64,000 bases of DNA from Planctomyces sp. GTDB taxonomy: Bacteria; Planctomycetota; Planctomycetia; Planctomycetales; Planctomycetaceae. The stretch lies in assembly GCA_019636235.1 (NCBI GenBank), contig JAHBXW010000021.1:1-64000 (forward strand). Direction: 5' to 3'. Shown piece by piece: positions 1 through 64,000 of this stretch (position 1 is the stretch's first letter; each line of letters starts with the position of its first letter). The position numbers and the translations under genes were made by a program. Below the pieces are notes generated by a model. The model saw nothing but the letters and a program-made list of their open reading frames with translations, was not told the origin of the DNA and made no database searches.

Positions 1-510
1 GAAGTTCCAAGGAACAATGATATTAAGCTGATGCTGGATATTGCTCCACAGGTCGCATTAACCGTGCGGAAGATGACGCCGCATTTATCAATCGCTGCCG
101 GAGGAGGTCGATTCATCACTGGCGATGCTCCGATCCATATGTTTGATTCGAATGACGAACGCCGTCGAGAAGGGCTTATGGGCGTCGGATGGGCCACTCC
201 CGAAGTTGAAGTGTCGATTCCGCTTTCTAGCACCGTCTGTCTGCTCTTAAACTGGGATGGCAATTCCAAGGTGTTTCCGGTTGATGACTTCGGCGTAGCG
301 AATTGCAACTACTTCAGAGCAGCAATGACGAGGCAGTACCTGTTCTATCCGCCCGGTGCGCCACTTCCATTCCTTCACGATCGTAATGAAGTGCATTGGG
401 GTGAAGAGAAACTCATAGAGTTGTTTGCCGATGAAAAGCAGAAGCAGCCTGCTACTCAGATTATGGGCGGAGGGATCGAACGACGTCCGCCTGCAAACGT
501 CCGCCGGTAG
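1..510 (+). CDS. DUF4238-like protein, C-terminal part (5' end outside window)
   Basis: The reading frame is open from base 1 and ends with TAG at 508-510, so the start lies upstream of the window. The visible 169 codons include a 'FITGDAPIH' stretch followed by a 'VSIPLSSTVCLLLNW' strand, the pattern of the DUF4238 family (a 'F.TSDnPv' motif followed by a 'PL.p...l' strand and a C-terminal helix that begins near an Asn). The function of that family is not established. The gene is clearly poorer in G+C than the rest of the window (about 42% in the first 60 bases), which suggests recent acquisition. Family assignment is by motif recognition only. Confidence 0.6.
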   Translation, partial: EVPRNNDIKLMLDIAPQVALTVRKMTPHLSIAAGGGRFITGDAPIHMFDSNDERRREGLMGVGWATPEVEVSIPLSSTVCLLLNWDGNSKVFPVDDFGVANCNYFRAAMTRQYLFYPPGAPLPFLHDRNEVHWGEEKLIELFADEKQKQPATQIMGGGIERRPPANVRR

Positions 511-519
511 CGATCGCCC

Positions 520-548
520 TTGCGCTCGTTCCCCAACTCGGCTAGAAT
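520..548 (+). promoter_or_regulatory. Candidate sigma-70 promoter for the small gene at 586
   Basis: A -35-like TTGCGC (520-525) and a -10-like TAGAAT (543-548) are separated by exactly 17 bases. The predicted start of transcription falls near 555, about 30 bases before the start codon at 586, leaving room for the AGGAGG ribosome binding site at 576-581. The -10 box matches the consensus at five of six positions; the -35 box is weak. Confidence 0.5.
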
Positions 549-585
549 TCCGTTGCCCAAGAGCTAGATAGGGCAAGGAGGCACG

Positions 586-822
586 ATGCAAAAGAAGTCT
601 GGGAAAGGCGAAAAGAAGCCGAACGAAAGACCGAAGAACCGTCCGCTACGCATCCCCCTGAGCTTCGAGAAGGTGGTGGACGCCATGCTCAAGACGAAGC
701 CGAAAAAGGGCAACTGGACCGCTATTCGAGGACTGTCCGGAATGGCATTTCCGGCGACCGGGCTGGGTCTGTCAAGTACAATATTCCGAAACGGTTTGAC
801 TTGCGCCCCCAAGAGCTCGTGA
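586..822 (+). CDS. Small basic protein of unknown function (78 aa)
   Basis: The protein starts with a lysine/proline/arginine-rich segment (MQKKSGKGEKKPNERPKNRP), followed by 'LRIPLSFEKVVDAML' and another Lys-rich patch. A perfect AGGAGG lies four bases before the ATG and a plausible promoter sits at 520-548, which is why I treat it as real. The N-terminal 45 residues resemble short proteins I associate with planctomycete accessory regions (basic start, then a 'LPLSFE..V..LL' helix, then a Lys/Pro end). The last 35 residues look less constrained, and the original stop may have been lost. No function can be assigned. Confidence 0.5.
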   Translation: MQKKSGKGEKKPNERPKNRPLRIPLSFEKVVDAMLKTKPKKGNWTAIRGLSGMAFPATGLGLSSTIFRNGLTCAPKSS

Positions 823-866
823 GAGGGTTAGCGACGATCGAATGGTGGTCCATTTCCAAAGCACTC

Positions 867-884
867 GCTGGGCCAAGGCCCAGC
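867..884. repeat. Perfect short inverted repeat
   Basis: GCTGGGCC-AA-GGCCCAGC is a perfect 8-base palindrome with a 2-base centre, 45 bases after the small gene at 586-822. It could be a remnant of an intergenic repeat or a weak terminator; no T-run follows it. The stretch 823-1092 otherwise shows no gene on either strand. Confidence 0.4.
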
Positions 885-1092
885 CCACGTCGCTATCTCA
901 CATGCAGGACCGGAAGAGCATGTTCGGTCGAGAGGGTCCGTCGAGATGGATTTCCATTCGCCGCCGTCCTCAACTGTGAAGTGTGGCCGCAAGCCCTAGC
1001 ATCGCGCGGCATCCCCACGGATTCCCCTGCTCCGCGGAAATTCAGCCGTGGCGACCCGGTCCGTCTGGCCAGCCTTGGCCCTCACAATCCGC

Positions 1093-2322
1093 TTACAACG
1101 GCAGCCGGCCCGGGCTGAGCGTCTGGTGCGGATCGAGCGCCGCCTTGACCCGCGACATCCAGGGGGACCAATGCCGCTCGTCGCCGAACACGCTTCCTGG
1201 CGTCTTCCAGGCGTCGTCGCAGTTCCACACGACCAGGCTCCCGCCCGCCGCTTCGGCAATCTTTCGCAGCGGCTGGATCGCTGCCCGGGCCTGTTCGACC
1301 GTGGTAATGTCGTCCGGCAGATGCGCGATGACGACGCCGTTGCCCGCATGGGCCTGGGCCGCCGCGCCCCGTTCGCCTGCCGCCTGCAGGATCCCAGCGA
1401 CCTGGCTGGGCGGCACGGAGACTGAGATCGTGACCGGATCGTCGCCGGCCGTCGGGAACTCCTTCAGTTCGGCCCACTGCTTGTTGGCGTCGTCCGATGC
1501 GAACGCGACGCACGCGCCGGGCGCCGCGTCCCGGAACTCCGCGAGCAAGGTGTCCGTCTGCCAGCGGGTTTCGCGCTCGCCGCCTTCGTAGAACACGCCC
1601 AGCAGACAAGCGCTCTCTGCGAGGCTCGGCAGCCCGCAGGCGCGGAGCGAACGCAGCGCGGCCGCGTTCAGCAGTTCGATCGCGACCGGCCGGGTCGCCG
1701 ACGTATTCAGACCGGTCAGCAGCGCATCAGCCGTCTCCAGCGTCGGACATTCCGTCCACACGGCGGCCCGGGTCTCCGGACGCGGGCGCAGCTTCAATGT
1801 GACTTCCGTGACGACGGCCAGCGTGCCCAGCGAACCGACCAGCAGCTTGCACAGGTCGTAGCCGGCGACGTTCTTGACGACGCGGCCCCCGCCGGAGAAC
1901 GCCCGCCCCTGGCCATCGACGGCCGACACGCCGATCACGTAGTCCCGGAACGTCCCGTGACCGAAACGTCCCAGGCCGCTGGTGTTCGTGGCGATCGCCC
2001 CACCCAGCGTGGCGCGCGTCGCATCCGGAATGTCGATCGGCAGCCGCTGTCCCTCAGCAGCCAGCAGCTGTTCGAGTTCGGCGACACGGATGCCGGCGCC
2101 GACGGTGATTGTCATGTCCCGGGCCGGGTAATCAGCGACGGCATCGAGCGACGTCGTCGGAATGAGCGTCGCCGGCCCGGTCAAAGGGAGCCCGTAGCGG
2201 ATGGCCGTCCGACCGCCCACGGGCAGCATGGCGCGATGCGGACCGGCGGCGTTGTCGGCCAGGAATCTGGCCAGCTCCGCGGCGCTGGAGGGCGTGAATT
2301 CTTCTGAGACCCCGGCTTGCAT
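1093..2322 (-). CDS. glcE: FAD-binding oxidase, glycolate oxidase GlcE-like
   Basis: This is an FAD-linked 2-hydroxy acid oxidase subunit of the GlcE type. The N-terminal PCMH-type FAD-binding domain is recognisable: 'PVGGRTAIRYG' early on, then 'DMTITVGAGIRVAEL', 'IDIPDATRATLGGAIATNTSG' and 'GGRVVKNVAGYDLCKLLVGSLGTL', the conserved pyrophosphate-binding and substrate-side segments. The C-terminus ends 'ALDPHQTLSPGRLPL', typical of this superfamily. The ATG at 2322 is chosen because the further upstream codons look random and run toward the pspA-like gene; about 409 residues remain, normal for GlcE. The usual partners GlcD and GlcF are not in the window, so it may act with partners encoded elsewhere or have a different substrate. 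Confidence 0.85.
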   Translation of the reverse strand: MQAGVSEEFTPSSAAELARFLADNAAGPHRAMLPVGGRTAIRYGLPLTGPATLIPTTSLDAVADYPARDMTITVGAGIRVAELEQLLAAEGQRLPIDIPDATRATLGGAIATNTSGLGRFGHGTFRDYVIGVSAVDGQGRAFSGGGRVVKNVAGYDLCKLLVGSLGTLAVVTEVTLKLRPRPETRAAVWTECPTLETADALLTGLNTSATRPVAIELLNAAALRSLRACGLPSLAESACLLGVFYEGGERETRWQTDTLLAEFRDAAPGACVAFASDDANKQWAELKEFPTAGDDPVTISVSVPPSQVAGILQAAGERGAAAQAHAGNGVVIAHLPDDITTVEQARAAIQPLRKIAEAAGGSLVVWNCDDAWKTPGSVFGDERHWSPWMSRVKAALDPHQTLSPGRLPL

Positions 2323-2434
2323 GCGTCGGATGATGGAGGAGTCGCGGGCCGACTGCAAATGGTCGGCGCGGGTTCCCGATTCGGGAGAACGGCCGCGCCG
2401 CGGGTCTTGAACGGGGCGTCCGACGCCGCTTGGT

Positions 2435-2971
2435 TCACTGCCCCAGCTGCTTGCGAAGTTCGGCCAGTTCGCGGTCGACGTCGGCCCAGTCATCGGCGGG
2501 GGGGGCTTTGGCGGCGCGGCCGGCGGCGCGGGCCGCAGCGGGCTGGTCGGGGGCGAAGCCTTCGAGCCGGCGTTCGGCTTCGTGCAGCCGCGCCTGGAGC
2601 GCGGCGAGGGTCGTCTGGAGGTGGTTTCGGGTGGAGAGCGCGGCCTGTCGCTGCTGCTCGAGTCCGGCGATCAGGGCTTCGACCTCTTTCTTCCGCATCA
2701 GCGACTGCCGGGCCTGGTTCTCGTCCCCTTCGGCGAGCTGCTTCCGGGCCGATTCGACCCATTCCCGGGCCTGGGACTGTTGTTCGGCGATTTCATTTTC
2801 GACTTTTTCGAGATTGCGGACGGCGGTGGCGGCGCTGCGTTGGGCGCCGGCGACCCCCTCCCGCATTTCACGACACACCTGTTCGAGCGCTGCGTGCGGG
2901 TCCTCGGCCTCTTCAAGCAGCGCGGTGAGGTTGCAGGTGACGATGTCGGTCAGGCGACTGAAATAGTTCAT
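2435..2971 (-). CDS. PspA/IM30 family protein
   Basis: A 178-residue, almost entirely alpha-helical coiled-coil protein. It begins 'MNYFSRLTDIV' and continues 'LLEEAEDPHAALEQVCREM', the hallmark start of PspA/Vipp1 proteins (helix 1 and the conserved 'eDP...l.q...em'). The rest is a heptad-rich helical hairpin (about residues 25-135) with an Ala/Pro linker and a short terminal helix. The family binds membranes and responds to envelope stress. The protein is shorter than E. coli PspA (222 aa). It lies 116 bases downstream of an ECF sigma gene on the same strand, so the two could belong to one envelope-stress transcription unit; that link is inference. Confidence 0.8.
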   Translation of the reverse strand: MNYFSRLTDIVTCNLTALLEEAEDPHAALEQVCREMREGVAGAQRSAATAVRNLEKVENEIAEQQSQAREWVESARKQLAEGDENQARQSLMRKKEVEALIAGLEQQRQAALSTRNHLQTTLAALQARLHEAERRLEGFAPDQPAAARAAGRAAKAPPADDWADVDRELAELRKQLGQ

Positions 2972-3087
2972 ATCGGGCCGTGCGGTCTGGGGGGCGTTGT
3001 TCGACAGATTCGCAGTCTCCGGGTTTCGCCGCACCGCCGCCCGGAGGACGAGCGATAACGGGGCAACGCGGCCCGGAGTCGGACGGA

Positions 3088-3738
3088 TCACGGCGGGATC
3101 GGGGCTTCGATCGTTTTCCTGGATTCGGCGCCCGGGGGCCCCTTCATCCCCCGCGCCGCCAGCTTTTCCGAGAGTTTTTCCCGCGCCAGCCGCAGCCGGC
3201 TCTTGCTGGTCGCCAGCGGAACGTCCATCGCGTCTGAGATCTCCGGCAGGCTCAGGCCTGAAAAATGGTGCAGCGTGAAGGTTTCCCGCTGGTCCCGGGG
3301 AATCTCCTCCAGCAGCGCATTCACGAGGCTGGTGAATTCCCGTTCCTCGACATGCACTTCCGGGGGCACGATGTCCTCGGCGATCCGATGCAGGATGTCC
3401 GGCTCGTCCGCCGTGCTGCCCTTGACCGCGCGAATCAGGGCGTCGTGGCGCTTTCGGCGGACGTCGTCAATCAACAGATTGCGGGCGATGCGAAACATCC
3501 AGCCGCGGAACCGTCCCGACGGCAGGTAATCCCAGAACTGATGATAGACCTTCAGCAGCGTGTCCTGGGTCAGATCTTCCGCCAATTGGCGATCCCGGGT
3601 GTTGCGAAAGAAAAACCCGCACAGCGGCCCCTGGTGTCGCTCGACCAGTTCGTCGAACGCCGACGCATCTCCCCCCTGCAGGCGGACCATCAGCTGGTCG
3701 TCGTCGTCGAGGTTCTGCGGAGCAGCGGCGGGATCCAT
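3088..3738 (-). CDS. ECF-type RNA polymerase sigma factor
   Basis: A 216-residue sigma-70 family protein of ECF layout. Region 2 is seen in 'FDELVERHQGPLCGFFF', 'AEDLTQDTLLKVYHQFW' and 'GWMFRIARNLLIDDVRRKR'; region 4 in 'ETFTLHHFSGLSLPEISDAM' and 'LATSKSRLRLAREKL'. Between them is a spacer of about 50 residues. The ATG at 3738 is preferred over a TTG at 3798 because the extra residues are not sigma-like. No anti-sigma factor gene is adjacent; the downstream neighbour is the PspA-like gene. It is divergent from the LarA-like gene at 3833. Confidence 0.88.
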   Translation of the reverse strand: MDPAAAPQNLDDDDQLMVRLQGGDASAFDELVERHQGPLCGFFFRNTRDRQLAEDLTQDTLLKVYHQFWDYLPSGRFRGWMFRIARNLLIDDVRRKRHDALIRAVKGSTADEPDILHRIAEDIVPPEVHVEEREFTSLVNALLEEIPRDQRETFTLHHFSGLSLPEISDAMDVPLATSKSRLRLAREKLSEKLAARGMKGPPGAESRKTIEAPIPP

Positions 3739-3832
3739 GGCGTCGGCCGCGGAACGTGCGAACGGAGACGGCGGACTGTGCGAATCCGCCCTCGCCAATA
3801 TAGTTGTGCGATCACATCAGACGCGAGGACTC

Positions 3833-5080
3833 ATGGCGGTCGAGACGCTGCAACTGAAATTCGGAACAGCCGGCGAATTCGCCTCGGAGATCGACGCGGG
3901 CCGGCTGATCGGCCGGTTCGAGGCGCCCGCCGCGATCAGCGACGTCGCCGGGCGCGTGGCGGAGGCGCTGGCGGCGCCCGCTGACTTCCCGCCGCTGCAC
4001 CAGGGGCTGGCCCCGGGCGACCGGGTGACGATCATCGTCGACCGACGGCTGCCGTCTGCCGCGTCCGTCGTCGCCGGGGCCTGGCGTGAGATTCACAAGC
4101 GGGAGATCGCACCGGAGGACGTGACGATTCTGCACCCCGCGGACTTTTCCGGCGGCACGCCCGCCGATCCGCGGACCGGCCTGCCGGAGGACGTGCGAGA
4201 CCGGGTCCAATGGGTGCTGCATGATCCGCTGAAGACGAACGGCTGCACCTACCTGGCGACGACGGCAGGCGGCGAACGGATTTACCTCGCCCGGGAAGCG
4301 GCTGAGGCCGATGCCCTGCTGCTGGCGGGCTGCGTCGAATTCGACCGGCTGTGGGGCTACCGCGGGCTGCAGAGCATGCTGTACCCCGGACTGTCGACGA
4401 TCGAGGCGATCCGCAAGGCGCATGGCCAGCCGCACGATGAACTGCAGGTCGACGATCCGCGGCCGCTGCGGCAACTGGCGGAAGAGGTCGCGTGGCTGCT
4501 GGGGGTGCAGTTTGGCGTCGCGGTGCTGCCGTCGGAAGGGGCGGGCGTCAGCCGGGTGTTCGCCGGCCAGGCGGACCAGGTGATGCGGTCGGCCGTGAGC
4601 GAGTTGAATCGCACGTGGCGGTTCGCCTGCGCCAGCCGCCCGGAACTCGTGCTCGTCGCCGTGGAATCGGACGCGGCCGGTCAAGGTTGGGACCAACTCG
4701 CGCGGGCGCTGCATTCCGCGCGGAATCTGGTCGCCCGGGACGGGCGGATCGTCGTGCTGACCGAACTCGACGAGGCGCTGGGCCCCGGGCTGCAGATGAT
4801 TCGGGACAGCCGCAAACCGCGGGACGCGATGCGGCCGCTGCGGGAAACGACGCCGCCGGACCTGCTCGCCGCGACGTCGTTGGCCCGGTCGGTGGAGTGG
4901 GCGAACGTGTACCTGTTGAGCCGGCTCGATCCGGACCTGGTCGAAGAGCTGTTCATGGTGCCGCTGAGCGGGATCGACGAAGTCGCGCGCCTGATTCAGG
5001 GGGATGAACGGCTGGCGGTTGTGGGGAGCGCTCAGCACGTCTGCACAGAGTCTGCGGGACTGGAAGCGGACGGGGCGTGA
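3833..5080 (+). CDS. LarA-like (DUF2088) protein lacking lactate-racemase catalytic residues
   Basis: A 415-residue protein with the N-terminal LarA-type fold: an early 'LAPGDRVTIIVDRRLPSA' segment, then a region around residues 166-186 reading 'VEFDRLWGYRGLQSMLYPGL' that lines up with the lactate racemase segment 'vePH..aGfSGG.K.vlPG'. Lactate racemase LarA uses a nickel-pincer cofactor held by the Lys and His of this segment; here His is replaced by Asp and Lys by Ser. The protein therefore probably is not a lactate racemase; another activity or a binding role is possible. The ATG at 3833 is preferred over an upstream GTG at 3560 because the region before it is antisense to the sigma gene. 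A TATAGT box at 3799-3804 lies 29 bases upstream. Confidence 0.7.
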   Translation: MAVETLQLKFGTAGEFASEIDAGRLIGRFEAPAAISDVAGRVAEALAAPADFPPLHQGLAPGDRVTIIVDRRLPSAASVVAGAWREIHKREIAPEDVTILHPADFSGGTPADPRTGLPEDVRDRVQWVLHDPLKTNGCTYLATTAGGERIYLAREAAEADALLLAGCVEFDRLWGYRGLQSMLYPGLSTIEAIRKAHGQPHDELQVDDPRPLRQLAEEVAWLLGVQFGVAVLPSEGAGVSRVFAGQADQVMRSAVSELNRTWRFACASRPELVLVAVESDAAGQGWDQLARALHSARNLVARDGRIVVLTELDEALGPGLQMIRDSRKPRDAMRPLRETTPPDLLAATSLARSVEWANVYLLSRLDPDLVEELFMVPLSGIDEVARLIQGDERLAVVGSAQHVCTESAGLEADGA

Positions 5081-5147
5081 CGGCGCCGGCTTGGGGCAGT
5101 GACGCACTGACGTCCGCAGAGGCGTGCAGAGCTGGCACGCACGGCAC

Positions 5148-5252
5148 GCCAATGTGGCAGCTCTTCGGTATCGCCATGAAATCCAGGGCAGTGCCATTGT
5201 GGCAGCAGTCGAGGTCGCCGTTGCCGGCGTTCAGCAAATTGCCATTGTTTTC
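5148..5252 (+). promoter_or_regulatory. Three GCCA(A/T)TGT(GGCAG) elements upstream of clpB
   Basis: The 292-base gap in front of clpB holds GCCAATGTGGCAG at 5148-5160, TGCCATTGTGGCAG at 5192-5205 and a third, partial copy GCCATTGT at 5241-5248. The two complete copies are inverted repeats (TGCCA-TTG-TGGCA in the second) and the three copies are spaced by 45 and 48 bases, roughly four to five helical turns. This looks like an array of operator sites for a regulator of this heat-shock-type gene. It is not the CIRCE/HrcA sequence. No convincing -10/-35 pair is visible, although TTGACG occurs at 5261-5266. Confidence 0.45.
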
Positions 5253-5372
5253 GTGAGGAATTGACGCAGGCTCGGTCAGTGTTCTCCGTGTCGCGGATCG
5301 CGGCACATGAGTTGCCAAAGGCTCATTGCACGGGCGGATTGCTGCCCGACACTCCCTCGGAGCCGGTCCCGC

Positions 5373-7988
5373 ATGCCTCCCCGTTTCGACAAGTACACCG
5401 TCAAGGCTCAGGAAGCCGTCCAAACCGCGCAGCACCTCGCCAGCGAGAAGGGGCATCGCCAGCTCTTGCCGCTGCACCTCTTGTCCGGCCTGATTGAGCA
5501 GCGTGAGGGCATTGTCCGGCCGCTGCTGCAAAAAATCGGCGTCAACGTCGGCCAGCTGGAATCGCTCATCGCCAGCGAGTTGGGCCGCCTGCCGTCGTCG
5601 TCGGGTTCGAACCTGGGCCTGTCGCTGTCGAGCGAACTGGACCGGGTGTTCGATGCTGCGCAGAAGCAGGCGGACCAGATGAAGGATCAGTTCGTCTCCA
5701 CGGAGCACTTGCTGCTCGGGCTGACGAAGGTCGACGACGCGGCCAAACGGCTGCTGCACGTGAACGGAGTCGAGGAGAGCGACATTCTGAACGCCCTGCA
5801 GAGCGTGCGCGGCAGCCAGCAGGTCACCGATCAGAACCCGGAGGACAAGTACCAGGCGCTGGAGAAGTACGGGAAGGATCTGGTGGCGCTGGCCCGTCAG
5901 GGGCGAATCGATCCCGTCGTGGGACGGGACTCCGAGATTCGCCGGGTGATTCAGATTCTGTCGCGGCGCACCAAGAACAATCCCGTGCTGGTCGGCGAGC
6001 CGGGCGTGGGCAAGACGGCGATCGTCGAGGGCATCGCGCACCGGATCGTTTCGGGCGATGTGCCGCAGGGGCTGAAGGACAAGGCGCTGATCGCGCTCGA
6101 CATGGGCGCGCTGATCGCCGGGGCGAAGTATCGGGGCGAATTCGAAGACCGGCTGAAGGCAGTCGTCAAAGAGGTCACCGATTCCAACGGGCAGGTGATC
6201 CTGTTCATCGACGAGCTGCACACGGTCGTCGGCGCCGGGAAGGCCGAAGGAGCGATGGACGCCTCGAACCTGCTCAAGCCCGCGCTGGCCCGCGGCGAGC
6301 TGCACTGCATCGGCGCGACGACGTTGAACGAGTACCGGCTGCACATCGAGAAGGACCCGGCACTCGAGCGCCGCTTCCAGCCGGTGATGGTCCAGGAGCC
6401 GAACGTCGAGGACACGATTTCCATCCTCCGCGGCCTGAAGGAGCGTTACGAGTCGCACCACGGCGTCCGGATCACCGACGATGCGATCCTCGCCGCGGCT
6501 TCGCTCTCGGACCGCTACATCAACGACCGGTTTCTGCCGGATAAGGCGATCGACCTCGTCGACGAGGCGGCCTCGCGGCTGCGGATGGAGATCGACTCCA
6601 TGCCCGTCGAGATCGATGAGGCGACGCGGCAGTTGACGCGGATGCAGATCGAGGCCGCCGCCATGGCGCAGGAGAAGAGCGCCGAAAGCAAGGAACGGCT
6701 GGCCGAACTGCAGCGGGAGATTTCCACCCGGGAGGAGGAGGTCGCCGCGCTGAAAGCCCGCTGGCAGGCCGAAAAGGAAGTCCTGTCCGGGCTCAAGCCG
6801 CTGCAGGAGCAGATCGAAAAACTCCGCGCGGACTACGACCGGGCATTCGCCCGGGCCCGGGAGACGAACGACAACGAGGACTATCTCCGCGCCCACGAAG
6901 CGCAGGTCGCGCTGTCCGCAGCCGAACAGAAGCTGGACGAAGCCAAGAAACGCTTCGACGAAATGCAGCAGTCCGGCGGCGAGCCGCTGCTCCGCGAGGA
7001 GGTCACCCCCGAAGACATCGCCAAGGTCGTCAGCACCTGGACGGGCATCCCCGTGGCGCGGATGCTGCAGACCGAGCGTCAGAAGCTGCTGGAGATGGAG
7101 GACCGCATCCATCAGCGGATGATCAACCAGGAGGAGGCCGTCACGGCGGTGGCCAACGCGGTGCGACGGTCGCGTTCCGGGCTGCAGGACCGGCAGCGGC
7201 CGATCGGTTCGTTCATCTTTCTGGGGCCGACAGGCGTCGGCAAAACGGAACTCTGCAAGGCGCTGGCCGAGTTCCTGTTCGACGATGAACGCCACATGAT
7301 CCGCATCGACATGAGCGAGTTCATGGAGCCGCACTCGGTGGCCCGCCTGATCGGAGCGCCTCCGGGATACGTCGGCTACGAGGAAGGGGGCCGGCTGACC
7401 GAAGCCGTACGTCGGCAGCCCTACTCCGTCGTGTTGCTCGATGAGATCGAGAAAGCGCACCGGGATGTGTTCAACGTCCTGCTGCAGGTGCTGGACGACG
7501 GCCGGCTGACCGACGGACACGGCCGGACGGTGGACTTCAGCAATACGATCGTCGTGATGACGTCGAACATCGGCTCGCAGGCGATCCTGGAACTGGCCGA
7601 GGAAGGGGACGAAGCGGAGATTCGCCGTGTGTGTATGGAGGCGCTGCGGCAGCGGTTCCTGCCCGAGTTCCTGAACCGGATCGACGACGTGATCGTGTTC
7701 CATCCGCTCGACCGCGGCGACCTGCGGAAGATCGTGGACCTGCAACTGCAGCGGCTGGCCCGGCAGATGGAGGAGCACGGCTACCGGCTGGAGGTGTCGG
7801 AGGGGGCCCGCACGGTTCTGGCGAACGAGGGGTACGATCCGCAGTACGGTGCGCGGCCGATGCGGCGGGTGATACAGAACCGACTCCAGAACGCGCTGGC
7901 GAATGCGATCCTGACGGGTGAGTTCCCGGAGGGATCGACGATCGACATCGACGTTCAGCACGGCGAGTTCACATTCGCCCGGAAGTGA
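5373..7988 (+). CDS. clpB: ATP-dependent disaggregase ClpB
   Basis: An 871-residue Hsp100 chaperone that, with DnaK, rescues aggregated proteins in the cytoplasm. Visible parts in order: the Clp-N repeat domain (residues 1-150, '[16 protein letters not shown]'); AAA-1 with Walker A 'GEPGVGKTA' and Walker B '[13 protein letters not shown]'; the coiled-coil M-domain (about residues 400-535, many Glu/Lys/Arg heptads); AAA-2 with Walker A 'GPTGVGKTE' and '[10 protein letters not shown]'; and the C-terminal D2-small domain ending near '[18 protein letters not shown]'. The M-domain marks it as ClpB rather than ClpC. The ATG at 5373 gives the usual '[15 protein letters not shown]' start. Length is normal for the family. 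It is preceded by palindromic elements that may control heat induction. Confidence 0.97.
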
Positions 7989-8196
7989 GTCGACGACGAA
8001 TCCTGGGGACGTGCGTCAGCAGTCGGGGGAGCTCCTGAGCCGGGCTCGAGGTCTTGAGCAGGCAGGAACCGGGTTTGTGCGGACGTTCCAGAGGCCTGTC
8101 AAAAGAATCTGGCCGTCACCCCCCTCGAAGCCGGGCTCGATGAGGGATGGCGGCCAGCATCACGGGCCAATTGGGGAAACACGGGAGCGGCCCGGA

Positions 8197-9039
8197 TTAC
8201 GCCTTGGACTCCTCCGCCTCCGACGCGCGGGCGCGCCGACGCAGCCGATGTCCCGCGACTCCCGCCGCGCCCATCCCCAGCAGAACCAGGCTGGACGGCT
8301 CTGGCGCTGGAATCGGGGCCAGCTTCGCAACGAGCTGCGCATAGATGTCCGGCGGGAGGATGTCCGGCGGCAGATGGACAAAGTCTTCCGGGACGTATTC
8401 GTTTTGAATGGCCGGGCCCTGATACAGAATCACGTCCTGCACGAGCTGCAGATCGTGCAGTTCAATGTGCGGATTCTCCACGACGGTTCCCATCAGATTC
8501 ACCGACGCTCCCAGGTTCTCAGCCACCTGGAGCGATCGGCTGAGATTGCCGAACTTCAGGAAGTCCGCATCCGCGATCGTGCCGGTCGAGTTGAACGTCG
8601 TCTTGATCGTGACGTTCACGACCAGCGGTGCGACGTCGATATTGCCGTCGAAGGACAACACCAGCTGGACTCCGAACACCAGCGACTCCAGCGCGCTTGT
8701 TCCATTGTGGTAGCTCGCCCGCGCCAGTTCGATCGTCTGCCCGTCTGTCACCTCGATGTCCTTCGCGGGCGTCAGCACGATATGGCTGAAGCCCGGACCG
8801 CCCGCCCCGCCGCCCCACATGAACACGACCGAATCCCCCTGGGCGAACGTCTTGAAGATGGCTGTGTTCGTGTTGTCGAACGACTCGTGGCGCGTCCCGT
8901 CCGGAAAGATGGTCGAGCCGCGCAGGGTCGGATTGCGAAATTCCGCGACGATGTCGCCCTGAAACAGAAACCCCGCCTGAGCGCTCTGCGCCGACAGCCA
9001 AACTGCCAGACCCGCCGCCATTCCGATCAGACTGCGCAT
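8197..9039 (-). CDS. PEP-CTERM sorted exported protein with choice-of-anchor K-like domain
   Basis: A 280-residue exported protein. It starts with a signal peptide (MRSLIGMAAGLAVWLSAQSA, cleaved near AQA-GF) and ends with a PEP-CTERM sorting signal: 'PAPEPSSLVLLG', a hydrophobic helix and an Arg-rich tail. The body is beta-rich; 'GDSVVFMWGGG', then 'IELARASYHNGTS' and 'FGVQLVLSFDG', resembles the 'choice-of-anchor K' domain (F.WG... pF.lg...NGt...l.l.l.f). Such proteins are thought to be processed by an exosortase and displayed on the cell surface or in extracellular matrix. The ATG at 9039 has GGGAGAGGG just before it. No exosortase gene is in the window. Confidence 0.75.
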   Translation of the reverse strand: MRSLIGMAAGLAVWLSAQSAQAGFLFQGDIVAEFRNPTLRGSTIFPDGTRHESFDNTNTAIFKTFAQGDSVVFMWGGGAGGPGFSHIVLTPAKDIEVTDGQTIELARASYHNGTSALESLVFGVQLVLSFDGNIDVAPLVVNVTIKTTFNSTGTIADADFLKFGNLSRSLQVAENLGASVNLMGTVVENPHIELHDLQLVQDVILYQGPAIQNEYVPEDFVHLPPDILPPDIYAQLVAKLAPIPAPEPSSLVLLGMGAAGVAGHRLRRRARASEAEESKA

Positions 9040-9224
9040 AACCCTCTCCCGCGGCCCGTCGCCGCCATCGACATCGCCCGCCCACGCGGACAATGCGGTC
9101 CCCGGACGCTCGGGCCTCTGCTGAAGAAGTGCGCGGGACGGCTGACCCTTTCACGAATTCCCGCCGCCGCGATCAAGAAATTCAGAATCGGCTGCTGGGG
9201 CACGTCGCGCCCCGGGCCGCGGCG

Positions 9225-10508
9225 TCACGGCTTCGTCAGAACGGCAGCCGCTTCGTCACCGAACCCCGACTCCAGAACGAACACCGGTTCGCACCAGTCC
9301 GCCAGATCGAGCACATCGCCGCCGGGACCGTAATCCACTGCCAGAGTGAAGGTCGTCGCCCCGCCGGTCGGAATGTCCACCTCCGCCGCGGCGTCTCGTC
9401 CCGTCTGCACATTGCTCCGCCAGATTTCCCTGTCGTCTGCGAGCACGCGGAAAATCGCCGCTCCGCCGCCATCCGCCGCGTCATCGATCCCAATCGTGGC
9501 CCGGAACCGCTCCGCCCCCTCGGGAACGCGCAGCCGCAGCGCCGTGCCGCTGAACACTCCGAACCCGCGGGCGTACGTCCGGCCGCGAACCTGCAGCAGG
9601 CCGCCGTCATAGTGGCGGTTCGCCAGGACCGGGGGCCGCGGGATCGCACCAAACAGGCGCCGCACGGTCGCGGCGCTCGCAGGCGTCCGCGCGGGCAGGT
9701 AGGGCGTCGCCGTCGCCTCGTCCCGCGGAAGTTGCGTCGCGTCCCGAACGTCCTGCCCGTAGGACGTCAGCCGGGCGACCGCGTGGATGGGAATCACGAC
9801 GTCTCCCGCGTCTTCGCAGTGCAGCGTCACCCGCGCTCCCCGCACGACCGCCGATTTCGCGGAGTGAATCGCACCATGCGTCGTGATCACCAAGACCGCC
9901 GTCGGCGACGAATTCTCCCGCCACAGCGCCCGGCTGAGCGCGTACGCCCGAACCCGGTTCGAAGCGACTTCCACCGCGCCGGAGGGCGCGTTCACCCGAA
10001 TCTCCTCGGTAGTCGCCTCCACGATCTCCCCGGCCACTCGATCGCGCCCCTCCAGCAACAGCGTGTCGTCGGGCAGTCCGGGGCCTTCGAGCAGTCGTGC
10101 CAGCCGCGGCCGGCCCGTCTCCAGCGACGCCGGCAGCAGGACGCCGCGCACCGCCTCCAGCGGCCATTCCAGAGTCTGCGGGACGCCTACGTTGTCGATC
10201 GTCGCGGTGAGCCGATCGTCCGCCAGCGTGATGTCGTCCGCCGGGATCCGGTCGCCGTTCGTCAGCAGCACCATGCGCGGAGGCGCGGGCAGCGGCCGGG
10301 CGTCCGTCTGCTCGAAAACCCACAGCCCCCGGGGATCGGGATCGGCCAGCCGGGACTGCAGGGCCGTGAGCGCCTGGTCGAGCGACAGACCGTTCCGGGC
10401 CTCGGCCCCCCCCTCGGAGACGCGAAACGTCGGCTCGGCGCCCAAGGCGGGCGGACTGGCCTCAATCGCCAGGCACAGGGCCACTGTCCACGGCAGCAGC
10501 CTGGTCAT
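9225..10508 (-). CDS. Exported protein with C-terminal NPCBM domain
   Basis: A 427-residue protein with a signal peptide (about residues 1-23, ending ALG-AE). The middle part repeats a pattern of 'L.nGDriPad', 'LeGrDrVaGeIVe' and 'V..nRVRAYALSR', beta-strand units commonly seen in planctomycete surface proteins. The C-terminal 150 residues, from 'RHYDGGLLQVRGRTYARGFGVFSGT' through 'FRATIGIDDAADGGG' to 'FTLAVDYGPGGDVLDLADW', form a clear NPCBM (galactose-binding-like carbohydrate module). It probably binds glycans outside the cytoplasm. Its start codon overlaps the stop of the upstream UPF0173 hydrolase gene (ATGA), so the two are likely co-translated, although no functional link is known. Confidence 0.8.
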   Translation of the reverse strand: MTRLLPWTVALCLAIEASPPALGAEPTFRVSEGGAEARNGLSLDQALTALQSRLADPDPRGLWVFEQTDARPLPAPPRMVLLTNGDRIPADDITLADDRLTATIDNVGVPQTLEWPLEAVRGVLLPASLETGRPRLARLLEGPGLPDDTLLLEGRDRVAGEIVEATTEEIRVNAPSGAVEVASNRVRAYALSRALWRENSSPTAVLVITTHGAIHSAKSAVVRGARVTLHCEDAGDVVIPIHAVARLTSYGQDVRDATQLPRDEATATPYLPARTPASAATVRRLFGAIPRPPVLANRHYDGGLLQVRGRTYARGFGVFSGTALRLRVPEGAERFRATIGIDDAADGGGAAIFRVLADDREIWRSNVQTGRDAAAEVDIPTGGATTFTLAVDYGPGGDVLDLADWCEPVFVLESGFGDEAAAVLTKP

Positions 10509-11221
10509 GAGTCCGCCGCCCGGACCGCGCCGACATCGAGCAATAAGCGACCGCCCACCTCGAGCACATGCGGCGTCGCGAGGCCCTCGTCGCTGACCTT
10601 CTGCGCCCAGCCGTGTGCGTCCTGTCGAATGATGTCCCAGGTGTTGTAGTGACAGGGCACGACATGCTTCGGCGCCAGAAACTCGATCGCCTGAAGCGAG
10701 TCGCGCGGTCCCATCGTGTAGTTGTCGCCGATCGGCAGGATCGCCAGGTCGATTCCGGCTTCCCCGATCAGCTGCATGTCGAGAAACAGACCGGTGTCCC
10801 CCGCGTGATAGACGATGCCGTCGTCGAGGGTCAGCAGCAGCCCGCAGGGGTTGCCGCCATTCGAGCCGTCGGGAAGCATCGACCCATGGTGCGCGATCGT
10901 CAGACGCACCGTTCCAAACGGGAAGGCGTGCTGGCCGCCGATGTGCATCGCGTGCACATGGCGGACTTTCTGCGTTTGTTCCATCCAGTGCGAGACTTCG
11001 AAGTTGGCGATGACGAGCGCGCCGGTTCGCCGGGCGATTTCGGCCGCGTCTCCGACATGATCGCCGTGCCCATGCGTCAGCAGGATCGCATCCGCCGACA
11101 TCTCCGCGGCCGTGCGCTTCGCCACGGGATTGTCGGTGAAATAGGGATCAATCAGCAGCCGTCCGCGGGGCGTGACGATCTCAAACGTGCTGTGCCCATG
11201 CCAGATGATGGTGGTGGCCAT
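10505..11221 (-). CDS. UPF0173 metal-dependent hydrolase (metallo-beta-lactamase fold)
   Basis: A 238-residue cytoplasmic hydrolase. It begins 'ATTIIWHGHSTFEI' and carries the metal-binding signature 'LLTHGHGDHVGDA' (HxHxDH) near residue 50, a second metal His in 'TIAHHGS', 'YHAGDTGLFLDM' supplying the bridging Asp, and a final His in 'VVPCHYNTWDII'. These are all the ligands of a dinuclear-zinc metallo-beta-lactamase fold, and the order and spacing match the UPF0173 group (YtkL-like), whose natural substrate is unknown. The gene overlaps the NPCBM gene by four bases. Confidence 0.88.
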   Translation of the reverse strand: MATTIIWHGHSTFEIVTPRGRLLIDPYFTDNPVAKRTAAEMSADAILLTHGHGDHVGDAAEIARRTGALVIANFEVSHWMEQTQKVRHVHAMHIGGQHAFPFGTVRLTIAHHGSMLPDGSNGGNPCGLLLTLDDGIVYHAGDTGLFLDMQLIGEAGIDLAILPIGDNYTMGPRDSLQAIEFLAPKHVVPCHYNTWDIIRQDAHGWAQKVSDEGLATPHVLEVGGRLLLDVGAVRAADS

Positions 11222-11342
11222 TGGCGTCTCCGCGGGGGAGTGGGGCGCCGCGTGCCCGGACTGGGGCGCATGGCAAACAAAACGACCGCTGGGAACTGCT
11301 TCCCGGCGGCCGCGATTGTCTCTGGCGGGTCTCCCGTCGCGT

Positions 11343-12821
11343 TCAGTCTTCCGCGCCGGCGTCGGACTCCGCTTCGGATTCGGACGCCTCCGGCATCGGG
11401 CAGATCGACGCCTGCACCGAGACCACGTCCTCGCCGGCCGGCGCGGGCATCGGGACGTCCTTGAACGTCGCGTGCTCCAGAATCACGTCGACCGCCTTCC
11501 GCTCGCGGATCTGCGCTTCGAGGTTCTCGATCATCCCCGACTTCTGCAGCCGCGACCGCACGCGCCGCGGATTCTCGCCGCTCTGAACGGCCATCAGGAC
11601 GATTTCCGAGTTCAGGTCGTCCTGCGAGACCGCAAGGTTCTCGGCCTCGGCGATCCGGTCGAGCACGAAGTGCTCCTTCAGATTCCGGCGCGTCATCGTC
11701 AGCGACTTCTGCTGCAGTTCGTTGCGACGGGCGAGGATTTCCTCGCTGCCGAAGCCCGCCTGCTGCATTTCGAGGATCTCGCGGCGCATCGCATTCTGCA
11801 CCTGCCGCTGAACCAGTTCCTCCGGCAGTTCCCAGTCGGCCGATTCGGTGATCTGCCCCAGCACCTGCGAGCGGCAGGACTGCCGTTGCGTGTACTTCAC
11901 CTGTCGCTCGAGCGAGCTCCGCACGAGTTTGCGGACCTCCTCCTCCGAATTCATGCCGATCCGCGCCAGGAAGTCGTCGGTCAGTTCTCGGGTTTCGAGC
12001 CGCTTGACGTCCAGCACGTTCAGCTTTGCCGTGATGTCGGCGCCGCGAAGAGGGACCGAGTCCGCCTCGATCGACACCTTCAACTTCGCTTCCCGAGAGT
12101 CGCCCGCCTTCGCTCCGACCATCAGCTTGTCGAACCCGGTCAGCTCGCCGTCGGCGAATCGCAGCGTCGGGCGGATGCGGATCGTCTGTTCGCGCAGCGA
12201 ATTGACCACCTCGCCGTCATGTTCGAACTGGATGTCGAGCGTCACAAAATCGCCCGCGCGGGCCGGCTCTTCCACCGGCGTCATCTGGCCGAACTGCTCC
12301 AGGTACTTCGCCAGGTGTGCGTCAACGTCGTCGTCGCCGATTTCCTTGACCGGACGCTCGATCTTCAGCCCCTTGTAGTCGGGCAGGCTGAACTCCGGGC
12401 GGACCTCGATGTCGAACTCGTATTCGAAATCGCCGTCCTCGGGGATATCGATCGCGTCCAGATCCAGCCGCGGCTCGTTGATCGGATCGAGGCTGTTCTC
12501 CTCGGCGAGCTGTTCGAGGCTCTGCATCAGCACGCGCTGCTTGACCTGCTCGTTCAGTTCCTTGCGAAACCGTTTGCGGATCAGCGCCATCGGCACGTGG
12601 CCGACGCGGAAGCCGGGCACCTGGGCCTCGCCGGCGAATCGATCCGAAACCTCGGCTTCGATGTCGTCCAGCGACTCCCGCGCGACGGTCACCCGCACGT
12701 GCTTCCGGCACGGGCCGATGGTCGAAACTTCCACATTCAGCTTCAGCTTCTGCGGTTCCGACTGCTCGTTCTCATCGGCCACGACGGTCGTCTGGTCGTC
12801 CGTTGTCTGGTCGTCCGCCAC
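11343..12821 (-). CDS. tig: Trigger factor
   Basis: A 492-residue ribosome-associated chaperone. The N-terminal domain contains the ribosome-binding signature 'VPGFRVGHVPMALIRKRF'; the FKBP-like peptidyl-prolyl isomerase domain follows ('GDFVTLDIQFEHDGEV', 'GELTGFDKLMVGAKAGD'), then the long helical arm domain and an acidic tail rich in Glu, Ser and Ala. I place the start at the GTG at 12821, which has AAGGTGAGGG a few bases upstream; an ATG further up at 12980 would require coding through tRNA-Gly. The gene directly follows tRNA-Gly on the same strand and probably shares its promoter at 13049-13076. It is slightly longer than E. coli trigger factor (432 aa), mainly at the two ends. Confidence 0.93.
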   Translation of the reverse strand: MADDQTTDDQTTVVADENEQSEPQKLKLNVEVSTIGPCRKHVRVTVARESLDDIEAEVSDRFAGEAQVPGFRVGHVPMALIRKRFRKELNEQVKQRVLMQSLEQLAEENSLDPINEPRLDLDAIDIPEDGDFEYEFDIEVRPEFSLPDYKGLKIERPVKEIGDDDVDAHLAKYLEQFGQMTPVEEPARAGDFVTLDIQFEHDGEVVNSLREQTIRIRPTLRFADGELTGFDKLMVGAKAGDSREAKLKVSIEADSVPLRGADITAKLNVLDVKRLETRELTDDFLARIGMNSEEEVRKLVRSSLERQVKYTQRQSCRSQVLGQITESADWELPEELVQRQVQNAMRREILEMQQAGFGSEEILARRNELQQKSLTMTRRNLKEHFVLDRIAEAENLAVSQDDLNSEIVLMAVQSGENPRRVRSRLQKSGMIENLEAQIRERKAVDVILEHATFKDVPMPAPAGEDVVSVQASICPMPEASESEAESDAGAED

Positions 12822-12938
12822 GGATCCCTCACCTTGAAAAAACAGCCGGCGCCAAATCGGATGACACCGATCCTGCGCCGGCGAATGCGAAACAGCCGCC
12901 CGCAACCGAGCCGCTGCATGCCGGTTTTCCACAACAAG

Positions 12939-13011
12939 AGCGGGTGAAGGGACTTGAACCCTCGACATCCACGATGGCAACGTGGTGCTCTACCAACTGA
13001 GCTACACCCGC
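12939..13011 (-). tRNA. tRNA-Gly (anticodon GCC)
   Basis: The complement folds into a full cloverleaf: acceptor GCGGGTG/CACCCGC, D-arm GCTC...GAGC with AGTTGGTA loop, anticodon stem CCACG/CGTGG with loop TTGCCAT (anticodon GCC), and a T-arm with loop TTCAAGT. The discriminator base is U and no CCA is encoded. It lies 117 bases upstream of the tig start on the same strand. Confidence 0.97.
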
Positions 13012-13048
13012 GGAACCGGTCGACACGACGACCGGGGCGCGAATTCGG

Positions 13049-13076
13049 ATTATGACCTCTCACCTTCCGGCGTCAA
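13049..13076 (-). promoter_or_regulatory. Promoter for tRNA-Gly (and probably tig)
   Basis: On the complement, TTGACG (13076-13071) and CATAAT (13054-13049) are separated by 16 bases, each matching the sigma-70 consensus at five of six positions. Transcription would begin around 13041, some 30 bases before the tRNA. Confidence 0.65.
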
Positions 13077-13142
13077 GCGATTCTCCGAACCCGCAATCCG
13101 CTGGGGGTGCAGTCGCGAATTTCCCACTGAATTCAGCGATGC

Positions 13143-13171
13143 TTGACCATTGCCGGGGCATTCCGTACGAT
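13143..13171 (+). promoter_or_regulatory. Promoter for rpmF-plsX
   Basis: TTGACC (13143-13148) and TACGAT (13166-13171) are separated by exactly 17 bases. Transcription would begin near 13178, giving a leader of about 135 bases before rpmF. The stretch 13012-13313 is therefore a divergent promoter region; no further gene is seen in it. Confidence 0.6.
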
Positions 13172-13313
13172 CTCGCGTTCTTCCCCGGGGCCTGTCGTAT
13201 GCGCTCATCCCTTTACGAGTGCATGCGTTGCGGCGATTGGACGCCGCCCGGGTCGACAGGTCCGGCCCATCAGATGGTTTCACGGTTGCGGTTTTTCCGG
13301 TCGAGGTGCAGCG

Positions 13314-13493
13314 ATGGCAGTCCCGAAGCGGCGATGTTCGAATTCCAAGTCCGGCAAGCGGGCCAGCCATTTCGGCGTCAAGCCGATGAAGCTGCAGACC
13401 TGTTCGCAGTGCGGGACGTACAAGCCGTCGCACGTCGTCTGCCCGAACTGCGGCTATTACCAGGGCCGCACTGTCGTTGAGATCGAGGACTGA
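13314..13493 (+). CDS. rpmF: 50S ribosomal protein L32
   Basis: A 59-residue ribosomal protein starting 'MAVPKRRCSNSKSGKRASHF', the standard L32 beginning. It has the two zinc-ribbon Cys pairs, CSQC and CPNC, so it is the zinc-containing form. The downstream neighbour is plsX, five bases away, the usual rpmF-plsX arrangement linking ribosome and membrane lipid synthesis. The ATG at 13314 is preferred over upstream codons because the L32 start is so conserved. Confidence 0.97.
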   Translation: MAVPKRRCSNSKSGKRASHFGVKPMKLQTCSQCGTYKPSHVVCPNCGYYQGRTVVEIED

Positions 13494-13498
13494 GTCGC

Positions 13499-14485
13499 AT
13501 GCGGATCGCCCTCGACGCGATGGGCGGCGACTTTGCTCCCCAGATCAATGTCGAGGGGGCGATCGACGCACTTTGTGCGGATCCGGACCTGTCGGTGCTG
13601 CTGGTGGGTGACGCGGACGACCTCCGCGCGCGCCTCGCCCGGACGGGATATTCGGGCGAACGACTGACGATCGTCGCGGCCGAAGGCTTCGTCGGCATGG
13701 ACGAGAAGCCGACCGAGGCGCTCCGACGGAAGCCGCGCAGCTCGATCGCCGTGTGCTGGCGACTGATGGCCTCGCATGAGGCGGACGGGATCGTCAGCGC
13801 CGGGAACACGGGGGGCGTGGTCGCGGCCGGGCTCTGGAGCCGGCTGTTTCTCAAGGGAGTCAAGCGGCCGGGCATCGCCGTCGTGCTGCCGACGCTGACG
13901 GGCCGCACCGTGCTGATGGACGTGGGGGCCAACCCGGACGCCAAAGCCGAGCACCTCTACCAGTACGCCGTGATGGCGCAGATTTACTCCCGTGAGATGC
14001 TGGGGATTTCGCAGCCCCGCGTGGGGCTGATGAACATCGGCAGCGAGGACGGCAAGGGGAACGAACTGGTCCGCTGCACGCACGATCTGCTGCTGAACAG
14101 CCGTTACGAGGTGGGTTTCGTTGGGAACATCGAGGGCCGAGGTCTGTATCTGGGCGAAGCGGACGTCGTGATCTGCGAGGGTTTCGTGGGGAACGTCGTG
14201 CTGAAGGTCAGCGAGGGGATGGCCTCGATGATGCTTCGCCGCTGCTCGGATGCTGTGCTGCAGTCGCTGCATTCCGAAAAGCATCTGGCGGCGTCGGCGT
14301 TCGAGAACCTGACCCGCCGCTATGAATACAACGAGGTTGGCGGGGCGCCGCTGCTGGGGATCGACGGCGTGTGCCTGATCTGCCACGGCTCGAGCGACGC
14401 CCGATCAATCGCCAACGCCCTGCACGGGGCCACCGCGTTGAAAAAGCGGGACGTGAACGGGCAGATTTCGGCGGCGCTCGCCTGA
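13499..14485 (+). CDS. plsX: Phosphate acyltransferase PlsX
   Basis: A 328-residue soluble enzyme that converts acyl-ACP to acyl-phosphate, the first step of phosphatidic acid synthesis by the PlsX/PlsY route. It begins 'MRIALDAMGGDFAPQ', the PlsX signature, and continues with 'GIVSAGNTGGVVAAG', 'RPGIAVVLPTLTGRTVLMDVG' and 'VGNIEGRGLYLGEADVVICE' in the standard order. Length is normal. No fabH/fabD follows, unlike in many bacteria; the next gene is a secretion-type ATPase. Confidence 0.96.
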   Translation: MRIALDAMGGDFAPQINVEGAIDALCADPDLSVLLVGDADDLRARLARTGYSGERLTIVAAEGFVGMDEKPTEALRRKPRSSIAVCWRLMASHEADGIVSAGNTGGVVAAGLWSRLFLKGVKRPGIAVVLPTLTGRTVLMDVGANPDAKAEHLYQYAVMAQIYSREMLGISQPRVGLMNIGSEDGKGNELVRCTHDLLLNSRYEVGFVGNIEGRGLYLGEADVVICEGFVGNVVLKVSEGMASMMLRRCSDAVLQSLHSEKHLAASAFENLTRRYEYNEVGGAPLLGIDGVCLICHGSSDARSIANALHGATALKKRDVNGQISAALA

Positions 14486-14649
14486 GTGGCGGTCCGCGGA
14501 TCCGCCTCCCCCGGGGCTGTCTTTGAGCCGGCCGGAAAGCGCCCGGAATCTCCGTTGCGTCCGCGCCGTCCTTCCCGCCAGAATCAGGCGACGTTCGTCA
14601 CGGAGGCCCCCGGCCTTCAGCCACACGCCCGGAGCGGTGCGAGCAGACA

Positions 14650-16479
14650 ATGACGCGGGTCGCCGGCTTGATGCTGTTCCTGCTGCTCGGCGCGTCGGCA
14701 ATGGCCCAGGCGCCGGCAAATGGAACGGCCCAGGACACGACCGGGGAGGCCGTCTCGACGCCCCCCGCCGCGGCCAGCACGCCGCGCGTCGCCGGACGCT
14801 ATCCCCCCGTGCCCGGCGGCTTTCACCGCGGCAATAAGGGGGTCGACGCCGGCAGCCCGACCAGCATCGGCGGCTACATCAGCCTCGGCAAGCTGATCCC
14901 CGTGCTGCTGATCTTCTTCGGCTGGGTGCACTACTCGTACTGGGTGGCCGAGGACAGCCGCGGGCTGAAGGTCCGGCCGGGGTTCTGGAGTTCCGCGCAG
15001 CTGGCGAGCGGCATACTGGCGATGCTGGCCACGGTGACGGTTCCTACGTACCCCGCCGCGCTGCTGGGCGGACTGCTGCTGTGGGCCGGCCCCCTGGGGA
15101 TGTACGTCTACGAGCGGAATCAGCGGGTTCCGGAATCAGGCAAGGTGCTGACGCCCGACCATCTGCAGAAGTGGTCGATCCGCCAATTGGCTCGGATCGG
15201 GATTCGGCTGGGGGGCGGGAAGGCGGTGGAATCGGTCGTGGGCCCGCCGATTCAGTTCGTCGGCAAGACCCGGGCGGGGCAGCGGGACGAGCGGTCCTCC
15301 CGGCAGGTCGAAACATCCAAGGGCTACATGGCGGCCCGGGAACTGGTCTACGACGCGATCCTCCGCCGGGCCACCGACATTCACATCGAACCCAATGAAG
15401 ATGAGACCACGATCCGCATCCGCATCGACGGCGTGATGTACCCCACCGAACCGTTCGATCGGTCGATCGGCGACGCCGTCGTGAACATCTTTAAGGTCCT
15501 CTCGGCGATGGACATCACCGAGCGCCGGCGGGCCCAGGACGGCAGCTTCGGGGCCATCTGCGAAAAGCGGGAAGTCGACTTCCGCGTCGCCAGCCAGGGA
15601 ACGCGCCACGGCGAGAAGCTCAGCCTCCGCATCCTGGACCAGGCGAACAGCGTGAGTTCGCTGGAAGGCCTGGGCATGCGGTCGCAGATGCTGGAGAAGA
15701 TCAGGAGCGTCGTCGATCAGCCGCACGGGCTGTTTCTCAGCTGCGGTCCTACGGGAGCGGGCAAGTCGACGACGCTGTACGCCTGCCTGGGGCACATCGA
15801 CCGCTACGAGCACAACATCATCACGGTCGAGGACCCCATCGAATACAAGATGGACGGGGTCACGCAGATCGAGATCAACACCAAGTCGGGGCAGACGTTC
15901 GGCCAGTCGCTGCGGAGCATTCTCCGGCAGGACCCGGACGTGGTGATGATCGGCGAAATCCGGGACGACGAGACGGCCAAGATTGCCTGCCAGGCGGCGG
16001 CCACCGGGCACATGGTGTTCTCGACCGTGCACGCGAACGACGCGATTTCCGCGCTGTACCGGATCCTGGACCTGGGCGTCGAACCCTTCATGCTGTCGAG
16101 TTCGATTTCGGCGATCCTCGGCCAGCGGCTGGCGCGGCGTCTGTGCAGCCACTGCAAGGAGCCCTATCACCCGAACCCGGACTTCCTGAAGAAGGCCGGA
16201 CTGACGGCGGACAAGGTGAAAGAGTTCTTCCGTCCGCCGACCGATCCCAAGGAGACCTGCACGCACTGCGGCGGGCTGGGGTATCGCGGGCGAATTGGCG
16301 TGTTCGAGCTGCTGGTCGTCAACGAGCGGATGCGGGACCTGGTTCGCGACAAGGCGGCGATGTCGGCCGTTCGCGCGGAGGCCCGCAAGGACGGCATGCT
16401 GTACATGAAGGAGGAGGGGCTGCGCCTCGTAGTTCGCGGGGTGACGTCGGTCGAGGAATTATTGCGAGTCGTGAAGTGA
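14650..16479 (+). CDS. GspE/PilB-type secretion ATPase with N-terminal signal/membrane anchor
   Basis: A 609-residue protein combining two parts. Residues 1-20 look like a signal peptide (MTRVAGLMLFLLLGASAMAQ), and hydrophobic helices follow at about 80-98 and 118-153. From residue 225 on it is a standard GspE/PilB hexameric ATPase: 'ARELVYDAILRRATDIHIEP', Walker A 'GPTGAGKST' (366), the Asp box 'IITVEDPIEY', Walker B 'QDPDVVMIGEIRD', the His box 'GHMVFSTVHANDA' and a four-Cys zinc site (CSHC at 499, CTHC at 537). Usual GspE/PilB proteins are cytoplasmic and carry an N1/N2 domain that docks to the membrane platform; here that docking domain is replaced by transmembrane segments. It is followed 49 bases later by a CvpA-like membrane gene. 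It may power pilus or type II-like transport. Confidence 0.85.
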   Translation: MTRVAGLMLFLLLGASAMAQAPANGTAQDTTGEAVSTPPAAASTPRVAGRYPPVPGGFHRGNKGVDAGSPTSIGGYISLGKLIPVLLIFFGWVHYSYWVAEDSRGLKVRPGFWSSAQLASGILAMLATVTVPTYPAALLGGLLLWAGPLGMYVYERNQRVPESGKVLTPDHLQKWSIRQLARIGIRLGGGKAVESVVGPPIQFVGKTRAGQRDERSSRQVETSKGYMAARELVYDAILRRATDIHIEPNEDETTIRIRIDGVMYPTEPFDRSIGDAVVNIFKVLSAMDITERRRAQDGSFGAICEKREVDFRVASQGTRHGEKLSLRILDQANSVSSLEGLGMRSQMLEKIRSVVDQPHGLFLSCGPTGAGKSTTLYACLGHIDRYEHNIITVEDPIEYKMDGVTQIEINTKSGQTFGQSLRSILRQDPDVVMIGEIRDDETAKIACQAAATGHMVFSTVHANDAISALYRILDLGVEPFMLSSSISAILGQRLARRLCSHCKEPYHPNPDFLKKAGLTADKVKEFFRPPTDPKETCTHCGGLGYRGRIGVFELLVVNERMRDLVRDKAAMSAVRAEARKDGMLYMKEEGLRLVVRGVTSVEELLRVVK

Positions 16480-16528
16480 GCCGGCGCAATGCGGCGTCGG
16501 CCCGGAATCGAGAGTCTTTCCAACGAGC

Positions 16529-17230
16529 GTGCGCGTGATCGACATCCTGCTGCTCCTGATCCTCGCGGGCGTGACCTGGTGCGTCGCCAGCGAAGGTCCG
16601 TGGGGGGCGGCGACGACGTTCTTTTCCGTCGTGTTCGCCGGACTCCTGGCGATGAACTTTTTCGAGCCGGTCGCCGCCGCGATCAGCAGCTCGCCCCCCT
16701 GGAACGTGCGGGCCGATGTGATCGCTCTCCTGGGGTTGTTTGCGCTGGGCGTCACCGGCTTTCGAGTCGCGATCGAATACCTGCAGCCCACGCAGATCGA
16801 AGTCCCGCCGATGTTTTATGATGCGACCCGCTGGGCGATGGGCTTGCTGACCGGTTATCTGACGATGGCGATCGTCCTGACGGCGCTGCACACGGCGCCC
16901 TTGCCGCGTGAGTTTCTGGGGTTTCGGCCGGAGCGGTCGAATTTTCTGGAAATGTCAGCGCCTGACCGGCAATGGCTGGCCTTCACACAGCACTGCTCGG
17001 AACGCATTTACTCGACCGGCAACATCTTCGACGGGTCGGTGTTTCCGGTCGCGGGACAGCCGGCGCAGGTGTGGTCGTCGTTCCCGATTCGGTACGCGGA
17101 CCGCCGCGAGCGCTTCGCTTCCGGCGGCGCGGGGGGCGGCGCGGCGTCCGGTCCCGCTTCGAGCGCGCCGCCGCCGCCGCCAGCGGGCGCGACGCCGCGC
17201 GGCGGCCGCAGCGGCACCCAGAATTTCTAG
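16529..17230 (+). CDS. CvpA-like integral membrane protein with Pro/Gly-rich tail
   Basis: A 233-residue protein that starts at a GTG and opens with 'RVIDILLLLILAGVTWCVASEG', then two further hydrophobic segments and a fourth around residues 105-125, the pattern of CvpA (colicin V production) proteins. The C-terminal 50 residues are Gly, Ala, Ser and Pro-rich (including PPPPPP) and probably disordered. No catalytic motif is visible. Its position right behind the membrane-anchored ATPase suggests joint expression, but the role of CvpA proteins is not well understood. Confidence 0.6.
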   Translation: MRVIDILLLLILAGVTWCVASEGPWGAATTFFSVVFAGLLAMNFFEPVAAAISSSPPWNVRADVIALLGLFALGVTGFRVAIEYLQPTQIEVPPMFYDATRWAMGLLTGYLTMAIVLTALHTAPLPREFLGFRPERSNFLEMSAPDRQWLAFTQHCSERIYSTGNIFDGSVFPVAGQPAQVWSSFPIRYADRRERFASGGAGGGAASGPASSAPPPPPAGATPRGGRSGTQNF

Positions 17231-17296
17231 TCCTGTTCATTTTTGAGAGTCGGGCGAGGCTCCGAACTTCGCGGAATCGCCTGAAAAATCCCGCCG

Positions 17297-17662
17297 ATGT
17301 CCTCCGCCGTCCTGCTGATCGCCCACGGCAGCCGCCGCCCTGAGGCCAACGCCGATTTGAACATCGCGGCGGAACGGCTCCGCAAGCGGCTTGACGGCTG
17401 GATCGTGGAAACGGCCTACCTGGAGCTGGCGGAGCCGACGATCCCCAGGGGGCTCGAGCGGTGCGGCGAGCGCGGGGCGACGCGGATTCACATGTTGCCG
17501 TACTTTCTGTCGGCGGGCTCGCATGTCGCCGATGATCTGCGGGGATTCCGCGATGAATTCGCGCAGCGTCGGCCGGAGCTGCAAGTTCAGTTGTGCCCCC
17601 CGATCGGTCTGCATCCGCTGATGACGGAAATTCTTCTCGATCGGTTGCCGGAAGCGATTTAG
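17297..17662 (+). CDS. CbiX/SirB-like short ferrochelatase/cobaltochelatase
   Basis: A 121-residue single-domain chelatase of the CbiX-short group. The opening 'AVLLIAHGSRRPEANADLN' carries the catalytic His of 'AHGS', and the second half includes 'RIHMLPYFLSAGSHVADDL' with the second conserved His. Such proteins insert Fe2+ or Co2+ into sirohydrochlorin for siroheme or cobalamin. A siroheme-dependent sulfite reductase is encoded in this window at 49832-51547, so a role in siroheme supply is plausible but not shown. It starts with an ATG 66 bases after the CvpA-like gene. Confidence 0.85.
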   Translation: MSSAVLLIAHGSRRPEANADLNIAAERLRKRLDGWIVETAYLELAEPTIPRGLERCGERGATRIHMLPYFLSAGSHVADDLRGFRDEFAQRRPELQVQLCPPIGLHPLMTEILLDRLPEAI

Positions 17663-17868
17663 AATCGACGCTCGACGGAGCAGGCGATGCGGTTGCGTGG
17701 CGACCGGTCGTTTTCAAGGGCGCGGTTCCGGAGAACCGGGAAACCGCAGTCCGGCGGCGCACGATCTGCTCAGTCGCCCGAATGGCGCGGCCGGCGCCGC
17801 CCGGATGCGCGTGCCGTGCACAGCGGAGCGCGCCCCGCGCCAGGTCCATGTGCGGAAGGGAGACAGAC

Positions 17869-18606
17869 ATGCTTCGACACACCGGGATGGGTTCCGTCGC
17901 GACGCTGCTCGCATCGCTGGCCGCCCAGACCGTCAGCGCCGTGCGCGATGACGGCTCATCGAGCTACCAGATCGCTCAATTAACGGAAGGCCAGCCGTGG
18001 CTTCTGGCCCAGGCCCCTGCGCGGCAGGCCATCCAGCTGCTGAACGATCGCAGCACCCAGTCGCCGGTTCAGTTCCTTCTCGAAGGGCAGGTGCAGTCGC
18101 TGGAAGCGGGGCAGTCAGTGCAACTTCCGGCGGGACGTCCGCTGTCGATCGAATTCGACACCGGAGGCCCCGTCGGCGACCTGCAGTTCACGCTGTATGA
18201 GGGGCTGTACAAGTTCAAAGTGACGGACGACGGTTGGATGCTGTACAAGTCGACGGCGCAGCCGCAAGCCGCCGCGGCAGGCCAGCGGGCCGCGGGGGTG
18301 CCGGCTCCGCCGAATCCGTCCGATGATTTGGCGCACCGACGTCGCTCAACGGCCGCTTCGGCGCCCAGACCTGGCCAGACCGCTCCGGCGTCCGGAGCAG
18401 CCGCGACTCCAGCGCCGCCGTCGGCCGGGGTCTCGGCCACCAGACGCTCCCCGGCGGCCGCCGCCCCCAGCGCGACGCCTGCCGCGGTCGCCACGCCAGC
18501 GCCCCCCTCGGCCGAGCTTCAGGCGCCCGCAGCGGAGGACGAAGCGGTCCCCGTTCGCCAGCGAGCCGAAGCCGAGACGCCCGCGCCCCCCACGCCGCAG
18601 CCGTAA
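17869..18606 (+). CDS. Exported Ala/Pro-rich protein of unknown function
   Basis: A 245-residue protein with a putative signal peptide (MLRHTGMGSVATLLASLAAQ, cleavage near VSA-VR). Residues 30-125 form a compact region of alternating strands ('FLLEGQVQSLEAGQSVQLPA', 'GPVGDLQFTLYEGLYKFKV'), reminiscent of a small beta domain. The rest, about residues 130-245, is low-complexity Ala/Pro/Ser with two copies of 'ATPAPPSA'. The ATG at 17869 is preceded by GGGAG. A hairpin (18613-18626) begins seven bases after the stop. No family recognised. Confidence 0.65.
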   Translation: MLRHTGMGSVATLLASLAAQTVSAVRDDGSSSYQIAQLTEGQPWLLAQAPARQAIQLLNDRSTQSPVQFLLEGQVQSLEAGQSVQLPAGRPLSIEFDTGGPVGDLQFTLYEGLYKFKVTDDGWMLYKSTAQPQAAAAGQRAAGVPAPPNPSDDLAHRRRSTAASAPRPGQTAPASGAAATPAPPSAGVSATRRSPAAAAPSATPAAVATPAPPSAELQAPAAEDEAVPVRQRAEAETPAPPTPQP

Positions 18607-18612
18607 TGTCCC

Positions 18613-18626
18613 GGGGCGGTCGCCCC
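18613..18626 (+). terminator. Possible terminator hairpin after the Ala/Pro-rich gene
   Basis: GGGGCG-GT-CGCCCC is a perfect GC-rich inverted repeat starting seven bases after the stop codon at 18604-18606. There is no clear T-run, so it may be a dispersed intergenic repeat rather than an intrinsic terminator. Confidence 0.35.
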
Positions 18627-18881
18627 TACTGAAACGCCAACCCTCGCAGCGGACCGGCTCGTCAATGAGTCGCGTCCGCTCTTGTTCTAATTCGGGTCGG
18701 CTGAGCGGCCGAAGCCCGCGCTGATCGCGCAACGGACAACTGGTTCGTCCACGGAGCGCGGCGGCGGCAGGCGGGTTCAGATCGCCGGTCATTTCAATCG
18801 TGCCAATTCGCGGCGCTGTCGCCGGCATCCGGCCGGGGCACGCGAAATGCAGCCTGAAATCGGGATCACAATCCGTTCTCT

Positions 18882-18902
18882 ATCGGCCCCGTGGGGGCCG
18901 AT
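18882..18902 (+). promoter_or_regulatory. Strong hairpin in the leader of the YciE/YciF-like gene
   Basis: ATCGGCCCC-GTG-GGGGCCGAT is a perfect 9-base-pair stem with a 3-base loop, ending 34 bases before the start codon at 18937. It could act as an mRNA-stabilising or regulatory leader structure, or end an upstream transcript. The rest of 18607-18936 shows no gene. Confidence 0.45.
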
Positions 18903-18936
18903 GACGCCTGCCCGATGCTTTCGAAGGAGTGGCGAC

Positions 18937-19434
18937 ATGTCGATGGAAACATTGCTGAACCTGTTTGAGACCGAACTCAAAGATGTCTACAGCGCGGAGA
19001 AGCAACTCGTCCGCGCGCTCCCGAAGATGGCCCGCGGGGCATCGTCCGATGAGCTGCGCGCCGGCTTCGAGGAACATCTGGAACAGACGAAGACGCACGT
19101 CGAGCGCATCGAAAAGGTGTTTCAGATTCTGGACCGTACGCCGCGCGCGAAAACGTGCGAAGCCATGAAGGGGCTACTCGAAGAGGGATCGGAGGTTCTC
19201 GAAGAGGACGCCGAGCCGGACGTGAAGGACGCCGCGTTGATCGCGGCTGCGCAGAAGGTCGAGCACTACGAGATTGCCACGTACGGGACGCTCGTCGCCT
19301 GGGCCCGGCATCTGGGTCTCTCGAAGGCGGAGACTTTGCTGCAGAAGACCCTCGATGAAGAGAAGGAAACCGACGTCCGGCTGACGAAGCTGGCCGAGTC
19401 GGGGATCAACGCAGCGGCTCTCCAGGAAGCGTGA
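18937..19434 (+). CDS. Ferritin-like DUF892 protein (YciE/YciF family)
   Basis: A 165-residue four-helix protein of the YciE/YciF group. The start '[20 protein letters not shown]' and the central '[17 protein letters not shown]', '[21 protein letters not shown]' and '[13 protein letters not shown]' contain the Glu, His and Asp ligands expected of the ferritin-like di-iron site (E..H...E and E..H in the second half). Relatives are stress-induced and may have ferroxidase activity. TCGAAGGAG lies just before the ATG; a strong hairpin is found further upstream. Length is normal. Confidence 0.9.
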
Positions 19435-19590
19435 ACGGACGTCGCGGGAAGACTGATGGCTTGATTCGAGGGGTCAGCGCGACGGTTGGGATGTCGGCAT
19501 TGTCCGTGGCGCGGACCCCTCGTTTTGCTCACGGGACCTGATTCCTGCAGGGGCCGGGAACGGCGGGTGGGATCGTTGCGGCCAAAGCGG

Positions 19591-20796
19591 TCACGCGCCA
19601 CGATCGAACCGAAACAGGTCCAGATGGGGATCGGGACGTCCGAGAACGACGCTCCGCAGCAGATCGGCCGCGATCGCGCTGAACGTGATTCCGTTGCCGC
19701 CGTAACCCAGCGCGAACAGGCCGCCGGGATACTCGGGAGGCTCGCCGATGTAGGGCAACCCGTCCGGCGTCTCGGCGAACGTGCCGGCCCAGGCGTATTC
19801 GGTTTCGAAGGCGATCATCGGCATCAGCGCCGCGAACCGCTTCTCCAGATTGCGAACCTTCTTCGGAAGCAGTGCGTCCCGGGCGCTGGCGTTCCGAAAC
19901 TTCGCATCTTCGCCGCCGACCAAGATGCGATCGTCGTCGGTCGTCCGCGCGTAGAAATAGGGCCGAGCCGATTCCCAGATCAGGCAGCGGGACGTCCACC
20001 CCGGGAAGGCGGTTTGCGGCTGACTGATGGCGGCGAACGTGCTGTGCAGCGCGACGCGCTTTCTCTTCAGCAACAGGGCGGCCTCATAGCCGGTCGCCAG
20101 GACCAGCCAGCGGGCCGAGACAGCCGGTCCGCGGTCGGTCTTCAGCCGCCAGCCGTCCGCGACGCGTTCCTGTTTGATGACTTCCGTGCGATCGAACACT
20201 CCCGCGCCGCGGCCCCGGGCACGCGCGAACAGCCGGTGCGTCAGCCGGTACGCGTCAACTTCGGCGGCCTGCGCGGACCACAGCGCCCCGGGCGCGTCGA
20301 TGCCCAGCCGTTCTCGAAGGCCCTCGGGGCCCAGAAATTCGACGTCGATCCCGATCCGCCGCCGCGCATCGCATTCCGTCCGCAGATCGGGCACATCCCG
20401 CTCCTGGCTGGCCAGATAGCAACTGGGACGGGACGACACGCCGCAGTCGCCCAGTTCGGTCGCGAGATCGCGGATGCGGTCGACGGCGTCCAGGCAGAGA
20501 CGGAACGCGCGGCAGGCGTGTTCCTCGCCGTGACGTTCGATGAGATCCGTCAGCATCAGGTCGATCTCGTATTGCAGCAGGCCGGTGCTGGCGCTCGTGC
20601 TGCCGTGTCCGGCCTCGCGTTTGTCGAGGAGCAGGACGTCGACTCCGGAATCGGCCAGCGCGTCGGCGAGGAGTGCGCCGGTGATGCCCGCGCCGATGAT
20701 GGCGACGTCGCACACGGCGTCGGATTCGAGGGGGGGATAGCTCGCGAGGAGGCCGCTGCGAATCGGCCAGAAGACTTCAGGGCTCTTGAGATCCAC
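19591..20796 (-). CDS. FAD-dependent oxidoreductase (DAO/glycine-oxidase-like)
   Basis: A 401-residue flavoprotein of the D-amino-acid oxidase fold. The Rossmann dinucleotide site 'VAIIGAGITGALLADALA' is followed by 'VLLLDKREAGHGSTSASTGLL', as in amine and sarcosine oxidases; the C-terminus has 'EYAWAGTFAETPDGLPYIGE' and 'LFALGYGGNGITFS', the second FAD-binding segment. The substrate cannot be told from sequence. The start is a GTG at 20796. It lies 123 bases downstream of the FlhB-like gene on the same strand, possibly in the mcsA-mcsB transcription unit. Confidence 0.85.
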   Translation of the reverse strand: MDLKSPEVFWPIRSGLLASYPPLESDAVCDVAIIGAGITGALLADALADSGVDVLLLDKREAGHGSTSASTGLLQYEIDLMLTDLIERHGEEHACRAFRLCLDAVDRIRDLATELGDCGVSSRPSCYLASQERDVPDLRTECDARRRIGIDVEFLGPEGLRERLGIDAPGALWSAQAAEVDAYRLTHRLFARARGRGAGVFDRTEVIKQERVADGWRLKTDRGPAVSARWLVLATGYEAALLLKRKRVALHSTFAAISQPQTAFPGWTSRCLIWESARPYFYARTTDDDRILVGGEDAKFRNASARDALLPKKVRNLEKRFAALMPMIAFETEYAWAGTFAETPDGLPYIGEPPEYPGGLFALGYGGNGITFSAIAADLLRSVVLGRPDPHLDLFRFDRGA

Positions 20797-20919
20797 GGTG
20801 CGTTCGCTGCGGGGGAATCTGGAAGTTCAACCCCGTCCGCAGTGCAAGTCGCGGGCCGATCCGCTCGGCTGGCGGCTCGACAGGCTGCAGCGCCAGGACC
20901 GGAAACGTTAGTCGGCGCC

Positions 20920-21645
20920 TCAGCGGCTGGCGCGGCCGCGCGTGGGGCGGGGTCTGGAATCGCGTTCGTCGCGCTGCTGTTCGGGCGTCATCCACAGGGA
21001 ACGCTCGAACCGGATGCGCCGCAGGCCGGCCTCGCCGAGGCTCAACAGGAACACCGCGCCGGCGAGCGCCAGCCAGGCCTGAGAAATCTGCGAGAGGGCG
21101 GCGGAAGCGACGCGGGCGACCGGCCCCTCAGGCGCTGCGAGCAGCGCGTTCTGGTTCCAGATCAGCCAGATCGCCGCGGCGCCAAACGCCCCGCCAGCGG
21201 CGACGGCATTCCAGCCGACGCTGGCGAGTCCATTCCGCGACGGCAGGCCGCCCACTCCGTGCGGCGCGGCGAGCCGCGACCATGAGGGCTGCACGGCCTT
21301 TGGGGCCCACAGCGGCCCGACCTGGATCCAGGCGACGGCCAGCGCGGCCGACCAGATGCCCGCCAGAAACCACCCGGAGGCGAGGATGAACGTCAACACC
21401 GACTCGCGGACCAGGGCCGCCGCGGAGTCGATCGACAAAGACCGCAGCGGCCGGGCCCGGAGCGCCCTCTCCAGGCCCTCCGCGCAGGCGTTCAAAGTCT
21501 GCGGGGCGGCAAAGGCCAGGAGGGCGGCGGCGGCGAACAGCACCGCGCCGCCCGTCAACGCGGCGCTGCGGGGCGCCGACCCCTCTTCGCGAACCTGGGC
21601 GAGCCGTCTCGCGGATGGGGGCAGTGTGCGGTCGGACTCCGACAT
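20920..21645 (-). CDS. Truncated FlhB/YscU-like protein (no autocleavage domain)
   Basis: A 241-residue membrane protein. The start 'SDRTLPPSARRLAQVREEGSA' matches the opening of FlhB/YscU export-switch proteins ('ktepPTprRl..ar.eG.va.S'). Four hydrophobic helices follow (about residues 33-49, 86-110, 148-166 and 190-206), and the C-terminus 'RIRFERSLWMTPEQQRDE' mirrors the FlhB segment '..y.k.LkMskqEvkdE' at the membrane exit. The protein then stops after some 15 basic residues; the cytoplasmic domain with the NPTH self-cleavage site, present in true FlhB (about 350-380 aa), is missing. No flagellar or type III genes are in the window. It sits 81 bases after mcsB. Confidence 0.65.
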   Translation of the reverse strand: MSESDRTLPPSARRLAQVREEGSAPRSAALTGGAVLFAAAALLAFAAPQTLNACAEGLERALRARPLRSLSIDSAAALVRESVLTFILASGWFLAGIWSAALAVAWIQVGPLWAPKAVQPSWSRLAAPHGVGGLPSRNGLASVGWNAVAAGGAFGAAAIWLIWNQNALLAAPEGPVARVASAALSQISQAWLALAGAVFLLSLGEAGLRRIRFERSLWMTPEQQRDERDSRPRPTRGRASR

Positions 21646-21726
21646 GGCGGCGCAACGTCAGACGGGGACAGCCAATTCGGCCAGCGGCGCGGGGCAGCGT
21701 AGGTCCCGACGCGCGTTTCGCGAAGA

Positions 21727-22794
<1,068 letters not shown>

Positions 22795-22974
22795 GTGGTG
22801 CACTCCAGCGCTGCGGCCGCGCTCCTGGCGGGCGTGGTCGGCGGCGCCTGACAAATTCCGAACCCGATCTGAAATCGATCAGTTCCCACTCCACTGTATG
22901 GAAAGGCCGTGCGTGCGGACAGTCCCGATGCGCCGCCGCGCGTCGAGTCCGGACCGGCCGTTCTCCGCCGCGAT

Positions 22975-23502
22975 TCAGGGCGCGGCCTCGGAATCCGACG
23001 GCGTCGGACCGATCCGGGATTCCAGCTCGCGGATCTGGTCGCGCAGCCGCGCGGCCTCCTCGTAGGATTCGTTGTCGACGGCCTGGCGGAGGTCGTTTCG
23101 CAGGCGGAACAGCTCGTAGTGCTGGCGGCTTTCCGGGGACGTCCGCGGCGGGCACTTGCCGACATGCTGCGTGTCGCTGTGCACGCTCTCGAGCAGCGGC
23201 AGGAGTTCTTCGCGGAAGAACTCGTAATCGTGCGGGCAGCCCAGCCGCCCCTGGCTGCGGAACTGCTTGAAGGAGATGCCGCAGGACGGGCAGGCGCGGG
23301 AGTCGTCGCCCGCGGGCTCCTCCGGCGGCGCTTCGAGCTTGGGCGTGCCGGACTGGAACTCTTCGGACGAGCCGCCGACGTCGACGGAATTCAGGTACTC
23401 ATGCGCGCACTGCTCGCACAGATGCAGCGACTGCGCCTGCCCTTCACGGATTTCCGTGATGTGCATGGTGGCTGGCTTGGTGCAGCGTCGACACTTCTTC
23501 AT
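22975..23502 (-). CDS. mcsA: McsA-like zinc-finger/UVR-motif activator
   Basis: A 175-residue protein in the usual McsA layout. It opens 'MKKCRRCTKPATMHITEI' with the first CxxC, paired with CEQC around residue 30; a second CPSC lies near residue 71. The matching second half reads 'GCPHDYEFF' where 'GC..CY..F' is expected, so one zinc ligand is missing or changed. The C-terminal 'LRQAVDNESYEEAARLRDQI' is a UVR (UvrB/UvrC) motif. McsA activates McsB. The gene has a clear promoter at 23528-23555 and lies 180 bases upstream of mcsB; neither ctsR nor clpC accompanies them here. Confidence 0.9.
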   Translation of the reverse strand: MKKCRRCTKPATMHITEIREGQAQSLHLCEQCAHEYLNSVDVGGSSEEFQSGTPKLEAPPEEPAGDDSRACPSCGISFKQFRSQGRLGCPHDYEFFREELLPLLESVHSDTQHVGKCPPRTSPESRQHYELFRLRNDLRQAVDNESYEEAARLRDQIRELESRIGPTPSDSEAAP

Positions 23503-23527
23503 CAGTTCCACTCCCGGAGTTCGGCGA

Positions 23528-23555
23528 ATTCTAGGAACGACGTAAAGTACGTCAA
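23528..23555 (-). promoter_or_regulatory. mcsA promoter with an operator-like palindrome in its spacer
   Basis: On the complement, TTGACG (23555-23550) and TAGAAT (23533-23528) are 16 bases apart, each five of six to consensus. The spacer contains the perfect inverted repeat GACGTA-AAG-TACGTC (23539-23553), overlapping the -35 box. A repressor bound there would block RNA polymerase. The repeat does not match the CtsR direct repeat or CIRCE. Confidence 0.65.
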
Positions 23556-23701
23556 TATGCAGGGTTGAGCGGCGAATCTTTGGCGGCCCCGCGAGTCGCG
23601 ATTGAACCCCGGACGGCGTTGGTGGATGATTCCGCGCCGTCACGTCCCGACCGCTCCCGATTCCCGGAGGGCTGTGCACACCGGACGCGCGAAGTTCTGG
23701 C

Positions 23702-24883
23702 ATGGATCCTGGCGACGGCCCGCTGCCTCCCCGCAACCTCGTCCTTCTGGGCGCGGGGCATACGCATCTGCATGTGCTGCGGGAATGGACGAGCGATCCC
23801 GTATCTGAAGTGCGGCTGACGTGCATCTCCGAGTTTCCGGTCGCGGCGTACTCGGGGATGCTGCCGGGCGTGCTCGCTCGTCAGTACGCGCCGGCCGACA
23901 TGGAGATCGATCTGGCCCGGTTGTGCGCGTTCGCGGGGGCGCGGCTTGTGGTCGCCGCGCCGCGGGCCATCGATGTGTCGAATCGCCGGCTGACGTTTTC
24001 GAACCGCGCGCCGATTCCATTCGACGTGCTGTCGATCGGAATCGGTTCGATACCGGACCGGGCGGGGACGACGTTCGCCTCCGAGACCTGCCTGGACATC
24101 AAACCGATGCAGACCTTTCTGCCCCGCCTGACGGACGTGCTGGAACGGCTGTCGCGGCGGGGGACCGAGCGGCTGCGTGTGGCGATCGTGGGCGGGGGCG
24201 CGGGGGGCATCGAGATCGCCCTGTGCCTGCCCGGGTTCCTGAAGTCCGGCGGCTGGGAATTCCGGGTGCGGATCGCATTAGTCCAGGCGGCGTCCGATCT
24301 GCTGCCGGACTCGGGGCGCGGGTTGCGACGGCGGGTCGCGCGGGTCCTTGCGGAGCGAAACGTCGAAGTCCGGCTGGGGGAACGGGTCGAGCACGTCGGC
24401 GCGACCGCCGTCCATACGAGTCGCGGGCGATCGATTTCCGCGGACCTCGTCATCTGGGCCGGCTCGGCCGCGGCATCGCCGTTGCTGCTGGAGACGGGGC
24501 AGGTCACCGATGGCCGCGGATTTCTGCTGACCGATTCGACGCTGCGGGTCGTCTCGGGCGAGCCCGTGTTCGCCGTGGGGGATGCGGGAACGATCCGGGA
24601 GGCGCGGACTCCCAAGGCCGGGGTGTACGCCGTCCGGCAGGGGCCCATCTTGTGGGAGAATCTCCACCGCTTCTTCGCGGATGAGTCGCTGATCGCCTAT
24701 CGGCCGCAAGCGAGGTTCCTGAAGCTCCTGAACCGGGGGGACGGGCGAGCGCTGGGAGAATATCGGGGGCTGAGTCTCGAAGGGCGGCTGGCCTGGAAGC
24801 TCAAGGACTGGATCGACGCACGGTTCGTGCGGCGGTACGCCGTCGACACGCCTCCGGAACGCATGCCCCCGCCGCTCGATTGA
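23702..24883 (+). CDS. NDH-2-like pyridine nucleotide-disulfide oxidoreductase
   Basis: A 393-residue flavoprotein with two dinucleotide-binding sites: 'NLVLLGAGHTHLHVLREW' at the N-terminus for FAD, and 'RVAIVGGGAGGIEIALCLP' near residue 160 for NAD(P)H. A later 'EPVFAVGDAGTI' is the second FAD contact. The HTH after the first glycine motif and 'YSGMLPG' place it in the group that is sometimes fused to selenide, water dikinase (SelD); here it is free-standing and no selD is in the window. It lacks a clear redox-active CxxC pair, so it is more NDH-2-like than disulfide reductase-like. A C-terminal membrane association is possible but not obvious. Confidence 0.8.
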   Translation: MDPGDGPLPPRNLVLLGAGHTHLHVLREWTSDPVSEVRLTCISEFPVAAYSGMLPGVLARQYAPADMEIDLARLCAFAGARLVVAAPRAIDVSNRRLTFSNRAPIPFDVLSIGIGSIPDRAGTTFASETCLDIKPMQTFLPRLTDVLERLSRRGTERLRVAIVGGGAGGIEIALCLPGFLKSGGWEFRVRIALVQAASDLLPDSGRGLRRRVARVLAERNVEVRLGERVEHVGATAVHTSRGRSISADLVIWAGSAAASPLLLETGQVTDGRGFLLTDSTLRVVSGEPVFAVGDAGTIREARTPKAGVYAVRQGPILWENLHRFFADESLIAYRPQARFLKLLNRGDGRALGEYRGLSLEGRLAWKLKDWIDARFVRRYAVDTPPERMPPPLD

Positions 24884-24928
24884 CGTCCCGGATCGACGAC
24901 CCGGCGATGGCCGGGCCGGGGATTGAAC

Positions 24929-24956
24929 TTGTCCCGGCGGGGGCGTTCACTAGACT
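24929..24956 (+). promoter_or_regulatory. Candidate promoter for tRNA-Gln
   Basis: TTGTCC (24929-24934) and TAGACT (24951-24956) are separated by 16 bases, each four of six to consensus, about 80 bases before the tRNA. It is a moderate match in a GC-rich background. Confidence 0.35.
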
Positions 24957-25035
24957 TCACGGCGGTCGCGGGCCGGATCGTCCAGCCAGGATCTCCAGCG
25001 GCGGGTCGCCAGACGCGACTCGCGCGCGGCCTCAC

Positions 25036-26004
25036 CTACCCGGTAGTGTAACGGTAGCACAACAGGTTTTGGTCCTGTTCGTCCAGGTTCGAATCCTGGC
25101 CGGGTAATCGCTTTGCGGCGGCCGCGCGCTCCGGCAGAAACACGCGGACCGCGCCGGGCTGTACCGCGATGTCGACGGGCGTTTTGCCAGCGGCGTCTCC
25201 ATCGAGCTGAACCGGGGCCTGCAGCCCCTCGATCCGCAGCCGGCGGGCGCGGCCCGTCACGACATGCCGCCCCAGGTGGTGCCTGCCGGCCAGCACCGCG
25301 GCCAGATCGCTGCAGACGGCCAGCGGCCCCGGCCGCTGAAAAATGCAGACGTCCAGCCAGCCGTCATCCCCCGTCGCATGCGGCGTCAGGTTCAGCCGCA
25401 GGGCATAGGCCGGGAGATTGCTGACAATCACCAGCCGCCCTTCCACGGGGGGCGCGTCGTCGAGCCGCACCTCGAGCCGCGGGAACGAATACCCACGCAG
25501 CGCGCGGGCGATGGGCGCCAGATAGAACCAGCGCCGGATGCGACCCCGTCGCTGGAGGTGCGCGAGGCGGATGACTTCGGCATCGAATCCGGCGCTGGCC
25601 ACGACCAGGAAGCGGCGCCCGTTGCAAACGGCGGCGTCGATGGTCTGGGCCCCGCCGCCCAGCACCAGTTCGGCGACGGTCGCGCCCGAGCAGGGAATGC
25701 CCCAGGCCCGGGCGAACAGATTCTCGGTCCCCAGCGGAAGGACGGCCACCGGAACGTCAGGATGCCGGTTGACGACGTCGAGCAATGTGCCGTCGCCGCC
25801 AGCGGCGACGATCCCCCTGAGGCGGCCGGCGTCGCGCGCGGCCCGGACGGCGGAATCGAGCTCCTCGCGACGGGAAAACAGCCGCGGAACGAGGCCGCCG
25901 CGCTTCAGCGACTTGATGAGATGCAGCAGCTCGCGTCGGCCGCGTCCCGACCCGGACCACGGATTCCGCTGGATGGCGACCCAGTCGTCGGCGGGGGGAG
26001 ACAT
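25036..26004 (-). CDS. Diacylglycerol/lipid kinase family protein, 3' end overlapping tRNA-Gln
   Basis: A 322-residue DagK/YegS-like kinase. The opening 'WVAIQRNPWSGSGRG' is the family's N-terminal strand and loop, and 'GIVAAGGDGTLLDVVNR' is the ATP-binding GGDGT motif; 'VAVLPLGTENLFARAW' is the following 'lPlGTgN.fAr' motif. The last 23 codons, from 'LPGQDSNLDEQDQN' on, are simply the antisense of tRNA-Gln, and the stop TAG comes from the first bases of the tRNA. The native C-terminus is therefore probably near 'VRVFLPERA'. The ATG at 26004 follows CCCGCC; an upstream ATG at 26034 is the alternative. Confidence 0.8.
   Translation of the reverse strand: MSPPADDWVAIQRNPWSGSGRGRRELLHLIKSLKRGGLVPRLFSRREELDSAVRAARDAGRLRGIVAAGGDGTLLDVVNRHPDVPVAVLPLGTENLFARAWGIPCSGATVAELVLGGGAQTIDAAVCNGRRFLVVASAGFDAEVIRLAHLQRRGRIRRWFYLAPIARALRGYSFPRLEVRLDDAPPVEGRLVIVSNLPAYALRLNLTPHATGDDGWLDVCIFQRPGPLAVCSDLAAVLAGRHHLGRHVVTGRARRLRIEGLQAPVQLDGDAAGKTPVDIAVQPGAVRVFLPERAAAAKRLPGQDSNLDEQDQNLLCYRYTTG
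25037..25107 (+). tRNA. tRNA-Gln (anticodon UUG)
   Basis: Folds into a full cloverleaf: acceptor TACCCGG/CCGGGTA, D-arm GTGT...GCAC, anticodon stem ACAGG/CCTGT with loop TTTTGGT (anticodon TTG), T-arm CCAGG TTCGAAT CCTGG, discriminator A. No CCA is encoded. The gene lies entirely within the antisense of the 3' end of the lipid kinase reading frame. Confidence 0.97.
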
Positions 26005-26276
26005 GGCGGGACCCGGGGAGGCGTCGTGATGCAAGCCCCGTTGTAGCTGATGCTTAGGGGGTGAGAGAAGTTCGACAGCGGTCTGGATTTCCTGCGCGCT
26101 CGTCCGTAGGATACCCGGGCATTTGGCGCAGTTCCGAGCTTCGGAGAGGCGCCTGCGTGGGACGTCTGGTGGCGGCAGGGCCCCGCTCGCAAGCAGCGCC
26201 GCCTCACGCCTCCGGGCAGCCAGTCCCGCCGAGCCTTCGGGCTCACCTGTCCCGCCCCAACTGAGACCCCGACTCC

Positions 26277-27326
26277 ATGCTGCTGTTCATCATCCGAATG
26301 CTGTACATCATCGTCGGCTCCGGCGCGGCGATGGCATTCGTGTTTTCCTCGGACGCGCCGCGGTTCGTGCAGGAGAACTCGTTCATTGTCTTCTCGGGGA
26401 TGTTGCTGATTCTGCTGGCGTTCCTGCTGATCGACATCCTGCTGCCGCGGAAGCGGGTGGAGATGATGTCGGCAGTGTATTTCGGGCTGCTGATCGGCGT
26501 GCTGCTGGCTTACCTGTTGAATCTGGGCCTGTATCCGCTGTTCGTGCGGTCGGACATCTTCGGGCAGGACGAGGGGCAGAAGTGGTCGGTCGGCGCGGGC
26601 GCGCTGACGCTGTTGATCCTGCCCTACATGTGCATCAGCTTCCTGCTGCAGACCAAGGACCAGTTTCGATTCGTGATCCCATACGTCGAGTTCCAGCGGG
26701 AACTCAAGGGCGCCCGGCCGCTGGTGCTGGACTCCAGCGCCCTGATCGACGGCCGCATCGCCGACGTGGTCGATACGAACATGCTGGACGGGCAGATTCT
26801 CGTGCCGCAGTTCATCCTGCAGGAGGTGCAGGACATCGCGGACAGCCACGACAAGGTCCGCCGCAGCCGGGGCCGCCGGGGCCTGGATGTCCTTCGCAAG
26901 CTGCAGCAGGACCCCAAGGTCGATGTGAAGGTGCACGAGACCGAGCTGATGAAGGGGAAGTCGGTCGATCAGCGGCTGATTGAGATCACAAAGGAGTTCA
27001 ACGGCCGGCTGGTGACGAACGACATCAACCTGAACAAGCTGGCGGGCGTGCAGGGAGTGGACGTCGTGAATCTGAACGACGTCGCGAACGCGCTCAAGCC
27101 GCGGTTCCTGCCGGGAGAGCAGGTGCGGATTCGGATCGTCAAAGAGGGAGAGGCCGCCGGTCAGGGGGTCGGCTATCTGGACGACGGCACGATGGTGGTC
27201 GTCGAACAGGGCAACCGCCAGATCGGCAACGAGGTCGACACCGTGGTCACCAGCGTCCTGCAGAACAGCGCCGGGCGGATGCTGTTCTGTCGGCTGGGGG
27301 ATGCGGTTCCGGCGCCGATGCGCTGA
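26277..27326 (+). CDS. PIN-TRAM membrane protein (YacL-like)
   Basis: A 349-residue protein with four N-terminal transmembrane helices (within residues 1-128), a PIN nuclease-like domain starting 'PLVLDSSALIDGRIADVV' (conserved acidic residues of the active site, including 'VTNDINLNKLA' later on) and a C-terminal TRAM domain ('VGYLDDGTMVVVEQGNRQIG'). This is the architecture of YacL-type proteins, which are widespread in bacteria and of uncertain role, possibly RNA cleavage at the membrane. Length is typical (about 350-365 aa). Confidence 0.9.
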   Translation: MLLFIIRMLYIIVGSGAAMAFVFSSDAPRFVQENSFIVFSGMLLILLAFLLIDILLPRKRVEMMSAVYFGLLIGVLLAYLLNLGLYPLFVRSDIFGQDEGQKWSVGAGALTLLILPYMCISFLLQTKDQFRFVIPYVEFQRELKGARPLVLDSSALIDGRIADVVDTNMLDGQILVPQFILQEVQDIADSHDKVRRSRGRRGLDVLRKLQQDPKVDVKVHETELMKGKSVDQRLIEITKEFNGRLVTNDINLNKLAGVQGVDVVNLNDVANALKPRFLPGEQVRIRIVKEGEAAGQGVGYLDDGTMVVVEQGNRQIGNEVDTVVTSVLQNSAGRMLFCRLGDAVPAPMR

Positions 27327-27620
27327 ATCGCCAGTCCGTCAGGAGCAGCGATGTCCGCGCGGGAAATCGCCCGGGAAGCGGCGGCCCCGCGGGCCGAATC
27401 CGGTTAATCCGCGTGCCCGGGATGCGGTTCTCCCGGCATCGGGAACCGCTGCCCCGGCAGCCGACGGCGGCGATTCCCATTTTGGTCGGTTCTGGTATTT
27501 TGCGGTCCTGAACGGTTCGAATGTTGCTCCTCGGCCGCTGGAATCGGACGAGGAGCACCGCGACGCTGCGGCGATTCGAACCGCAGGGAAACAGTTCGCC
27601 TTTCGCTTCGGGCGCCAGGC

Positions 27621-29471
27621 GTGAAGGAGAGTCCGTTGGAGATTGCCGGTTCGCAGACGGGTCCGCTGGCTGACGGCGCTCTCGGCCCGCGTGCCAACGG
27701 AGACGCGTGCCCCCCGGCGGACGTCCCTCGAACGGACGTCAAAGTCATCCCTGACTCTCCCGCGCTACGCGACCAGCTCAGGAGCGCGGCCGACCGCATC
27801 GCCGCCACGGCGGCGGCCGCCGCGCTGAGCCGCGAGGGGCTGGAGGAGGCCGGGCGCAGCCTCTTGTCGCGCTGCGGACTCGATGAGCGGCATCTCGGCT
27901 TCGCGATGGTGCTGCTGAACAACTCGCTCTGGAAGCGGTCGCTGCTGGCGGTGCCGTTCGAACGGCGGCTGCTGCTGACGCCGCAGCGGGTCGTGCATGC
28001 TCCGGATTGCAAGGCGGCGGGATCCTCCGGCGACGGGGATCGACCCGACGGATCATGCGACGCCTGCGCGCTGGAACGATGGCGGACCGTTGCCGAGCGA
28101 CTGGGTTATTCGGTGATCGCCTCGGACGGGTCTCCGGCGGCGCTGCGGCAGGTGCTGGAAGGCGCCGCGGACGGCATCGTGGGCATCGCCTCGCTGCAGG
28201 ACCTGGAGAAGGCGCTGGAACCGATCCTGCGAGCCGGCGTGCCGGCCTGGGCCGTGCCGCTGTGCAGCCACAACGGCGATCCGACGACGCTTCTGCGCGG
28301 CTGGATCGCGGATGTGCTGGACCGGTATGAAACTGCCGGCGGTTCCGAGCCGGCCGGGTATCTGCCCTTGATTCGCGCGGCGAACCGGCTGTTCCGGGAG
28401 GACTTTTCGCGGCTGCTGCCGCGCGTGCTGAGCGCGACGCCGGCCCAGGCGGCGTCCCCGTTGGGGATGACGGAAGACGTCGCGTACGATTGGCTGGCGA
28501 ACGGCGGCAAGCGGTTTCGTCCGTTCATTACGCTGGCCGCGTACGACGCGGCGACGGGGGGGCGTCGCAGCGGCGGAACGGCGGCGGAGTTCGAGCCGCT
28601 GCCTGACGCCGTGTGCCGGGTCGCGATGGCGATCGAGGCGTTCCACAAGGCGTCGCTCGTTCATGACGACATTCAGGACGACGACCTCTTCCGGTACGGC
28701 CGGGAGACGCTGCATCGCAGCCACGGCCTGGGGCCGGCGATCAACATCGGCGACTACCTGATCGGCCTGGGATACCGGCTGGTGAATTCCTGCCGCGCGG
28801 ACCTGGGAGCGGAGGTGGCGAGCGACATTCTGGGCAGCATGTCGCAGGCGCACCTCCGGTTGTGCGAGGGCCAGGGGGCGGAGATGGCCTGGCGGGATCG
28901 CCCCGACTGGTCGCTGACGGCCGCGGACGCCCTGGAAATTTACGCGCTCAAGACGTCTCCCGCATTCGAGGCGGCGCTGGATGCCGGGCTGCGGATGGCG
29001 TCGGCCTCCGAGACGGCCCGGCGGCTGGTCGGTCCGTTCTGCCGCGAACTGGGCATCGCGTTTCAGATTCTGAACGACCTCAAGGACTGGCAGGGGGATC
29101 GCGACAACAAGCTGGTGGCAGGGCAGGATGCGCTGGCCGTCCGCCCCACCGTCCTGCTCGCGCTGGCGCTCGACGCGGCGGGCGACGATCAGCGGCGGGA
29201 GATCCGGGAGCTGCTGGAATCCGATGCCGAAGACGAATTCCGGCTGAACCGGTTGCGGCGCGTGTTCCAGCAGGTGGGGGCGTTCGAATCGGCCCAGCGG
29301 CTGGTTGATTCCTCGCGACAGAAGGCACAGGCGCTGGCGGTGCAGTCGCCGGCCCCGGCGCTGCGGCGGCTGTTCGAGTTCCTGATTGCGACCGTCCTGG
29401 CGGACGAGACGCGGACGGGCGCCGCGAAAGATGAGCATCGCCGGACGCGTCCGGTGGTGCAGCCGGTATGA
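27621..29471 (+). CDS. DUF116-like domain fused to polyprenyl (isoprenyl) diphosphate synthase
   Basis: A 616-residue protein made of two parts. Residues about 110-235 resemble DUF116 proteins: 'RRLLLTPQRVVHAPDC' is followed by Cys residues at 130, 146 and 149, then 'AERLGYSVIASDGS', 'ADGIVGIASLQDLEKAL' and 'GVPAWAVPLCSHNGDPTTL'. Residues about 260-595 are a trans-prenyltransferase: 'YDWLANGGKRFRPFITLAA' (GGKRxRP), the first Asp-rich motif 'HDDIQDDD' (349-355), and the second 'ILNDLKDWQGDRDNK' with N-D-x-x-D. The enzyme part should elongate allylic diphosphates with isopentenyl diphosphate. Its start is a GTG at 27621. It is translationally coupled (ATGA) to the tRNA-dihydrouridine synthase gene. 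Confidence 0.82.
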   Translation: MKESPLEIAGSQTGPLADGALGPRANGDACPPADVPRTDVKVIPDSPALRDQLRSAADRIAATAAAAALSREGLEEAGRSLLSRCGLDERHLGFAMVLLNNSLWKRSLLAVPFERRLLLTPQRVVHAPDCKAAGSSGDGDRPDGSCDACALERWRTVAERLGYSVIASDGSPAALRQVLEGAADGIVGIASLQDLEKALEPILRAGVPAWAVPLCSHNGDPTTLLRGWIADVLDRYETAGGSEPAGYLPLIRAANRLFREDFSRLLPRVLSATPAQAASPLGMTEDVAYDWLANGGKRFRPFITLAAYDAATGGRRSGGTAAEFEPLPDAVCRVAMAIEAFHKASLVHDDIQDDDLFRYGRETLHRSHGLGPAINIGDYLIGLGYRLVNSCRADLGAEVASDILGSMSQAHLRLCEGQGAEMAWRDRPDWSLTAADALEIYALKTSPAFEAALDAGLRMASASETARRLVGPFCRELGIAFQILNDLKDWQGDRDNKLVAGQDALAVRPTVLLALALDAAGDDQRREIRELLESDAEDEFRLNRLRRVFQQVGAFESAQRLVDSSRQKAQALAVQSPAPALRRLFEFLIATVLADETRTGAAKDEHRRTRPVVQPV

Positions 29472-30553
29472 ACGCCGAGGCCCAGTCGCCGCGCGTGGCG
29501 CCGCGCCCGCTGTGTTACGGGGCCCTGGAGTTGCCGTCGCGCTATCTGCTGTCGCCGCTGGCGGGCTATACGAACCTGCCTTTCCGCCGCGTCGTCCGGG
29601 AACTCGGCGGCCTGGGACTGGCGACGACCGACCTGGTCAGCGCGCGGGGGCTGCTGGAGGGGAGCGCGAAGTCGCTGCAGCTCATCGAGAGCTGTCCGGA
29701 GGATCGGCCGTTCGCGGTGCAGTTGTTCGGCAGCGAGCCGGAGACGTTGTGCGACGCGGCTCAACTGCTTGTCGAGCGCGGCGTCGATTCCATCGACATC
29801 AATATGGGTTGCCCGGTGCGGCGGATCACCGCCGGGGGCGCCGGTTCGGCGATGCTGTGCCAGACCGACGCGACGCTGCGGCTGGTCCGGACGGTCGTCG
29901 AACGGACCCCCGTGCCGGTGACGGTGAAGATGCGGCTGGGCTGGGACGACTCACAGATCACCGCGCCGGAGTTCGCCCGCGAGTTCGCGCAACTTGGCGT
30001 GGCGGCGATCGCCGTGCACGGCCGGACGCGGGAGCAGGGATTCTCCGGGGCGGTCAACCGGGACGGAATCCGGCGGGTCGTCGAGGCAGCGCCGTCGATT
30101 CCGGTCATCGGCAATGGCGACATCCGCACGGTCGAGGATGCGGAGACGATGTTTCGCGAAACGGGCTGTGCCGGAATTTCGATCGGCCGCGGGGCGCTCG
30201 CGAACCCCTGGATCTTCCGGCAACTCGTGGAGAGGGAGACGTCGGGTCGATGCTCGCCGCCCGGCAACTTCGAGGAGCGACTCGCGCTGCTGCGGCGTCA
30301 GTTCGGCTTTCTGAGCGATCAGATCGGCGAGCGGCGGGCCGTGTCCATGTTTCGAAAGATGGGACACTGGTACCTGAAGGCGATGCGGGTGCGTGCGTCG
30401 CTCCGCAACCAGTTTCAGATCGCACAGAACCGGGGCGAGCTCGAACAGGCGCTGGCGGAAATCGCCGCCGCAGGCCCCAGCACGGGCAACCGGACCGGGC
30501 TGCTGCCGGAGATGCATGTCGCGGTGCCCTCGGGGCCGGTCGATCGCTGGTGA
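29468..30553 (+). CDS. tRNA-dihydrouridine synthase (Dus family, DusB-like)
   Basis: A 361-residue FMN enzyme that reduces uridines in the tRNA D-loop. It starts after an ATGA overlap with the prenyl synthase gene. Signatures: 'YLLSPLAGYTNLPFRRVV', 'AVQLFGSEPETLCDAAQLL', the catalytic Cys in 'IDINMGCPVRRITAGGAGSA', 'TVKMRLGWDD', 'VAAIAVHGRTREQGFSG' and 'PVIGNGDIRTVEDAETM'. The C-terminal helical tRNA-binding domain is present ('SMFRKMGHWYLKAM'). DusB-like is the best subfamily guess. Confidence 0.93.
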   Translation: MNAEAQSPRVAPRPLCYGALELPSRYLLSPLAGYTNLPFRRVVRELGGLGLATTDLVSARGLLEGSAKSLQLIESCPEDRPFAVQLFGSEPETLCDAAQLLVERGVDSIDINMGCPVRRITAGGAGSAMLCQTDATLRLVRTVVERTPVPVTVKMRLGWDDSQITAPEFAREFAQLGVAAIAVHGRTREQGFSGAVNRDGIRRVVEAAPSIPVIGNGDIRTVEDAETMFRETGCAGISIGRGALANPWIFRQLVERETSGRCSPPGNFEERLALLRRQFGFLSDQIGERRAVSMFRKMGHWYLKAMRVRASLRNQFQIAQNRGELEQALAEIAAAGPSTGNRTGLLPEMHVAVPSGPVDRW

Positions 30554-31109
30554 GAGATCGATCGTCGAGGGAAGTCGCGTCACTGGGGCGAGACTTGCAG
30601 CGGCAATCGGCCATTGACGGAGCGACCGACTGACGCGGTGTGAAGCCGCAGGCCGGGCCACCGCTGCGCTCCGGGACGTGCCACCTAACCGGGACGTGCC
30701 GTAGGGTGGCGTCGAGCCGTGAGCCCGTCAGGGCGAAGCGGCGACGACCCACCAACCACGACGCATCGCCCCCGAGGGGATAAACCCCTCGGCTCAAGCG
30801 CGTGGGCGCCACGGCCGGCTTGTCCGACCGTGTTTCGTTCTGCGGGGGCGCCCCGGGAACTCGATCGCTCGTGTGCCGTGAACCGCGTCCGACGGCGGAG
30901 CCGTCGGCTTGGGGACGTGCGGATCGATGACAATTCACCCGCCCGCGATGGCCGTTGACCAATCTCCTTCGCGACCGGTGTGCGCCCGGGGCCGGAACCG
31001 ACCGCAGCGACCTCGCCCAACGAAAACGCGACGGCCGGGAAGTTCCCGACCGCCGCGCTGATCCCCGTATGTCCCGAGCGGCCCGCGCGAAGCGAGCCGT
31101 CCATCAGCA
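30554..31109. repeat. Non-coding stretch with direct repeats and a strong hairpin
   Basis: No convincing gene is seen in these 556 bases. CCGGGACGTGCC occurs twice (30671-30682 and 30689-30700), and CCGAGGGG-ATAAA-CCCCTCGG (30772-30792) is a perfect 8-base-pair hairpin. The surrounding 'GTAGGGTGGCGTCGAGC' text looks like the kind of dispersed intergenic repeat found in many high-GC bacteria. It separates the convergent dihydrouridine synthase and DUF1559 genes, so the hairpin could also serve as a terminator. Confidence 0.5.
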
Positions 31110-32255
<1,146 letters not shown>

Positions 32256-32711
32256 GGGTCAGTCTCCAGAAACCTCGGACACGGGACGTGGCGACGCGCC
32301 CCTTTCAGCCGTCCGGCAACGGACCAGCAAAGAGACGCCTCGGGGATACTTACGGCTCAGGAATTCTTACGACACGACAGGCGGAACTGCGGGGCGGAAA
32401 CCCGGGGCTGTCGCCGGCTGCCAACGCCGACAACACACTCGAACTTTCGGCCTCGATGACTCCTGCAGCGAATCGCAGCAGACTGGAAGAGAACCTTCAA
32501 CAGTATGTCGCGTTTTTGCTCACTCGGACAGGAAAAATTTGAGCAACTTGTTGCGTTTTATGGATTTGTAACGCGAATTGTCGCCCCGAGACTGAAGGTG
32601 GCATTTCCCGTGCCGGCTGCTGCCGGAATCAGGAGCCGGGAACTCGAGACCTGGAACACGATTCCTCCACTAGACGTCCCGCCGCATGTGCATTACAGTC
32701 GTAATACAGCA
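32256..32711. other. Intergenic region between divergent DUF1559 and GntR genes
   Basis: 456 bases between divergent genes. There are A+T-rich patches around 32505-32580 that could hold promoters, and the palindrome annotated at 32689-32708. An 84-codon frame at 32288-32542 has no recognisable features and is not called. Confidence 0.4.
32689..32708. promoter_or_regulatory. Operator-like palindrome just before the GntR gene
   Basis: TGcATTAC-AGTC-GTAATaCA is an inverted repeat with one mismatched pair, ending three bases before the start codon at 32712. Its position suggests autoregulation by the GntR protein. A -10-like TACAGT overlaps it (32694-32699) with TAGACG 17 bases upstream, so binding would block transcription or translation. 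This is inferred from position and symmetry. Confidence 0.5.
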
Positions 32712-33107
32712 ATGCAAAAGCTCCCGGCGATCTTCGAAATCCAGCCCTCATCCGGCCTGCCGATCTACCGGCAGATCATCGACCAGATCTGGGCCCTCAT
32801 CGCCAGCGGCCGCTGGCCTGCCGGCACCATGCTCCCCTCCGTCCGCCAAATGGCCTCGGAACTCGAAATCAACATGATGACCGTCTCCAAGGCCTACAGC
32901 CGCCTCGAACGGGACGGGCTCGTCGAACGGCTCCGCGGTTCCGGAATGCGCGTCCTCGAACAGTCGCTCGACGGCCGGCTCAGCGAACGCAAGACCCAGC
33001 TCCGGCCGCTCGCCGAATCGCTGGTCACGCGGGGGCATCAACTGCAGTTGACGGACGAACAGATCGTTGCGGCGGTTCAGGCCTGCCTGGAGGAGCGACG
33101 TCGATGA
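32712..33107 (+). CDS. GntR-family regulator, YtrA type
   Basis: A 131-residue repressor with an N-terminal winged helix: 'LPIYRQIIDQIWALIASGRW', 'GTMLPSVRQMASELEINMMT' and 'VSKAYSRLERDGLVERLRGSG' are the GntR helix-turn-helix and wing. The short C-terminal helical part without a ligand-binding domain is typical of the YtrA subfamily, which controls ABC transporter operons. The gene overlaps the following ABC ATPase gene by four bases (ATGA). Confidence 0.92.
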   Translation: MQKLPAIFEIQPSSGLPIYRQIIDQIWALIASGRWPAGTMLPSVRQMASELEINMMTVSKAYSRLERDGLVERLRGSGMRVLEQSLDGRLSERKTQLRPLAESLVTRGHQLQLTDEQIVAAVQACLEERRR

Positions 33108-34030
33108 GACCTGTGATCGAACTGGCGGGCGTCGAGAAGTCCTTCAAACGCACCGCCGTGCTGCGGGGCGCGACTCTGTCCGTTCCCGAAGGTTGCGTGG
33201 TCGGCCTGTTGGGCACGAATGGCGCGGGCAAGTCGACGCTCATCAAGTGTCTGCTGGGACTGCTCCGCACGGACGCGGGCAGCGCGCGCGTCCTGGGAGA
33301 AGACGCCTGGAACCTGTCCCCCGAGGTCAAGCAGCAACTGGGGTACGTGCCGCAGGAGGCGCAGTTTTACGCCTGGATGAAGGTGCGCCAGATCGTCGCC
33401 TACTGGGGCACGTTCTACAGGCACTGGGACCGGGCCTGGGTCGAGCTGCTTCTGGACCGCTGGGAACTGCCCCGGGACCGCCGCGTGGGACCGCTGTCGC
33501 CGGGCCAGCAGCAGCGGCTGGCGCTCGTCCTGGCGCTGGGGCACCGGCCGCGGCTGCTGGTGCTCGATGAACCGATGGCGGCGCTCGATCCGATCGGCCG
33601 CCGGGAGACGCTGGGGTCGCTCGTGGATCTGCAGAACGAGGGCGACCGGACGACGCTGTTCTCAACGCACATTCTCAGCGACCTGGAACGCGTGGCGACG
33701 CACATCGCGATTCTGGCGGAAGGCCGGATCGCATGTTTCGACGAACTCGATGCGCTCAAGGATCGCGTCAAACGGTTGCGGGTCGTCTCCGAGTCGGACC
33801 TGCCGCTGTCGTTTTCGGTGCCGGGATCGTTGCGGACGGAGCGGTCCGGCCGGCAGGCGCTGGTCGCGGTCGCGAATCTCGATGATGCGCTGCTGCGGTC
33901 GCTGCGCGAAACGTGGCGGGCGGACGTGCTCGTCGAGGACCTGAATCTCGAAGAGATTTTCATCGAACTCAGCGGCCGGGGGCGGTCCCGCACCGCGGAC
34001 CTCGCTGCACAATCGACGCTGGGCGAGTGA
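33104..34030 (+). CDS. ABC transporter ATP-binding protein
   Basis: A 308-residue ABC ATPase: Walker A 'GTNGAGKST' (about residue 38), Q-loop 'YVPQEAQFYAW', signature 'LSPGQQQRLALVLAL', Walker B 'LLVLDEPMAALDP' and the His switch 'LFSTHILSDLE'. The signature reads LSPGQ rather than LSGGQ. Beyond the ATPase domain, a C-terminal domain of about 80 residues is present, as in other YtrA-linked or multidrug/antibiotic-type exporters. It follows the GntR gene with a four-base overlap and precedes the membrane protein gene at 34076. Confidence 0.93.
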   Translation: MRPVIELAGVEKSFKRTAVLRGATLSVPEGCVVGLLGTNGAGKSTLIKCLLGLLRTDAGSARVLGEDAWNLSPEVKQQLGYVPQEAQFYAWMKVRQIVAYWGTFYRHWDRAWVELLLDRWELPRDRRVGPLSPGQQQRLALVLALGHRPRLLVLDEPMAALDPIGRRETLGSLVDLQNEGDRTTLFSTHILSDLERVATHIAILAEGRIACFDELDALKDRVKRLRVVSESDLPLSFSVPGSLRTERSGRQALVAVANLDDALLRSLRETWRADVLVEDLNLEEIFIELSGRGRSRTADLAAQSTLGE

Positions 34031-34075
34031 GCCCCGACGGCCCGTTTTCCAGTCTCCGTTCCGGAGGAAACGCTG

Positions 34076-35560
34076 ATGTTCGCCCAGCTCCGATCGGTTC
34101 TGTGGTCGTACGCGACGCAGCCGTTCAACTGGATCGTGTGCCCGCTCGTGTTGGCTCTGTACGGCTGGATGGCCGTCTTGTTCCAACCGCTGCAGGGAGA
34201 ACAAGTCCCCGCGCTGGGCATCGTGGCCGTTTATGGCGTGCTCATGGCGCATGCGAGCATCGCGGTGCAGTTGGTACTGCAGTTCTCAGCTCCCTGCTCA
34301 CGGCTGTTGCCTGGCTTTGCACGCCCGCACTTCGTCGTCGCGGGAGTGCTGTGGATGCTGTTCACAATGGCCACCGTGCTGCTGATGACGCGCATGGGCG
34401 CAGCCCCGCTGGGTACGATGGCCTTTATCGCGGCGCCCACAGGCGTGTTGGCCCTGGCGTCGGTTGCCGTGAGCGCGTTGCAGACGAGAATCGGCGTTGC
34501 GCTGCGCGGCTTGGAGGTGTTGTTGCTCCTTGTCGTGATGTTCGCCGCCGCCTTCAGGCGGGACGAAATAATCCACTTCCTGGAAGCGCCTGTCCCGTGG
34601 CTGGCGGCAGCCGTTCTCGCGGGAACCGCGGCCAGTTGCGCAGCGGCCGGACGGAGGCTGATGCGTCTCCATCAGGATCTCGCGGAATTCGGACTGGACC
34701 ACAACGGGCTCTTTCCGAATCGCAAGTTGCAAGCGAGACGCCTCGCCCGAATCGAGCGCGCAGCATCGCGCGGATCGTTCGCCCTCGGCCTGTTCTCCCT
34801 GCAGGAGCGGCGATTGGAAGCGGTCCTCCGCGCGCCGTCAGCGGCGGGACCGGTTGCCCGCTGGCGCGTCGCGGCGTCGACTCCGATATCCGCGCTGATG
34901 CTCGTGCTGGCAATCGGCCCCTGGATTGTCGCCAGCGTCGTGTTGATCGTCCTGTGCCTTGTGGGGTTCGCCGAACAGATGCTGGCGCGTGTAGGAACGG
35001 CTCCCCGTTTGGGGTTTGCCGAATTCGTTCCCCTGACCAGTGTGATCGGCTGCGGTCTCTCGGTTGGGACGAGCGTCATGATGGGCGGCGCCGCGCTGTC
35101 CCGCCGGGGGCTTCTTGCGCAGGAATTGTTGCGTCCGGTGACGCGGGACGAGTTTCGCCGGACGCTCTGCCTGGGCCTGCTGGCGGACCTATGGCCCTGT
35201 TGCGTGGCGGCGCTGATTTGGGGCGGGCTCGCCTGGGCGATCAACGCGGGACCGCGGCTGGGCGTGCCGGCCATCGATACGCATCTCATCCTGCTGATGT
35301 TAGCGATCCTGGCGATGACGGCCGGGATGACGCTGTGGCTGATGTCGGTCGGTGCATCGCAGTGGCAGGCCATGATGGTCCTGTATCTGCTGAGCATTCC
35401 CCTGATGTTCATCGAAGGCGCCCTCTTCGGGAGACTGGGACCTGAGGAGCAGGCGTGGCGCTGGGCGTCCGTGGGCGTGTTGGCTGCGGCCGCCGCGATC
35501 GCCGCTGTTGCCGGCTGGCATCGCTTCTCGCGCACGGAATGGGGCCGCTTGCGGGGCTGA
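34076..35560 (+). CDS. Integral membrane protein, probable permease of the adjacent ABC exporter
   Basis: A 494-residue protein with roughly ten hydrophobic segments and a hydrophilic stretch around residues 195-270. No conserved motif recognised. It lies 45 bases downstream of the ABC ATPase gene (GGAGGAAACGCTG just before its ATG), so it is most simply the membrane partner of that ATPase under GntR control. The substrate is unknown. Confidence 0.7.
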   Translation: MFAQLRSVLWSYATQPFNWIVCPLVLALYGWMAVLFQPLQGEQVPALGIVAVYGVLMAHASIAVQLVLQFSAPCSRLLPGFARPHFVVAGVLWMLFTMATVLLMTRMGAAPLGTMAFIAAPTGVLALASVAVSALQTRIGVALRGLEVLLLLVVMFAAAFRRDEIIHFLEAPVPWLAAAVLAGTAASCAAAGRRLMRLHQDLAEFGLDHNGLFPNRKLQARRLARIERAASRGSFALGLFSLQERRLEAVLRAPSAAGPVARWRVAASTPISALMLVLAIGPWIVASVVLIVLCLVGFAEQMLARVGTAPRLGFAEFVPLTSVIGCGLSVGTSVMMGGAALSRRGLLAQELLRPVTRDEFRRTLCLGLLADLWPCCVAALIWGGLAWAINAGPRLGVPAIDTHLILLMLAILAMTAGMTLWLMSVGASQWQAMMVLYLLSIPLMFIEGALFGRLGPEEQAWRWASVGVLAAAAAIAAVAGWHRFSRTEWGRLRG

Positions 35561-35600
35561 CGCGGAGTGGCCGCTGCCGCACGGGCCGGTCTGATCCGCG

Positions 35601-36836
35601 CTATTCTCCCGCGCGGCGATAGACGGCCGCCTCGAAAATCCGGCCGCGACGAACGCGCCGCACGACAAACTCCAGCGGTCCGACGCGACAACTGTCCCCC
35701 GGACGGGGCGGCTGCTCCAGCCGCTCGAGCAGCCAGGCCGACGTCGCCAGGTTCGCTGCCGGCAGTTCGACGCCCGTGCTCTCCGCGACCTCGCTGACCG
35801 GCGTCCCGCCGCCGACCATCCACGTCCCGCCGGTCAGCGAATGCAGCATCCGCGGCAGCCGGTCGAACTCGTCCTCCAGTTCCCCCACCAGCTCCTCGAC
35901 GACATCTTCGAACGTCACCAGCCCCAGCGTCCGGCCTTCGGCGCTGCGGACGATCGCCATGTGCACGTGCTCGCTGACGAACCCCTGCAGCAGCGCGGCG
36001 GCGGAACTGCCGGGCCGCACGAACCGCACGGGCCGGATGATGCCCAGAAAGCCCGGCGCCTGCGGGTTGGTGCGCATCGAGTAAATCATCTCCTTGAAGT
36101 TGACGTACCCCACGACGCGATCCGGATCCCCCTCTTCGCAGACGGGAAACCGTGTGTGCGCTTCGACGTGCGCCGTCAGGATGGCCTCGCTCAAAGTCTG
36201 GGTCGTCGACAGAAAACTGACCTGCTCGGCGGGGATCATCAGCTCCTCGACCGGCAGGTGCGACATCCGGGAAGCCCCCTGGATGATCCGCTCCTGGTAG
36301 GGGCTGATCTGGTTCGTGAGCCGCGCCAGTCCCGCAAGGGCGGCGATTTCCTCGACGGTGGCCTGGTGCTGGTCGGTTCGGCCCCGGCCCTCGAACGGCC
36401 GGTTGACCCACCGCACGACATGCAGCAGCGGCGTGAACGCGACGACCATCATGCTCAGCGGCCGGGCGATCAGCGTCGCGATCTCGCGGTTGTACCGGAC
36501 CCCCATCGTCTTCGGCAGGATCTCGGTGAACTGCAGCATCAGCAGCGTGAAGATCAGCGAGAACAGGAGAATCCACTGGTCGCCGAACAGGTCGTCGAAC
36601 TGGGCTCCGGCGATCGACGCCCCGATGGTGTGCGCCGCCGTGTTGAGCATCAGGATCACGGCGATCGGCCGCTCGACGTTCGACTTGAACTTCTGCCAGA
36701 TCATCCCCACGGTTGGCCGCGCTCGCGACATCTCAGCAATCTGCGTCGGCGTGAGGCTGAGCAGCGTCGCCTCCATCAGCGAACAGATCGCGGAGATCGA
36801 CAACGCCAGGATGACGCTCAGGAGAAACACCGACAT
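35601..36836 (-). CDS. CNNM/CorC-type membrane protein with CBS domains
   Basis: A 411-residue protein. The N-terminal DUF21 transmembrane domain starts 'MSVFLLSVILALSISAICS' and includes 'SLMEATLLSLTPTQIAEM' and 'FTEILPKTMGVRYN'. Then come a CBS domain pair (about residues 200-330, with 'VEELMIPAEQV' and 'LVTFEDVVEELVGELEDEFD') and a C-terminal CorC/HlyC-type domain. Relatives are implicated in magnesium export or sensing. The ATG at 36836 gives the standard start; the upstream codons are not conserved-looking. Confidence 0.9.
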   Translation of the reverse strand: MSVFLLSVILALSISAICSLMEATLLSLTPTQIAEMSRARPTVGMIWQKFKSNVERPIAVILMLNTAAHTIGASIAGAQFDDLFGDQWILLFSLIFTLLMLQFTEILPKTMGVRYNREIATLIARPLSMMVVAFTPLLHVVRWVNRPFEGRGRTDQHQATVEEIAALAGLARLTNQISPYQERIIQGASRMSHLPVEELMIPAEQVSFLSTTQTLSEAILTAHVEAHTRFPVCEEGDPDRVVGYVNFKEMIYSMRTNPQAPGFLGIIRPVRFVRPGSSAAALLQGFVSEHVHMAIVRSAEGRTLGLVTFEDVVEELVGELEDEFDRLPRMLHSLTGGTWMVGGGTPVSEVAESTGVELPAANLATSAWLLERLEQPPRPGDSCRVGPLEFVVRRVRRGRIFEAAVYRRAGE

Positions 36837-36994
36837 CAGCAGCCACCTCGTGAGGATGAAATCGGCCCCATGGTGAGAACTGGAAGTGTGCGACGCCAGC
36901 GACGTCCCCCGTGCGAGGCGTCCGCGCGGGCCGCTGCGCAGCCGGCTTCTGCGGTCAATCGACGTTGTCCGGCGTTCGGGGTATCGTCCACGGC

Positions 36995-38083
36995 ATGCCT
37001 GAAGTCCCCACGTCGAGCGCCGCAATGCCCGTTTTCACTGTCGATCAGCTTCGCGAACTGGGCCGTTCCCTGTTGATGGCCGCTGGCACGCCTCCGGCCG
37101 CCGCGGAGACCGTCGCCGAGGAGCTCGCCCAGGCGAACCTCGTCGGACACGACAGCCATGGCGTGATGCGGCTCGTGCAGTACGTGCAGATGATCCACGA
37201 CGGCTTTGTGAAGCCGACGGCGGCGCTGGAGGTCATTCAGCATGGCCCGGGCTATGCCGTTCTGGACGCGCACTTCAGCCTGGGCCAGGTGGCCGCGGCG
37301 AAGGCGCTGGAGCTGGGCCTTGAGCAGGCCCAGGCGGTGGGCACGGCGACCATCCTGGTGCGCAATTGCAATCACGTGGGGCGGCTGGGGTCGTACGGCG
37401 AGCAGGCGGCTCGTCGGGGGTGCCTGGCGCTGATGGCGGTCAACGCGCCCGGTCCGGGAGGGGTGGCGCCGTTCGGCGGGATCGATCGCAGGCTGGGGAC
37501 GAACCCGATCTGCATGGCCGCTCCCCGCGGCGACGGGGCGGTTGTCCTGGACATGACGACAAGCGCGACCGCCGAGGGGAAGCTGCGAGTCGCCTTCCAG
37601 AAGGGGGAACCGATCGGCGAGGGGCTGCTGATCAATTCGTGCGGCGAGGCGTCGATCAATCCGGCGGATTTCTACGCGAATCCATGCGGCGCGATACTGC
37701 CGCTGGGGGGCGGGATGGGGCACAAGGGGTTCGGGCTGGCGGTGATGATCGACATTTTCTGCGGCATTCTGTCGGGCAGCGGCGTGGCGCGGACCGACCT
37801 GCCGCGCGGGGCGAATGGGGTGTGGCTGCAACTGCTGGAGATCGAGCGGTTCCTGCCGCGGAGCGTGTACGACATGTGGATGGACCGCTACGTGGCGCAT
37901 CTCAAGGACTGCCGGCTGCAGCCGGGGTGCGCCGAGATTCTGCTTCCCGGAGAGATCGAGCAGCGGCGACGGGCGGAGCGCGAGCGGGACGGCATACCGA
38001 TTCCCGAGGAGACGCTGCGTCAGATTCTGGAGACGGCGTCCCGGCTGGGGGCGGACGTGTCGTTCCTGTCTGTCGAGGGCTAG
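36995..38083 (+). CDS. Malate/L-lactate dehydrogenase family oxidoreductase
   Basis: A 362-residue NAD(P)-dependent dehydrogenase of the Ldh2/YiaK-type family (not the classical LDH/MDH fold). 'LVGHDSHGVMRLVQYV' contains the catalytic His; 'VRNCNHVGRLGSYGEQAA', 'GTNPICMAAPRG' and 'GGGMGHKGFGLAVMIDIFCG' are family signatures. The substrate could be malate, lactate, ureidoglycolate or a related 2-hydroxy acid. The ATG at 36995 is preferred; another at 37025 is possible. Confidence 0.88.
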   Translation: MPEVPTSSAAMPVFTVDQLRELGRSLLMAAGTPPAAAETVAEELAQANLVGHDSHGVMRLVQYVQMIHDGFVKPTAALEVIQHGPGYAVLDAHFSLGQVAAAKALELGLEQAQAVGTATILVRNCNHVGRLGSYGEQAARRGCLALMAVNAPGPGGVAPFGGIDRRLGTNPICMAAPRGDGAVVLDMTTSATAEGKLRVAFQKGEPIGEGLLINSCGEASINPADFYANPCGAILPLGGGMGHKGFGLAVMIDIFCGILSGSGVARTDLPRGANGVWLQLLEIERFLPRSVYDMWMDRYVAHLKDCRLQPGCAEILLPGEIEQRRRAERERDGIPIPEETLRQILETASRLGADVSFLSVEG

Positions 38084-38344
38084 AGCGTCGGGATGGATTT
38101 CGCCGTGCGCGCCGGTTGTAGCGGCCGCGCCGGGAGCGGCGGTCGGGTTGCCGCGCCCCGGGTTGGGCATTCCCCGGGGTCTCAAGCCGCCGTAGTCTGA
38201 TTCTCGATACAACCGAAGGCGGACAGACCGCGCGGGATGCGTCCTGCGCTGAGCCTTGCGCCATGCCTGGAAAATCGCGGGATTGGCCGCGGGTCGCCCG
38301 GCACGCGCCCGCCTGATATCCGGATGACAGCTGGAGACGTTCGA

Positions 38345-40570
38345 ATGCCGCTTCTGTCGCGCACCCGTTGGCTGGCGCTTGCGTCCCTTGCGGCGTCGTC
38401 GGCGATTCCGGCGCATCTGCCGGCTCAGGAGGCGGAGCCGAGCGGACCGGCCTCGCCGCTGGCCGTCGAGCCGTCCTCCCCGACCGAGCTGTTCCGGGCG
38501 GTGCTGTTCACCCTGCGGCTGGACCGGGCGGACGTTGCCCGGCGTTACCTGGACGCGTTCCTGGCGGACAATCCGGACGACGACCTGCTGCTGCAGCTGC
38601 GGAACGATTACGGGACGGGCACGTTTCTGGAGCTGGCGCGAGTCGAGGCGCTGCGGCCTTCGTCGGACGATCTGCTGGACCGGGTCCGCGCGGCGGCGCT
38701 GGCGCGGATCGCCGACCCCGTGATCGTGGACCGGCTGATCAATCAGCTCAGCGGAACTCCACGGGAGCGGGACGCGGCGCTGACCGAGCTGCGTCATCTG
38801 CGGGCGTACGCGGTCCCCCACATTCTGCGGCGGGCGACGGCGCTGGATTCGCGGATGCCGGCTGAGCAGGCGGTCGCGACGCTGGTCGCGCTGCGTCAGG
38901 ACGCGGTGAATCCGCTGATCGCGGCGCTCCGTGGCGGCCCCGACATTGTGCAGGGTCTGGCTGCCGACGCCCTGGGGTGGATTGGCGGCCGCGAGGCGGA
39001 GCTGGCGCTGTGGAAACCTGCATTCGGCGAGTCATCGTCGGAAGGTCTGAAGCAGAGCGCGCGGCGCGGCCTGGCTCGGATCCTGCACGGCGACGCGGAC
39101 CGGACGGACCTCGTGGATCCCTTCGCGATCACGCGTCGGCTCGACGCCCGCGCCGATCGTCAGTACCGCCGTGAACTGCTGCCCGAGGCGGAGGCGGACG
39201 GCCTGGTGGGGGTGTGGTCGTGGGACGCCGAGCGGAACACGCTGCTGGAAGCTCGGACGACGCCGGAAGCCGCGGCCTTGTACTTCGCGGAACTTGAGAC
39301 GCGGGAAGCGATCGCTCTCGGCGGACCGGAACGGGCGCGGCAGTCGTTGCTGCTGGCGATTCTGCTGGAGCGGGACGTCGAGCGGGCCGGCTGGCAGAAC
39401 GCGATTCCCGAAGGACCGGACACGGCGCACGACCTGGCGCTGGCGGCCGGGCCGGACGCGGTCGAAGACGCTCTGAAAATCGCCTTGAAGGCCGAACAGC
39501 CGGGCGCCGCGCTGTCCGCCCTCCGGGTGCTGGGACAAACCGGATCCCGCAGCCGGCTGACCGGCAAGCAGGGAGCGACGTCGCCGGTGCTGGAAGCGCT
39601 GGGCGCTCCCGAGCCGCGTGTGCAGTTCGCCGCAGCCGAGACGATTCTGCAGTGGGACCCGGACCAGCCCTTCCCGCAGGCGCGGCGCGTCGTCGAGATT
39701 CTGGCCCGCGCGCTCAATGCCGAAGGCCGGCGGGACGGAGTCGTGATTGATCCGAACGCCCGTCGCGCGACCGAAATGGGCGATTTCCTGAACACGCTGG
39801 GTTACGACCCGCACATCACCCGGACGGGCCTGGACGGCTTCCAGGAAGTCGCCGCCCGGGGGGATGTTGCGCTGGCCGTCATTCACCTGAACTCCATCCG
39901 CTGGGACCTCTCGCAGACGATCGCCAACCTGCGCGCCGATGCGCGGACCCGCAACGTCCCGATCGCCGTGTATGGCCCGTCCGGCCTGCAGGACCGTGTG
40001 CGGCATCTCCAGGAGCAGCACCGTCGCGTCGCGTACCTCGAGGAGTCGCGCGACTCCTTCGACGTGCAGCGCCAGCTCCGGCCGCTGCTCGCGCAGGTCT
40101 CCCCTCCGGCCATGACGGACGCCCAGCGCCGCGACATGCAGGCATCGGCCGTGTACTGGCTGCAGCACATCGCCGAGGGGCGGCGCACGAACGTGTTCGA
40201 ATTGGGCTTGGCCGAATCGGCCCTGTCGAACGCGCTGAATGTCCCCGAGCTGGCCGCGCCCGCGCTGTCGGCCATCGGCGCTATCGCGACTCCAGGCGCC
40301 CAGGAGCGGCTGCTCGATTCGGCGGTCAACACGACGCAGCCGGCCGACATCCGACGAATTGCCGCGCGTCAGCTGGGCTTCCACATCCAGCGGTTCGGGC
40401 TGCTGCTGAGCGGAGACTCGATGAGCCGGCTGCGCTCGGCCGTCGAAGTCGAAGACGATCCGCGGACGCACACGGCGCTGATCGCGGTGCTGGGGTCGCT
40501 GAATCCGGACGCCCAGCGGGTTCAGGAGCTGCTGAAGTCGGCGCCCCCGCCGCAACCGCCGCTGGAGTAG
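38345..40570 (+). CDS. Exported HEAT-repeat protein with a degenerate receiver-like domain
   Basis: A 741-residue protein with a signal peptide (MPLLSRTRWLALASLAASS, cleaved near LPA-QE). Helical repeats of HEAT type run through about residues 60-200 and again in the C-terminal part ('LSNALNVPELAAPALSAIGA', 'RIAARQLGFHIQRFG'). Between them, residues about 465-585 ('VVIDPNARRATEMGDFLNTL', 'IANLRADARTRNVPIAVYGP') match the fold pattern of a response-regulator receiver, but the phosphorylatable Asp is replaced ('LAVIHLNSIRWDL') and the conserved Lys is absent. It probably is a protein-interaction module located outside the cytoplasm. The ATG at 38345 follows CTGGAG. Confidence 0.75.
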   Translation: MPLLSRTRWLALASLAASSAIPAHLPAQEAEPSGPASPLAVEPSSPTELFRAVLFTLRLDRADVARRYLDAFLADNPDDDLLLQLRNDYGTGTFLELARVEALRPSSDDLLDRVRAAALARIADPVIVDRLINQLSGTPRERDAALTELRHLRAYAVPHILRRATALDSRMPAEQAVATLVALRQDAVNPLIAALRGGPDIVQGLAADALGWIGGREAELALWKPAFGESSSEGLKQSARRGLARILHGDADRTDLVDPFAITRRLDARADRQYRRELLPEAEADGLVGVWSWDAERNTLLEARTTPEAAALYFAELETREAIALGGPERARQSLLLAILLERDVERAGWQNAIPEGPDTAHDLALAAGPDAVEDALKIALKAEQPGAALSALRVLGQTGSRSRLTGKQGATSPVLEALGAPEPRVQFAAAETILQWDPDQPFPQARRVVEILARALNAEGRRDGVVIDPNARRATEMGDFLNTLGYDPHITRTGLDGFQEVAARGDVALAVIHLNSIRWDLSQTIANLRADARTRNVPIAVYGPSGLQDRVRHLQEQHRRVAYLEESRDSFDVQRQLRPLLAQVSPPAMTDAQRRDMQASAVYWLQHIAEGRRTNVFELGLAESALSNALNVPELAAPALSAIGAIATPGAQERLLDSAVNTTQPADIRRIAARQLGFHIQRFGLLLSGDSMSRLRSAVEVEDDPRTHTALIAVLGSLNPDAQRVQELLKSAPPPQPPLE

Positions 40571-40583
40571 CCGTCCCTCGGCT

Positions 40584-41789
40584 TCACTGGCCGGCGGCGA
40601 TCTTCCACAGCCGCGCGTCGCTGCGGACATACAGAGCGCCGTCGGCCGCCGCCGGCGTGCAGAGAATCGTGTCTTCGAAACTGTGCTGCGACACGATCTC
40701 GCCGCGGTTCGCCAGGTTCACGACGAATCCCACGCCGTTCTCGTTGAACACGTACAGATGATCGCCGGCGATGATCGCCGAGCCGCTGAAGGGCCCCTCC
40801 AGCCGCGACTGCCATTCCCGCTTGCCCGTCGCCGCATCGGCACAGCTCAGCACGCCGCCGTCATTGACGACATATACCTTGCCGCGGTGCGCCAGCACGC
40901 TGCCCGTGCCAGGGTTCAGGCTGCCCTCCTGCCAGACGATTTCCGCGACGTTGGGAGTCGACTTGCCGGGGCGGATCGCCGTGACGCCATGCGAAGGAAC
41001 ATAGGCGATGCCCTCCACGACCGACGTGGAGGGAATCGTCGACGCGCCGTCGTCGTACGTCCAGCGGACTTCGCCCGAGCGGGCCTCCATCGCGGAGACG
41101 CCCTCGCCCGATTGAATCAGCACCAGCTCCTCCTGACTGTCCGGCTGGCGCCACAGCGCCGGCGACGTCCAGTTCGCCATCCGGGGCCGCTGCAGATGCC
41201 AGCGCTCCTCCCCCGTGCGGACGTCGAGGCCGGCCGTGAAGGAGTCGGCGTCGTTCTCGACCATCACGACGATCGTGTCTCCGGACACGACCGGCGAAGA
41301 GGACATGCCCAGGCTGTTGCTGGCGTTGGGATAGTCATACGTCAGGCCGCGGAACCAGAGCAGGTTGCCGTCCAGGTCCAGGCAGGCCATGTCGTTGCTG
41401 GAGTAGAAGGCGAAGATGCGTTCGCCGTCGCTGGCCGGCGTCGGCGCGGCGTTGCAGGTCTTGGGGTGACCGCTGGTGCGTCCCGTGGCCCAGAACTGCC
41501 GTTCCCACAGTTGCCGGCCGGTCTTGGCGTCGAAGCACAACGCGTGCAGCCGCTCCTGACGTCCGCCGCTGGAGCACGTCACGATGACTCGCCCCTGCAC
41601 GACGATCGGGCTCGACAGCCCCCTGCCGGGCAGGTCCGCCGTCCAGGCGACATTGGAGTCGTCCGACCAGCTCAACGGCAGCGGCGCGTCCGCGATGGAC
41701 GCCGTCTCGACGCCGCGAAACGAACGCCAGTCGCCCGCCAGCGCGACCGATCCGGCGAACAACGCGAGAACTCCGGCTAGACGCAGCAT
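40584..41789 (-). CDS. Exported PQQ-like beta-propeller protein
   Basis: A 401-residue protein with a signal peptide (MLRLAGVLALFAGSVALAGD). The body is a beta-propeller built from repeated Trp-ending units: 'DAKTGRQLWERQFWATG', 'DVRTGEERWHLQRPR', 'EARSGEVRWTYDDG', 'DAATGKREWQSRLEG' (a.tG...W). This is the PQQ_2/BamB-like repeat. PQQ ligands cannot be confirmed, and many planctomycete members are thought to be structural or scaffold proteins. It is convergent with the HEAT protein gene, 13 bases away. Confidence 0.88.
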   Translation of the reverse strand: MLRLAGVLALFAGSVALAGDWRSFRGVETASIADAPLPLSWSDDSNVAWTADLPGRGLSSPIVVQGRVIVTCSSGGRQERLHALCFDAKTGRQLWERQFWATGRTSGHPKTCNAAPTPASDGERIFAFYSSNDMACLDLDGNLLWFRGLTYDYPNASNSLGMSSSPVVSGDTIVVMVENDADSFTAGLDVRTGEERWHLQRPRMANWTSPALWRQPDSQEELVLIQSGEGVSAMEARSGEVRWTYDDGASTIPSTSVVEGIAYVPSHGVTAIRPGKSTPNVAEIVWQEGSLNPGTGSVLAHRGKVYVVNDGGVLSCADAATGKREWQSRLEGPFSGSAIIAGDHLYVFNENGVGFVVNLANRGEIVSQHSFEDTILCTPAAADGALYVRSDARLWKIAAGQ

Positions 41790-41872
41790 GGGAACACCGT
41801 CAGTCAATACGGAAGGGAATTTGAAATCATGCGGCCCGGCAAGGCGGCCCGCTGAGACGGGCGGGGTCGCCG

Positions 41873-43042
41873 TCAGGGATTCGTCGAGGCCTCGGATTCC
41901 GCGGCGGCGGTCCGTCTGGGCGCGGGAGGAATCGCCCGGCCTGTCAGGTCGCAGACCCGGAACTGGAACGACCAGTCCTGCGCCCAGGCGTCTTCCTGCT
42001 CATTCTGGCAAACCTTGAGCAACAGTCTGTTCTCGCCGGGCTTCAGCCGGCCGCGGACCTGGTACTGGTCGAAGAACATGCCGCGGTGATATTCCTCGCG
42101 GGCGAACAGCAATTCTCCGTTCAGCCACAGCTTCCAGGCGTTTGGGGTCGCCAGCCGGAACTCGACGTCGCGCGTCGCCTCGGATTCGAAGGTCGTCGTG
42201 GCGTACATGATGGCCCCCTTGTAAGGCGCCACGAGACCCGCGATATCGAACAGCCCGTCCGACTTCGTGCTGGTGTAGGGCATCCAGCGCGTCTTGCCGG
42301 ATTGACCGTCGTGTTCATAGCTGTACTCCTTGTCGAGCGCGACCTCCTGTTCCGGCGGGTAGGGCACGTCGAAGCCTCCCTGATTCTTGTTGTCGAACGG
42401 CCCCAGCAGCGTCCACTGCATCAGGAACCCGGCGTGCTGCACGAAATTGACTTCGTGTCCCAGATCCTTGAGGACTTTTGCCAGCTCCTGAACCTGATCC
42501 TCATCCCCCGCCCCTTCGAGCGCCGCAAGATAGGCCGTGCGGGCCGCGTCGCGATCCCCCTGCTCCAGCAGCTCGGCCGCGGTCTGCATCTGCACCACGA
42601 CGGCGTCCCGCCGCATTTCGCTGCTGGGATCGTCCAGCGACCGAGCGATGATCCGCGCAGCAGCCTCGGCATCGGATTTCGCCAGCCATTCGAAAGCCAG
42701 CCGCCGGGCGCGCGGCTCGTTGGCCCGGTCGTCGAAAAACGCCCGCAGCGCGTCCGCAGGGAATTGCCCAGGCGTTTCAATCGCGCGGGAGGCGATGGCT
42801 TCAAACGCGCCGCGCAGCCAGTTGCGCGCCAGCGGATTGCAGTCGTTCATCGCCTTCAGGATCGGCAGCAGCGCGTCCGGACCGGATGCCGACAACGCCG
42901 CCGCCGCTCGCACCGCGGCCTCTTGTCCCTGACCGCGTTCCGCGACGCCCGCCACTTGCCGGGCCAGCGCTTCCGCCTCGTCCGCGGCCCGGCAAGCCGT
43001 CGCCGCGCCGCACACCACCAGCACACTGAGAATCCTGCGCAT
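41873..43042 (-). CDS. Exported HEAT-like protein with C-terminal carbohydrate-binding-like region
   Basis: A 389-residue protein with a signal peptide (MRRILSVLVVCGAATACRA). Residues 30-175 are helical and Ala/Asp/Arg-rich, HEAT-like. From about residue 200 it becomes beta-rich: 'WTLLGPFDNKNQGGFDVPYP', 'MYATTTFESEATRDVEFRL', 'NAWKLWLNGELLFAREEYHR' and 'RLKPGENRLLLKVCQNE', the pattern of a sugar-binding jelly roll found in many planctomycete proteins. Function unknown. A near-lipobox 'AATAC' occurs in the leader, so it might instead be a lipoprotein. It lies 83 bases upstream of the PQQ-like gene on the same strand. Confidence 0.7.
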   Translation of the reverse strand: MRRILSVLVVCGAATACRAADEAEALARQVAGVAERGQGQEAAVRAAAALSASGPDALLPILKAMNDCNPLARNWLRGAFEAIASRAIETPGQFPADALRAFFDDRANEPRARRLAFEWLAKSDAEAAARIIARSLDDPSSEMRRDAVVVQMQTAAELLEQGDRDAARTAYLAALEGAGDEDQVQELAKVLKDLGHEVNFVQHAGFLMQWTLLGPFDNKNQGGFDVPYPPEQEVALDKEYSYEHDGQSGKTRWMPYTSTKSDGLFDIAGLVAPYKGAIMYATTTFESEATRDVEFRLATPNAWKLWLNGELLFAREEYHRGMFFDQYQVRGRLKPGENRLLLKVCQNEQEDAWAQDWSFQFRVCDLTGRAIPPAPRRTAAAESEASTNP

Positions 43043-43291
43043 CTCACGCCCTTCCGAACTCGAACCCGGGGGTATCGCATTCCGGCCGCGAATCGCCGGA
43101 GGCTCTCCGGCCGGCTGAGTCCGTTCCAGCCGCAGCGAGGTTATGCGCGCCCCAACGAACAATCAATCGTGCGATCGCGCCGTCCCGGCCGCGGCCCCGA
43201 TCTTCGCGCCGGAGTGACATCAACGGGTCAATTGCTGATGATGAAGCGAGCTTTCCGGAGAAGAGTCGATCCTCGAGTTTCTGGAGTCAGC

Positions 43292-44698
43292 ATGGCGAAC
43301 TGGACACGACGGGACTGGCTGGCGAGCGTCTCCGCGGCGGCGGCGCTGCGGCCCTTCGCCGCCCGCGGCGAGGACGAAGCCCCCAACCAGGGACTGCGGA
43401 TCGGCACGTTTCGGACCGACGTCACGCCCCCGCTGGGACACGCCCTGTGCGGCGGCTGGATCCCCGCGGCCGGCGTCATCGACGACCCGCTGGAAGCGAT
43501 CGGGCTGGTGATCCTCGGCGCCGGACAACCGATCGTGCTGTGCGCCGTGGACTGGACGGGATTGCTGAACGGCGCGCAGTCGGCCTGGCAGCGTGGTTTG
43601 GCCGAGGCGGTTGGAACCGACCCCTCGCGTGTCGCGGTGCACTGCGTGCATCAGCACAACGCGCCGTTCGCCTGCCTGGATTCGCAGGCGATCATTGAGC
43701 GGACGACCGAACTGCCGCCCATGCTGGACCTGGCGTTCTTCGAGGCGGCGGTCTCGGCGACGGCGCGGGTCGCCAGCGAGGCCGTGCGCACGGCTCGTCC
43801 GCTGACGCACATCGCCTCCGGCCAGGCGCCGGTTGATCGCGTCGCGGGAAACCGCCGGATGCTGGGGGCGGACGGCCGCGTGAAGTCGATGCGCGGGAGC
43901 GCGTCGAAGGACCCCGAACACCACGCCGCCCCCGAGGGGCTGATCGATCCGTTCCTCAAAACGGTCGCGTTCTACAGCGGCGAGGAACGCATCGCCGCCT
44001 GTCATTACTACGCCTGCCACCCGATGAGCTATTACGGAGACGGACGCGTGTCGGCCGATTTCTGCGGACTGGCGCGCCGGCAACGGCAAACGGAAGACCC
44101 GGGGTGCACGCACCTGTATTTCAACGGTTGCGGCGGAAACATCGGCGCCGGCAAGTACAACGACGGCTCGCACGCGATGCGGCCCATCCTGACGAGCCGC
44201 ATCCATGACGCTCTTGTCGCCTCCGAAGCGGCGCTGCGCCCGGAACCCCTCGACAGTGTGGGCTGGACGACGGCCGACGTCCGTCTGCCGCCCGATCCGA
44301 AGTGGGACGCCGCGGCGCTCGCCGCGCAGATCGCCGACCCCGCGCGGTCCGCCGTGGATCGCTACCGCCCGGCTTACACGCTGGCGTACCTCAATCGGTT
44401 CGCCGCCGATGTGCCCATCACGCTCTCAGCGCTGCATGTCAACTCGCTGTCGCTGCTGCACCTGCCCGCCGAGTGCTTCGCCGAGTACCAGCTCCGCGCG
44501 CAGTCGGCGTCGCCGGGGCGATTCGTCGCCTGTGCGGCGTACGGGGACGGCGGCCCGTGGTACATCCCGACCCGCGCAGCCTTTCCGCAGGGGGGCTACG
44601 AGGTCAGCGTGAGCTGGTGCGGGCCGGAGGTCGACGATGCGCTGTGGACGGGCATGGCCCGTCTGCTGGCGGAGGCGCCCCGCTTGCCGGGCGCGTGA
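43292..44698 (+). CDS. Tat-exported neutral/alkaline ceramidase-like protein
   Basis: A 468-residue protein whose N-terminus 'MANWTRRDWLASVSAAAALR' is a Tat signal. It continues 'RIGTFRTDVTPPLGHALCGG', 'VHCVHQHNAPFACLD' (His ligands) and 'ACHYYACHPMSYYGDGRVSA', which parallel the zinc-binding N-terminal core of the neutral/alkaline ceramidase-like family; planctomycetes have many such proteins, most of unknown substrate. The ATG at 43292 has CTGGAG nine bases before it; upstream codons in the same frame are not protein-like. Confidence 0.8.
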   Translation: MANWTRRDWLASVSAAAALRPFAARGEDEAPNQGLRIGTFRTDVTPPLGHALCGGWIPAAGVIDDPLEAIGLVILGAGQPIVLCAVDWTGLLNGAQSAWQRGLAEAVGTDPSRVAVHCVHQHNAPFACLDSQAIIERTTELPPMLDLAFFEAAVSATARVASEAVRTARPLTHIASGQAPVDRVAGNRRMLGADGRVKSMRGSASKDPEHHAAPEGLIDPFLKTVAFYSGEERIAACHYYACHPMSYYGDGRVSADFCGLARRQRQTEDPGCTHLYFNGCGGNIGAGKYNDGSHAMRPILTSRIHDALVASEAALRPEPLDSVGWTTADVRLPPDPKWDAAALAAQIADPARSAVDRYRPAYTLAYLNRFAADVPITLSALHVNSLSLLHLPAECFAEYQLRAQSASPGRFVACAAYGDGGPWYIPTRAAFPQGGYEVSVSWCGPEVDDALWTGMARLLAEAPRLPGA

Positions 44699-44779
44699 CG
44701 TCCCCGCACACCCGGCGGTCTGAAGGCAGGGTCTCAGCCGCCAAGGCCCGGCCTGCGAAATCCTTCCCCCGCAATCGCT

Positions 44780-47065
44780 CTACCGCAGGTCCAGCGGATC
44801 GACATCGATCGCCAGCTCCACGCCGTCCGGAAGCGCCAGCAGTGGCTCGACTTGCTTCCACCAATCCAACAGCGGACCCACCTCCGGCGAAGAAGCCTGG
44901 CAGTGGTAGCGGTAATGCTTCTTGAGCTTCAGCACCGGGGCGGGCGCGGGACCCAGAATCCGCAGCTCGTCTCCGTAAGGCCGGGCCGACTCCCGAAACA
45001 CGTTCGCCAGCCGACGCGATTCGCCCCGCACCAGCTCCTCCCGCTCGCCTCGCAGAACGATGCGAGCCAGTGTCCGGAAAGGGGGCGCGCCCGATTCCTG
45101 GCGCTGTGCCAATTCGCGCGCCGCGAACGACAGATAGTCGTGGTCCACGGACAACTGGATCACCGGGTCATCCGGCGACATCGTCTGCACCAGCACCCGT
45201 CCCCCGCGGTCCCCCCGGCCCGTCCGACCCGCCACCTGCGCGATCAACTGGAACGTCCGCTCAGCCGCCCGCAGGTCCGGCTGGTGCAGCATCGTGTCGG
45301 CGTCCACGACCCCCACCAGCGTGACGTTCGGAAAATCCAGTCCCTTGGCGATCATCTGCGTGCCCAGCAGGATGTCGACCTCCCCCTGCCGGAATCGGTC
45401 GAGCGCCGCATCGTGGCTCCCCGGACGGCGCATTGAGTCGCTGTCCATCCGCAGCACCCGGGCGTCCGGGAACTTGTGGCGGACCTCCGCCTCCAGCCGC
45501 TGCGTCCCCGCGCCCAGAAACTTCAGCCCGGGCTGGCCGCACGCCGGGCAGCGTTCCGGCGGGGGCATCTCGAATTCGCAGCTGTGGCACATCAGGCGGC
45601 CGCGGTCCCGGTGCCACGTCATCGACACGTCGCAGTCGGGGCACTTCACGCCGTCCGCACAGCGGATGCACCACAGCACGGGCGAATAGCCGCGGAGGTT
45701 CAGGAACAGGATTACCTGGCCGCCGTCTTCGATGGCCCGCTGCACGGCGTGCTGCAACGGCCGGCTGAGGGAATGGCCGCGGGTCGTCAGCGGGTCGTTG
45801 CGGGTGTCGACCAGCACCACCGGCGGCAGCGGCCGCTGCTCGACGCGGTTCGGCAGGGAAACGAGGACGTCCAACCCCTGCTGCGCGCGGAGGAAGGATT
45901 CCAGCGTGGGGGTGGCGGAGCCGAGGATCAGGGGAATCCGTTCGCGGCGGGCGCGTTCCCGGGCAACCTCGCGGGCATGGTAGCGGGGCGTGGAGTTCTG
46001 CTTGAACGTCGTCTCGTGCTCTTCATCGAGGACGATGACCCCCAGGTGCGGCGCGGGGGCAAAGACGGCGCTGCGGGCCCCGACGACGACCTCCACCTCG
46101 CCTCGGGCGATCCGCTGCCAGTGCCAGTGCCGCTCCGCGTCGCTGAGATGGCTGTGCAGGACGGCCACCGAAGCGAACCGGCTGCGAAAGCGGCGGATCG
46201 TCTGCGGCGTGAGGCTGATTTCGGGAACGAGGACGATCGCCTGGCGTCCATAGCTGACGACCTCGCGGATGGCCCGGATGTAGAGTTCCGTCTTGCCGCT
46301 GCCGGTCACGCCGTGCAGCAGGATCGTCTCGTGACGGGACTCGCGGAGCGGGATCAGGATACGATCGTGGGCCCGCGCCTGGACAGCGTTGAGAATCAGG
46401 TCCGCGGCCCGGGGCGGCGCGGGCTCGTCGTCGGCCATCGTCGATCGCCGATGCCGGATCGGAACGATCAGGCGCTTGTCTCGGAGAGCGTGGATGGGCG
46501 ATGTGCCGCAGCTCGCGGCCTCGGCCAACTGATCGACCGCCACGGGCCCCTCGGACCGCTGCAGAACCGCGATGACCGCCTGCTGCCGAGCCGGCAGCCG
46601 CAGGGCCGCCAACCGTTCGGCCGCGTCCTTGGCCAGCGCGTAGCACGTGATCTCGCGGGTGCCCGCCTGCTTTTTGACGCCCGCCGGCACGACGCCCTCG
46701 AGCACCTGTCCCCATCCGCAGAGATAGCGGTCGGCAATCCAGCGAGTCAGTTCCAGCATCGCCGGCGAGAGGAGCGGTTCGCGATCGACGATTTCGGCGA
46801 CCGACTTCAGCCGCCGGCTGGTTGGCGCGTCCGCTCCGACGCTCACGCAGTAGCCGGTCGTCAGCGTGTTGCCGCGGCCGAACGGGACGCGAACCCGCTG
46901 CCCGGGCTGGATCAGGTCCCTGAGGTCATCCGGGACCAGGTAGTGATACGAATCGAGCCGCGGCAGGTTGAAGACCAGCTCGGCGACGAGGCAATCCCGT
47001 TCCGCCGCCTGCTCCCAGGCTTCGGGCGGAACAGGAGGCTCGAAAAGGCGGCGCTGCTGGCTCAT
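44780..47065 (-). CDS. priA: Primosomal protein N' (PriA helicase)
   Basis: A 761-residue replication-restart helicase. It has the N-terminal DNA-binding domain ('YHYLVPDDLRDLIQPGQRVR'), Walker A 'GVTGSGKTE', the DEEH box 'VIVLDEEHETTFKQ', a four-pair zinc site (CIRC, CPDC, CHSC, CPAC) around residues 435-480, and the helicase C-terminal core 'GTQMIAKGLDFPNVTLVGVV' and 'RTFQLIAQVAGRTGRGDRGG'. All expected parts are present. It lies seven bases downstream of the sialidase gene. Confidence 0.96.
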   Translation of the reverse strand: MSQQRRLFEPPVPPEAWEQAAERDCLVAELVFNLPRLDSYHYLVPDDLRDLIQPGQRVRVPFGRGNTLTTGYCVSVGADAPTSRRLKSVAEIVDREPLLSPAMLELTRWIADRYLCGWGQVLEGVVPAGVKKQAGTREITCYALAKDAAERLAALRLPARQQAVIAVLQRSEGPVAVDQLAEAASCGTSPIHALRDKRLIVPIRHRRSTMADDEPAPPRAADLILNAVQARAHDRILIPLRESRHETILLHGVTGSGKTELYIRAIREVVSYGRQAIVLVPEISLTPQTIRRFRSRFASVAVLHSHLSDAERHWHWQRIARGEVEVVVGARSAVFAPAPHLGVIVLDEEHETTFKQNSTPRYHAREVARERARRERIPLILGSATPTLESFLRAQQGLDVLVSLPNRVEQRPLPPVVLVDTRNDPLTTRGHSLSRPLQHAVQRAIEDGGQVILFLNLRGYSPVLWCIRCADGVKCPDCDVSMTWHRDRGRLMCHSCEFEMPPPERCPACGQPGLKFLGAGTQRLEAEVRHKFPDARVLRMDSDSMRRPGSHDAALDRFRQGEVDILLGTQMIAKGLDFPNVTLVGVVDADTMLHQPDLRAAERTFQLIAQVAGRTGRGDRGGRVLVQTMSPDDPVIQLSVDHDYLSFAARELAQRQESGAPPFRTLARIVLRGEREELVRGESRRLANVFRESARPYGDELRILGPAPAPVLKLKKHYRYHCQASSPEVGPLLDWWKQVEPLLALPDGVELAIDVDPLDLR

Positions 47066-47072
47066 GCCGCCA

Positions 47073-48173
47073 TTATTGGTCGGCCACGCCGGCCTGGGGC
47101 AGTCCCGGCCACCGGCCGTCGGGCATCTCCCGCAGCTCCAGCAGCTCGGGATTGACGACGACGTGGCGGATCTTCTTGCGGTCCCAGGTGTACGTGATGT
47201 GCACCCGCCCGTCGTTCGCCTGAATGACGGCCGGATAGGAGTACTCGCCCCGTTGGTTCTCCAGAATGGCCGCCGCGCGCCAGGACTCGCCGTCGTCGCT
47301 GATGGCGACGTTCAACAGTTCCCGCGAGTGCGGACGACCAGCACGACGCAGCGTGTGGTTGTACACCAGCAGGTGCCGCCCGTCGGCCAGCGTCACGGCG
47401 TCGATCCCGGAATTCGGATTCGGCAGCACGGTCGCTGCCAGCGGGGACCAGGTCCGTCCCTGATCGGTCGATCGCGTGCTGGCGACCCAGCCCTCCTGCG
47501 TGCGGCACAGCGCCTGCAGCGATCCGTCCTTGTGAGTCAGGATCGTCGGCTGGATGGCGTTCCATTCGCGGCCGTCGTTGATCGGTCCGATCCGATCCCA
47601 TGTCCGCCCCTGGTCCCGCGTGATCTCGAAATGGACGCGCCAGCCGTCGTGCTCGGTGCTGGAACCGCACAGCAGCAAGCCGTCGGGCAGGGTGATGGCC
47701 TTGTTGCGGACGGGGCCGTCGATGGTGTGCGGCAGCCGCCGCGGCCAACTCCAGGTGTCGCCGCCGTCTTCGGAGACGGTCAGCATGCCCCACCAGTCAT
47801 CCGGGTTGGGACCGACTTTGTAGAACAGCAGCAGGGGGCCGGCTTCGATCTGCTGCAGGACGGGATTCCAGCAGGGGTAACGAAGCGTGGAGTGCTGGAC
47901 GCCGTCGGCGACTTCGACGGGAGTCGACCAGCCGTCAGAGCCGAGCTTCGACACCCAGATGCCGACATCGGGATGTTTCTCTTCGGTGCCGCCGAACCAG
48001 GCGGCGACCATTCCGCCGGGAGTTTCGACGATCGTCGAAGCGTGACATTCCGGGTACGGCGCGGTTTCGTAAATGAACTGGCTCGAGAGCACGCCGGGCG
48101 CCGGGTCGGCGGCGCGGGCGGCCACCGTGGATGCGAATACGACGGCAAGCAGTAGATTGGTTCGCAACGGCAT
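47073..48173 (-). CDS. Exported BNR-type exo-alpha-sialidase family protein
   Basis: A 366-residue protein with a signal peptide (MPLRTNLLLAVVFASTVAA). It shows repeated Asp boxes ('SEDGGDTWSWP', 'TRDQGRTWDRI', 'STDQGRTWSPL', 'SDDGESWRAAA') of a six-bladed sialidase propeller. The opening 'PECHASTIVETPGGMVAAWF' and 'WNPVLQQIEAGPLLLFYKVG' match the planctomycete 'exo-alpha-sialidase' group, whose true substrate may not be sialic acid. The two genes sialidase and priA are only seven bases apart. Confidence 0.87.
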   Translation of the reverse strand: MPLRTNLLLAVVFASTVAARAADPAPGVLSSQFIYETAPYPECHASTIVETPGGMVAAWFGGTEEKHPDVGIWVSKLGSDGWSTPVEVADGVQHSTLRYPCWNPVLQQIEAGPLLLFYKVGPNPDDWWGMLTVSEDGGDTWSWPRRLPHTIDGPVRNKAITLPDGLLLCGSSTEHDGWRVHFEITRDQGRTWDRIGPINDGREWNAIQPTILTHKDGSLQALCRTQEGWVASTRSTDQGRTWSPLAATVLPNPNSGIDAVTLADGRHLLVYNHTLRRAGRPHSRELLNVAISDDGESWRAAAILENQRGEYSYPAVIQANDGRVHITYTWDRKKIRHVVVNPELLELREMPDGRWPGLPQAGVADQ

Positions 48174-48214
48174 TCGTTCGTGTCCTTCGGCGAGTGAAGC
48201 TTTGGCGTGGGCCG

Positions 48215-48829
48215 TTACTCGGGCACGACGCCCAGCAGGACCAGTGGAACTCCGGGAACGCCTCGCCCCTGCCGCGCGAGATCGTACAGCGCTCCTTCGA
48301 AGTATCCTGGTCCGGACGACATCTGCTCCTGCATGGATTTCATCGGCAGGATTTCGATGCCGACATCGATCTGGTCTCCGACATAGAAGGCCAGGTGCTT
48401 CACGAACAGGTCGTAGGCGATGAAGCTGTACTTTCCAAACTGCACTTCGACGGCGACGCGATTGCGTACGAAGTCGGTCTGGTTGTAGGACGAAATCGGC
48501 CGGCGGCCGGCGGCTTCGATTTCACGCTTCTGCTCGGGCGGCGTCAGAGTCAGAGTCCGGCGAATCAGCGCATACTCGTCGGTCACCCAATAGCTTGTTC
48601 GCGATTCATGCCAACCATGGGATCGGAACCTCTTTTGGAACTCCACATTGATCACTTTCGGCGCGAAGAGCGCCTTTCCAGACATGCGTTTCTCGCGGCT
48701 GATCTTTGTGCGGCTCGCTGTGGCGTCGACGTCTCGAACAACCTGCTCAATTTCCGCCCAGACGCCGGGCTCGTGAACGAGCAGCCATTCGTGGCCGTTC
48801 AAGTGGGAATGCAGACCGGCAATTCGCAT
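48215..48829 (-). CDS. Type II restriction endonuclease, BstYI/BglII family
   Basis: A 204-residue enzyme that aligns along its whole length with BstYI: 'MRIAGLHSHLNGHEWL', 'ESRTSYWVTDEYALIRRTL', 'SYNQTDFVRNRVAVEVQFGK', 'FVKHLAFYVGDQIDVGIEIL' and 'RQGRGVPGVPLVLLGVVP'. The catalytic residues D119, E128 and Q130 (D...E-x-Q) are intact. By resemblance it should cut RGATCY. It lies nine bases downstream of its methyltransferase gene, and both are visibly lower in G+C than their neighbours. Confidence 0.92.
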   Translation of the reverse strand: MRIAGLHSHLNGHEWLLVHEPGVWAEIEQVVRDVDATASRTKISREKRMSGKALFAPKVINVEFQKRFRSHGWHESRTSYWVTDEYALIRRTLTLTPPEQKREIEAAGRRPISSYNQTDFVRNRVAVEVQFGKYSFIAYDLFVKHLAFYVGDQIDVGIEILPMKSMQEQMSSGPGYFEGALYDLARQGRGVPGVPLVLLGVVPE

Positions 48830-48838
48830 GAAACCGAT

Positions 48839-49759
48839 TCACTCGCCTGGGCGTGCGGCAACCTGACCCGTGGGACGATAAACCTCGCGGCCCATCGGCC
48901 GGGTTCGGAGCGCCCCTGCGAACTCCAAACGCACGCGTTCCCGAGCGATCTTCAGGTATTCGGACATGATCTCCGCTCCCGCCGCTCGGCGTCCATGCCG
49001 GACCGCCGCGATCGCCGTGGAACCAACGCCCATGTAGGGATCGACGACCAGCCCGCTGGCCGTCGTGAGGCTGAGGACCAGGCGCTCGATCAGTTCCACC
49101 GGAAACTGGCAGGGGTGAGACGTCTTCTCGACATGATTGTGCTTGACATTCGGGATGACCCAGACATCGCCCGGATTCTTGCCGGCAGGGTGGCAGGAAT
49201 ATTCTCCAGCCCGCGGCCCCTTGAAGTACTTCTTGCCGGGGTACTTTTGAGGGACGCGAATCGGATCAACGTCGAAATGGTACTCATCTCCTTTGGTGTA
49301 CCATGAAACAGTCTCGTATCGGCCTGACAGTCTCCTCGAACAATGCAATCCATGCTCGAAGTGCCAGACTATGCGGTTGCGCAGCCGAAGCCCCAGCTCC
49401 GAGCAGATTGGGTAGAGGAGAACGTCGAGCGGAACAATGGATCCGTTTGACACGAAATTTCCGACCTGCCAGCACAAGCTGCCTTGCGGCGAGAGAATGC
49501 GGACGCACTCGGAAAGCACTTCGCCCTGTTTGCTCAAGTACTCCGCCAGCGCGGTCTTCCGCTCATAGGACTTTCCGATATTGTACGGCGGCGATGTGAC
49601 AACGAGCTGCGCGCAGCCATCAGGCATCGTGCGGAGCAATTCCAGGCAGTCCCCTGGATAGAGAGTGACCACGTTGTCGGATTCAAATCTCCGCGCGATC
49701 TCCGTCCGCTCTTGATAAAGCAGGCCCTGATTCCCCAGGCGGGCGACTTGTGCCGTCAT
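48839..49759 (-). CDS. DNA methyltransferase of the BstYI-like system
   Basis: A 306-residue beta-class methyltransferase: the catalytic motif IV 'VVTSPPYNIGKSY' precedes the AdoMet-binding motif I 'VVDPYMGVGSTAIAAVRHG'. The SPPY form of motif IV is usual in N4-cytosine methyltransferases, fitting methylation of the cytosine in RGATCY, though N6-adenine cannot be excluded. The preferred start is the ATG at 49759; earlier codons in frame are not methyltransferase-like. It is transcribed ahead of the endonuclease, which would allow protection before cutting begins. Confidence 0.9.
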   Translation of the reverse strand: MTAQVARLGNQGLLYQERTEIARRFESDNVVTLYPGDCLELLRTMPDGCAQLVVTSPPYNIGKSYERKTALAEYLSKQGEVLSECVRILSPQGSLCWQVGNFVSNGSIVPLDVLLYPICSELGLRLRNRIVWHFEHGLHCSRRLSGRYETVSWYTKGDEYHFDVDPIRVPQKYPGKKYFKGPRAGEYSCHPAGKNPGDVWVIPNVKHNHVEKTSHPCQFPVELIERLVLSLTTASGLVVDPYMGVGSTAIAAVRHGRRAAGAEIMSEYLKIARERVRLEFAGALRTRPMGREVYRPTGQVAARPGE

Positions 49760-49831
49760 GCGTCCGTCCACGTTCCTGTTGACCGTCGCGGGAAGTGTAC
49801 AGAAAGGCAGTCCCGCAGGCAAACCGGCCGA

Positions 49832-51547
49832 TCAGCCGGGCAGCAACGCTTCCTTCCCGACCCGGAAGCAGTAGTCGCCAAACGCCTCGCCCGCGGATCG
49901 CTCTGACACGTACCGCGCCACGACCGGCTCGAGCCGCGTGGCGATCTCCTCCTGCGGCACGAGATCCTGCCACAGGTAGCCCAGCCGGGTGCAGGCCACG
50001 TTGCCCCCCAGGTAGATCGTGTACTTGTTCCGCGCCTTCCCCACCAGGCCGATGTCCGGCGCATACGGGCGGGCGCAGCCGTTCGGGCAGCCCGTCATAT
50101 GCACCGCGATCCGCTCCCCCAGCAGACCATGCCGGGCCAGCAGCCCTTCAATCTGATCCATTACGGCCGGCATTACCCGCTCCGCTTCCGTGACGGCCAG
50201 CCCGCACGTCGGATAGGCCGGGCAGGCGATCGACAACCGCCGCGCCAACGTCCACTGTTCCGCCGACTTGATCCAGTGCTCGGCCAGCATCCGATCGATG
50301 TCGTTGCGGTCCTCCGCCGCGATGTCGCAGAGGATCATGCCCTGCAGAGCCGTGTTCCGCACGTCCATGCCGTACTTGCGGAGGACGGCGCGAAGGCCTG
50401 TCTTGATCCGCAGATCGCCTTCGTCCTTGATGCGCCCATTCTCGATGTTGATCCCCAGGAACCAGCGACCGTCCCCCTGTTCGTGCCAGCCGATGTGGTC
50501 GTCCACGCCGGTCACATCCGTGGGATGCGGCTCGGGAAGCTGCAGGCCGCTGTACAGTTCGACCTGCGTCTTGAACCACGGCACGCCGCGCTCGGCGATC
50601 AGATATTTGAGCCGCGCCAGCTTGCGGTCCGCGCGGTTGCCGTAGTCGCGCTGCACCTTGACGACCGCCTCGGCGACGGCGACGGCCTGATCGGGCGTGC
50701 AGAACGCCATCCGCTTCGCCACGGCGGGAAACGTCTTCTTGTTGGCCGGCGTCATGCCCATGCTGCCGCCGACGAGCACGTTGTAGCCCACGATCCGGTC
50801 CTGCTCGACGACCGCCAGGAACCCCAGGTCCTGCGAATACAGGTCGATGCAGTTGTCCTCGGGCAGGGCGACGCCGATTTTGAATTTCCGCGGCAGGTAG
50901 ACCTTGCCGTAGATCGGCTCTTCATCGACGTGGTCCGGACCGGACGGGACCGTGCAGACGTATTCGTGAACCTTCTGGGCCTCGGTTTCCTGGTCATCCT
51001 GCGGCTTCAGCCAGATCTCGTAATACGCCGACGTCCGGGGGCGGAGATGGGCCGCCAGCGCGTCGCACAGCGCCTGCATCTCATCGTGAACCCGGCTGTT
51101 GCGGTAAGGCGCCGGGCAGCACATGACGTTGCGGTTCACGTCCCCGCACGCGCCCAGCGTCGTCAGCTTAACGTCGTTGATGCCCTTGATGGCTGAACGC
51201 AGGTCCTGCTTCAGCACTCCGTGGAGCTGAAACCCCTGCCGGTCGGTGATCCGCAGCGTGCCGTTGCCGTACTGCTCGCAGAGGTCCAGTTCGGACAGCG
51301 TCTGCGCGGCGGTCAGCTTCCCGCCCGGCACGCGGGTGCGGACCATGAACATGAATTCCTTCTCTGCGCCGCGATGGTCGCGGTTGTCCTGCTGGTAGGA
51401 ACCGTGGTGCTTCAGCAGGTTCGCATTGTCCTCGTTGAGGCTCTTGAACTCCGGCGCGAGCTCCTCAGCGATCGACCCGCGCAGCTGGCGGCTGGCTTCC
51501 TTGACGTGTTCGACCTTGCTGAGTTTCGGTTCGTCCGACATCTGCAT
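49832..51547 (-). CDS. cysI: Sulfite reductase hemoprotein (CysI type)
   Basis: A 571-residue assimilatory sulfite reductase beta subunit that reduces sulfite to sulfide with siroheme and a [4Fe-4S] cluster. Two ferredoxin-like halves are seen ('MFMVRTRVPGGKLTAAQ', 'LTTLGACGDVNRNVMCCPAP'), and the cluster/siroheme ligands are 'ACPAYPTCGLAV' and 'MTGCPNGCARPY'. All four cysteines are present. Length is normal for CysI. The flavoprotein CysJ is not adjacent, so the electron donor may be ferredoxin or be encoded elsewhere. The start 'MQMSDEPKLSKVEHVKEASR' is plausible at 51547 or two codons later. Confidence 0.95.
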   Translation of the reverse strand: MQMSDEPKLSKVEHVKEASRQLRGSIAEELAPEFKSLNEDNANLLKHHGSYQQDNRDHRGAEKEFMFMVRTRVPGGKLTAAQTLSELDLCEQYGNGTLRITDRQGFQLHGVLKQDLRSAIKGINDVKLTTLGACGDVNRNVMCCPAPYRNSRVHDEMQALCDALAAHLRPRTSAYYEIWLKPQDDQETEAQKVHEYVCTVPSGPDHVDEEPIYGKVYLPRKFKIGVALPEDNCIDLYSQDLGFLAVVEQDRIVGYNVLVGGSMGMTPANKKTFPAVAKRMAFCTPDQAVAVAEAVVKVQRDYGNRADRKLARLKYLIAERGVPWFKTQVELYSGLQLPEPHPTDVTGVDDHIGWHEQGDGRWFLGINIENGRIKDEGDLRIKTGLRAVLRKYGMDVRNTALQGMILCDIAAEDRNDIDRMLAEHWIKSAEQWTLARRLSIACPAYPTCGLAVTEAERVMPAVMDQIEGLLARHGLLGERIAVHMTGCPNGCARPYAPDIGLVGKARNKYTIYLGGNVACTRLGYLWQDLVPQEEIATRLEPVVARYVSERSAGEAFGDYCFRVGKEALLPG

Positions 51548-51899
51548 CCTCTAACGCGACGCGTCTCGTCGCCGTAAACGTGGGGCCGCACAACCGCCGG
51601 CCGCGGGCGCCGCGGCTGATCGGTCCCGTGCGCGCGGGCTGGAACGCCGTCGACCGCCGGGAAAGCGAACGCCTGTCCGCAGCAAGCCGGCGCGCCGCAC
51701 GGATCGGATGCCGATTCGCATCGGGCCGGATTTCGACCGCTTTGGCGACGTTAGCAGCTTTCCGGAGCCTCAGCCAGCGGACTCGCGCCGGCCGGAATTC
51801 GAGGCCCCCGGGCGTTCCCGGGGTCTGGAAATTGCATTGTTCGATCGCCGGGGGCATGCTGTCCACAATCAATCCGGCCTCGAACAGGGAAGATGGCTG
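51548..51899. other. Intergenic region between divergent cysI and msrP
   Basis: 352 bases without a convincing gene. A short inverted repeat GCGACG-CGTCT-CGTCGC (51556-51572) lies in the cysI leader, nine bases before the start. The two genes may share regulatory sites here, but no clear promoter could be named. Confidence 0.3.
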
Positions 51900-52892
51900 A
51901 TGAACGGCTTCGTGCGGCGTCCATTCGATCTGCCTCAGCGGACACACACGCCGCCGGAGGTGTTCGCCCGTCGGAACTGGCATCGCCGCGAGTTTCTGAA
52001 GTCGCTGGGCATCGCGGGCGTCGGGGGCCTGCTGCTGCCGACCGCTGGCTGCTCGCCGGCGCCCGATCCGGAGACGATCTCCAAGGCCGGAAAATCCACG
52101 GATGTCGTGGCCGCGTTCTCCCCGCGGTTTCCCGCGCCGCCCAACCCCGCTTTTGAATACGGCCGTCCCGAAACCGACAAGAGCGACGCCGCGCGCTTCA
52201 CGAACTTCTACGAGTTCAGCAGCAGCAAGGCGACCTACCGCTACGTCGACGCGTTCCAGCCGGCGCCGTGGAGCGTGGAGATCGACGGCCTGTGCAACCG
52301 GCCGGCGCGTCTCGACCTGGACGACCTGTTCGCTCTCGCGCCGCTGGAGGAGCGGGCCTGTCGCCATCGCTGCGTCGAAACGTGGGCCATGTGCGTCCCC
52401 TGGACAGGCTATCCCCTGCAGCGCCTGCTGGAGCATGTCGATCCGCAGCCCGCGGCCCGGTTTGTCCGGTTCCGGACGTTTCTGGACCCGGCGGTCGCTC
52501 CGAACCAGAAGGACAGTTCGTTCGTGTGGCCCTACGACGAGGGGCTGACGATCGACGAGGCCCGGAACGACCTCGCGTTTCTCGCGCTGGGGGTTTACGG
52601 GGAACCGCTGCCGAAACAGCATGGCGCGCCGGTGCGACTGGTCGTTCCCTGGAAGTACGGGTTCAAGAGCGGCAAGTCGATTGTGCAAGTCACGCTGATG
52701 TCGGAACGGCCGGCGACATTCTGGAACACGGCCATTCCGCACGAGTACGGATTTGAGGCGAATGTCGACCCCGATGTCCCGCACCCCCGCTGGAGCCAGC
52801 GGCGGGAGTACATGCTGGGCTCGAAGGAGCGCTACGACACCGTGAAGTTCAACGGGTATGGGGACTGGGTCGGCGCGCTGTACGCGGGCTGA
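51900..52892 (+). CDS. msrP: Protein-methionine-sulfoxide reductase catalytic subunit MsrP
   Basis: A 330-residue Tat-exported molybdoenzyme that repairs oxidised methionines in the periplasm. The N-terminus carries the Tat motif 'RREFLKSLGIAGVGG'. The molybdopterin-binding core is seen in 'FTNFYEFSSSKATYRYVD', 'WSVEIDGLCNRPARLDLDD', the molybdenum-ligand Cys in 'RHRCVETWAMCVPWTG', and 'GAPVRLVVPWKYGFKSGKSI'. Length is normal. The membrane partner MsrQ is not in the window. The start at 51900 follows CAGGGAAG. Confidence 0.93.
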   Translation: MNGFVRRPFDLPQRTHTPPEVFARRNWHRREFLKSLGIAGVGGLLLPTAGCSPAPDPETISKAGKSTDVVAAFSPRFPAPPNPAFEYGRPETDKSDAARFTNFYEFSSSKATYRYVDAFQPAPWSVEIDGLCNRPARLDLDDLFALAPLEERACRHRCVETWAMCVPWTGYPLQRLLEHVDPQPAARFVRFRTFLDPAVAPNQKDSSFVWPYDEGLTIDEARNDLAFLALGVYGEPLPKQHGAPVRLVVPWKYGFKSGKSIVQVTLMSERPATFWNTAIPHEYGFEANVDPDVPHPRWSQRREYMLGSKERYDTVKFNGYGDWVGALYAG

Positions 52893-53037
52893 GACGCCGC
52901 GGCGAGTTTTCGGATTCTGGCTGCCCGACGCCGACTTAGTTCCATCGCCAAGACGGCCAGCGAGCGTACCTGTGTCTTGTTCCGGAGCTGGTTTTCGGAA
53001 CGGTCACTCCGGCCCCGGGCTTTTCAGGAGACGGTCC

Positions 53038-54639
53038 ATGGTCCGCTTCGGCATGCGTTGCGGCAGCGTTGTTGCAGCGGCTGGGTGCGCCGCGAATTTC
53101 GCCCTGCACGCGGAGGATTCCGCGCCGCGCACAGCGGGCCGGCCCATTCCCGGGCTGGTCATCAGCGCCGAAACGACGGTCATTGCCGAGCCGCTGAACG
53201 ACCTGGGGTTTCCCGATTACGTCGCGGCGCTGGATTTGGAACTCGGCGATGGAGTTCGCCCCGAGGAGAACTTCTGGATCGGGTTCGTCGAGGCCATGCC
53301 CGTCCAGGCCATCGGCGAGTCCTATCTGGAACAACTCGCGCAGCGCCCGGGGTTCGAACGCGCGCTCAGCGCGCAGCCCCGGCTTGAAACGATTGCCGGA
53401 CCGAATGCCGCCCCCGACGAGTACAACCGCCGGATCGACCTGCTCCAGCAGGCGATGGCGGGGCCCTGGACAGCGGCCGATCACCCGGAGCTGGCGGAAT
53501 GGCTGGATCGCAACGCGGCGGCGCTGGACAAGGTCCGTGCTGCGTCGCGACTGCCCCAGGCGTACGCTCCGCTGATCACCGGCCGGGATCGATACCTGTA
53601 CAACGTCCTGTTGCCTCACGTTCAGGAGACGCGAAACGTCGCTCGAACGCTTGTGGCGCGCGCCCGCCGATCGATGGCGGAGGGCCGGCTGGACGAGGCC
53701 TGGCAGGATGTCCTGGCATGCCATCGCATCGCCGGTCATCTGGATCGTTCGCCATTCCTGATCGAGCGTCTCGTCGGATTCGCGATCCGTGCGATCGCAC
53801 AGGATGCGACCCTGGAATGCCTCATTTCGCCGCAACTCTCGGCCAGGCAGATTCGCGCCCGCTGGAGCGAGCTGGAGCCGCTGCTGGTGCGGGAGACCCG
53901 GGCTTACACGTCCTTGCGCGCCGAACGGCTGGCCGGCGCGGAAGCCCTGCTCATGCTGCGCTCCGGGCGCCGCTCGCTGGACGACATGGTCGTGGCAGCA
54001 AAGGTCGTGGGGGACGGCATCGAGGGGGGCGCATGGATCGACTGGTCGCGGGTCGGCAAGTCGCTGCAGTCGCTGATCGTTCAATCCGGCGACGTGAACG
54101 CAACCCTGCGGGAATTGAACGCGCATCACGACGGAATCGAGAAGGCGTTGCGCGAAGAGACGTATGCGGCCCGCACGGCCGCTGTGGAGGCCGCCTCGCG
54201 GAAAAACGGCGCCGAGGGGCTGCCGACTCCCGGACAGACGGCCCTGGCGTTTCTGTTCTCAGGGACGAACGCCATTGACGACATCAGCCGCCGCTCAATT
54301 CTGTCCCAGTTGACGGCCGCGTACGGATCCGTCAATCGCGCGGAAGTGCGCGTTCTGACGCGCACCGAACTGTTGCGGGCCGCAGTCGCCGCGGAACTTG
54401 CGGCCAGGGAGGAGGGCGTGGAGATCGAAGTCGGACGCCAGCTCCTGGACCCACTGCGGGACGATGCGGCGATCATTCTCGATCCCTACACGGACGAGCC
54501 CTTCCTCGTCCGCCGCACCGCCGATCAGCTGCTGATCTACACGCACGGCGACAACGGCGTCGACGACGGCGGCCTGACCTTCGGCGAAGGCGCGGACGCG
54601 GACGACATTGCTGTGAAACTGCCGCGAGCGGATCGCTGA
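53038..54639 (+). CDS. Exported protein of unknown function with C-terminal DP.t..P / YtxGdNGvDDGG motif
   Basis: A 533-residue protein with a signal-like start (MVRFGMRCGSVVAAAGCAAN). The central 400 residues are mostly helical and Arg/Ala-rich. The C-terminus reads 'LDPYTDEPFLVRRTADQLLI' then 'YTHGDNGVDDGG' and 'DADDIAVKLP', a motif I recognise from many planctomycete hypothetical proteins (usually 'DPFsGkPl.Yr...g..lYSvG.NG.DDGG'). Function unknown. A convergent hairpin follows at 54667-54696. Confidence 0.65.
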   Translation: MVRFGMRCGSVVAAAGCAANFALHAEDSAPRTAGRPIPGLVISAETTVIAEPLNDLGFPDYVAALDLELGDGVRPEENFWIGFVEAMPVQAIGESYLEQLAQRPGFERALSAQPRLETIAGPNAAPDEYNRRIDLLQQAMAGPWTAADHPELAEWLDRNAAALDKVRAASRLPQAYAPLITGRDRYLYNVLLPHVQETRNVARTLVARARRSMAEGRLDEAWQDVLACHRIAGHLDRSPFLIERLVGFAIRAIAQDATLECLISPQLSARQIRARWSELEPLLVRETRAYTSLRAERLAGAEALLMLRSGRRSLDDMVVAAKVVGDGIEGGAWIDWSRVGKSLQSLIVQSGDVNATLRELNAHHDGIEKALREETYAARTAAVEAASRKNGAEGLPTPGQTALAFLFSGTNAIDDISRRSILSQLTAAYGSVNRAEVRVLTRTELLRAAVAAELAAREEGVEIEVGRQLLDPLRDDAAIILDPYTDEPFLVRRTADQLLIYTHGDNGVDDGGLTFGEGADADDIAVKLPRADR

Positions 54640-54666
54640 AGCAACCGCGCGGTGCGGCGCAATGCA

Positions 54667-54696
54667 ACGAGGCGGGGGAGGGGATCCCGGCCTCGT
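54667..54696. terminator. Hairpin between two convergent genes
   Basis: ACGAGGC ... GCCTCGT forms a 7-base-pair stem with a 16-base loop between the convergent genes ending at 54639 and 54723. It may act as a bidirectional terminator; there is no T-run. Confidence 0.35.
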
Positions 54697-54722
54697 CGCC
54701 GTGCGGTGCGATCCGCGACGAA

Positions 54723-55586
54723 TCAGTTCTTCGCCACGGCCGCGGACGGGGCGGTCATGCCCGGCATGCGATGCACGCGGGCGGCAGCCTGGACCGTCGT
54801 CGGCAGGCTGAACCGGGGCTCGGCCCGAACGCGCGTGAAGCGCGCCGGCGCGACAAAAGCGACCTGCACGTCGTCATCCAGCGGCGCGATCGACGGGGAC
54901 GTTCCGAGGTCTTCATTGCCGTTCGCGTCGCTGCCGGGATCCGCGGGGGCGAACGGGGGACGCCCCGTGCCCTCAGGAGGAACCGAGGAACCCGATCGAG
55001 TGCCGGAGTCGGTTCCCGAGCCAGATCGCGGGACGCTGCCGGATTCTTCTTCGTCGAGGCTGCGCCGGGCGCGTTCGAAGCCATCTTCGCGGGGCGGTTC
55101 GTTGCGGGTGGGAGGCACGTAGGTCGGCGTGGGGCCGTCATCTCCACTGGAAGATGAACCGCTGCCGACCGTCCCATCCGTCGTGCAGTCCGCACATCCG
55201 CCGGGACCGCAGGGGGATCCGCAGCACGGGTTGCAACAGGGATCGACCGGGACGCAGCAGCCGGCCGGGCCGTAGTTCGCGTAGCCGCAGTTGCCGGAAG
55301 GGCAGGCCGGGGACGAGAGGCCGCCGTAGTAGTACGTCGCCGGGGCGTACGACACGGGCGCGACGTACGGAGCGTACGACGCGGTGTAAATCGGCGGCGC
55401 CGCAGCGCCCCAACTGGCGTAGCCGTATCCGGGTCCATAGGCGGGATACGCGGGGGCGCCCCAGCCGTGATGCCCGTAGCCGAAGATCGCGTCGTAGACC
55501 CAGGGGATGACGCCCGCCTGCCCGGCGGCCGGCAGGGCAAGCACGAGGCTTCCCGCCAGGATGGCCGCGCTGATCGCCTTCTGCAT
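54723..55586 (-). CDS. Exported Gly/Tyr/Pro-rich protein with Cys cluster
   Basis: A 287-residue protein with a signal peptide (MQKAISAAILAGSLVLALPA, cleaved near GQA-GV). Residues 28-95 are rich in Gly, Tyr, Ala and Pro ('GHHGWGAPAYPAYGPGYGYA'); residues 90-135 are Cys-rich ('CCVPVDPCCNPCCGSPCGPG'); then follow a Ser/Gly/Asp linker and a Pro/Arg-rich acidic-basic tail. This composition recalls planctomycete surface or coat proteins. No family recognised. Confidence 0.7.
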   Translation of the reverse strand: MQKAISAAILAGSLVLALPAAGQAGVIPWVYDAIFGYGHHGWGAPAYPAYGPGYGYASWGAAAPPIYTASYAPYVAPVSYAPATYYYGGLSSPACPSGNCGYANYGPAGCCVPVDPCCNPCCGSPCGPGGCADCTTDGTVGSGSSSSGDDGPTPTYVPPTRNEPPREDGFERARRSLDEEESGSVPRSGSGTDSGTRSGSSVPPEGTGRPPFAPADPGSDANGNEDLGTSPSIAPLDDDVQVAFVAPARFTRVRAEPRFSLPTTVQAAARVHRMPGMTAPSAAVAKN

Positions 55587-56014
55587 CGTTCGACCTCTGT
55601 GAAATGAACGCCCGCTCCGCGCGTCTGCCCGGCAAATCGTTCAACGCCGACGCAGATTCTCCATTTAACCCAAATTTACCAACGGATTCCAGAGGCCGTT
55701 TTTCACACCACCAAAGTTCTCGGAATCCGATGAGTCGCTCTCGCCATTTTCCGCCGCGTCGGGGGCCGCGAGGACTTCGTGGCAGCCCCGCGCGAATCTC
55801 GTGCGATTCGCGTGCCGCGGGTCTCAGCATACCGCCGGGCAGCGCGCGTCCGCCATCATGCGCCGTCGCCAGTTTTGAACCGAACGGTTGCGTTCGCGAG
55901 CGGGGGGCGGATCATAAAGCCATCGTCCATCCCGTACGCCGGGGCGGTCCGTCCCAGCCCGTCAGTTCGATGGGGGGCCGGTCCGTCTGATTTCGCTCGC
56001 AGGAATCCGTCCCC
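55587..56014. other. Intergenic region between divergent exported-protein genes
   Basis: 428 bases with no gene seen. An A+T-rich patch around 55655-55700 (ATTTAACCCAAATTTACC) is unusual for this genome and probably marks the promoter of the minus-strand gene, but boxes cannot be assigned with confidence. Confidence 0.35.
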
Positions 56015-56734
56015 ATGAAACTGGTCCTTCCGCTTCTCGTCGCCGCCGCCCTCGCGACCGCCGCCGGCACGGCGGGTTCCTCGCAGCGCGAACACTTTCT
56101 CGTGACGATCGGCGTGCAGGGGACGGCCGCGGACCCCAATCAGTCCGCCGAGGACACGAATGAGCGGCCGATCATGGGGCAGCGGAAGAATGTCGCCCTC
56201 GTGACCGGCATTTTCGGAGCGGCGCTGGGGCTGCTCTTCGGTCTGGCGGCGGGCGTCGGGACCGGGCGGGGAGCCGTCCCCGCTGCGGGCGTCGGTCTGG
56301 TCCTGGGCGTTCTGGCGGGCGCGGCCGGAGGCTTTCTCAGCCATCTGGCCTTTGAACAGATTCAGAATGTCACCCAGGAGCCAGTGGCCGTGGCGCCGGT
56401 GACGCACCTCAGCTTGTGGCTGCCGCTGTGTCTGGCGGTCGCCATTGCGGTGTCGCTTACGGCGCCGAAGGGACGATTGGGCTCGCTTCTGGGATCAGCC
56501 GCGCTGGCGGCATTGATCGCAGCTGCCTTGTTCCCCGTGGCGGCCGCACTGGCGTTGCCCATGCGGGAATCGGATCGGCCCCTGCCGGAAGGGTACGAGA
56601 CGATCGGATTGTGGTTTGGCATCGTTTCGGTGTCGCTGGCGGTGCTCTTGGGAAGGGCGCTGCGGCCGACCGCGGTTGTGGCCGTGTCGGCGGCCGCGCC
56701 GGCGACGCCTCCAGCGCCTGCCACGGGCGTCTGA
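56015..56734 (+). CDS. Membrane protein of unknown function
   Basis: A 239-residue protein with a hydrophobic N-terminal segment (MKLVLPLLVAAALATAAGTA, possible signal peptide) and about five further hydrophobic helices, several Gly/Ala-rich ('GAALGLLFGLAAGVGTGRG'). The C-terminus is Ala/Pro-rich. No motif recognised. It lies 225 bases upstream of tssK on the same strand, but a candidate promoter at 56826 separates the two. Confidence 0.6.
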   Translation: MKLVLPLLVAAALATAAGTAGSSQREHFLVTIGVQGTAADPNQSAEDTNERPIMGQRKNVALVTGIFGAALGLLFGLAAGVGTGRGAVPAAGVGLVLGVLAGAAGGFLSHLAFEQIQNVTQEPVAVAPVTHLSLWLPLCLAVAIAVSLTAPKGRLGSLLGSAALAALIAAALFPVAAALALPMRESDRPLPEGYETIGLWFGIVSVSLAVLLGRALRPTAVVAVSAAAPATPPAPATGV

Positions 56735-56825
56735 GGCCCGCCGCCCTTCGCCCTTCCCCGTTGCAGGGGAGATCTTGCGGCAATCTCCTCATGTCTGTTG
56801 TCGGCGGTTCGTTGGGAATCGCCGA

Positions 56826-56855
56826 TTGAGTCGCGGGCCGCTTCGCAGTTATCAT
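56826..56855 (+). promoter_or_regulatory. Candidate promoter for the tssK operon
   Basis: TTGAGT (56826-56831) and TATCAT (56850-56855) are separated by 18 bases. Transcription would begin near 56862, about 100 bases before the tssK ATG at 56960. The -10 box is five of six to consensus. Confidence 0.4.
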
Positions 56856-56959
56856 GGCCGGGATAGTCTGCGTGAGCTGGCTGGCGGCTTGGGGATGCGC
56901 AGTTCCGCCCCGGGTTCGCGCGGCTCGTCGTACCCTTCTTTGCGGAGCCGTTGATCCCC

Positions 56960-58480
56960 ATGACGCCACTGCCGGTCGCCTGGACAGAAGGGATGTTCCT
57001 GCGGCCGCAGCACTTTCAGGCGGCGGACCGGCACTGGGCGGCGGAACTCGCGGACGCCATCCACTGGCACCACCCGTTCAGCTACGGCATCTCCGCGATT
57101 TCATTCAGCGAAGACGCGATTCGCAACTCGCAGTTCGAATTGACGTCGTGCGACGTTCGCTTCCGGGACGGCACGGCGGTGCGGATCGGCCAGGGGTTGG
57201 ACCGGCTGGACCTGAAAGCGGCATTTCAGGAGCGGGCGACGGTGCGGGTCTGCCTGGCGGCGCCGCGGATGGCGAACGGCGTGGCCAACCTGGGCCTGCC
57301 CGGCACGGCCGACCTCGCGCGATTCCACGAGGTGTCGGTTGAGGAGCCGGATGAGAACGCCGGCGGCAATGAGCAGTCAGTCTCGTACCGACATCTCAAC
57401 GTCCGGCTGTGTCTGGACAGCGACAACCTCAGCGGGTTTGAGATTCTGCCCATCGCGCAGATTCGCCGGCTGGGGGACCGGGAGGGGACGCCGGAACTCG
57501 ATGCCCGGTACGCGCCTCCGCTGCTGTCGGCGGACGGCTGGCCCGAGCTTCAACGCGACCTGGTGCGGGGCGTGCATGACCTGTTGGGGCGCAAGATCGA
57601 CCTGGTGAGCCAGCAGGTGCGCAGCCGGGGCATCACGCTGGCGGCCCGGGAGCCGGGGGACCTCGAACGGCTGTTCATGCTGCAGGTGCTGAACTCGGCC
57701 GAGGCGTCGCTGGGGGCGCTGGCATACGCCCCACGGATGCATCCGTTCCCGTTGTATGCCGAGTTGTGCCGGATCGTCGGGCAATTGTCGGTCTTTTCGC
57801 CGCAGCGGCGGTCGACGGACATCCCGCGTTACGATCACGATGATGTGCTGCCGATCTTCCGGGAACTGCGTCAGCGGATTGAATCGCTGATCCAGGTGCT
57901 GGGAGAATACGAATTTGAGCAACGGGCGTTTGTCGGCTTTGGGCGTGGCCTGCGGGTGTCGCTGGAGCCGAAGTGGCTGGAGCGGGAGTGGGAGTGGTTC
58001 GTCGGAGTGTCGTCGAACCAGTCGCACGACCTGGTGCGGCAGTTGATCACGCGACTGGACTGGAAGATCGGCAGCGCGGACCGGGTGGAGCACCTGTTTC
58101 AGCTCCGGGCGCGGGGGCTGGAGCAAATCGCGGACGTCAAACAGGTGCCCCGGGCGCTGCCTCCGGACAGCCAGTGGCTGTTCTACGAGGTGAACCGTTC
58201 GGGGCCGGAGTGGTTGCGGGCGGCCGAGACGCGGTCGCTGGGGATCCGTCTTCAGGAACAGATGATCATCAATATCCGGGAGCTGGAGGGTCAGGAAGAG
58301 GTGGTTGTGAAGACCGATGCGGGGCCGATCACGCTGACGTTCAGCCTGTTCGCCGTGCCCGTGCGATCCGGCCTGTCAGGCTCGGCCGCGGGCGCTGCGC
58401 CGGTTCCGGCGGCCCCCGGCTCGACGCCTCCGCCGCCTCCGCCCCGCCCGGCCTACCCGCCCCCGCCGATGAAACGCTGA
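56960..58480 (+). CDS. tssK: Type VI secretion baseplate protein TssK
   Basis: A 506-residue protein with the TssK opening 'PVAWTEGMFLRPQHFQAADR' and further signatures: 'LARFHEVSVEEPDENA', 'QVLNSAEASLGALAYAPRMH' with 'HPFPLYAELCRIVGQLSVFS', and 'DSQWLFYEVNRSGPEWLRAA'. TssK joins the type VI baseplate to the TssL-TssM membrane complex. The C-terminal 50 residues are a Pro/Ala tail (PPPPPPRPAYPPPP) absent from standard TssK (about 445 aa), which may be disordered. The ATG at 56960 is preferred over a TTG nine bases earlier. Confidence 0.9.
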   Translation: MTPLPVAWTEGMFLRPQHFQAADRHWAAELADAIHWHHPFSYGISAISFSEDAIRNSQFELTSCDVRFRDGTAVRIGQGLDRLDLKAAFQERATVRVCLAAPRMANGVANLGLPGTADLARFHEVSVEEPDENAGGNEQSVSYRHLNVRLCLDSDNLSGFEILPIAQIRRLGDREGTPELDARYAPPLLSADGWPELQRDLVRGVHDLLGRKIDLVSQQVRSRGITLAAREPGDLERLFMLQVLNSAEASLGALAYAPRMHPFPLYAELCRIVGQLSVFSPQRRSTDIPRYDHDDVLPIFRELRQRIESLIQVLGEYEFEQRAFVGFGRGLRVSLEPKWLEREWEWFVGVSSNQSHDLVRQLITRLDWKIGSADRVEHLFQLRARGLEQIADVKQVPRALPPDSQWLFYEVNRSGPEWLRAAETRSLGIRLQEQMIINIRELEGQEEVVVKTDAGPITLTFSLFAVPVRSGLSGSAAGAAPVPAAPGSTPPPPPPRPAYPPPPMKR

Positions 58481-58529
58481 CTCGCGGCGACCCCTTACGC
58501 AACGGACGGCACACGCATCGCATCGACTG

Positions 58530-59201
58530 ATGACACCACGATTCTCCAAAGCCGTCGACCCGATCTTCATGCACGTGATCCGCACGTTGGACCGGATCGA
58601 GCGGCATGAGGAGCTGAACCCGCATCTCGAACAGGCGGCGATTCAGTCGCGGATCGAGCGGGCTGAATCGGAACTCGGCGGCTCCCCCGAGTGGCAGCTC
58701 GCGAAGTACGCGCTCGTCGCCTGGATCGACGACGCGATGATCTTCGCTGAGTGGTCCGGCAATCGCTGGTGGCAGGAGAACCCGCTGGAGGTCGTCATCT
58801 ACCGGGAGCGCGTGGCGGCGTACAAGTTCTTTCAGGACGCCAAGGAGGCCGCCGCGGCGCAGCTCAAGGACGCCCTGGAGGTGTTCTACGTCTGCGTGAT
58901 GCTGGGCTTTTACGGCGCCTACCGGCCGGAGGCGTTCGGCGCGCGGGACCAGGACGAGCATCGCCTGTTCCTGCGGCAGTACGACCTGCCGCCGACGCGC
59001 GAAGCCTGGGCCAAACAGACGCGGACGTACCTGCGGCTGCAGCAGGGACGCCCGAAGATCTCCGTCAACCCGCGGGAGGGCAACTTTGCCCCGCCGCTGG
59101 AGGATAAGTTCGCCGCCATCAGCGGCTGGCTGCTGGCCAGCGTCCTCCTGGCCGCGGTGTTCTTCCTCGGCTGGTACCTGTTTCCGCCGACTGGATCGTA
59201 G
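58530..59201 (+). CDS. tssL: DotU/TssL-type type VI secretion protein
   Basis: A 223-residue membrane protein. It opens 'FSKAVDPIFMHVIRTLDRIE' and carries 'QLAKYALVAWIDDAMIFAEW', 'WWQENPLEVVIYRERVAAYK' and 'EVFYVCVMLGFYGAYRPEAF', the helical cytoplasmic hook domain of DotU/TssL. A single C-terminal transmembrane helix is seen at about 197-217. No peptidoglycan-binding extension follows it. It starts 49 bases after tssK and ends three bases before tssM. Confidence 0.9.
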   Translation: MTPRFSKAVDPIFMHVIRTLDRIERHEELNPHLEQAAIQSRIERAESELGGSPEWQLAKYALVAWIDDAMIFAEWSGNRWWQENPLEVVIYRERVAAYKFFQDAKEAAAAQLKDALEVFYVCVMLGFYGAYRPEAFGARDQDEHRLFLRQYDLPPTREAWAKQTRTYLRLQQGRPKISVNPREGNFAPPLEDKFAAISGWLLASVLLAAVFFLGWYLFPPTGS

Positions 59202-59204
59202 CCC

Positions 59205-60887
59205 ATGTTGACGCAGTTCCTGAAAGACCTGTTCGACCGCCTCACGTGGCCGATCCGCCGGGTCGTCTCGGCGCCGATGACGCTGTTCTCGGCTCCGCGG
59301 TTGAAGTTCGGGTTTTCGCTGCCGGTGCGGCTGGCGGTGTTCGCGTTTCTGTTTCTGCTGATCTGCGTGATCGTGGGCTACTGCCTGTTCCACTTCGGTC
59401 CCAACCGGACCGAGCGGGAATCGGTGTGGGACTTCAAGCAGTTCCTGGTCGTCTCGGTGCTGCTGATCGTCATCCCGCTGCTGGTGCACCGGCTGACGTG
59501 GATGTGGCTGGACGGGGAGACGTCGCGTTACCCTGACATCGATGCCGCGTGGAAGGCGGGGCTGAAGGCGCTCAAGGACCAGGGGCAGGACCTTTGCGAC
59601 CTGCCGTTGTTTCTGGTGATGGGTCCGGCGGACGCGCGTCAGGCGCAGGCCATGATGCAGGCGTCGGGGCGGAATTTCTCGATCAGCGGCGTGCCGGATG
59701 CGGCCGCTCCCCTGCACTGGTTCTGCGATTCCGAAGCGGCGTTTCTGGTGCTCACCGGGACGACCCGCGTCGCCGCGCTGGCCACGCTGACTCCGAACGT
59801 GACGATCGCGTCCCCCGGCCGCCCCGCGCCGGCATCGCCGGCGAAGGGGTTGTTCACGGCGACGGCCGAGTTGCCCTCCGACTCGATGATCGTCGAATCG
59901 GACATGGCCCCGGCCCCCGCGCCCTCGGCGCCTGCCCCCGCGGGGCGTCACAACATGACGCTCCAGGCCGACAACGATCAGTGGAATGAACTTTCCCCGA
60001 CCGGCTCCGTGAATCGCGCCGGACAGATTGAACGCATTGCGGCCCTGCCGGACGCCCGGGCCCGCGACATCGATGTCCGCCTGGGGCATGTCCTGCATCT
60101 GATCCGCGCCGCGCGGCAGCCCTATTGCCCGATCAACGGCGTCCTCAGCGCCCTGCCGTTCCACCTGATCCTCGCGGGGGACGCGCAGTCGGTCGAACTT
60201 CAGAAGGCCGTCCGCGCCGACCTGGACCTGGTGCAGTCGACGCTGCAGCTCCGCTGCCCGGTGTCGGTGCTCGTGGGCGGCATGGAAACGGAATCAGGCT
60301 TCCGCGTTCTGGCCCGCCGCATCGGTCGCGAGAAGGTTAAATCCAGCCGGTTCGGCAAGGGGAACGACAGCCTCTGGACGCCCGCCACTCCGGACAACAT
60401 CGAGGCCATTTCCCGGAACGCCTGCGGCGCGTTCGAGGACTGGGTGTACCACCTGTTCAGCGCGGCCGACGGCCTGACCCGGACCGACAACGGCAAGCTG
60501 TACTCCATCCTCTGCCTGGTCCGGACCCAGTTGCAGGAGCGATTGACGAACCTGCTGTGCGGGGCGTACGGCCGCGACAACGAGGAGGCCATGCTGTTCT
60601 CCGGCTGCTACTTCGGAGCGACGGGAGACCAGGAGGACCGGCAGGCGTTCGTCAAAGGAGTGTTCGACAAGCTGGCCGAGCAGGAAGAGCAGTTGTCGTG
60701 GATGCCCGAGGCGCTCGATGAGAATGAGCGCTACACGCGGATGGCGCGGATCGCCAACACGCTGAATCTGGGGCTGATCGTCCTGCTCGTCCTGATGGGA
60801 CTGTCGATTCCCCTGGGGTATCGGGACAATCTTCAGCAGCTGATTCCCTGGGCGCGGGGAACCGGGTCCCCCTCGGAGCAGCCGTGA
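59205..60887 (+). CDS. tssM: Short TssM (IcmF) homologue with degenerate P-loop and no periplasmic domain
   Basis: A 560-residue protein about half the size of normal TssM. Two transmembrane helices (about 43-62 and 80-98) are followed by a cytoplasmic domain whose start 'LPLFLVMGPADARQAQAM' aligns with the TssM nucleotide-binding loop but lacks GxGKT. Further TssM-like segments are 'APLHWFCDSEAAFLVLTG', 'RQPYCPINGVLSALPFHLIL' and 'FEDWVYHLFSAADGLTRTDN'. A third transmembrane helix (about 527-545) is followed by only 15 residues, so the large periplasmic domain is absent. Stop and start of the next gene overlap (TGATG). Confidence 0.82.
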   Translation: MLTQFLKDLFDRLTWPIRRVVSAPMTLFSAPRLKFGFSLPVRLAVFAFLFLLICVIVGYCLFHFGPNRTERESVWDFKQFLVVSVLLIVIPLLVHRLTWMWLDGETSRYPDIDAAWKAGLKALKDQGQDLCDLPLFLVMGPADARQAQAMMQASGRNFSISGVPDAAAPLHWFCDSEAAFLVLTGTTRVAALATLTPNVTIASPGRPAPASPAKGLFTATAELPSDSMIVESDMAPAPAPSAPAPAGRHNMTLQADNDQWNELSPTGSVNRAGQIERIAALPDARARDIDVRLGHVLHLIRAARQPYCPINGVLSALPFHLILAGDAQSVELQKAVRADLDLVQSTLQLRCPVSVLVGGMETESGFRVLARRIGREKVKSSRFGKGNDSLWTPATPDNIEAISRNACGAFEDWVYHLFSAADGLTRTDNGKLYSILCLVRTQLQERLTNLLCGAYGRDNEEAMLFSGCYFGATGDQEDRQAFVKGVFDKLAEQEEQLSWMPEALDENERYTRMARIANTLNLGLIVLLVLMGLSIPLGYRDNLQQLIPWARGTGSPSEQP

Positions 60888-61264
60888 TGGATCCTCTCTC
60901 CGCGCAGCCGAACGACTTCGCCGGAGCCTCCGGGACGTCCCCCGAAGCGCGCGAGGAGTCGATGCTCGACGCGGTGCTGGACCGCACGCAGGCGGATCGT
61001 TCGGAAAGCCTGCGGCCGGAGCACGTGGCGGCACTGCGGGAAATCGCCCGTCGGCGCTCGGGCGAAGAAGCCTGTTCGCCGGAAGCGGTCCGCGAGATCG
61101 TGGAGGTGCTGGTCCGCGACATGTGGTCGGCGATGGGCGTACGGTTCTCGGACGCCTGGACGCGGAGCGTCGCCGTGGACATCGCGGACACGCTGTCGGA
61201 CGACGAGCGCTCGCTGCAGCGGATCAATGCGTTCTGGGCCGACCTGCGGAAGGGCGCGGTCTGA
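60887..61264 (+). CDS. Small protein of unknown function in the tss operon
   Basis: A 125-residue acidic, helix-rich protein with no recognised domain. Its ATG overlaps the tssM stop (TGATG), and it ends two bases before the start of the sigma factor gene, so it is translated as part of the same mRNA. A role as an adaptor, chaperone or anti-sigma factor is possible purely from position; none of these is shown by sequence. Confidence 0.75.
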   Translation: MDPLSAQPNDFAGASGTSPEAREESMLDAVLDRTQADRSESLRPEHVAALREIARRRSGEEACSPEAVREIVEVLVRDMWSAMGVRFSDAWTRSVAVDIADTLSDDERSLQRINAFWADLRKGAV

Positions 61265-61266
61265 CC

Positions 61267-61971
61267 ATGTCCACCCGCCGCCCTCCGCTGTCGAACGAGC
61301 TGATCCAGGGGTCGCAGGGCCTCGTGCGGATGCTTGCGCTGCGGCTGCACAAGCGGTTCCACGAGCGGTACGAGCTGGACGACCTGATCGCGTTTGGGCA
61401 GGTGGGCCTGGCGCAGGCCGCGAAGTCGTTCGACCCGCTGCAGGAGCTGCAGTTCTCCACGTACGCCTACTACCGGATCCGGGGCGCGATCTACGAAGGC
61501 ATCGAGAAGATGGGCTGGGGACCGCGCTCGCAGTTCCGGAGGCGCAAGTTCCTCCAGAAGGCCAGCGAGCTGCTCGAGCAGCATTCCCAGCCCTCATCCG
61601 AAACGCCGACTGACGACCGCCGCTGGCTGGGGGGCGTGACCCAGCAACTCGTGGTGATGTCGTTCGCGACGCTGGAGTTCTCGGAGGATGCGGCGGTCGA
61701 CAGCCGACCGGGCCTGGACCCGCAGGACCTGATCGCGGCCCGCGAGGTGCATCAGCGGCTGCGGCAGCTCGTGGCGCGACTGCCGGACGAGCCGCGGCGG
61801 CTGATCGAGGCGATGTACTTTGAAGGCTGCTCGCTGCAGGAGGCGGCCGGGCAACTGCAGATCAGCAAGGGCTGGGCCAGCCGGTTGCACAGCCGGGCGC
61901 TGTCGCGGCTGGGGAACGATCTGCGGGGGATGGGGCTGGCGGATGAATCGGGCGTGCGGTCGGCCGTCTGA
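61267..61971 (+). CDS. FliA/WhiG-like sigma-70 family sigma factor linked to tss genes
   Basis: A 234-residue sigma factor with region 2 ('YELDDLIAFGQVGLAQAAKS', 'FSTYAYYRIRGAIYEGIEKM') and region 4 ('LIEAMYFEGCSLQEAAGQLQ', 'SKGWASRLHSRALSRL'). It is larger than a minimal ECF factor and more FliA/WhiG-like, with a variable region between (about residues 90-165). Its place at the end of the tssK-tssL-tssM unit suggests that it controls secretion genes, here or elsewhere on the chromosome. Confidence 0.85.
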   Translation: MSTRRPPLSNELIQGSQGLVRMLALRLHKRFHERYELDDLIAFGQVGLAQAAKSFDPLQELQFSTYAYYRIRGAIYEGIEKMGWGPRSQFRRRKFLQKASELLEQHSQPSSETPTDDRRWLGGVTQQLVVMSFATLEFSEDAAVDSRPGLDPQDLIAAREVHQRLRQLVARLPDEPRRLIEAMYFEGCSLQEAAGQLQISKGWASRLHSRALSRLGNDLRGMGLADESGVRSAV

Positions 61972-62031
61972 CGGCAATTGATCGCGCGACGCTGTGACCT
62001 TCTGCCGCCGCAGGGGCCAAGGACGCGTGCT

Positions 62032-63195
62032 TCAAACCCGATTCCGCTTTAATTCTTCCAGCGGATAGAACGTGTCCCGCCACGAAATCCCGCCCTGCTT
62101 CAGGTTCAGGATCATCGTCCGCACCTGAATGTAGGCGAACGCCAGCACGCCGATCGGAAACAACAGTCCCAGCCACACGGGCTGGCGGTTCTGCAGGCAG
62201 GCCCGGCCTGCGAAGATCACGTAAATCGCCGCCGCCGCCGCGAACAGCGCGTTCGCCGGCCAGGGCGCCAGCACCATTCCCGACCAGGGCAGGACAAAGT
62301 TCGCCAGCATCGAAACGACGCCGCCAATCGTCATCCAGGGCCGATAATCGACGCCGGCGAACGTGTTCTTCTCGAGGCCCCGGACCAGCTCGCCAAAGGA
62401 GCGGTACCATTCAACCTCGAGCAGCCCCCTCCCCACCACAAGATCCTGCGAAAACCCGGCCAGTTTCAGAACCTTGCCCAGCTTCAGGTCATCGTCCGGA
62501 CGGAGCGCCAGTCTGGAATGTCCGCCGACCGCGTCATACGCGGACTTGCGAACCAGATTGAACGCCCCGATCCCCACGTGCGCGGCGCTGCGGGGATTCC
62601 GAATCGCCCAGGCCCTGAGATAGATCAGAAAGCACATTGAGAACACGGGAATGAACGCGCGCATCCACAACGACGGCGACTCCACCACCGGTGTGGCTGC
62701 GAGATGGTCGACGCCGTGTTCCAGCGCATAAGCCACGCCCCGGCGGACGGCCGTCTGCTCGAAGACCACGTCCGCATCGGTGAACAGCAGCCACTCCCCC
62801 CTGGAGCCGTCCGCGCCGCGCTGCAGCGCATGGTTCTTGCCCAGCCAGCCAGCCGGCAGCGCGTCAATCATGACGACGTTCAACCGCGGGTCGTCGGTCG
62901 CCACACGCGCCAGGATCGCCGCCGTCCCGTCCGTGGAACGATCGTTGACGACCGTGATCTCCAGGTCGGGGTAATCGACCCCCAGCAGCGAGCGGACCCC
63001 CGATTCGATGTTCCGCTCCTCGTTCCGGGCGGCGACCACGATGGACACCTTCGGCCAGGTTTCGCGTGGCCCCGGGGGCGTTCGGGCCAGCACCCGCATC
63101 CGCACATCGGTCACGAGCAGCAGCAGCCCCATGCCCAGCGACGTCACGAGAGTCATCGCCGCAAGTGCTGTCCAGAGAGCGGGTAAGGTCAGCAT
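62032..63195 (-). CDS. Membrane-bound family 2 glycosyltransferase
   Basis: A 387-residue protein. An N-terminal transmembrane helix (about residues 5-30) precedes a GT-A catalytic domain: 'VSIVVAARNEERNIESGVRS', the DxD of 'WLLFTDADVVFEQTA', and 'RPDDDLKLGKVLKLAG' with a later 'EVEWYRSFGELVRGLEK'. Three C-terminal hydrophobic helices follow. This resembles the bacterial glycosyltransferases of the carotenoid/hopanoid/cell-wall type; acceptor unknown. The ATG at 63195 is preferred over a longer frame that starts at 63282. It is convergent with the tss-operon sigma factor. Confidence 0.88.
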   Translation of the reverse strand: MLTLPALWTALAAMTLVTSLGMGLLLLVTDVRMRVLARTPPGPRETWPKVSIVVAARNEERNIESGVRSLLGVDYPDLEITVVNDRSTDGTAAILARVATDDPRLNVVMIDALPAGWLGKNHALQRGADGSRGEWLLFTDADVVFEQTAVRRGVAYALEHGVDHLAATPVVESPSLWMRAFIPVFSMCFLIYLRAWAIRNPRSAAHVGIGAFNLVRKSAYDAVGGHSRLALRPDDDLKLGKVLKLAGFSQDLVVGRGLLEVEWYRSFGELVRGLEKNTFAGVDYRPWMTIGGVVSMLANFVLPWSGMVLAPWPANALFAAAAAIYVIFAGRACLQNRQPVWLGLLFPIGVLAFAYIQVRTMILNLKQGGISWRDTFYPLEELKRNRV

Positions 63196-63517
63196 CGCGA
63201 CGCTTGGCCGAGGGTGATTGAACGGGACGACGACAGGCGCCAGGCCGGGAGCGGGACTTCCCAGACTCCCCACTCTGCGCACGAGGTACGAGATTCCTAA
63301 CCGTGACGATGCGCGGAAGCGATTCGCTCGTCTCGATCGCTACGACGGTCGATTTATGACGACGTGACACATCCGTTGGAACCGTCCCGCGATCGCGGCG
63401 CGGTCCAAGGCGGCGGAATCCCCGGGGCGGATCCGTCAGGAGTGCGGGCGGGGAACGGGCCCACGGGCCGGCCACGCAGAAGATGAACTGACCTGAGTGG
63501 ATTGTGGGGGAATCGAC
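63196..63517. other. Intergenic region between divergent glycosyltransferase and beta-barrel genes
   Basis: 322 bases with no gene seen on either strand. GGGGGAA just before 63518 is the probable ribosome binding site of the downstream gene. Confidence 0.35.
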
Positions 63518-64000
63518 ATGCTTCGTCGCAGCACCACGCTGTTGATCATGCTGGCAACCTGGATGGCGACGTCGGCGACAGCGTTCGCGCAGGTCCAGTT
63601 CGAAGCCGACTATCTCTACATGCGGCAAAGCGGCCGCGACAGCGGCTCGCTGATCACCGGCCCGGGGGGGCTGTCCACCGGCGACGTCAACTTCGGATAC
63701 GAATCCGGCTTCCGGTTCGCCCTCAGCGCCGGCACGGACGACTGGGAAATCGAGACGATGTTCTCCCGCGTCGACGGCTGGAGCGACAGCACGCAGCGGA
63801 CGCTGGGTCTGCCGCTGTTGTTCGACGACGCGCCGTTCGCGGGCAACCGGCTGGGTTTCGTGAACTCGCTGGGCGTGGCGGCTTCGAATCCGAACGCCAA
63901 CGGCCAGGATGAAACGCTGGAAAGCGAACGTCTGCAGGCGCTGGCGACGGCCGGACTTCGCGCGACGAGCAAGTTCCAGGACTTCGAGCTGAACCTGAAC
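63518..64000 (+). CDS. Outer-membrane beta-barrel-like protein, N-terminal part (cut by window end)
   Basis: The frame opens at ATG 63518 and runs without a stop to the last base (161 codons). It has a signal peptide (MLRRSTTLLIMLATWMATSA, cleaved near AFA-QV), and then 'FEADYLYMRQSGRDSGSLIT', 'VNFGYESGFRFALSAGTDDW' and 'EIETMFSRVDGWSDS', alternating aromatic/polar strands typical of planctomycete beta-barrel outer-membrane proteins of the BBP7 kind. The C-terminus lies outside the window. Confidence 0.65.
   Translation, partial: MLRRSTTLLIMLATWMATSATAFAQVQFEADYLYMRQSGRDSGSLITGPGGLSTGDVNFGYESGFRFALSAGTDDWEIETMFSRVDGWSDSTQRTLGLPLLFDDAPFAGNRLGFVNSLGVAASNPNANGQDETLESERLQALATAGLRATSKFQDFELNLN

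What the first reader, a model, noticed from the sequence alone, without database searches (positions are those of the whole stretch)
56960..61971. Reduced type VI-like TssK-TssL-TssM unit with its own sigma factor
Five genes packed within 5 kb (gaps of 49, 3, -1 and 2 bases) encode TssK, DotU/TssL, a half-size TssM, a 125-residue unknown and a sigma factor. The flanking genes are unrelated, so the sheath, tube, VgrG and ClpV parts lie elsewhere or are absent. TssK, TssL and TssM are the parts that bridge baseplate and membrane; a stand-alone bridge coupled to a sigma factor would be an unusual contractile-injection variant or a repurposed membrane platform.
Basis: partly seen in the sequence, partly recalled or inferred. 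Interest (0 to 1): 0.78.

Follow-up and report, generated by a model that had tools for sequence, protein, structure and literature searches.

The report
Split type VI system, half-size TssM
These five genes are one arm of a complete bacterial type VI injection machine whose other parts lie elsewhere in the same genome, and the machine belongs to a planctomycete lineage whose TssM protein has lost the part that normally crosses the cell envelope.

Summary
In detail: TssK, TssL, a 560-residue TssM, a 125-residue unknown and a sigma factor, with gaps of 49, 3, -1 and 2 bases. The stand-alone reading is wrong. The window's genome (99.99% complete) has one TssK, here, and a second locus (C7:46732-68923) with TssA, B, C1, C2, TagJ, E, F, G, ClpV, two Hcp, VgrG, FHA and PAAR. 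In 21 of 58 related loci K-L-M and A-B-C lie in one stretch, 16 of them with the 125-residue and sigma genes between TssM and TssA. What is unusual: TssM stops just after its last membrane helix (49 of 49 complete genes) and lacks Walker A (0 of 39, against 10 of 10 long relatives); these systems form one clade by TssK. The sigma factor's ortholog is in 32 of 45 TssK-positive and 0 of 34 TssK-negative genomes tested. No TssJ was found, but that test is weak. A ~1,500-residue single-helix protein beside TssK in 20 of 32 loci may replace the missing periplasmic part; this is inference.

The parts
56960..58480 (+). tssK, baseplate-to-membrane adaptor; the only TssK found in the genome
   Evidence: TIGR03353 276.6 bits, PF05936 249.2 bits; single hit in the genome
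58530..59201 (+). tssL (DotU), inner-membrane protein with one hydrophobic helix near the C-terminus (residues 195-213)
   Evidence: PF09850 93.1 bits; hydropathy
59205..60887 (+). half-size tssM: three hydrophobic helices (43-61, 80-98, 520-538), GTPase-like cytoplasmic domain without Walker A, 22-residue tail in place of the periplasmic domain
   Evidence: PF14331 45 bits; hhalign to columns 89-433 of 1457 of full-length TssMs, probability 99, E 9e-18; hydropathy; no Walker A; AlphaFold model pLDDT 82.9, best GTPase match Z 11.7, 3.7 A, 171 residues
60887..61264 (+). 125-residue protein without hydrophobic helix, function unknown; its ATG overlaps the tssM stop; directly 5' of the sigma gene wherever the sigma gene was found in the named loci
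   Evidence: 23 of 23 named loci with a sigma hit have it directly upstream; alignment A8; in 24 members only seven single-member Pfam matches, best E 0.012
61267..61971 (+). T6SS-linked sigma factor, sigma-70 family, nearest to FliA/WhiG
   Evidence: TIGR02479 101 bits, below cut-off; ortholog (131 bits or more) in 32 of 45 TssK-positive and 0 of 34 TssK-negative genomes, all other hits under 62 bits; followed by TssA in 16 of 20 named loci with room

Best explanation
The block is the docking arm of one complete, split type VI secretion system of a planctomycete class (Planctomycetia by the names of its relatives). Shown: the canonical parts other than TssJ and the TssM periplasmic domain are in this genome, at two loci; in relatives these loci are one cluster; in every complete copy examined in the class TssM is reduced to its inner-membrane and cytoplasmic part, with the nucleotide-binding loop lost; in the 80 genomes tested the sigma ortholog occurs only where TssK does. 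Inferred: TssL and the short TssM form an inner-membrane platform; TssK ties the TssE/F/G-VgrG baseplate to it; the TssB/C sheath and Hcp tube, primed by TssA, grow on it and fire, and ClpV recycles the sheath. The sigma factor, with the neighbouring 125-residue protein as partner or inhibitor, switches on the scattered T6SS genes together. Something other than TssM must carry the tube across the periplasm. My candidate is a ~1,500-residue protein with one N-terminal membrane helix, a helical part and a row of strand-rich domains, encoded beside TssK in many relatives and at C42:236983-241743 here.
For: Single TssK; TssC x2 and TssF on C7; the rest of C7 named by curated profiles. TssK/TssC co-occurrence 47 of 48 against 0 of 7. 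Synteny in 58 named loci: K-L-M adjacent in 40 of 42 with room; K,L,M and A,B,C in one locus in 21 of 58; sigma followed by TssA in 16 of 20 with room. Class sample of 297 genomes: TssK 120, tblastn match to the short TssM 123, both 116; among the matches listed no open frame exceeds 962 residues, against 1,359-1,534 for the ten full-length TssMs aligned in A3. Short TssM: 49 of 49 complete open frames end 0-53 residues (median 5) after the last hydrophobic helix. Walker A 0 of 39 and 0 of 25 against 10 of 10. One clade by TssK, support 100/99. Sigma ortholog 32 of 45 against 0 of 34, Fisher p 6e-12 without correction for kinship. Large protein: divergent from TssK in 20 of 32 loci with TssK and at least 4 kb held upstream (counted by eye); full-length ortholog in this genome.
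Against: No expression or secretion data. Sigma ortholog absent from 13 of 45 TssK-positive genomes, and the 125aa-sigma pair follows TssM in only 21 of 52 loci with room. A scan of 47 upstream stretches for a sigma-28-type promoter found nothing above shuffles (mean 8.30 against 8.37). Absence of TssJ is weakly tested: of four TssJ-like lipoproteins of other classes two missed PF12790 and two scored below its cut-off. A separate gene for the TssM C-terminal part cannot be excluded by profile. The large protein shows no profile similarity to TssM, is not beside TssK in 12 of 32 loci, and in this genome sits on a third contig.
Confidence: 0.9

Rival explanations
1. A stand-alone TssK-TssL-TssM platform repurposed for something other than injection.
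For: In the window alone no tail parts were seen next to the block; the tail genes are at least 74 kb away.
Against: Tail, sheath, spike and ATPase genes exist in the same genome, which has no other TssK; TssC is present in 47 of 48 TssK-positive genomes; the arms are joined in relatives.
Confidence: 0.03
2. The short TssM is an artefact: a broken gene, a sequencing error, or a gene read on by transcriptional slippage, as in Citrobacter rodentium.
For: A precedent exists for a tssM gene interrupted by a stop and rescued by slippage on a run of 11 adenosines (PMC4256274, abstract).
Against: 49 of 49 complete genes, many from different organisms, end at the same architectural point; near the stop there is no run of A (the longest run is five C), and the next gene's ATG overlaps the stop codon.
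Confidence: 0.03
3. No periplasmic replacement exists: the system is anchored only at the inner membrane, and the tube is pushed through the periplasm and outer membrane without a TssM/TssJ channel.
For: The large candidate protein is missing beside TssK in 12 of 32 loci and shows no similarity to TssM. A review states that T6SSiv lacks TssJLM altogether (PMC10433429, passages).
Against: The large protein is full length and T6SS-linked in many members; the Acinetobacter precedent shows that a lost envelope part can be replaced by new proteins (PMC10564176, abstract).
Confidence: 0.35
4. The sigma factor sits in the cluster but mainly controls other genes.
For: Absent from 13 of 45 TssK-positive genomes; no shared promoter motif found.
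Against: 0 of 34 TssK-negative genomes tested have an ortholog; it lies between TssM and TssA in 16 of the 21 joined clusters.
Confidence: 0.15

Closest known systems
T6SSi, canonical type VI secretion system (TssA-M)
   Same: Sheath, tube, spike, baseplate and ATPase parts, TssA, TssK and TssL are present.
   Different: TssM lacks the periplasmic domain and the Walker A motif; no TssJ detected (weak test); genes split over contigs; sigma factor in the cluster.
T6SS of Rhodopirellula baltica
   Same: Gene order K-L-M-125aa-sigma-A-B-C-C-TagJ-E-F-G in L134. Boyer et al. 2009 named R. baltica as one of two non-proteobacterial species with a T6SS cluster (PMC2660368, passages); Boedeker et al. 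2017 found a high number of T6SS-related genes in it (PMC5394234, passages).
   Different: The passages seen do not mention a short TssM or this sigma factor; in R. baltica the two halves are joined, here they are apart.
T6SS of Acinetobacter baumannii
   Same: Non-canonical membrane complex without TssJ (PMC10564176, abstract).
   Different: There TssM has evolved an extra domain; here it has lost the whole periplasmic part.
T6SSiii (Bacteroidetes) and T6SSiv (Amoebophilus)
   Same: Trans-envelope complex replaced or missing (PMC4793230, PMC10433429, passages).
   Different: [quoted passage not shown] here TssL, the cytoplasmic TssM and ClpV are kept.
Xanthomonas citri EcfK/PknS-controlled T6SS
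   Same: A T6SS whose expression depends on a sigma factor encoded in its region (PMC8999054, passage).
   Different: EcfK is an ECF43 sigma factor; this one is nearest to FliA/WhiG.

Membership tests
Type VI secretion system (T6SS) | Contractile sheath TssB/TssC | tested here: met
   TIGR03358 204 bits (cut-off 97), TIGR03355 460 bits (cut-off 272) for TssC2; PF05943 twice on C7
Type VI secretion system (T6SS) | Tube and spike: Hcp, VgrG, PAAR | tested here: met
   PF05638 79 and 106 bits; TIGR03361 582 bits; PF05488 77 bits, each over its cut-off. One of the two Hcp is below the TIGR03344 cut-off (42 against 58.9) and the PAAR protein below NF033420's (39.8 against 124)
Type VI secretion system (T6SS) | Baseplate TssE, F, G, K | tested here: met
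   PF04965 73 bits, PF05947 638 bits, TIGR03347 288 bits, TIGR03353 277 bits
Type VI secretion system (T6SS) | ClpV/TssH ATPase | tested here: met
   TIGR03345 1263 bits (cut-off 885)
Type VI secretion system (T6SS) | TssA | tested here: met
   PF06812 76 bits (cut-off 27)
Type VI secretion system (T6SS) | TssL | tested here: met
   PF09850 93 bits (cut-off 27); below the TIGR03349 cut-off
T6SSi membrane complex (TssJLM) | TssM with periplasmic domain | tested here: not met
   Open frame ends 22 residues after the last hydrophobic helix; TIGR03348 18.8 bits against cut-off 388. PF06744 in 1 of 297 class genomes, but five full-length TssMs of other classes also miss PF06744, so that count is weak
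T6SSi membrane complex (TssJLM) | TssJ outer-membrane lipoprotein | tested here: inconclusive
   PF12790 in 0 of 297 class genomes; of four TssJ-like lipoproteins of other classes two missed PF12790 and two scored below its cut-off
TssM family | IcmF-related N-terminal domain with three membrane helices | tested here: met
   PF14331 45 bits (cut-off 25), one 83-residue stretch; hhalign E 9e-18 to full-length TssM; three hydrophobic helices
TssM family | Walker A motif | tested here: not met
   0 of 39 and 0 of 25 half-size members; 10 of 10 full-length outgroup members. Recalled, not from a call: the motif is not universal in canonical TssM either
FliA/WhiG sigma factors | TIGR02479 at its cut-off | tested here: not met
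   101 bits against 189.6; still the best-scoring model
T6SSiii | TssN, O, P, Q in place of the trans-envelope subcomplex | not tested
   TssL and a TssM are present, which T6SSiii lacks by the passages

The most novel reading that the evidence does not exclude
A whole bacterial class runs a type VI system with a divided membrane complex: an inner-membrane platform of TssL and a nucleotide-binding-dead, periplasm-less TssM, with the envelope-crossing role taken over by a separate ~1,500-residue protein (N-terminal membrane helix, caspase-like domain, helical part and a row of beta-rich domains), and with the machine switched on by a sigma factor of its own that is encoded inside the cluster.
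Probability: 0.3. Interest if true: 0.8.

Novelty: new variant of a known kind. Interest (0 to 1): 0.6.

Why it matters
In the model T6SS the TssM C-terminal domain is required for binding TssJ and for function (PMC4256274, abstract). A lineage in which the periplasmic part is gone from every complete copy examined (49 of 49) asks how much of the membrane complex is needed and what can replace it. It may also explain why standard models overlook these systems (inference): TssM falls far below its curated cut-off. The sigma factor offers a handle for switching such systems on in organisms whose antagonism is little studied.

Tried and rejected
Rejected: stand-alone platform; broken or slipping tssM.

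Weak or failed tests. PF06744 (1 of 297; the one hit, G289, has an open frame of 1382 aa and is in neither the TssK nor the short-TssM list) and PF12790 (0 of 297) looked like strong absences, but the control showed that five full-length TssMs and four TssJ-like proteins of other classes miss or barely reach the same profiles, so I do not rest on them. A profile of the TssM C-terminal part from other classes (A5), put to 45 genomes, found the two source genomes among them (G072, G108), one near relative (G139) and one doubtful hit (G022, E 2.5e-6), and missed the other outgroup genomes; it cannot exclude a separate TssM C-terminal gene. Sigma-28 promoter scan of 47 stretches: nothing; it used a recalled consensus and simple letter shuffles. 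The large-protein profile A4 hits 174 of 297 genomes, largely through its N-terminal part, so I count only matches over nearly the whole profile: 9 in the listed rows, all in TssK-positive genomes. None of six members of that family matched the Pfam caspase family; 'caspase-like' rests on similarity of the N-terminal part to the C7 paralogue, which does (25.2 bits, cut-off 21.4). Profile comparison of A4 with full-length TssM: none. PDB sequence searches: A2 none; A3 five weak; A4 generic helical and beta-rich chains. Foldseek on the short TssM model: best E 0.11; the GTPase-like fold comes from the second-look aligner, and no TssM structure was among the 50 rows shown in either list. Foldseek on the large protein: long beta-domain arrays with TM-scores near 0.1, only a general arrangement.

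Rows dropped and limits. Of 59 half-TssM rows (contig edge or under 500 aa) were left out of the 49; some of the 49 are near copies (Stieleria group). The 123 tblastn matches are at E up to 1e-3 and their lengths were not all checked. In the tree 33 of 49 half, 11 of 11 full and 20 of 26 'canonical' TssK rows were used; TssM length was not examined for the 'canonical' set, and two genes (G124, G169) stand in both the full and the canonical set; several long branches are flagged. For the sigma test I gave 44 of the 120 TssK-positive class genomes plus G050 and G319, and 34 of the 177 TssK-negative ones. Locus L100 is labelled Nealsonbacteria and is probably a mis-binned planctomycete contig.
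Full report
What is there. Profile searches support TssK strongly, TssL well, TssM only through the IcmF-related N-terminal domain, a sigma-70 factor nearest to FliA/WhiG, and no family for the 125-residue protein.

The rest of the machine is in the same genome. The window is contig C14:1-64000 of a 5.6 Mb draft in 45 contigs, 99.99% complete. One TssK was found, in the window. Two TssC and one TssF lie on contig C7. Gene calling and curated profiles give, at C7:46732-68923, TssA, TssB, TssC1, TssC2, TagJ/ImpE, TssE, TssF, TssG, ClpV (TIGR03345 1263 bits), a 1677-residue protein, two Hcp, VgrG, an FHA protein and PAAR. What C7 lacks among the usual parts is TssK, TssL, TssM and TssJ; the first three are the window block. 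Whatever the order of the contigs, at least 27.4 + 46.7 = 74 kb separate the two loci (contig lengths). The ClpV-like gene at 5307-7985 of the window is the housekeeping ClpB (TIGR03346 1312 bits, over its cut-off).

The same holds across relatives. In 199 genomes of the phylum 48 have TssK; 47 of the 48 have TssC, and none of 7 TssK-negative genomes put through the same call does (7 of 151). Splitting recurs: in a same-genus genome on one contig (G087) TssK-TssL, TssM, the 125aa-sigma pair, TssC and TssF are spread over about 45 kb; in G105 TssK is about 470 kb from TssL, TssM and TssA, B, C, E, F.

The joined form. A search of named genome contigs with a profile of the short TssM returned 58 loci, mostly labelled Pirellulales, Pirellulaceae, Planctomycetales or Planctomycetaceae. 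K-L-M are adjacent in 40 of 42 loci with room. K, L, M and A, B, C occur in one locus in 21 of 58; in 16 of these the 125aa and sigma genes lie between TssM and TssA. Where a sigma gene is found (23 loci) the 125-residue gene is directly upstream in 23 of 23, and TssA follows in 16 of 20 with room. Over all loci with room the pair follows TssM in 21 of 52. Rhodopirellula baltica (L134) and Stieleria (L118, L124) show K-L-M-125aa-sigma-A-B-C-C-TagJ-E-F-G. So the window block is the first half of such a cluster, cut between the sigma gene and TssA.

The short TssM. Its profile aligns with columns 89-433 of 1457 of full-length TssMs from other classes of the phylum (probability 99, E 9e-18). In 49 of 49 complete genes the protein ends 0 to 53 residues (median 5; 22 here) after the last hydrophobic helix. 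The Walker A motif is in 0 of 39 and 0 of 25 short TssMs (two alignments that share the window's row) and in 10 of 10 long ones. The AlphaFold model (pLDDT 82.9) has a GTPase-like core (EngB/YsxC, Z 11.7, 3.7 A over 171 residues), broken by a stretch without secondary structure at 196-282. In a class sample of 297 genomes 120 have TssK, 123 a tblastn match to the short TssM, 116 both; among the matches listed the longest open frame is 962 residues. By TssK the short-TssM systems form one clade (100/99), which fits a single loss. One genome outside the clade, G050, has a long TssM with Walker A together with the 125aa-sigma-TssA order, so the sigma pair may be older than the loss.

TssJ. No PF12790 match in 297 class genomes, but the control is poor. 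I treat TssJ as not found, not as absent.

The sigma factor. In 80 genomes the matches fall into two sets: 131 bits or more in 32 genomes, and under 62 bits for all other hits. All 32 are TssK-positive (of 45 given: 44 of the 120 class genomes, and G050); 0 of 34 TssK-negative genomes (of 177) reach it; nor does G319, which has a short TssM but no TssK hit. Fisher p 6e-12 takes no account of kinship. I infer that it serves the T6SS. The 125-residue protein has no hydrophobic helix and is joined to the sigma gene by overlap or close spacing; a regulatory partner is a guess. A promoter motif was not found.

A candidate for the missing part. In 20 of 32 loci with TssK and at least 4 kb held upstream, a divergent gene encodes a large protein; complete open frames run from about 1,450 to 1,650 residues. 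It has one N-terminal membrane helix, an N-terminal domain similar to the caspase-like part of the C7 paralogue (none of six members tested matched the Pfam caspase family itself), a helical part, and strand-rich C-terminal domains. The predicted core (pLDDT 73.3, pTM 0.51) shows helices over the first 325 residues and strands from 354 to 1163; one of six members passes the CarboxypepD_reg cut-off near its end. A basic N-terminus before the helix suggests that the bulk lies in the periplasm (inference). The 9 listed class-sample matches that cover nearly the whole profile are all in TssK-positive genomes. This genome's copy is at C42:236983-241743, away from both T6SS loci. It is unlike TssM in sequence. 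That it replaces the TssM periplasmic domain is the boldest reading I hold open, at about 0.3.

Known or new. A T6SS in R. baltica has been on record since 2009 (PMC2660368, passages), and T6SSs are mentioned for freshwater Planctomycetes (PMC6461901, passage). In searches for planctomycete T6SS with TssK, TssM, IcmF, membrane complex, sigma factor, Gemmata, Rhodopirellula or Pirellula and for truncated TssM, I saw no description of the short TssM or of this sigma factor; the library lacks most subscription papers and all bioRxiv preprints, and most hits were seen only as listings. Papers seen: PMC5394234, PMC6461901, PMC2660368, PMC4793230, PMC8999054 and PMC10433429 as passages; PMC4256274 and PMC10564176 as abstract and outline; the others in listings only. 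Known non-canonical membrane complexes (Acinetobacter without TssJ; T6SSiii and T6SSiv) differ as set out under Closest known systems.

Verdict. The finding is real but not stand-alone. It is a new variant of a known kind: a T6SS with a halved TssM and, most likely, its own sigma factor, spread over the genome.

Noticed in passing
G000 C7:58945-63978 (L053:8945-13978): 1677-residue protein with caspase (PF00656) and VWA (PF13519) matches between ClpV and Hcp; its N-terminal part is similar to the large TssK-linked family, so the genome has a distant paralogue inside the main T6SS cluster.
   Followed up: partly
G000 C7:48606-50099 and C7:50166-51695: Two different TssC sheath proteins in tandem (PF05943 446 and 359 bits), also seen in many of the named loci; perhaps a mixed sheath or two sheath types.
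   Followed up: no
G000 C7:44839-46551 (L052:14839-16551): Short SecA-like protein (570 aa; PF07517, PF21090, PF01043) directly before TssA; no other match among loci L032-L069.
   Followed up: no
G000 C7:31630-37062 (L052:1630-7062): 1810-residue protein that clusters with Ser/Thr-kinase-like proteins near T6SS genes in several relatives (kinase judged by eye); a possible phosphorylation input.
   Followed up: no
L039 (G050): Genome outside the class with a full-length TssM with Walker A, a lipoprotein-like gene upstream of TssK (TssJ-like by position only, no PF12790 match), and yet the 125aa-sigma-TssA order: a possible intermediate state.
   Followed up: partly
L114 and L127: In Schlesneria and Planctomicrobium loci an FHA gene lies at or after the end of TssM in place of the 125aa-sigma pair.
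   Followed up: no
L100: Contig labelled Candidatus Nealsonbacteria carries a typical planctomycete T6SS cluster; probably mis-binned.
   Followed up: no
window 5307-7985: Housekeeping ClpB; scores just below the cut-off for ClpV (838 against 885), so not part of the T6SS.
   Followed up: yes
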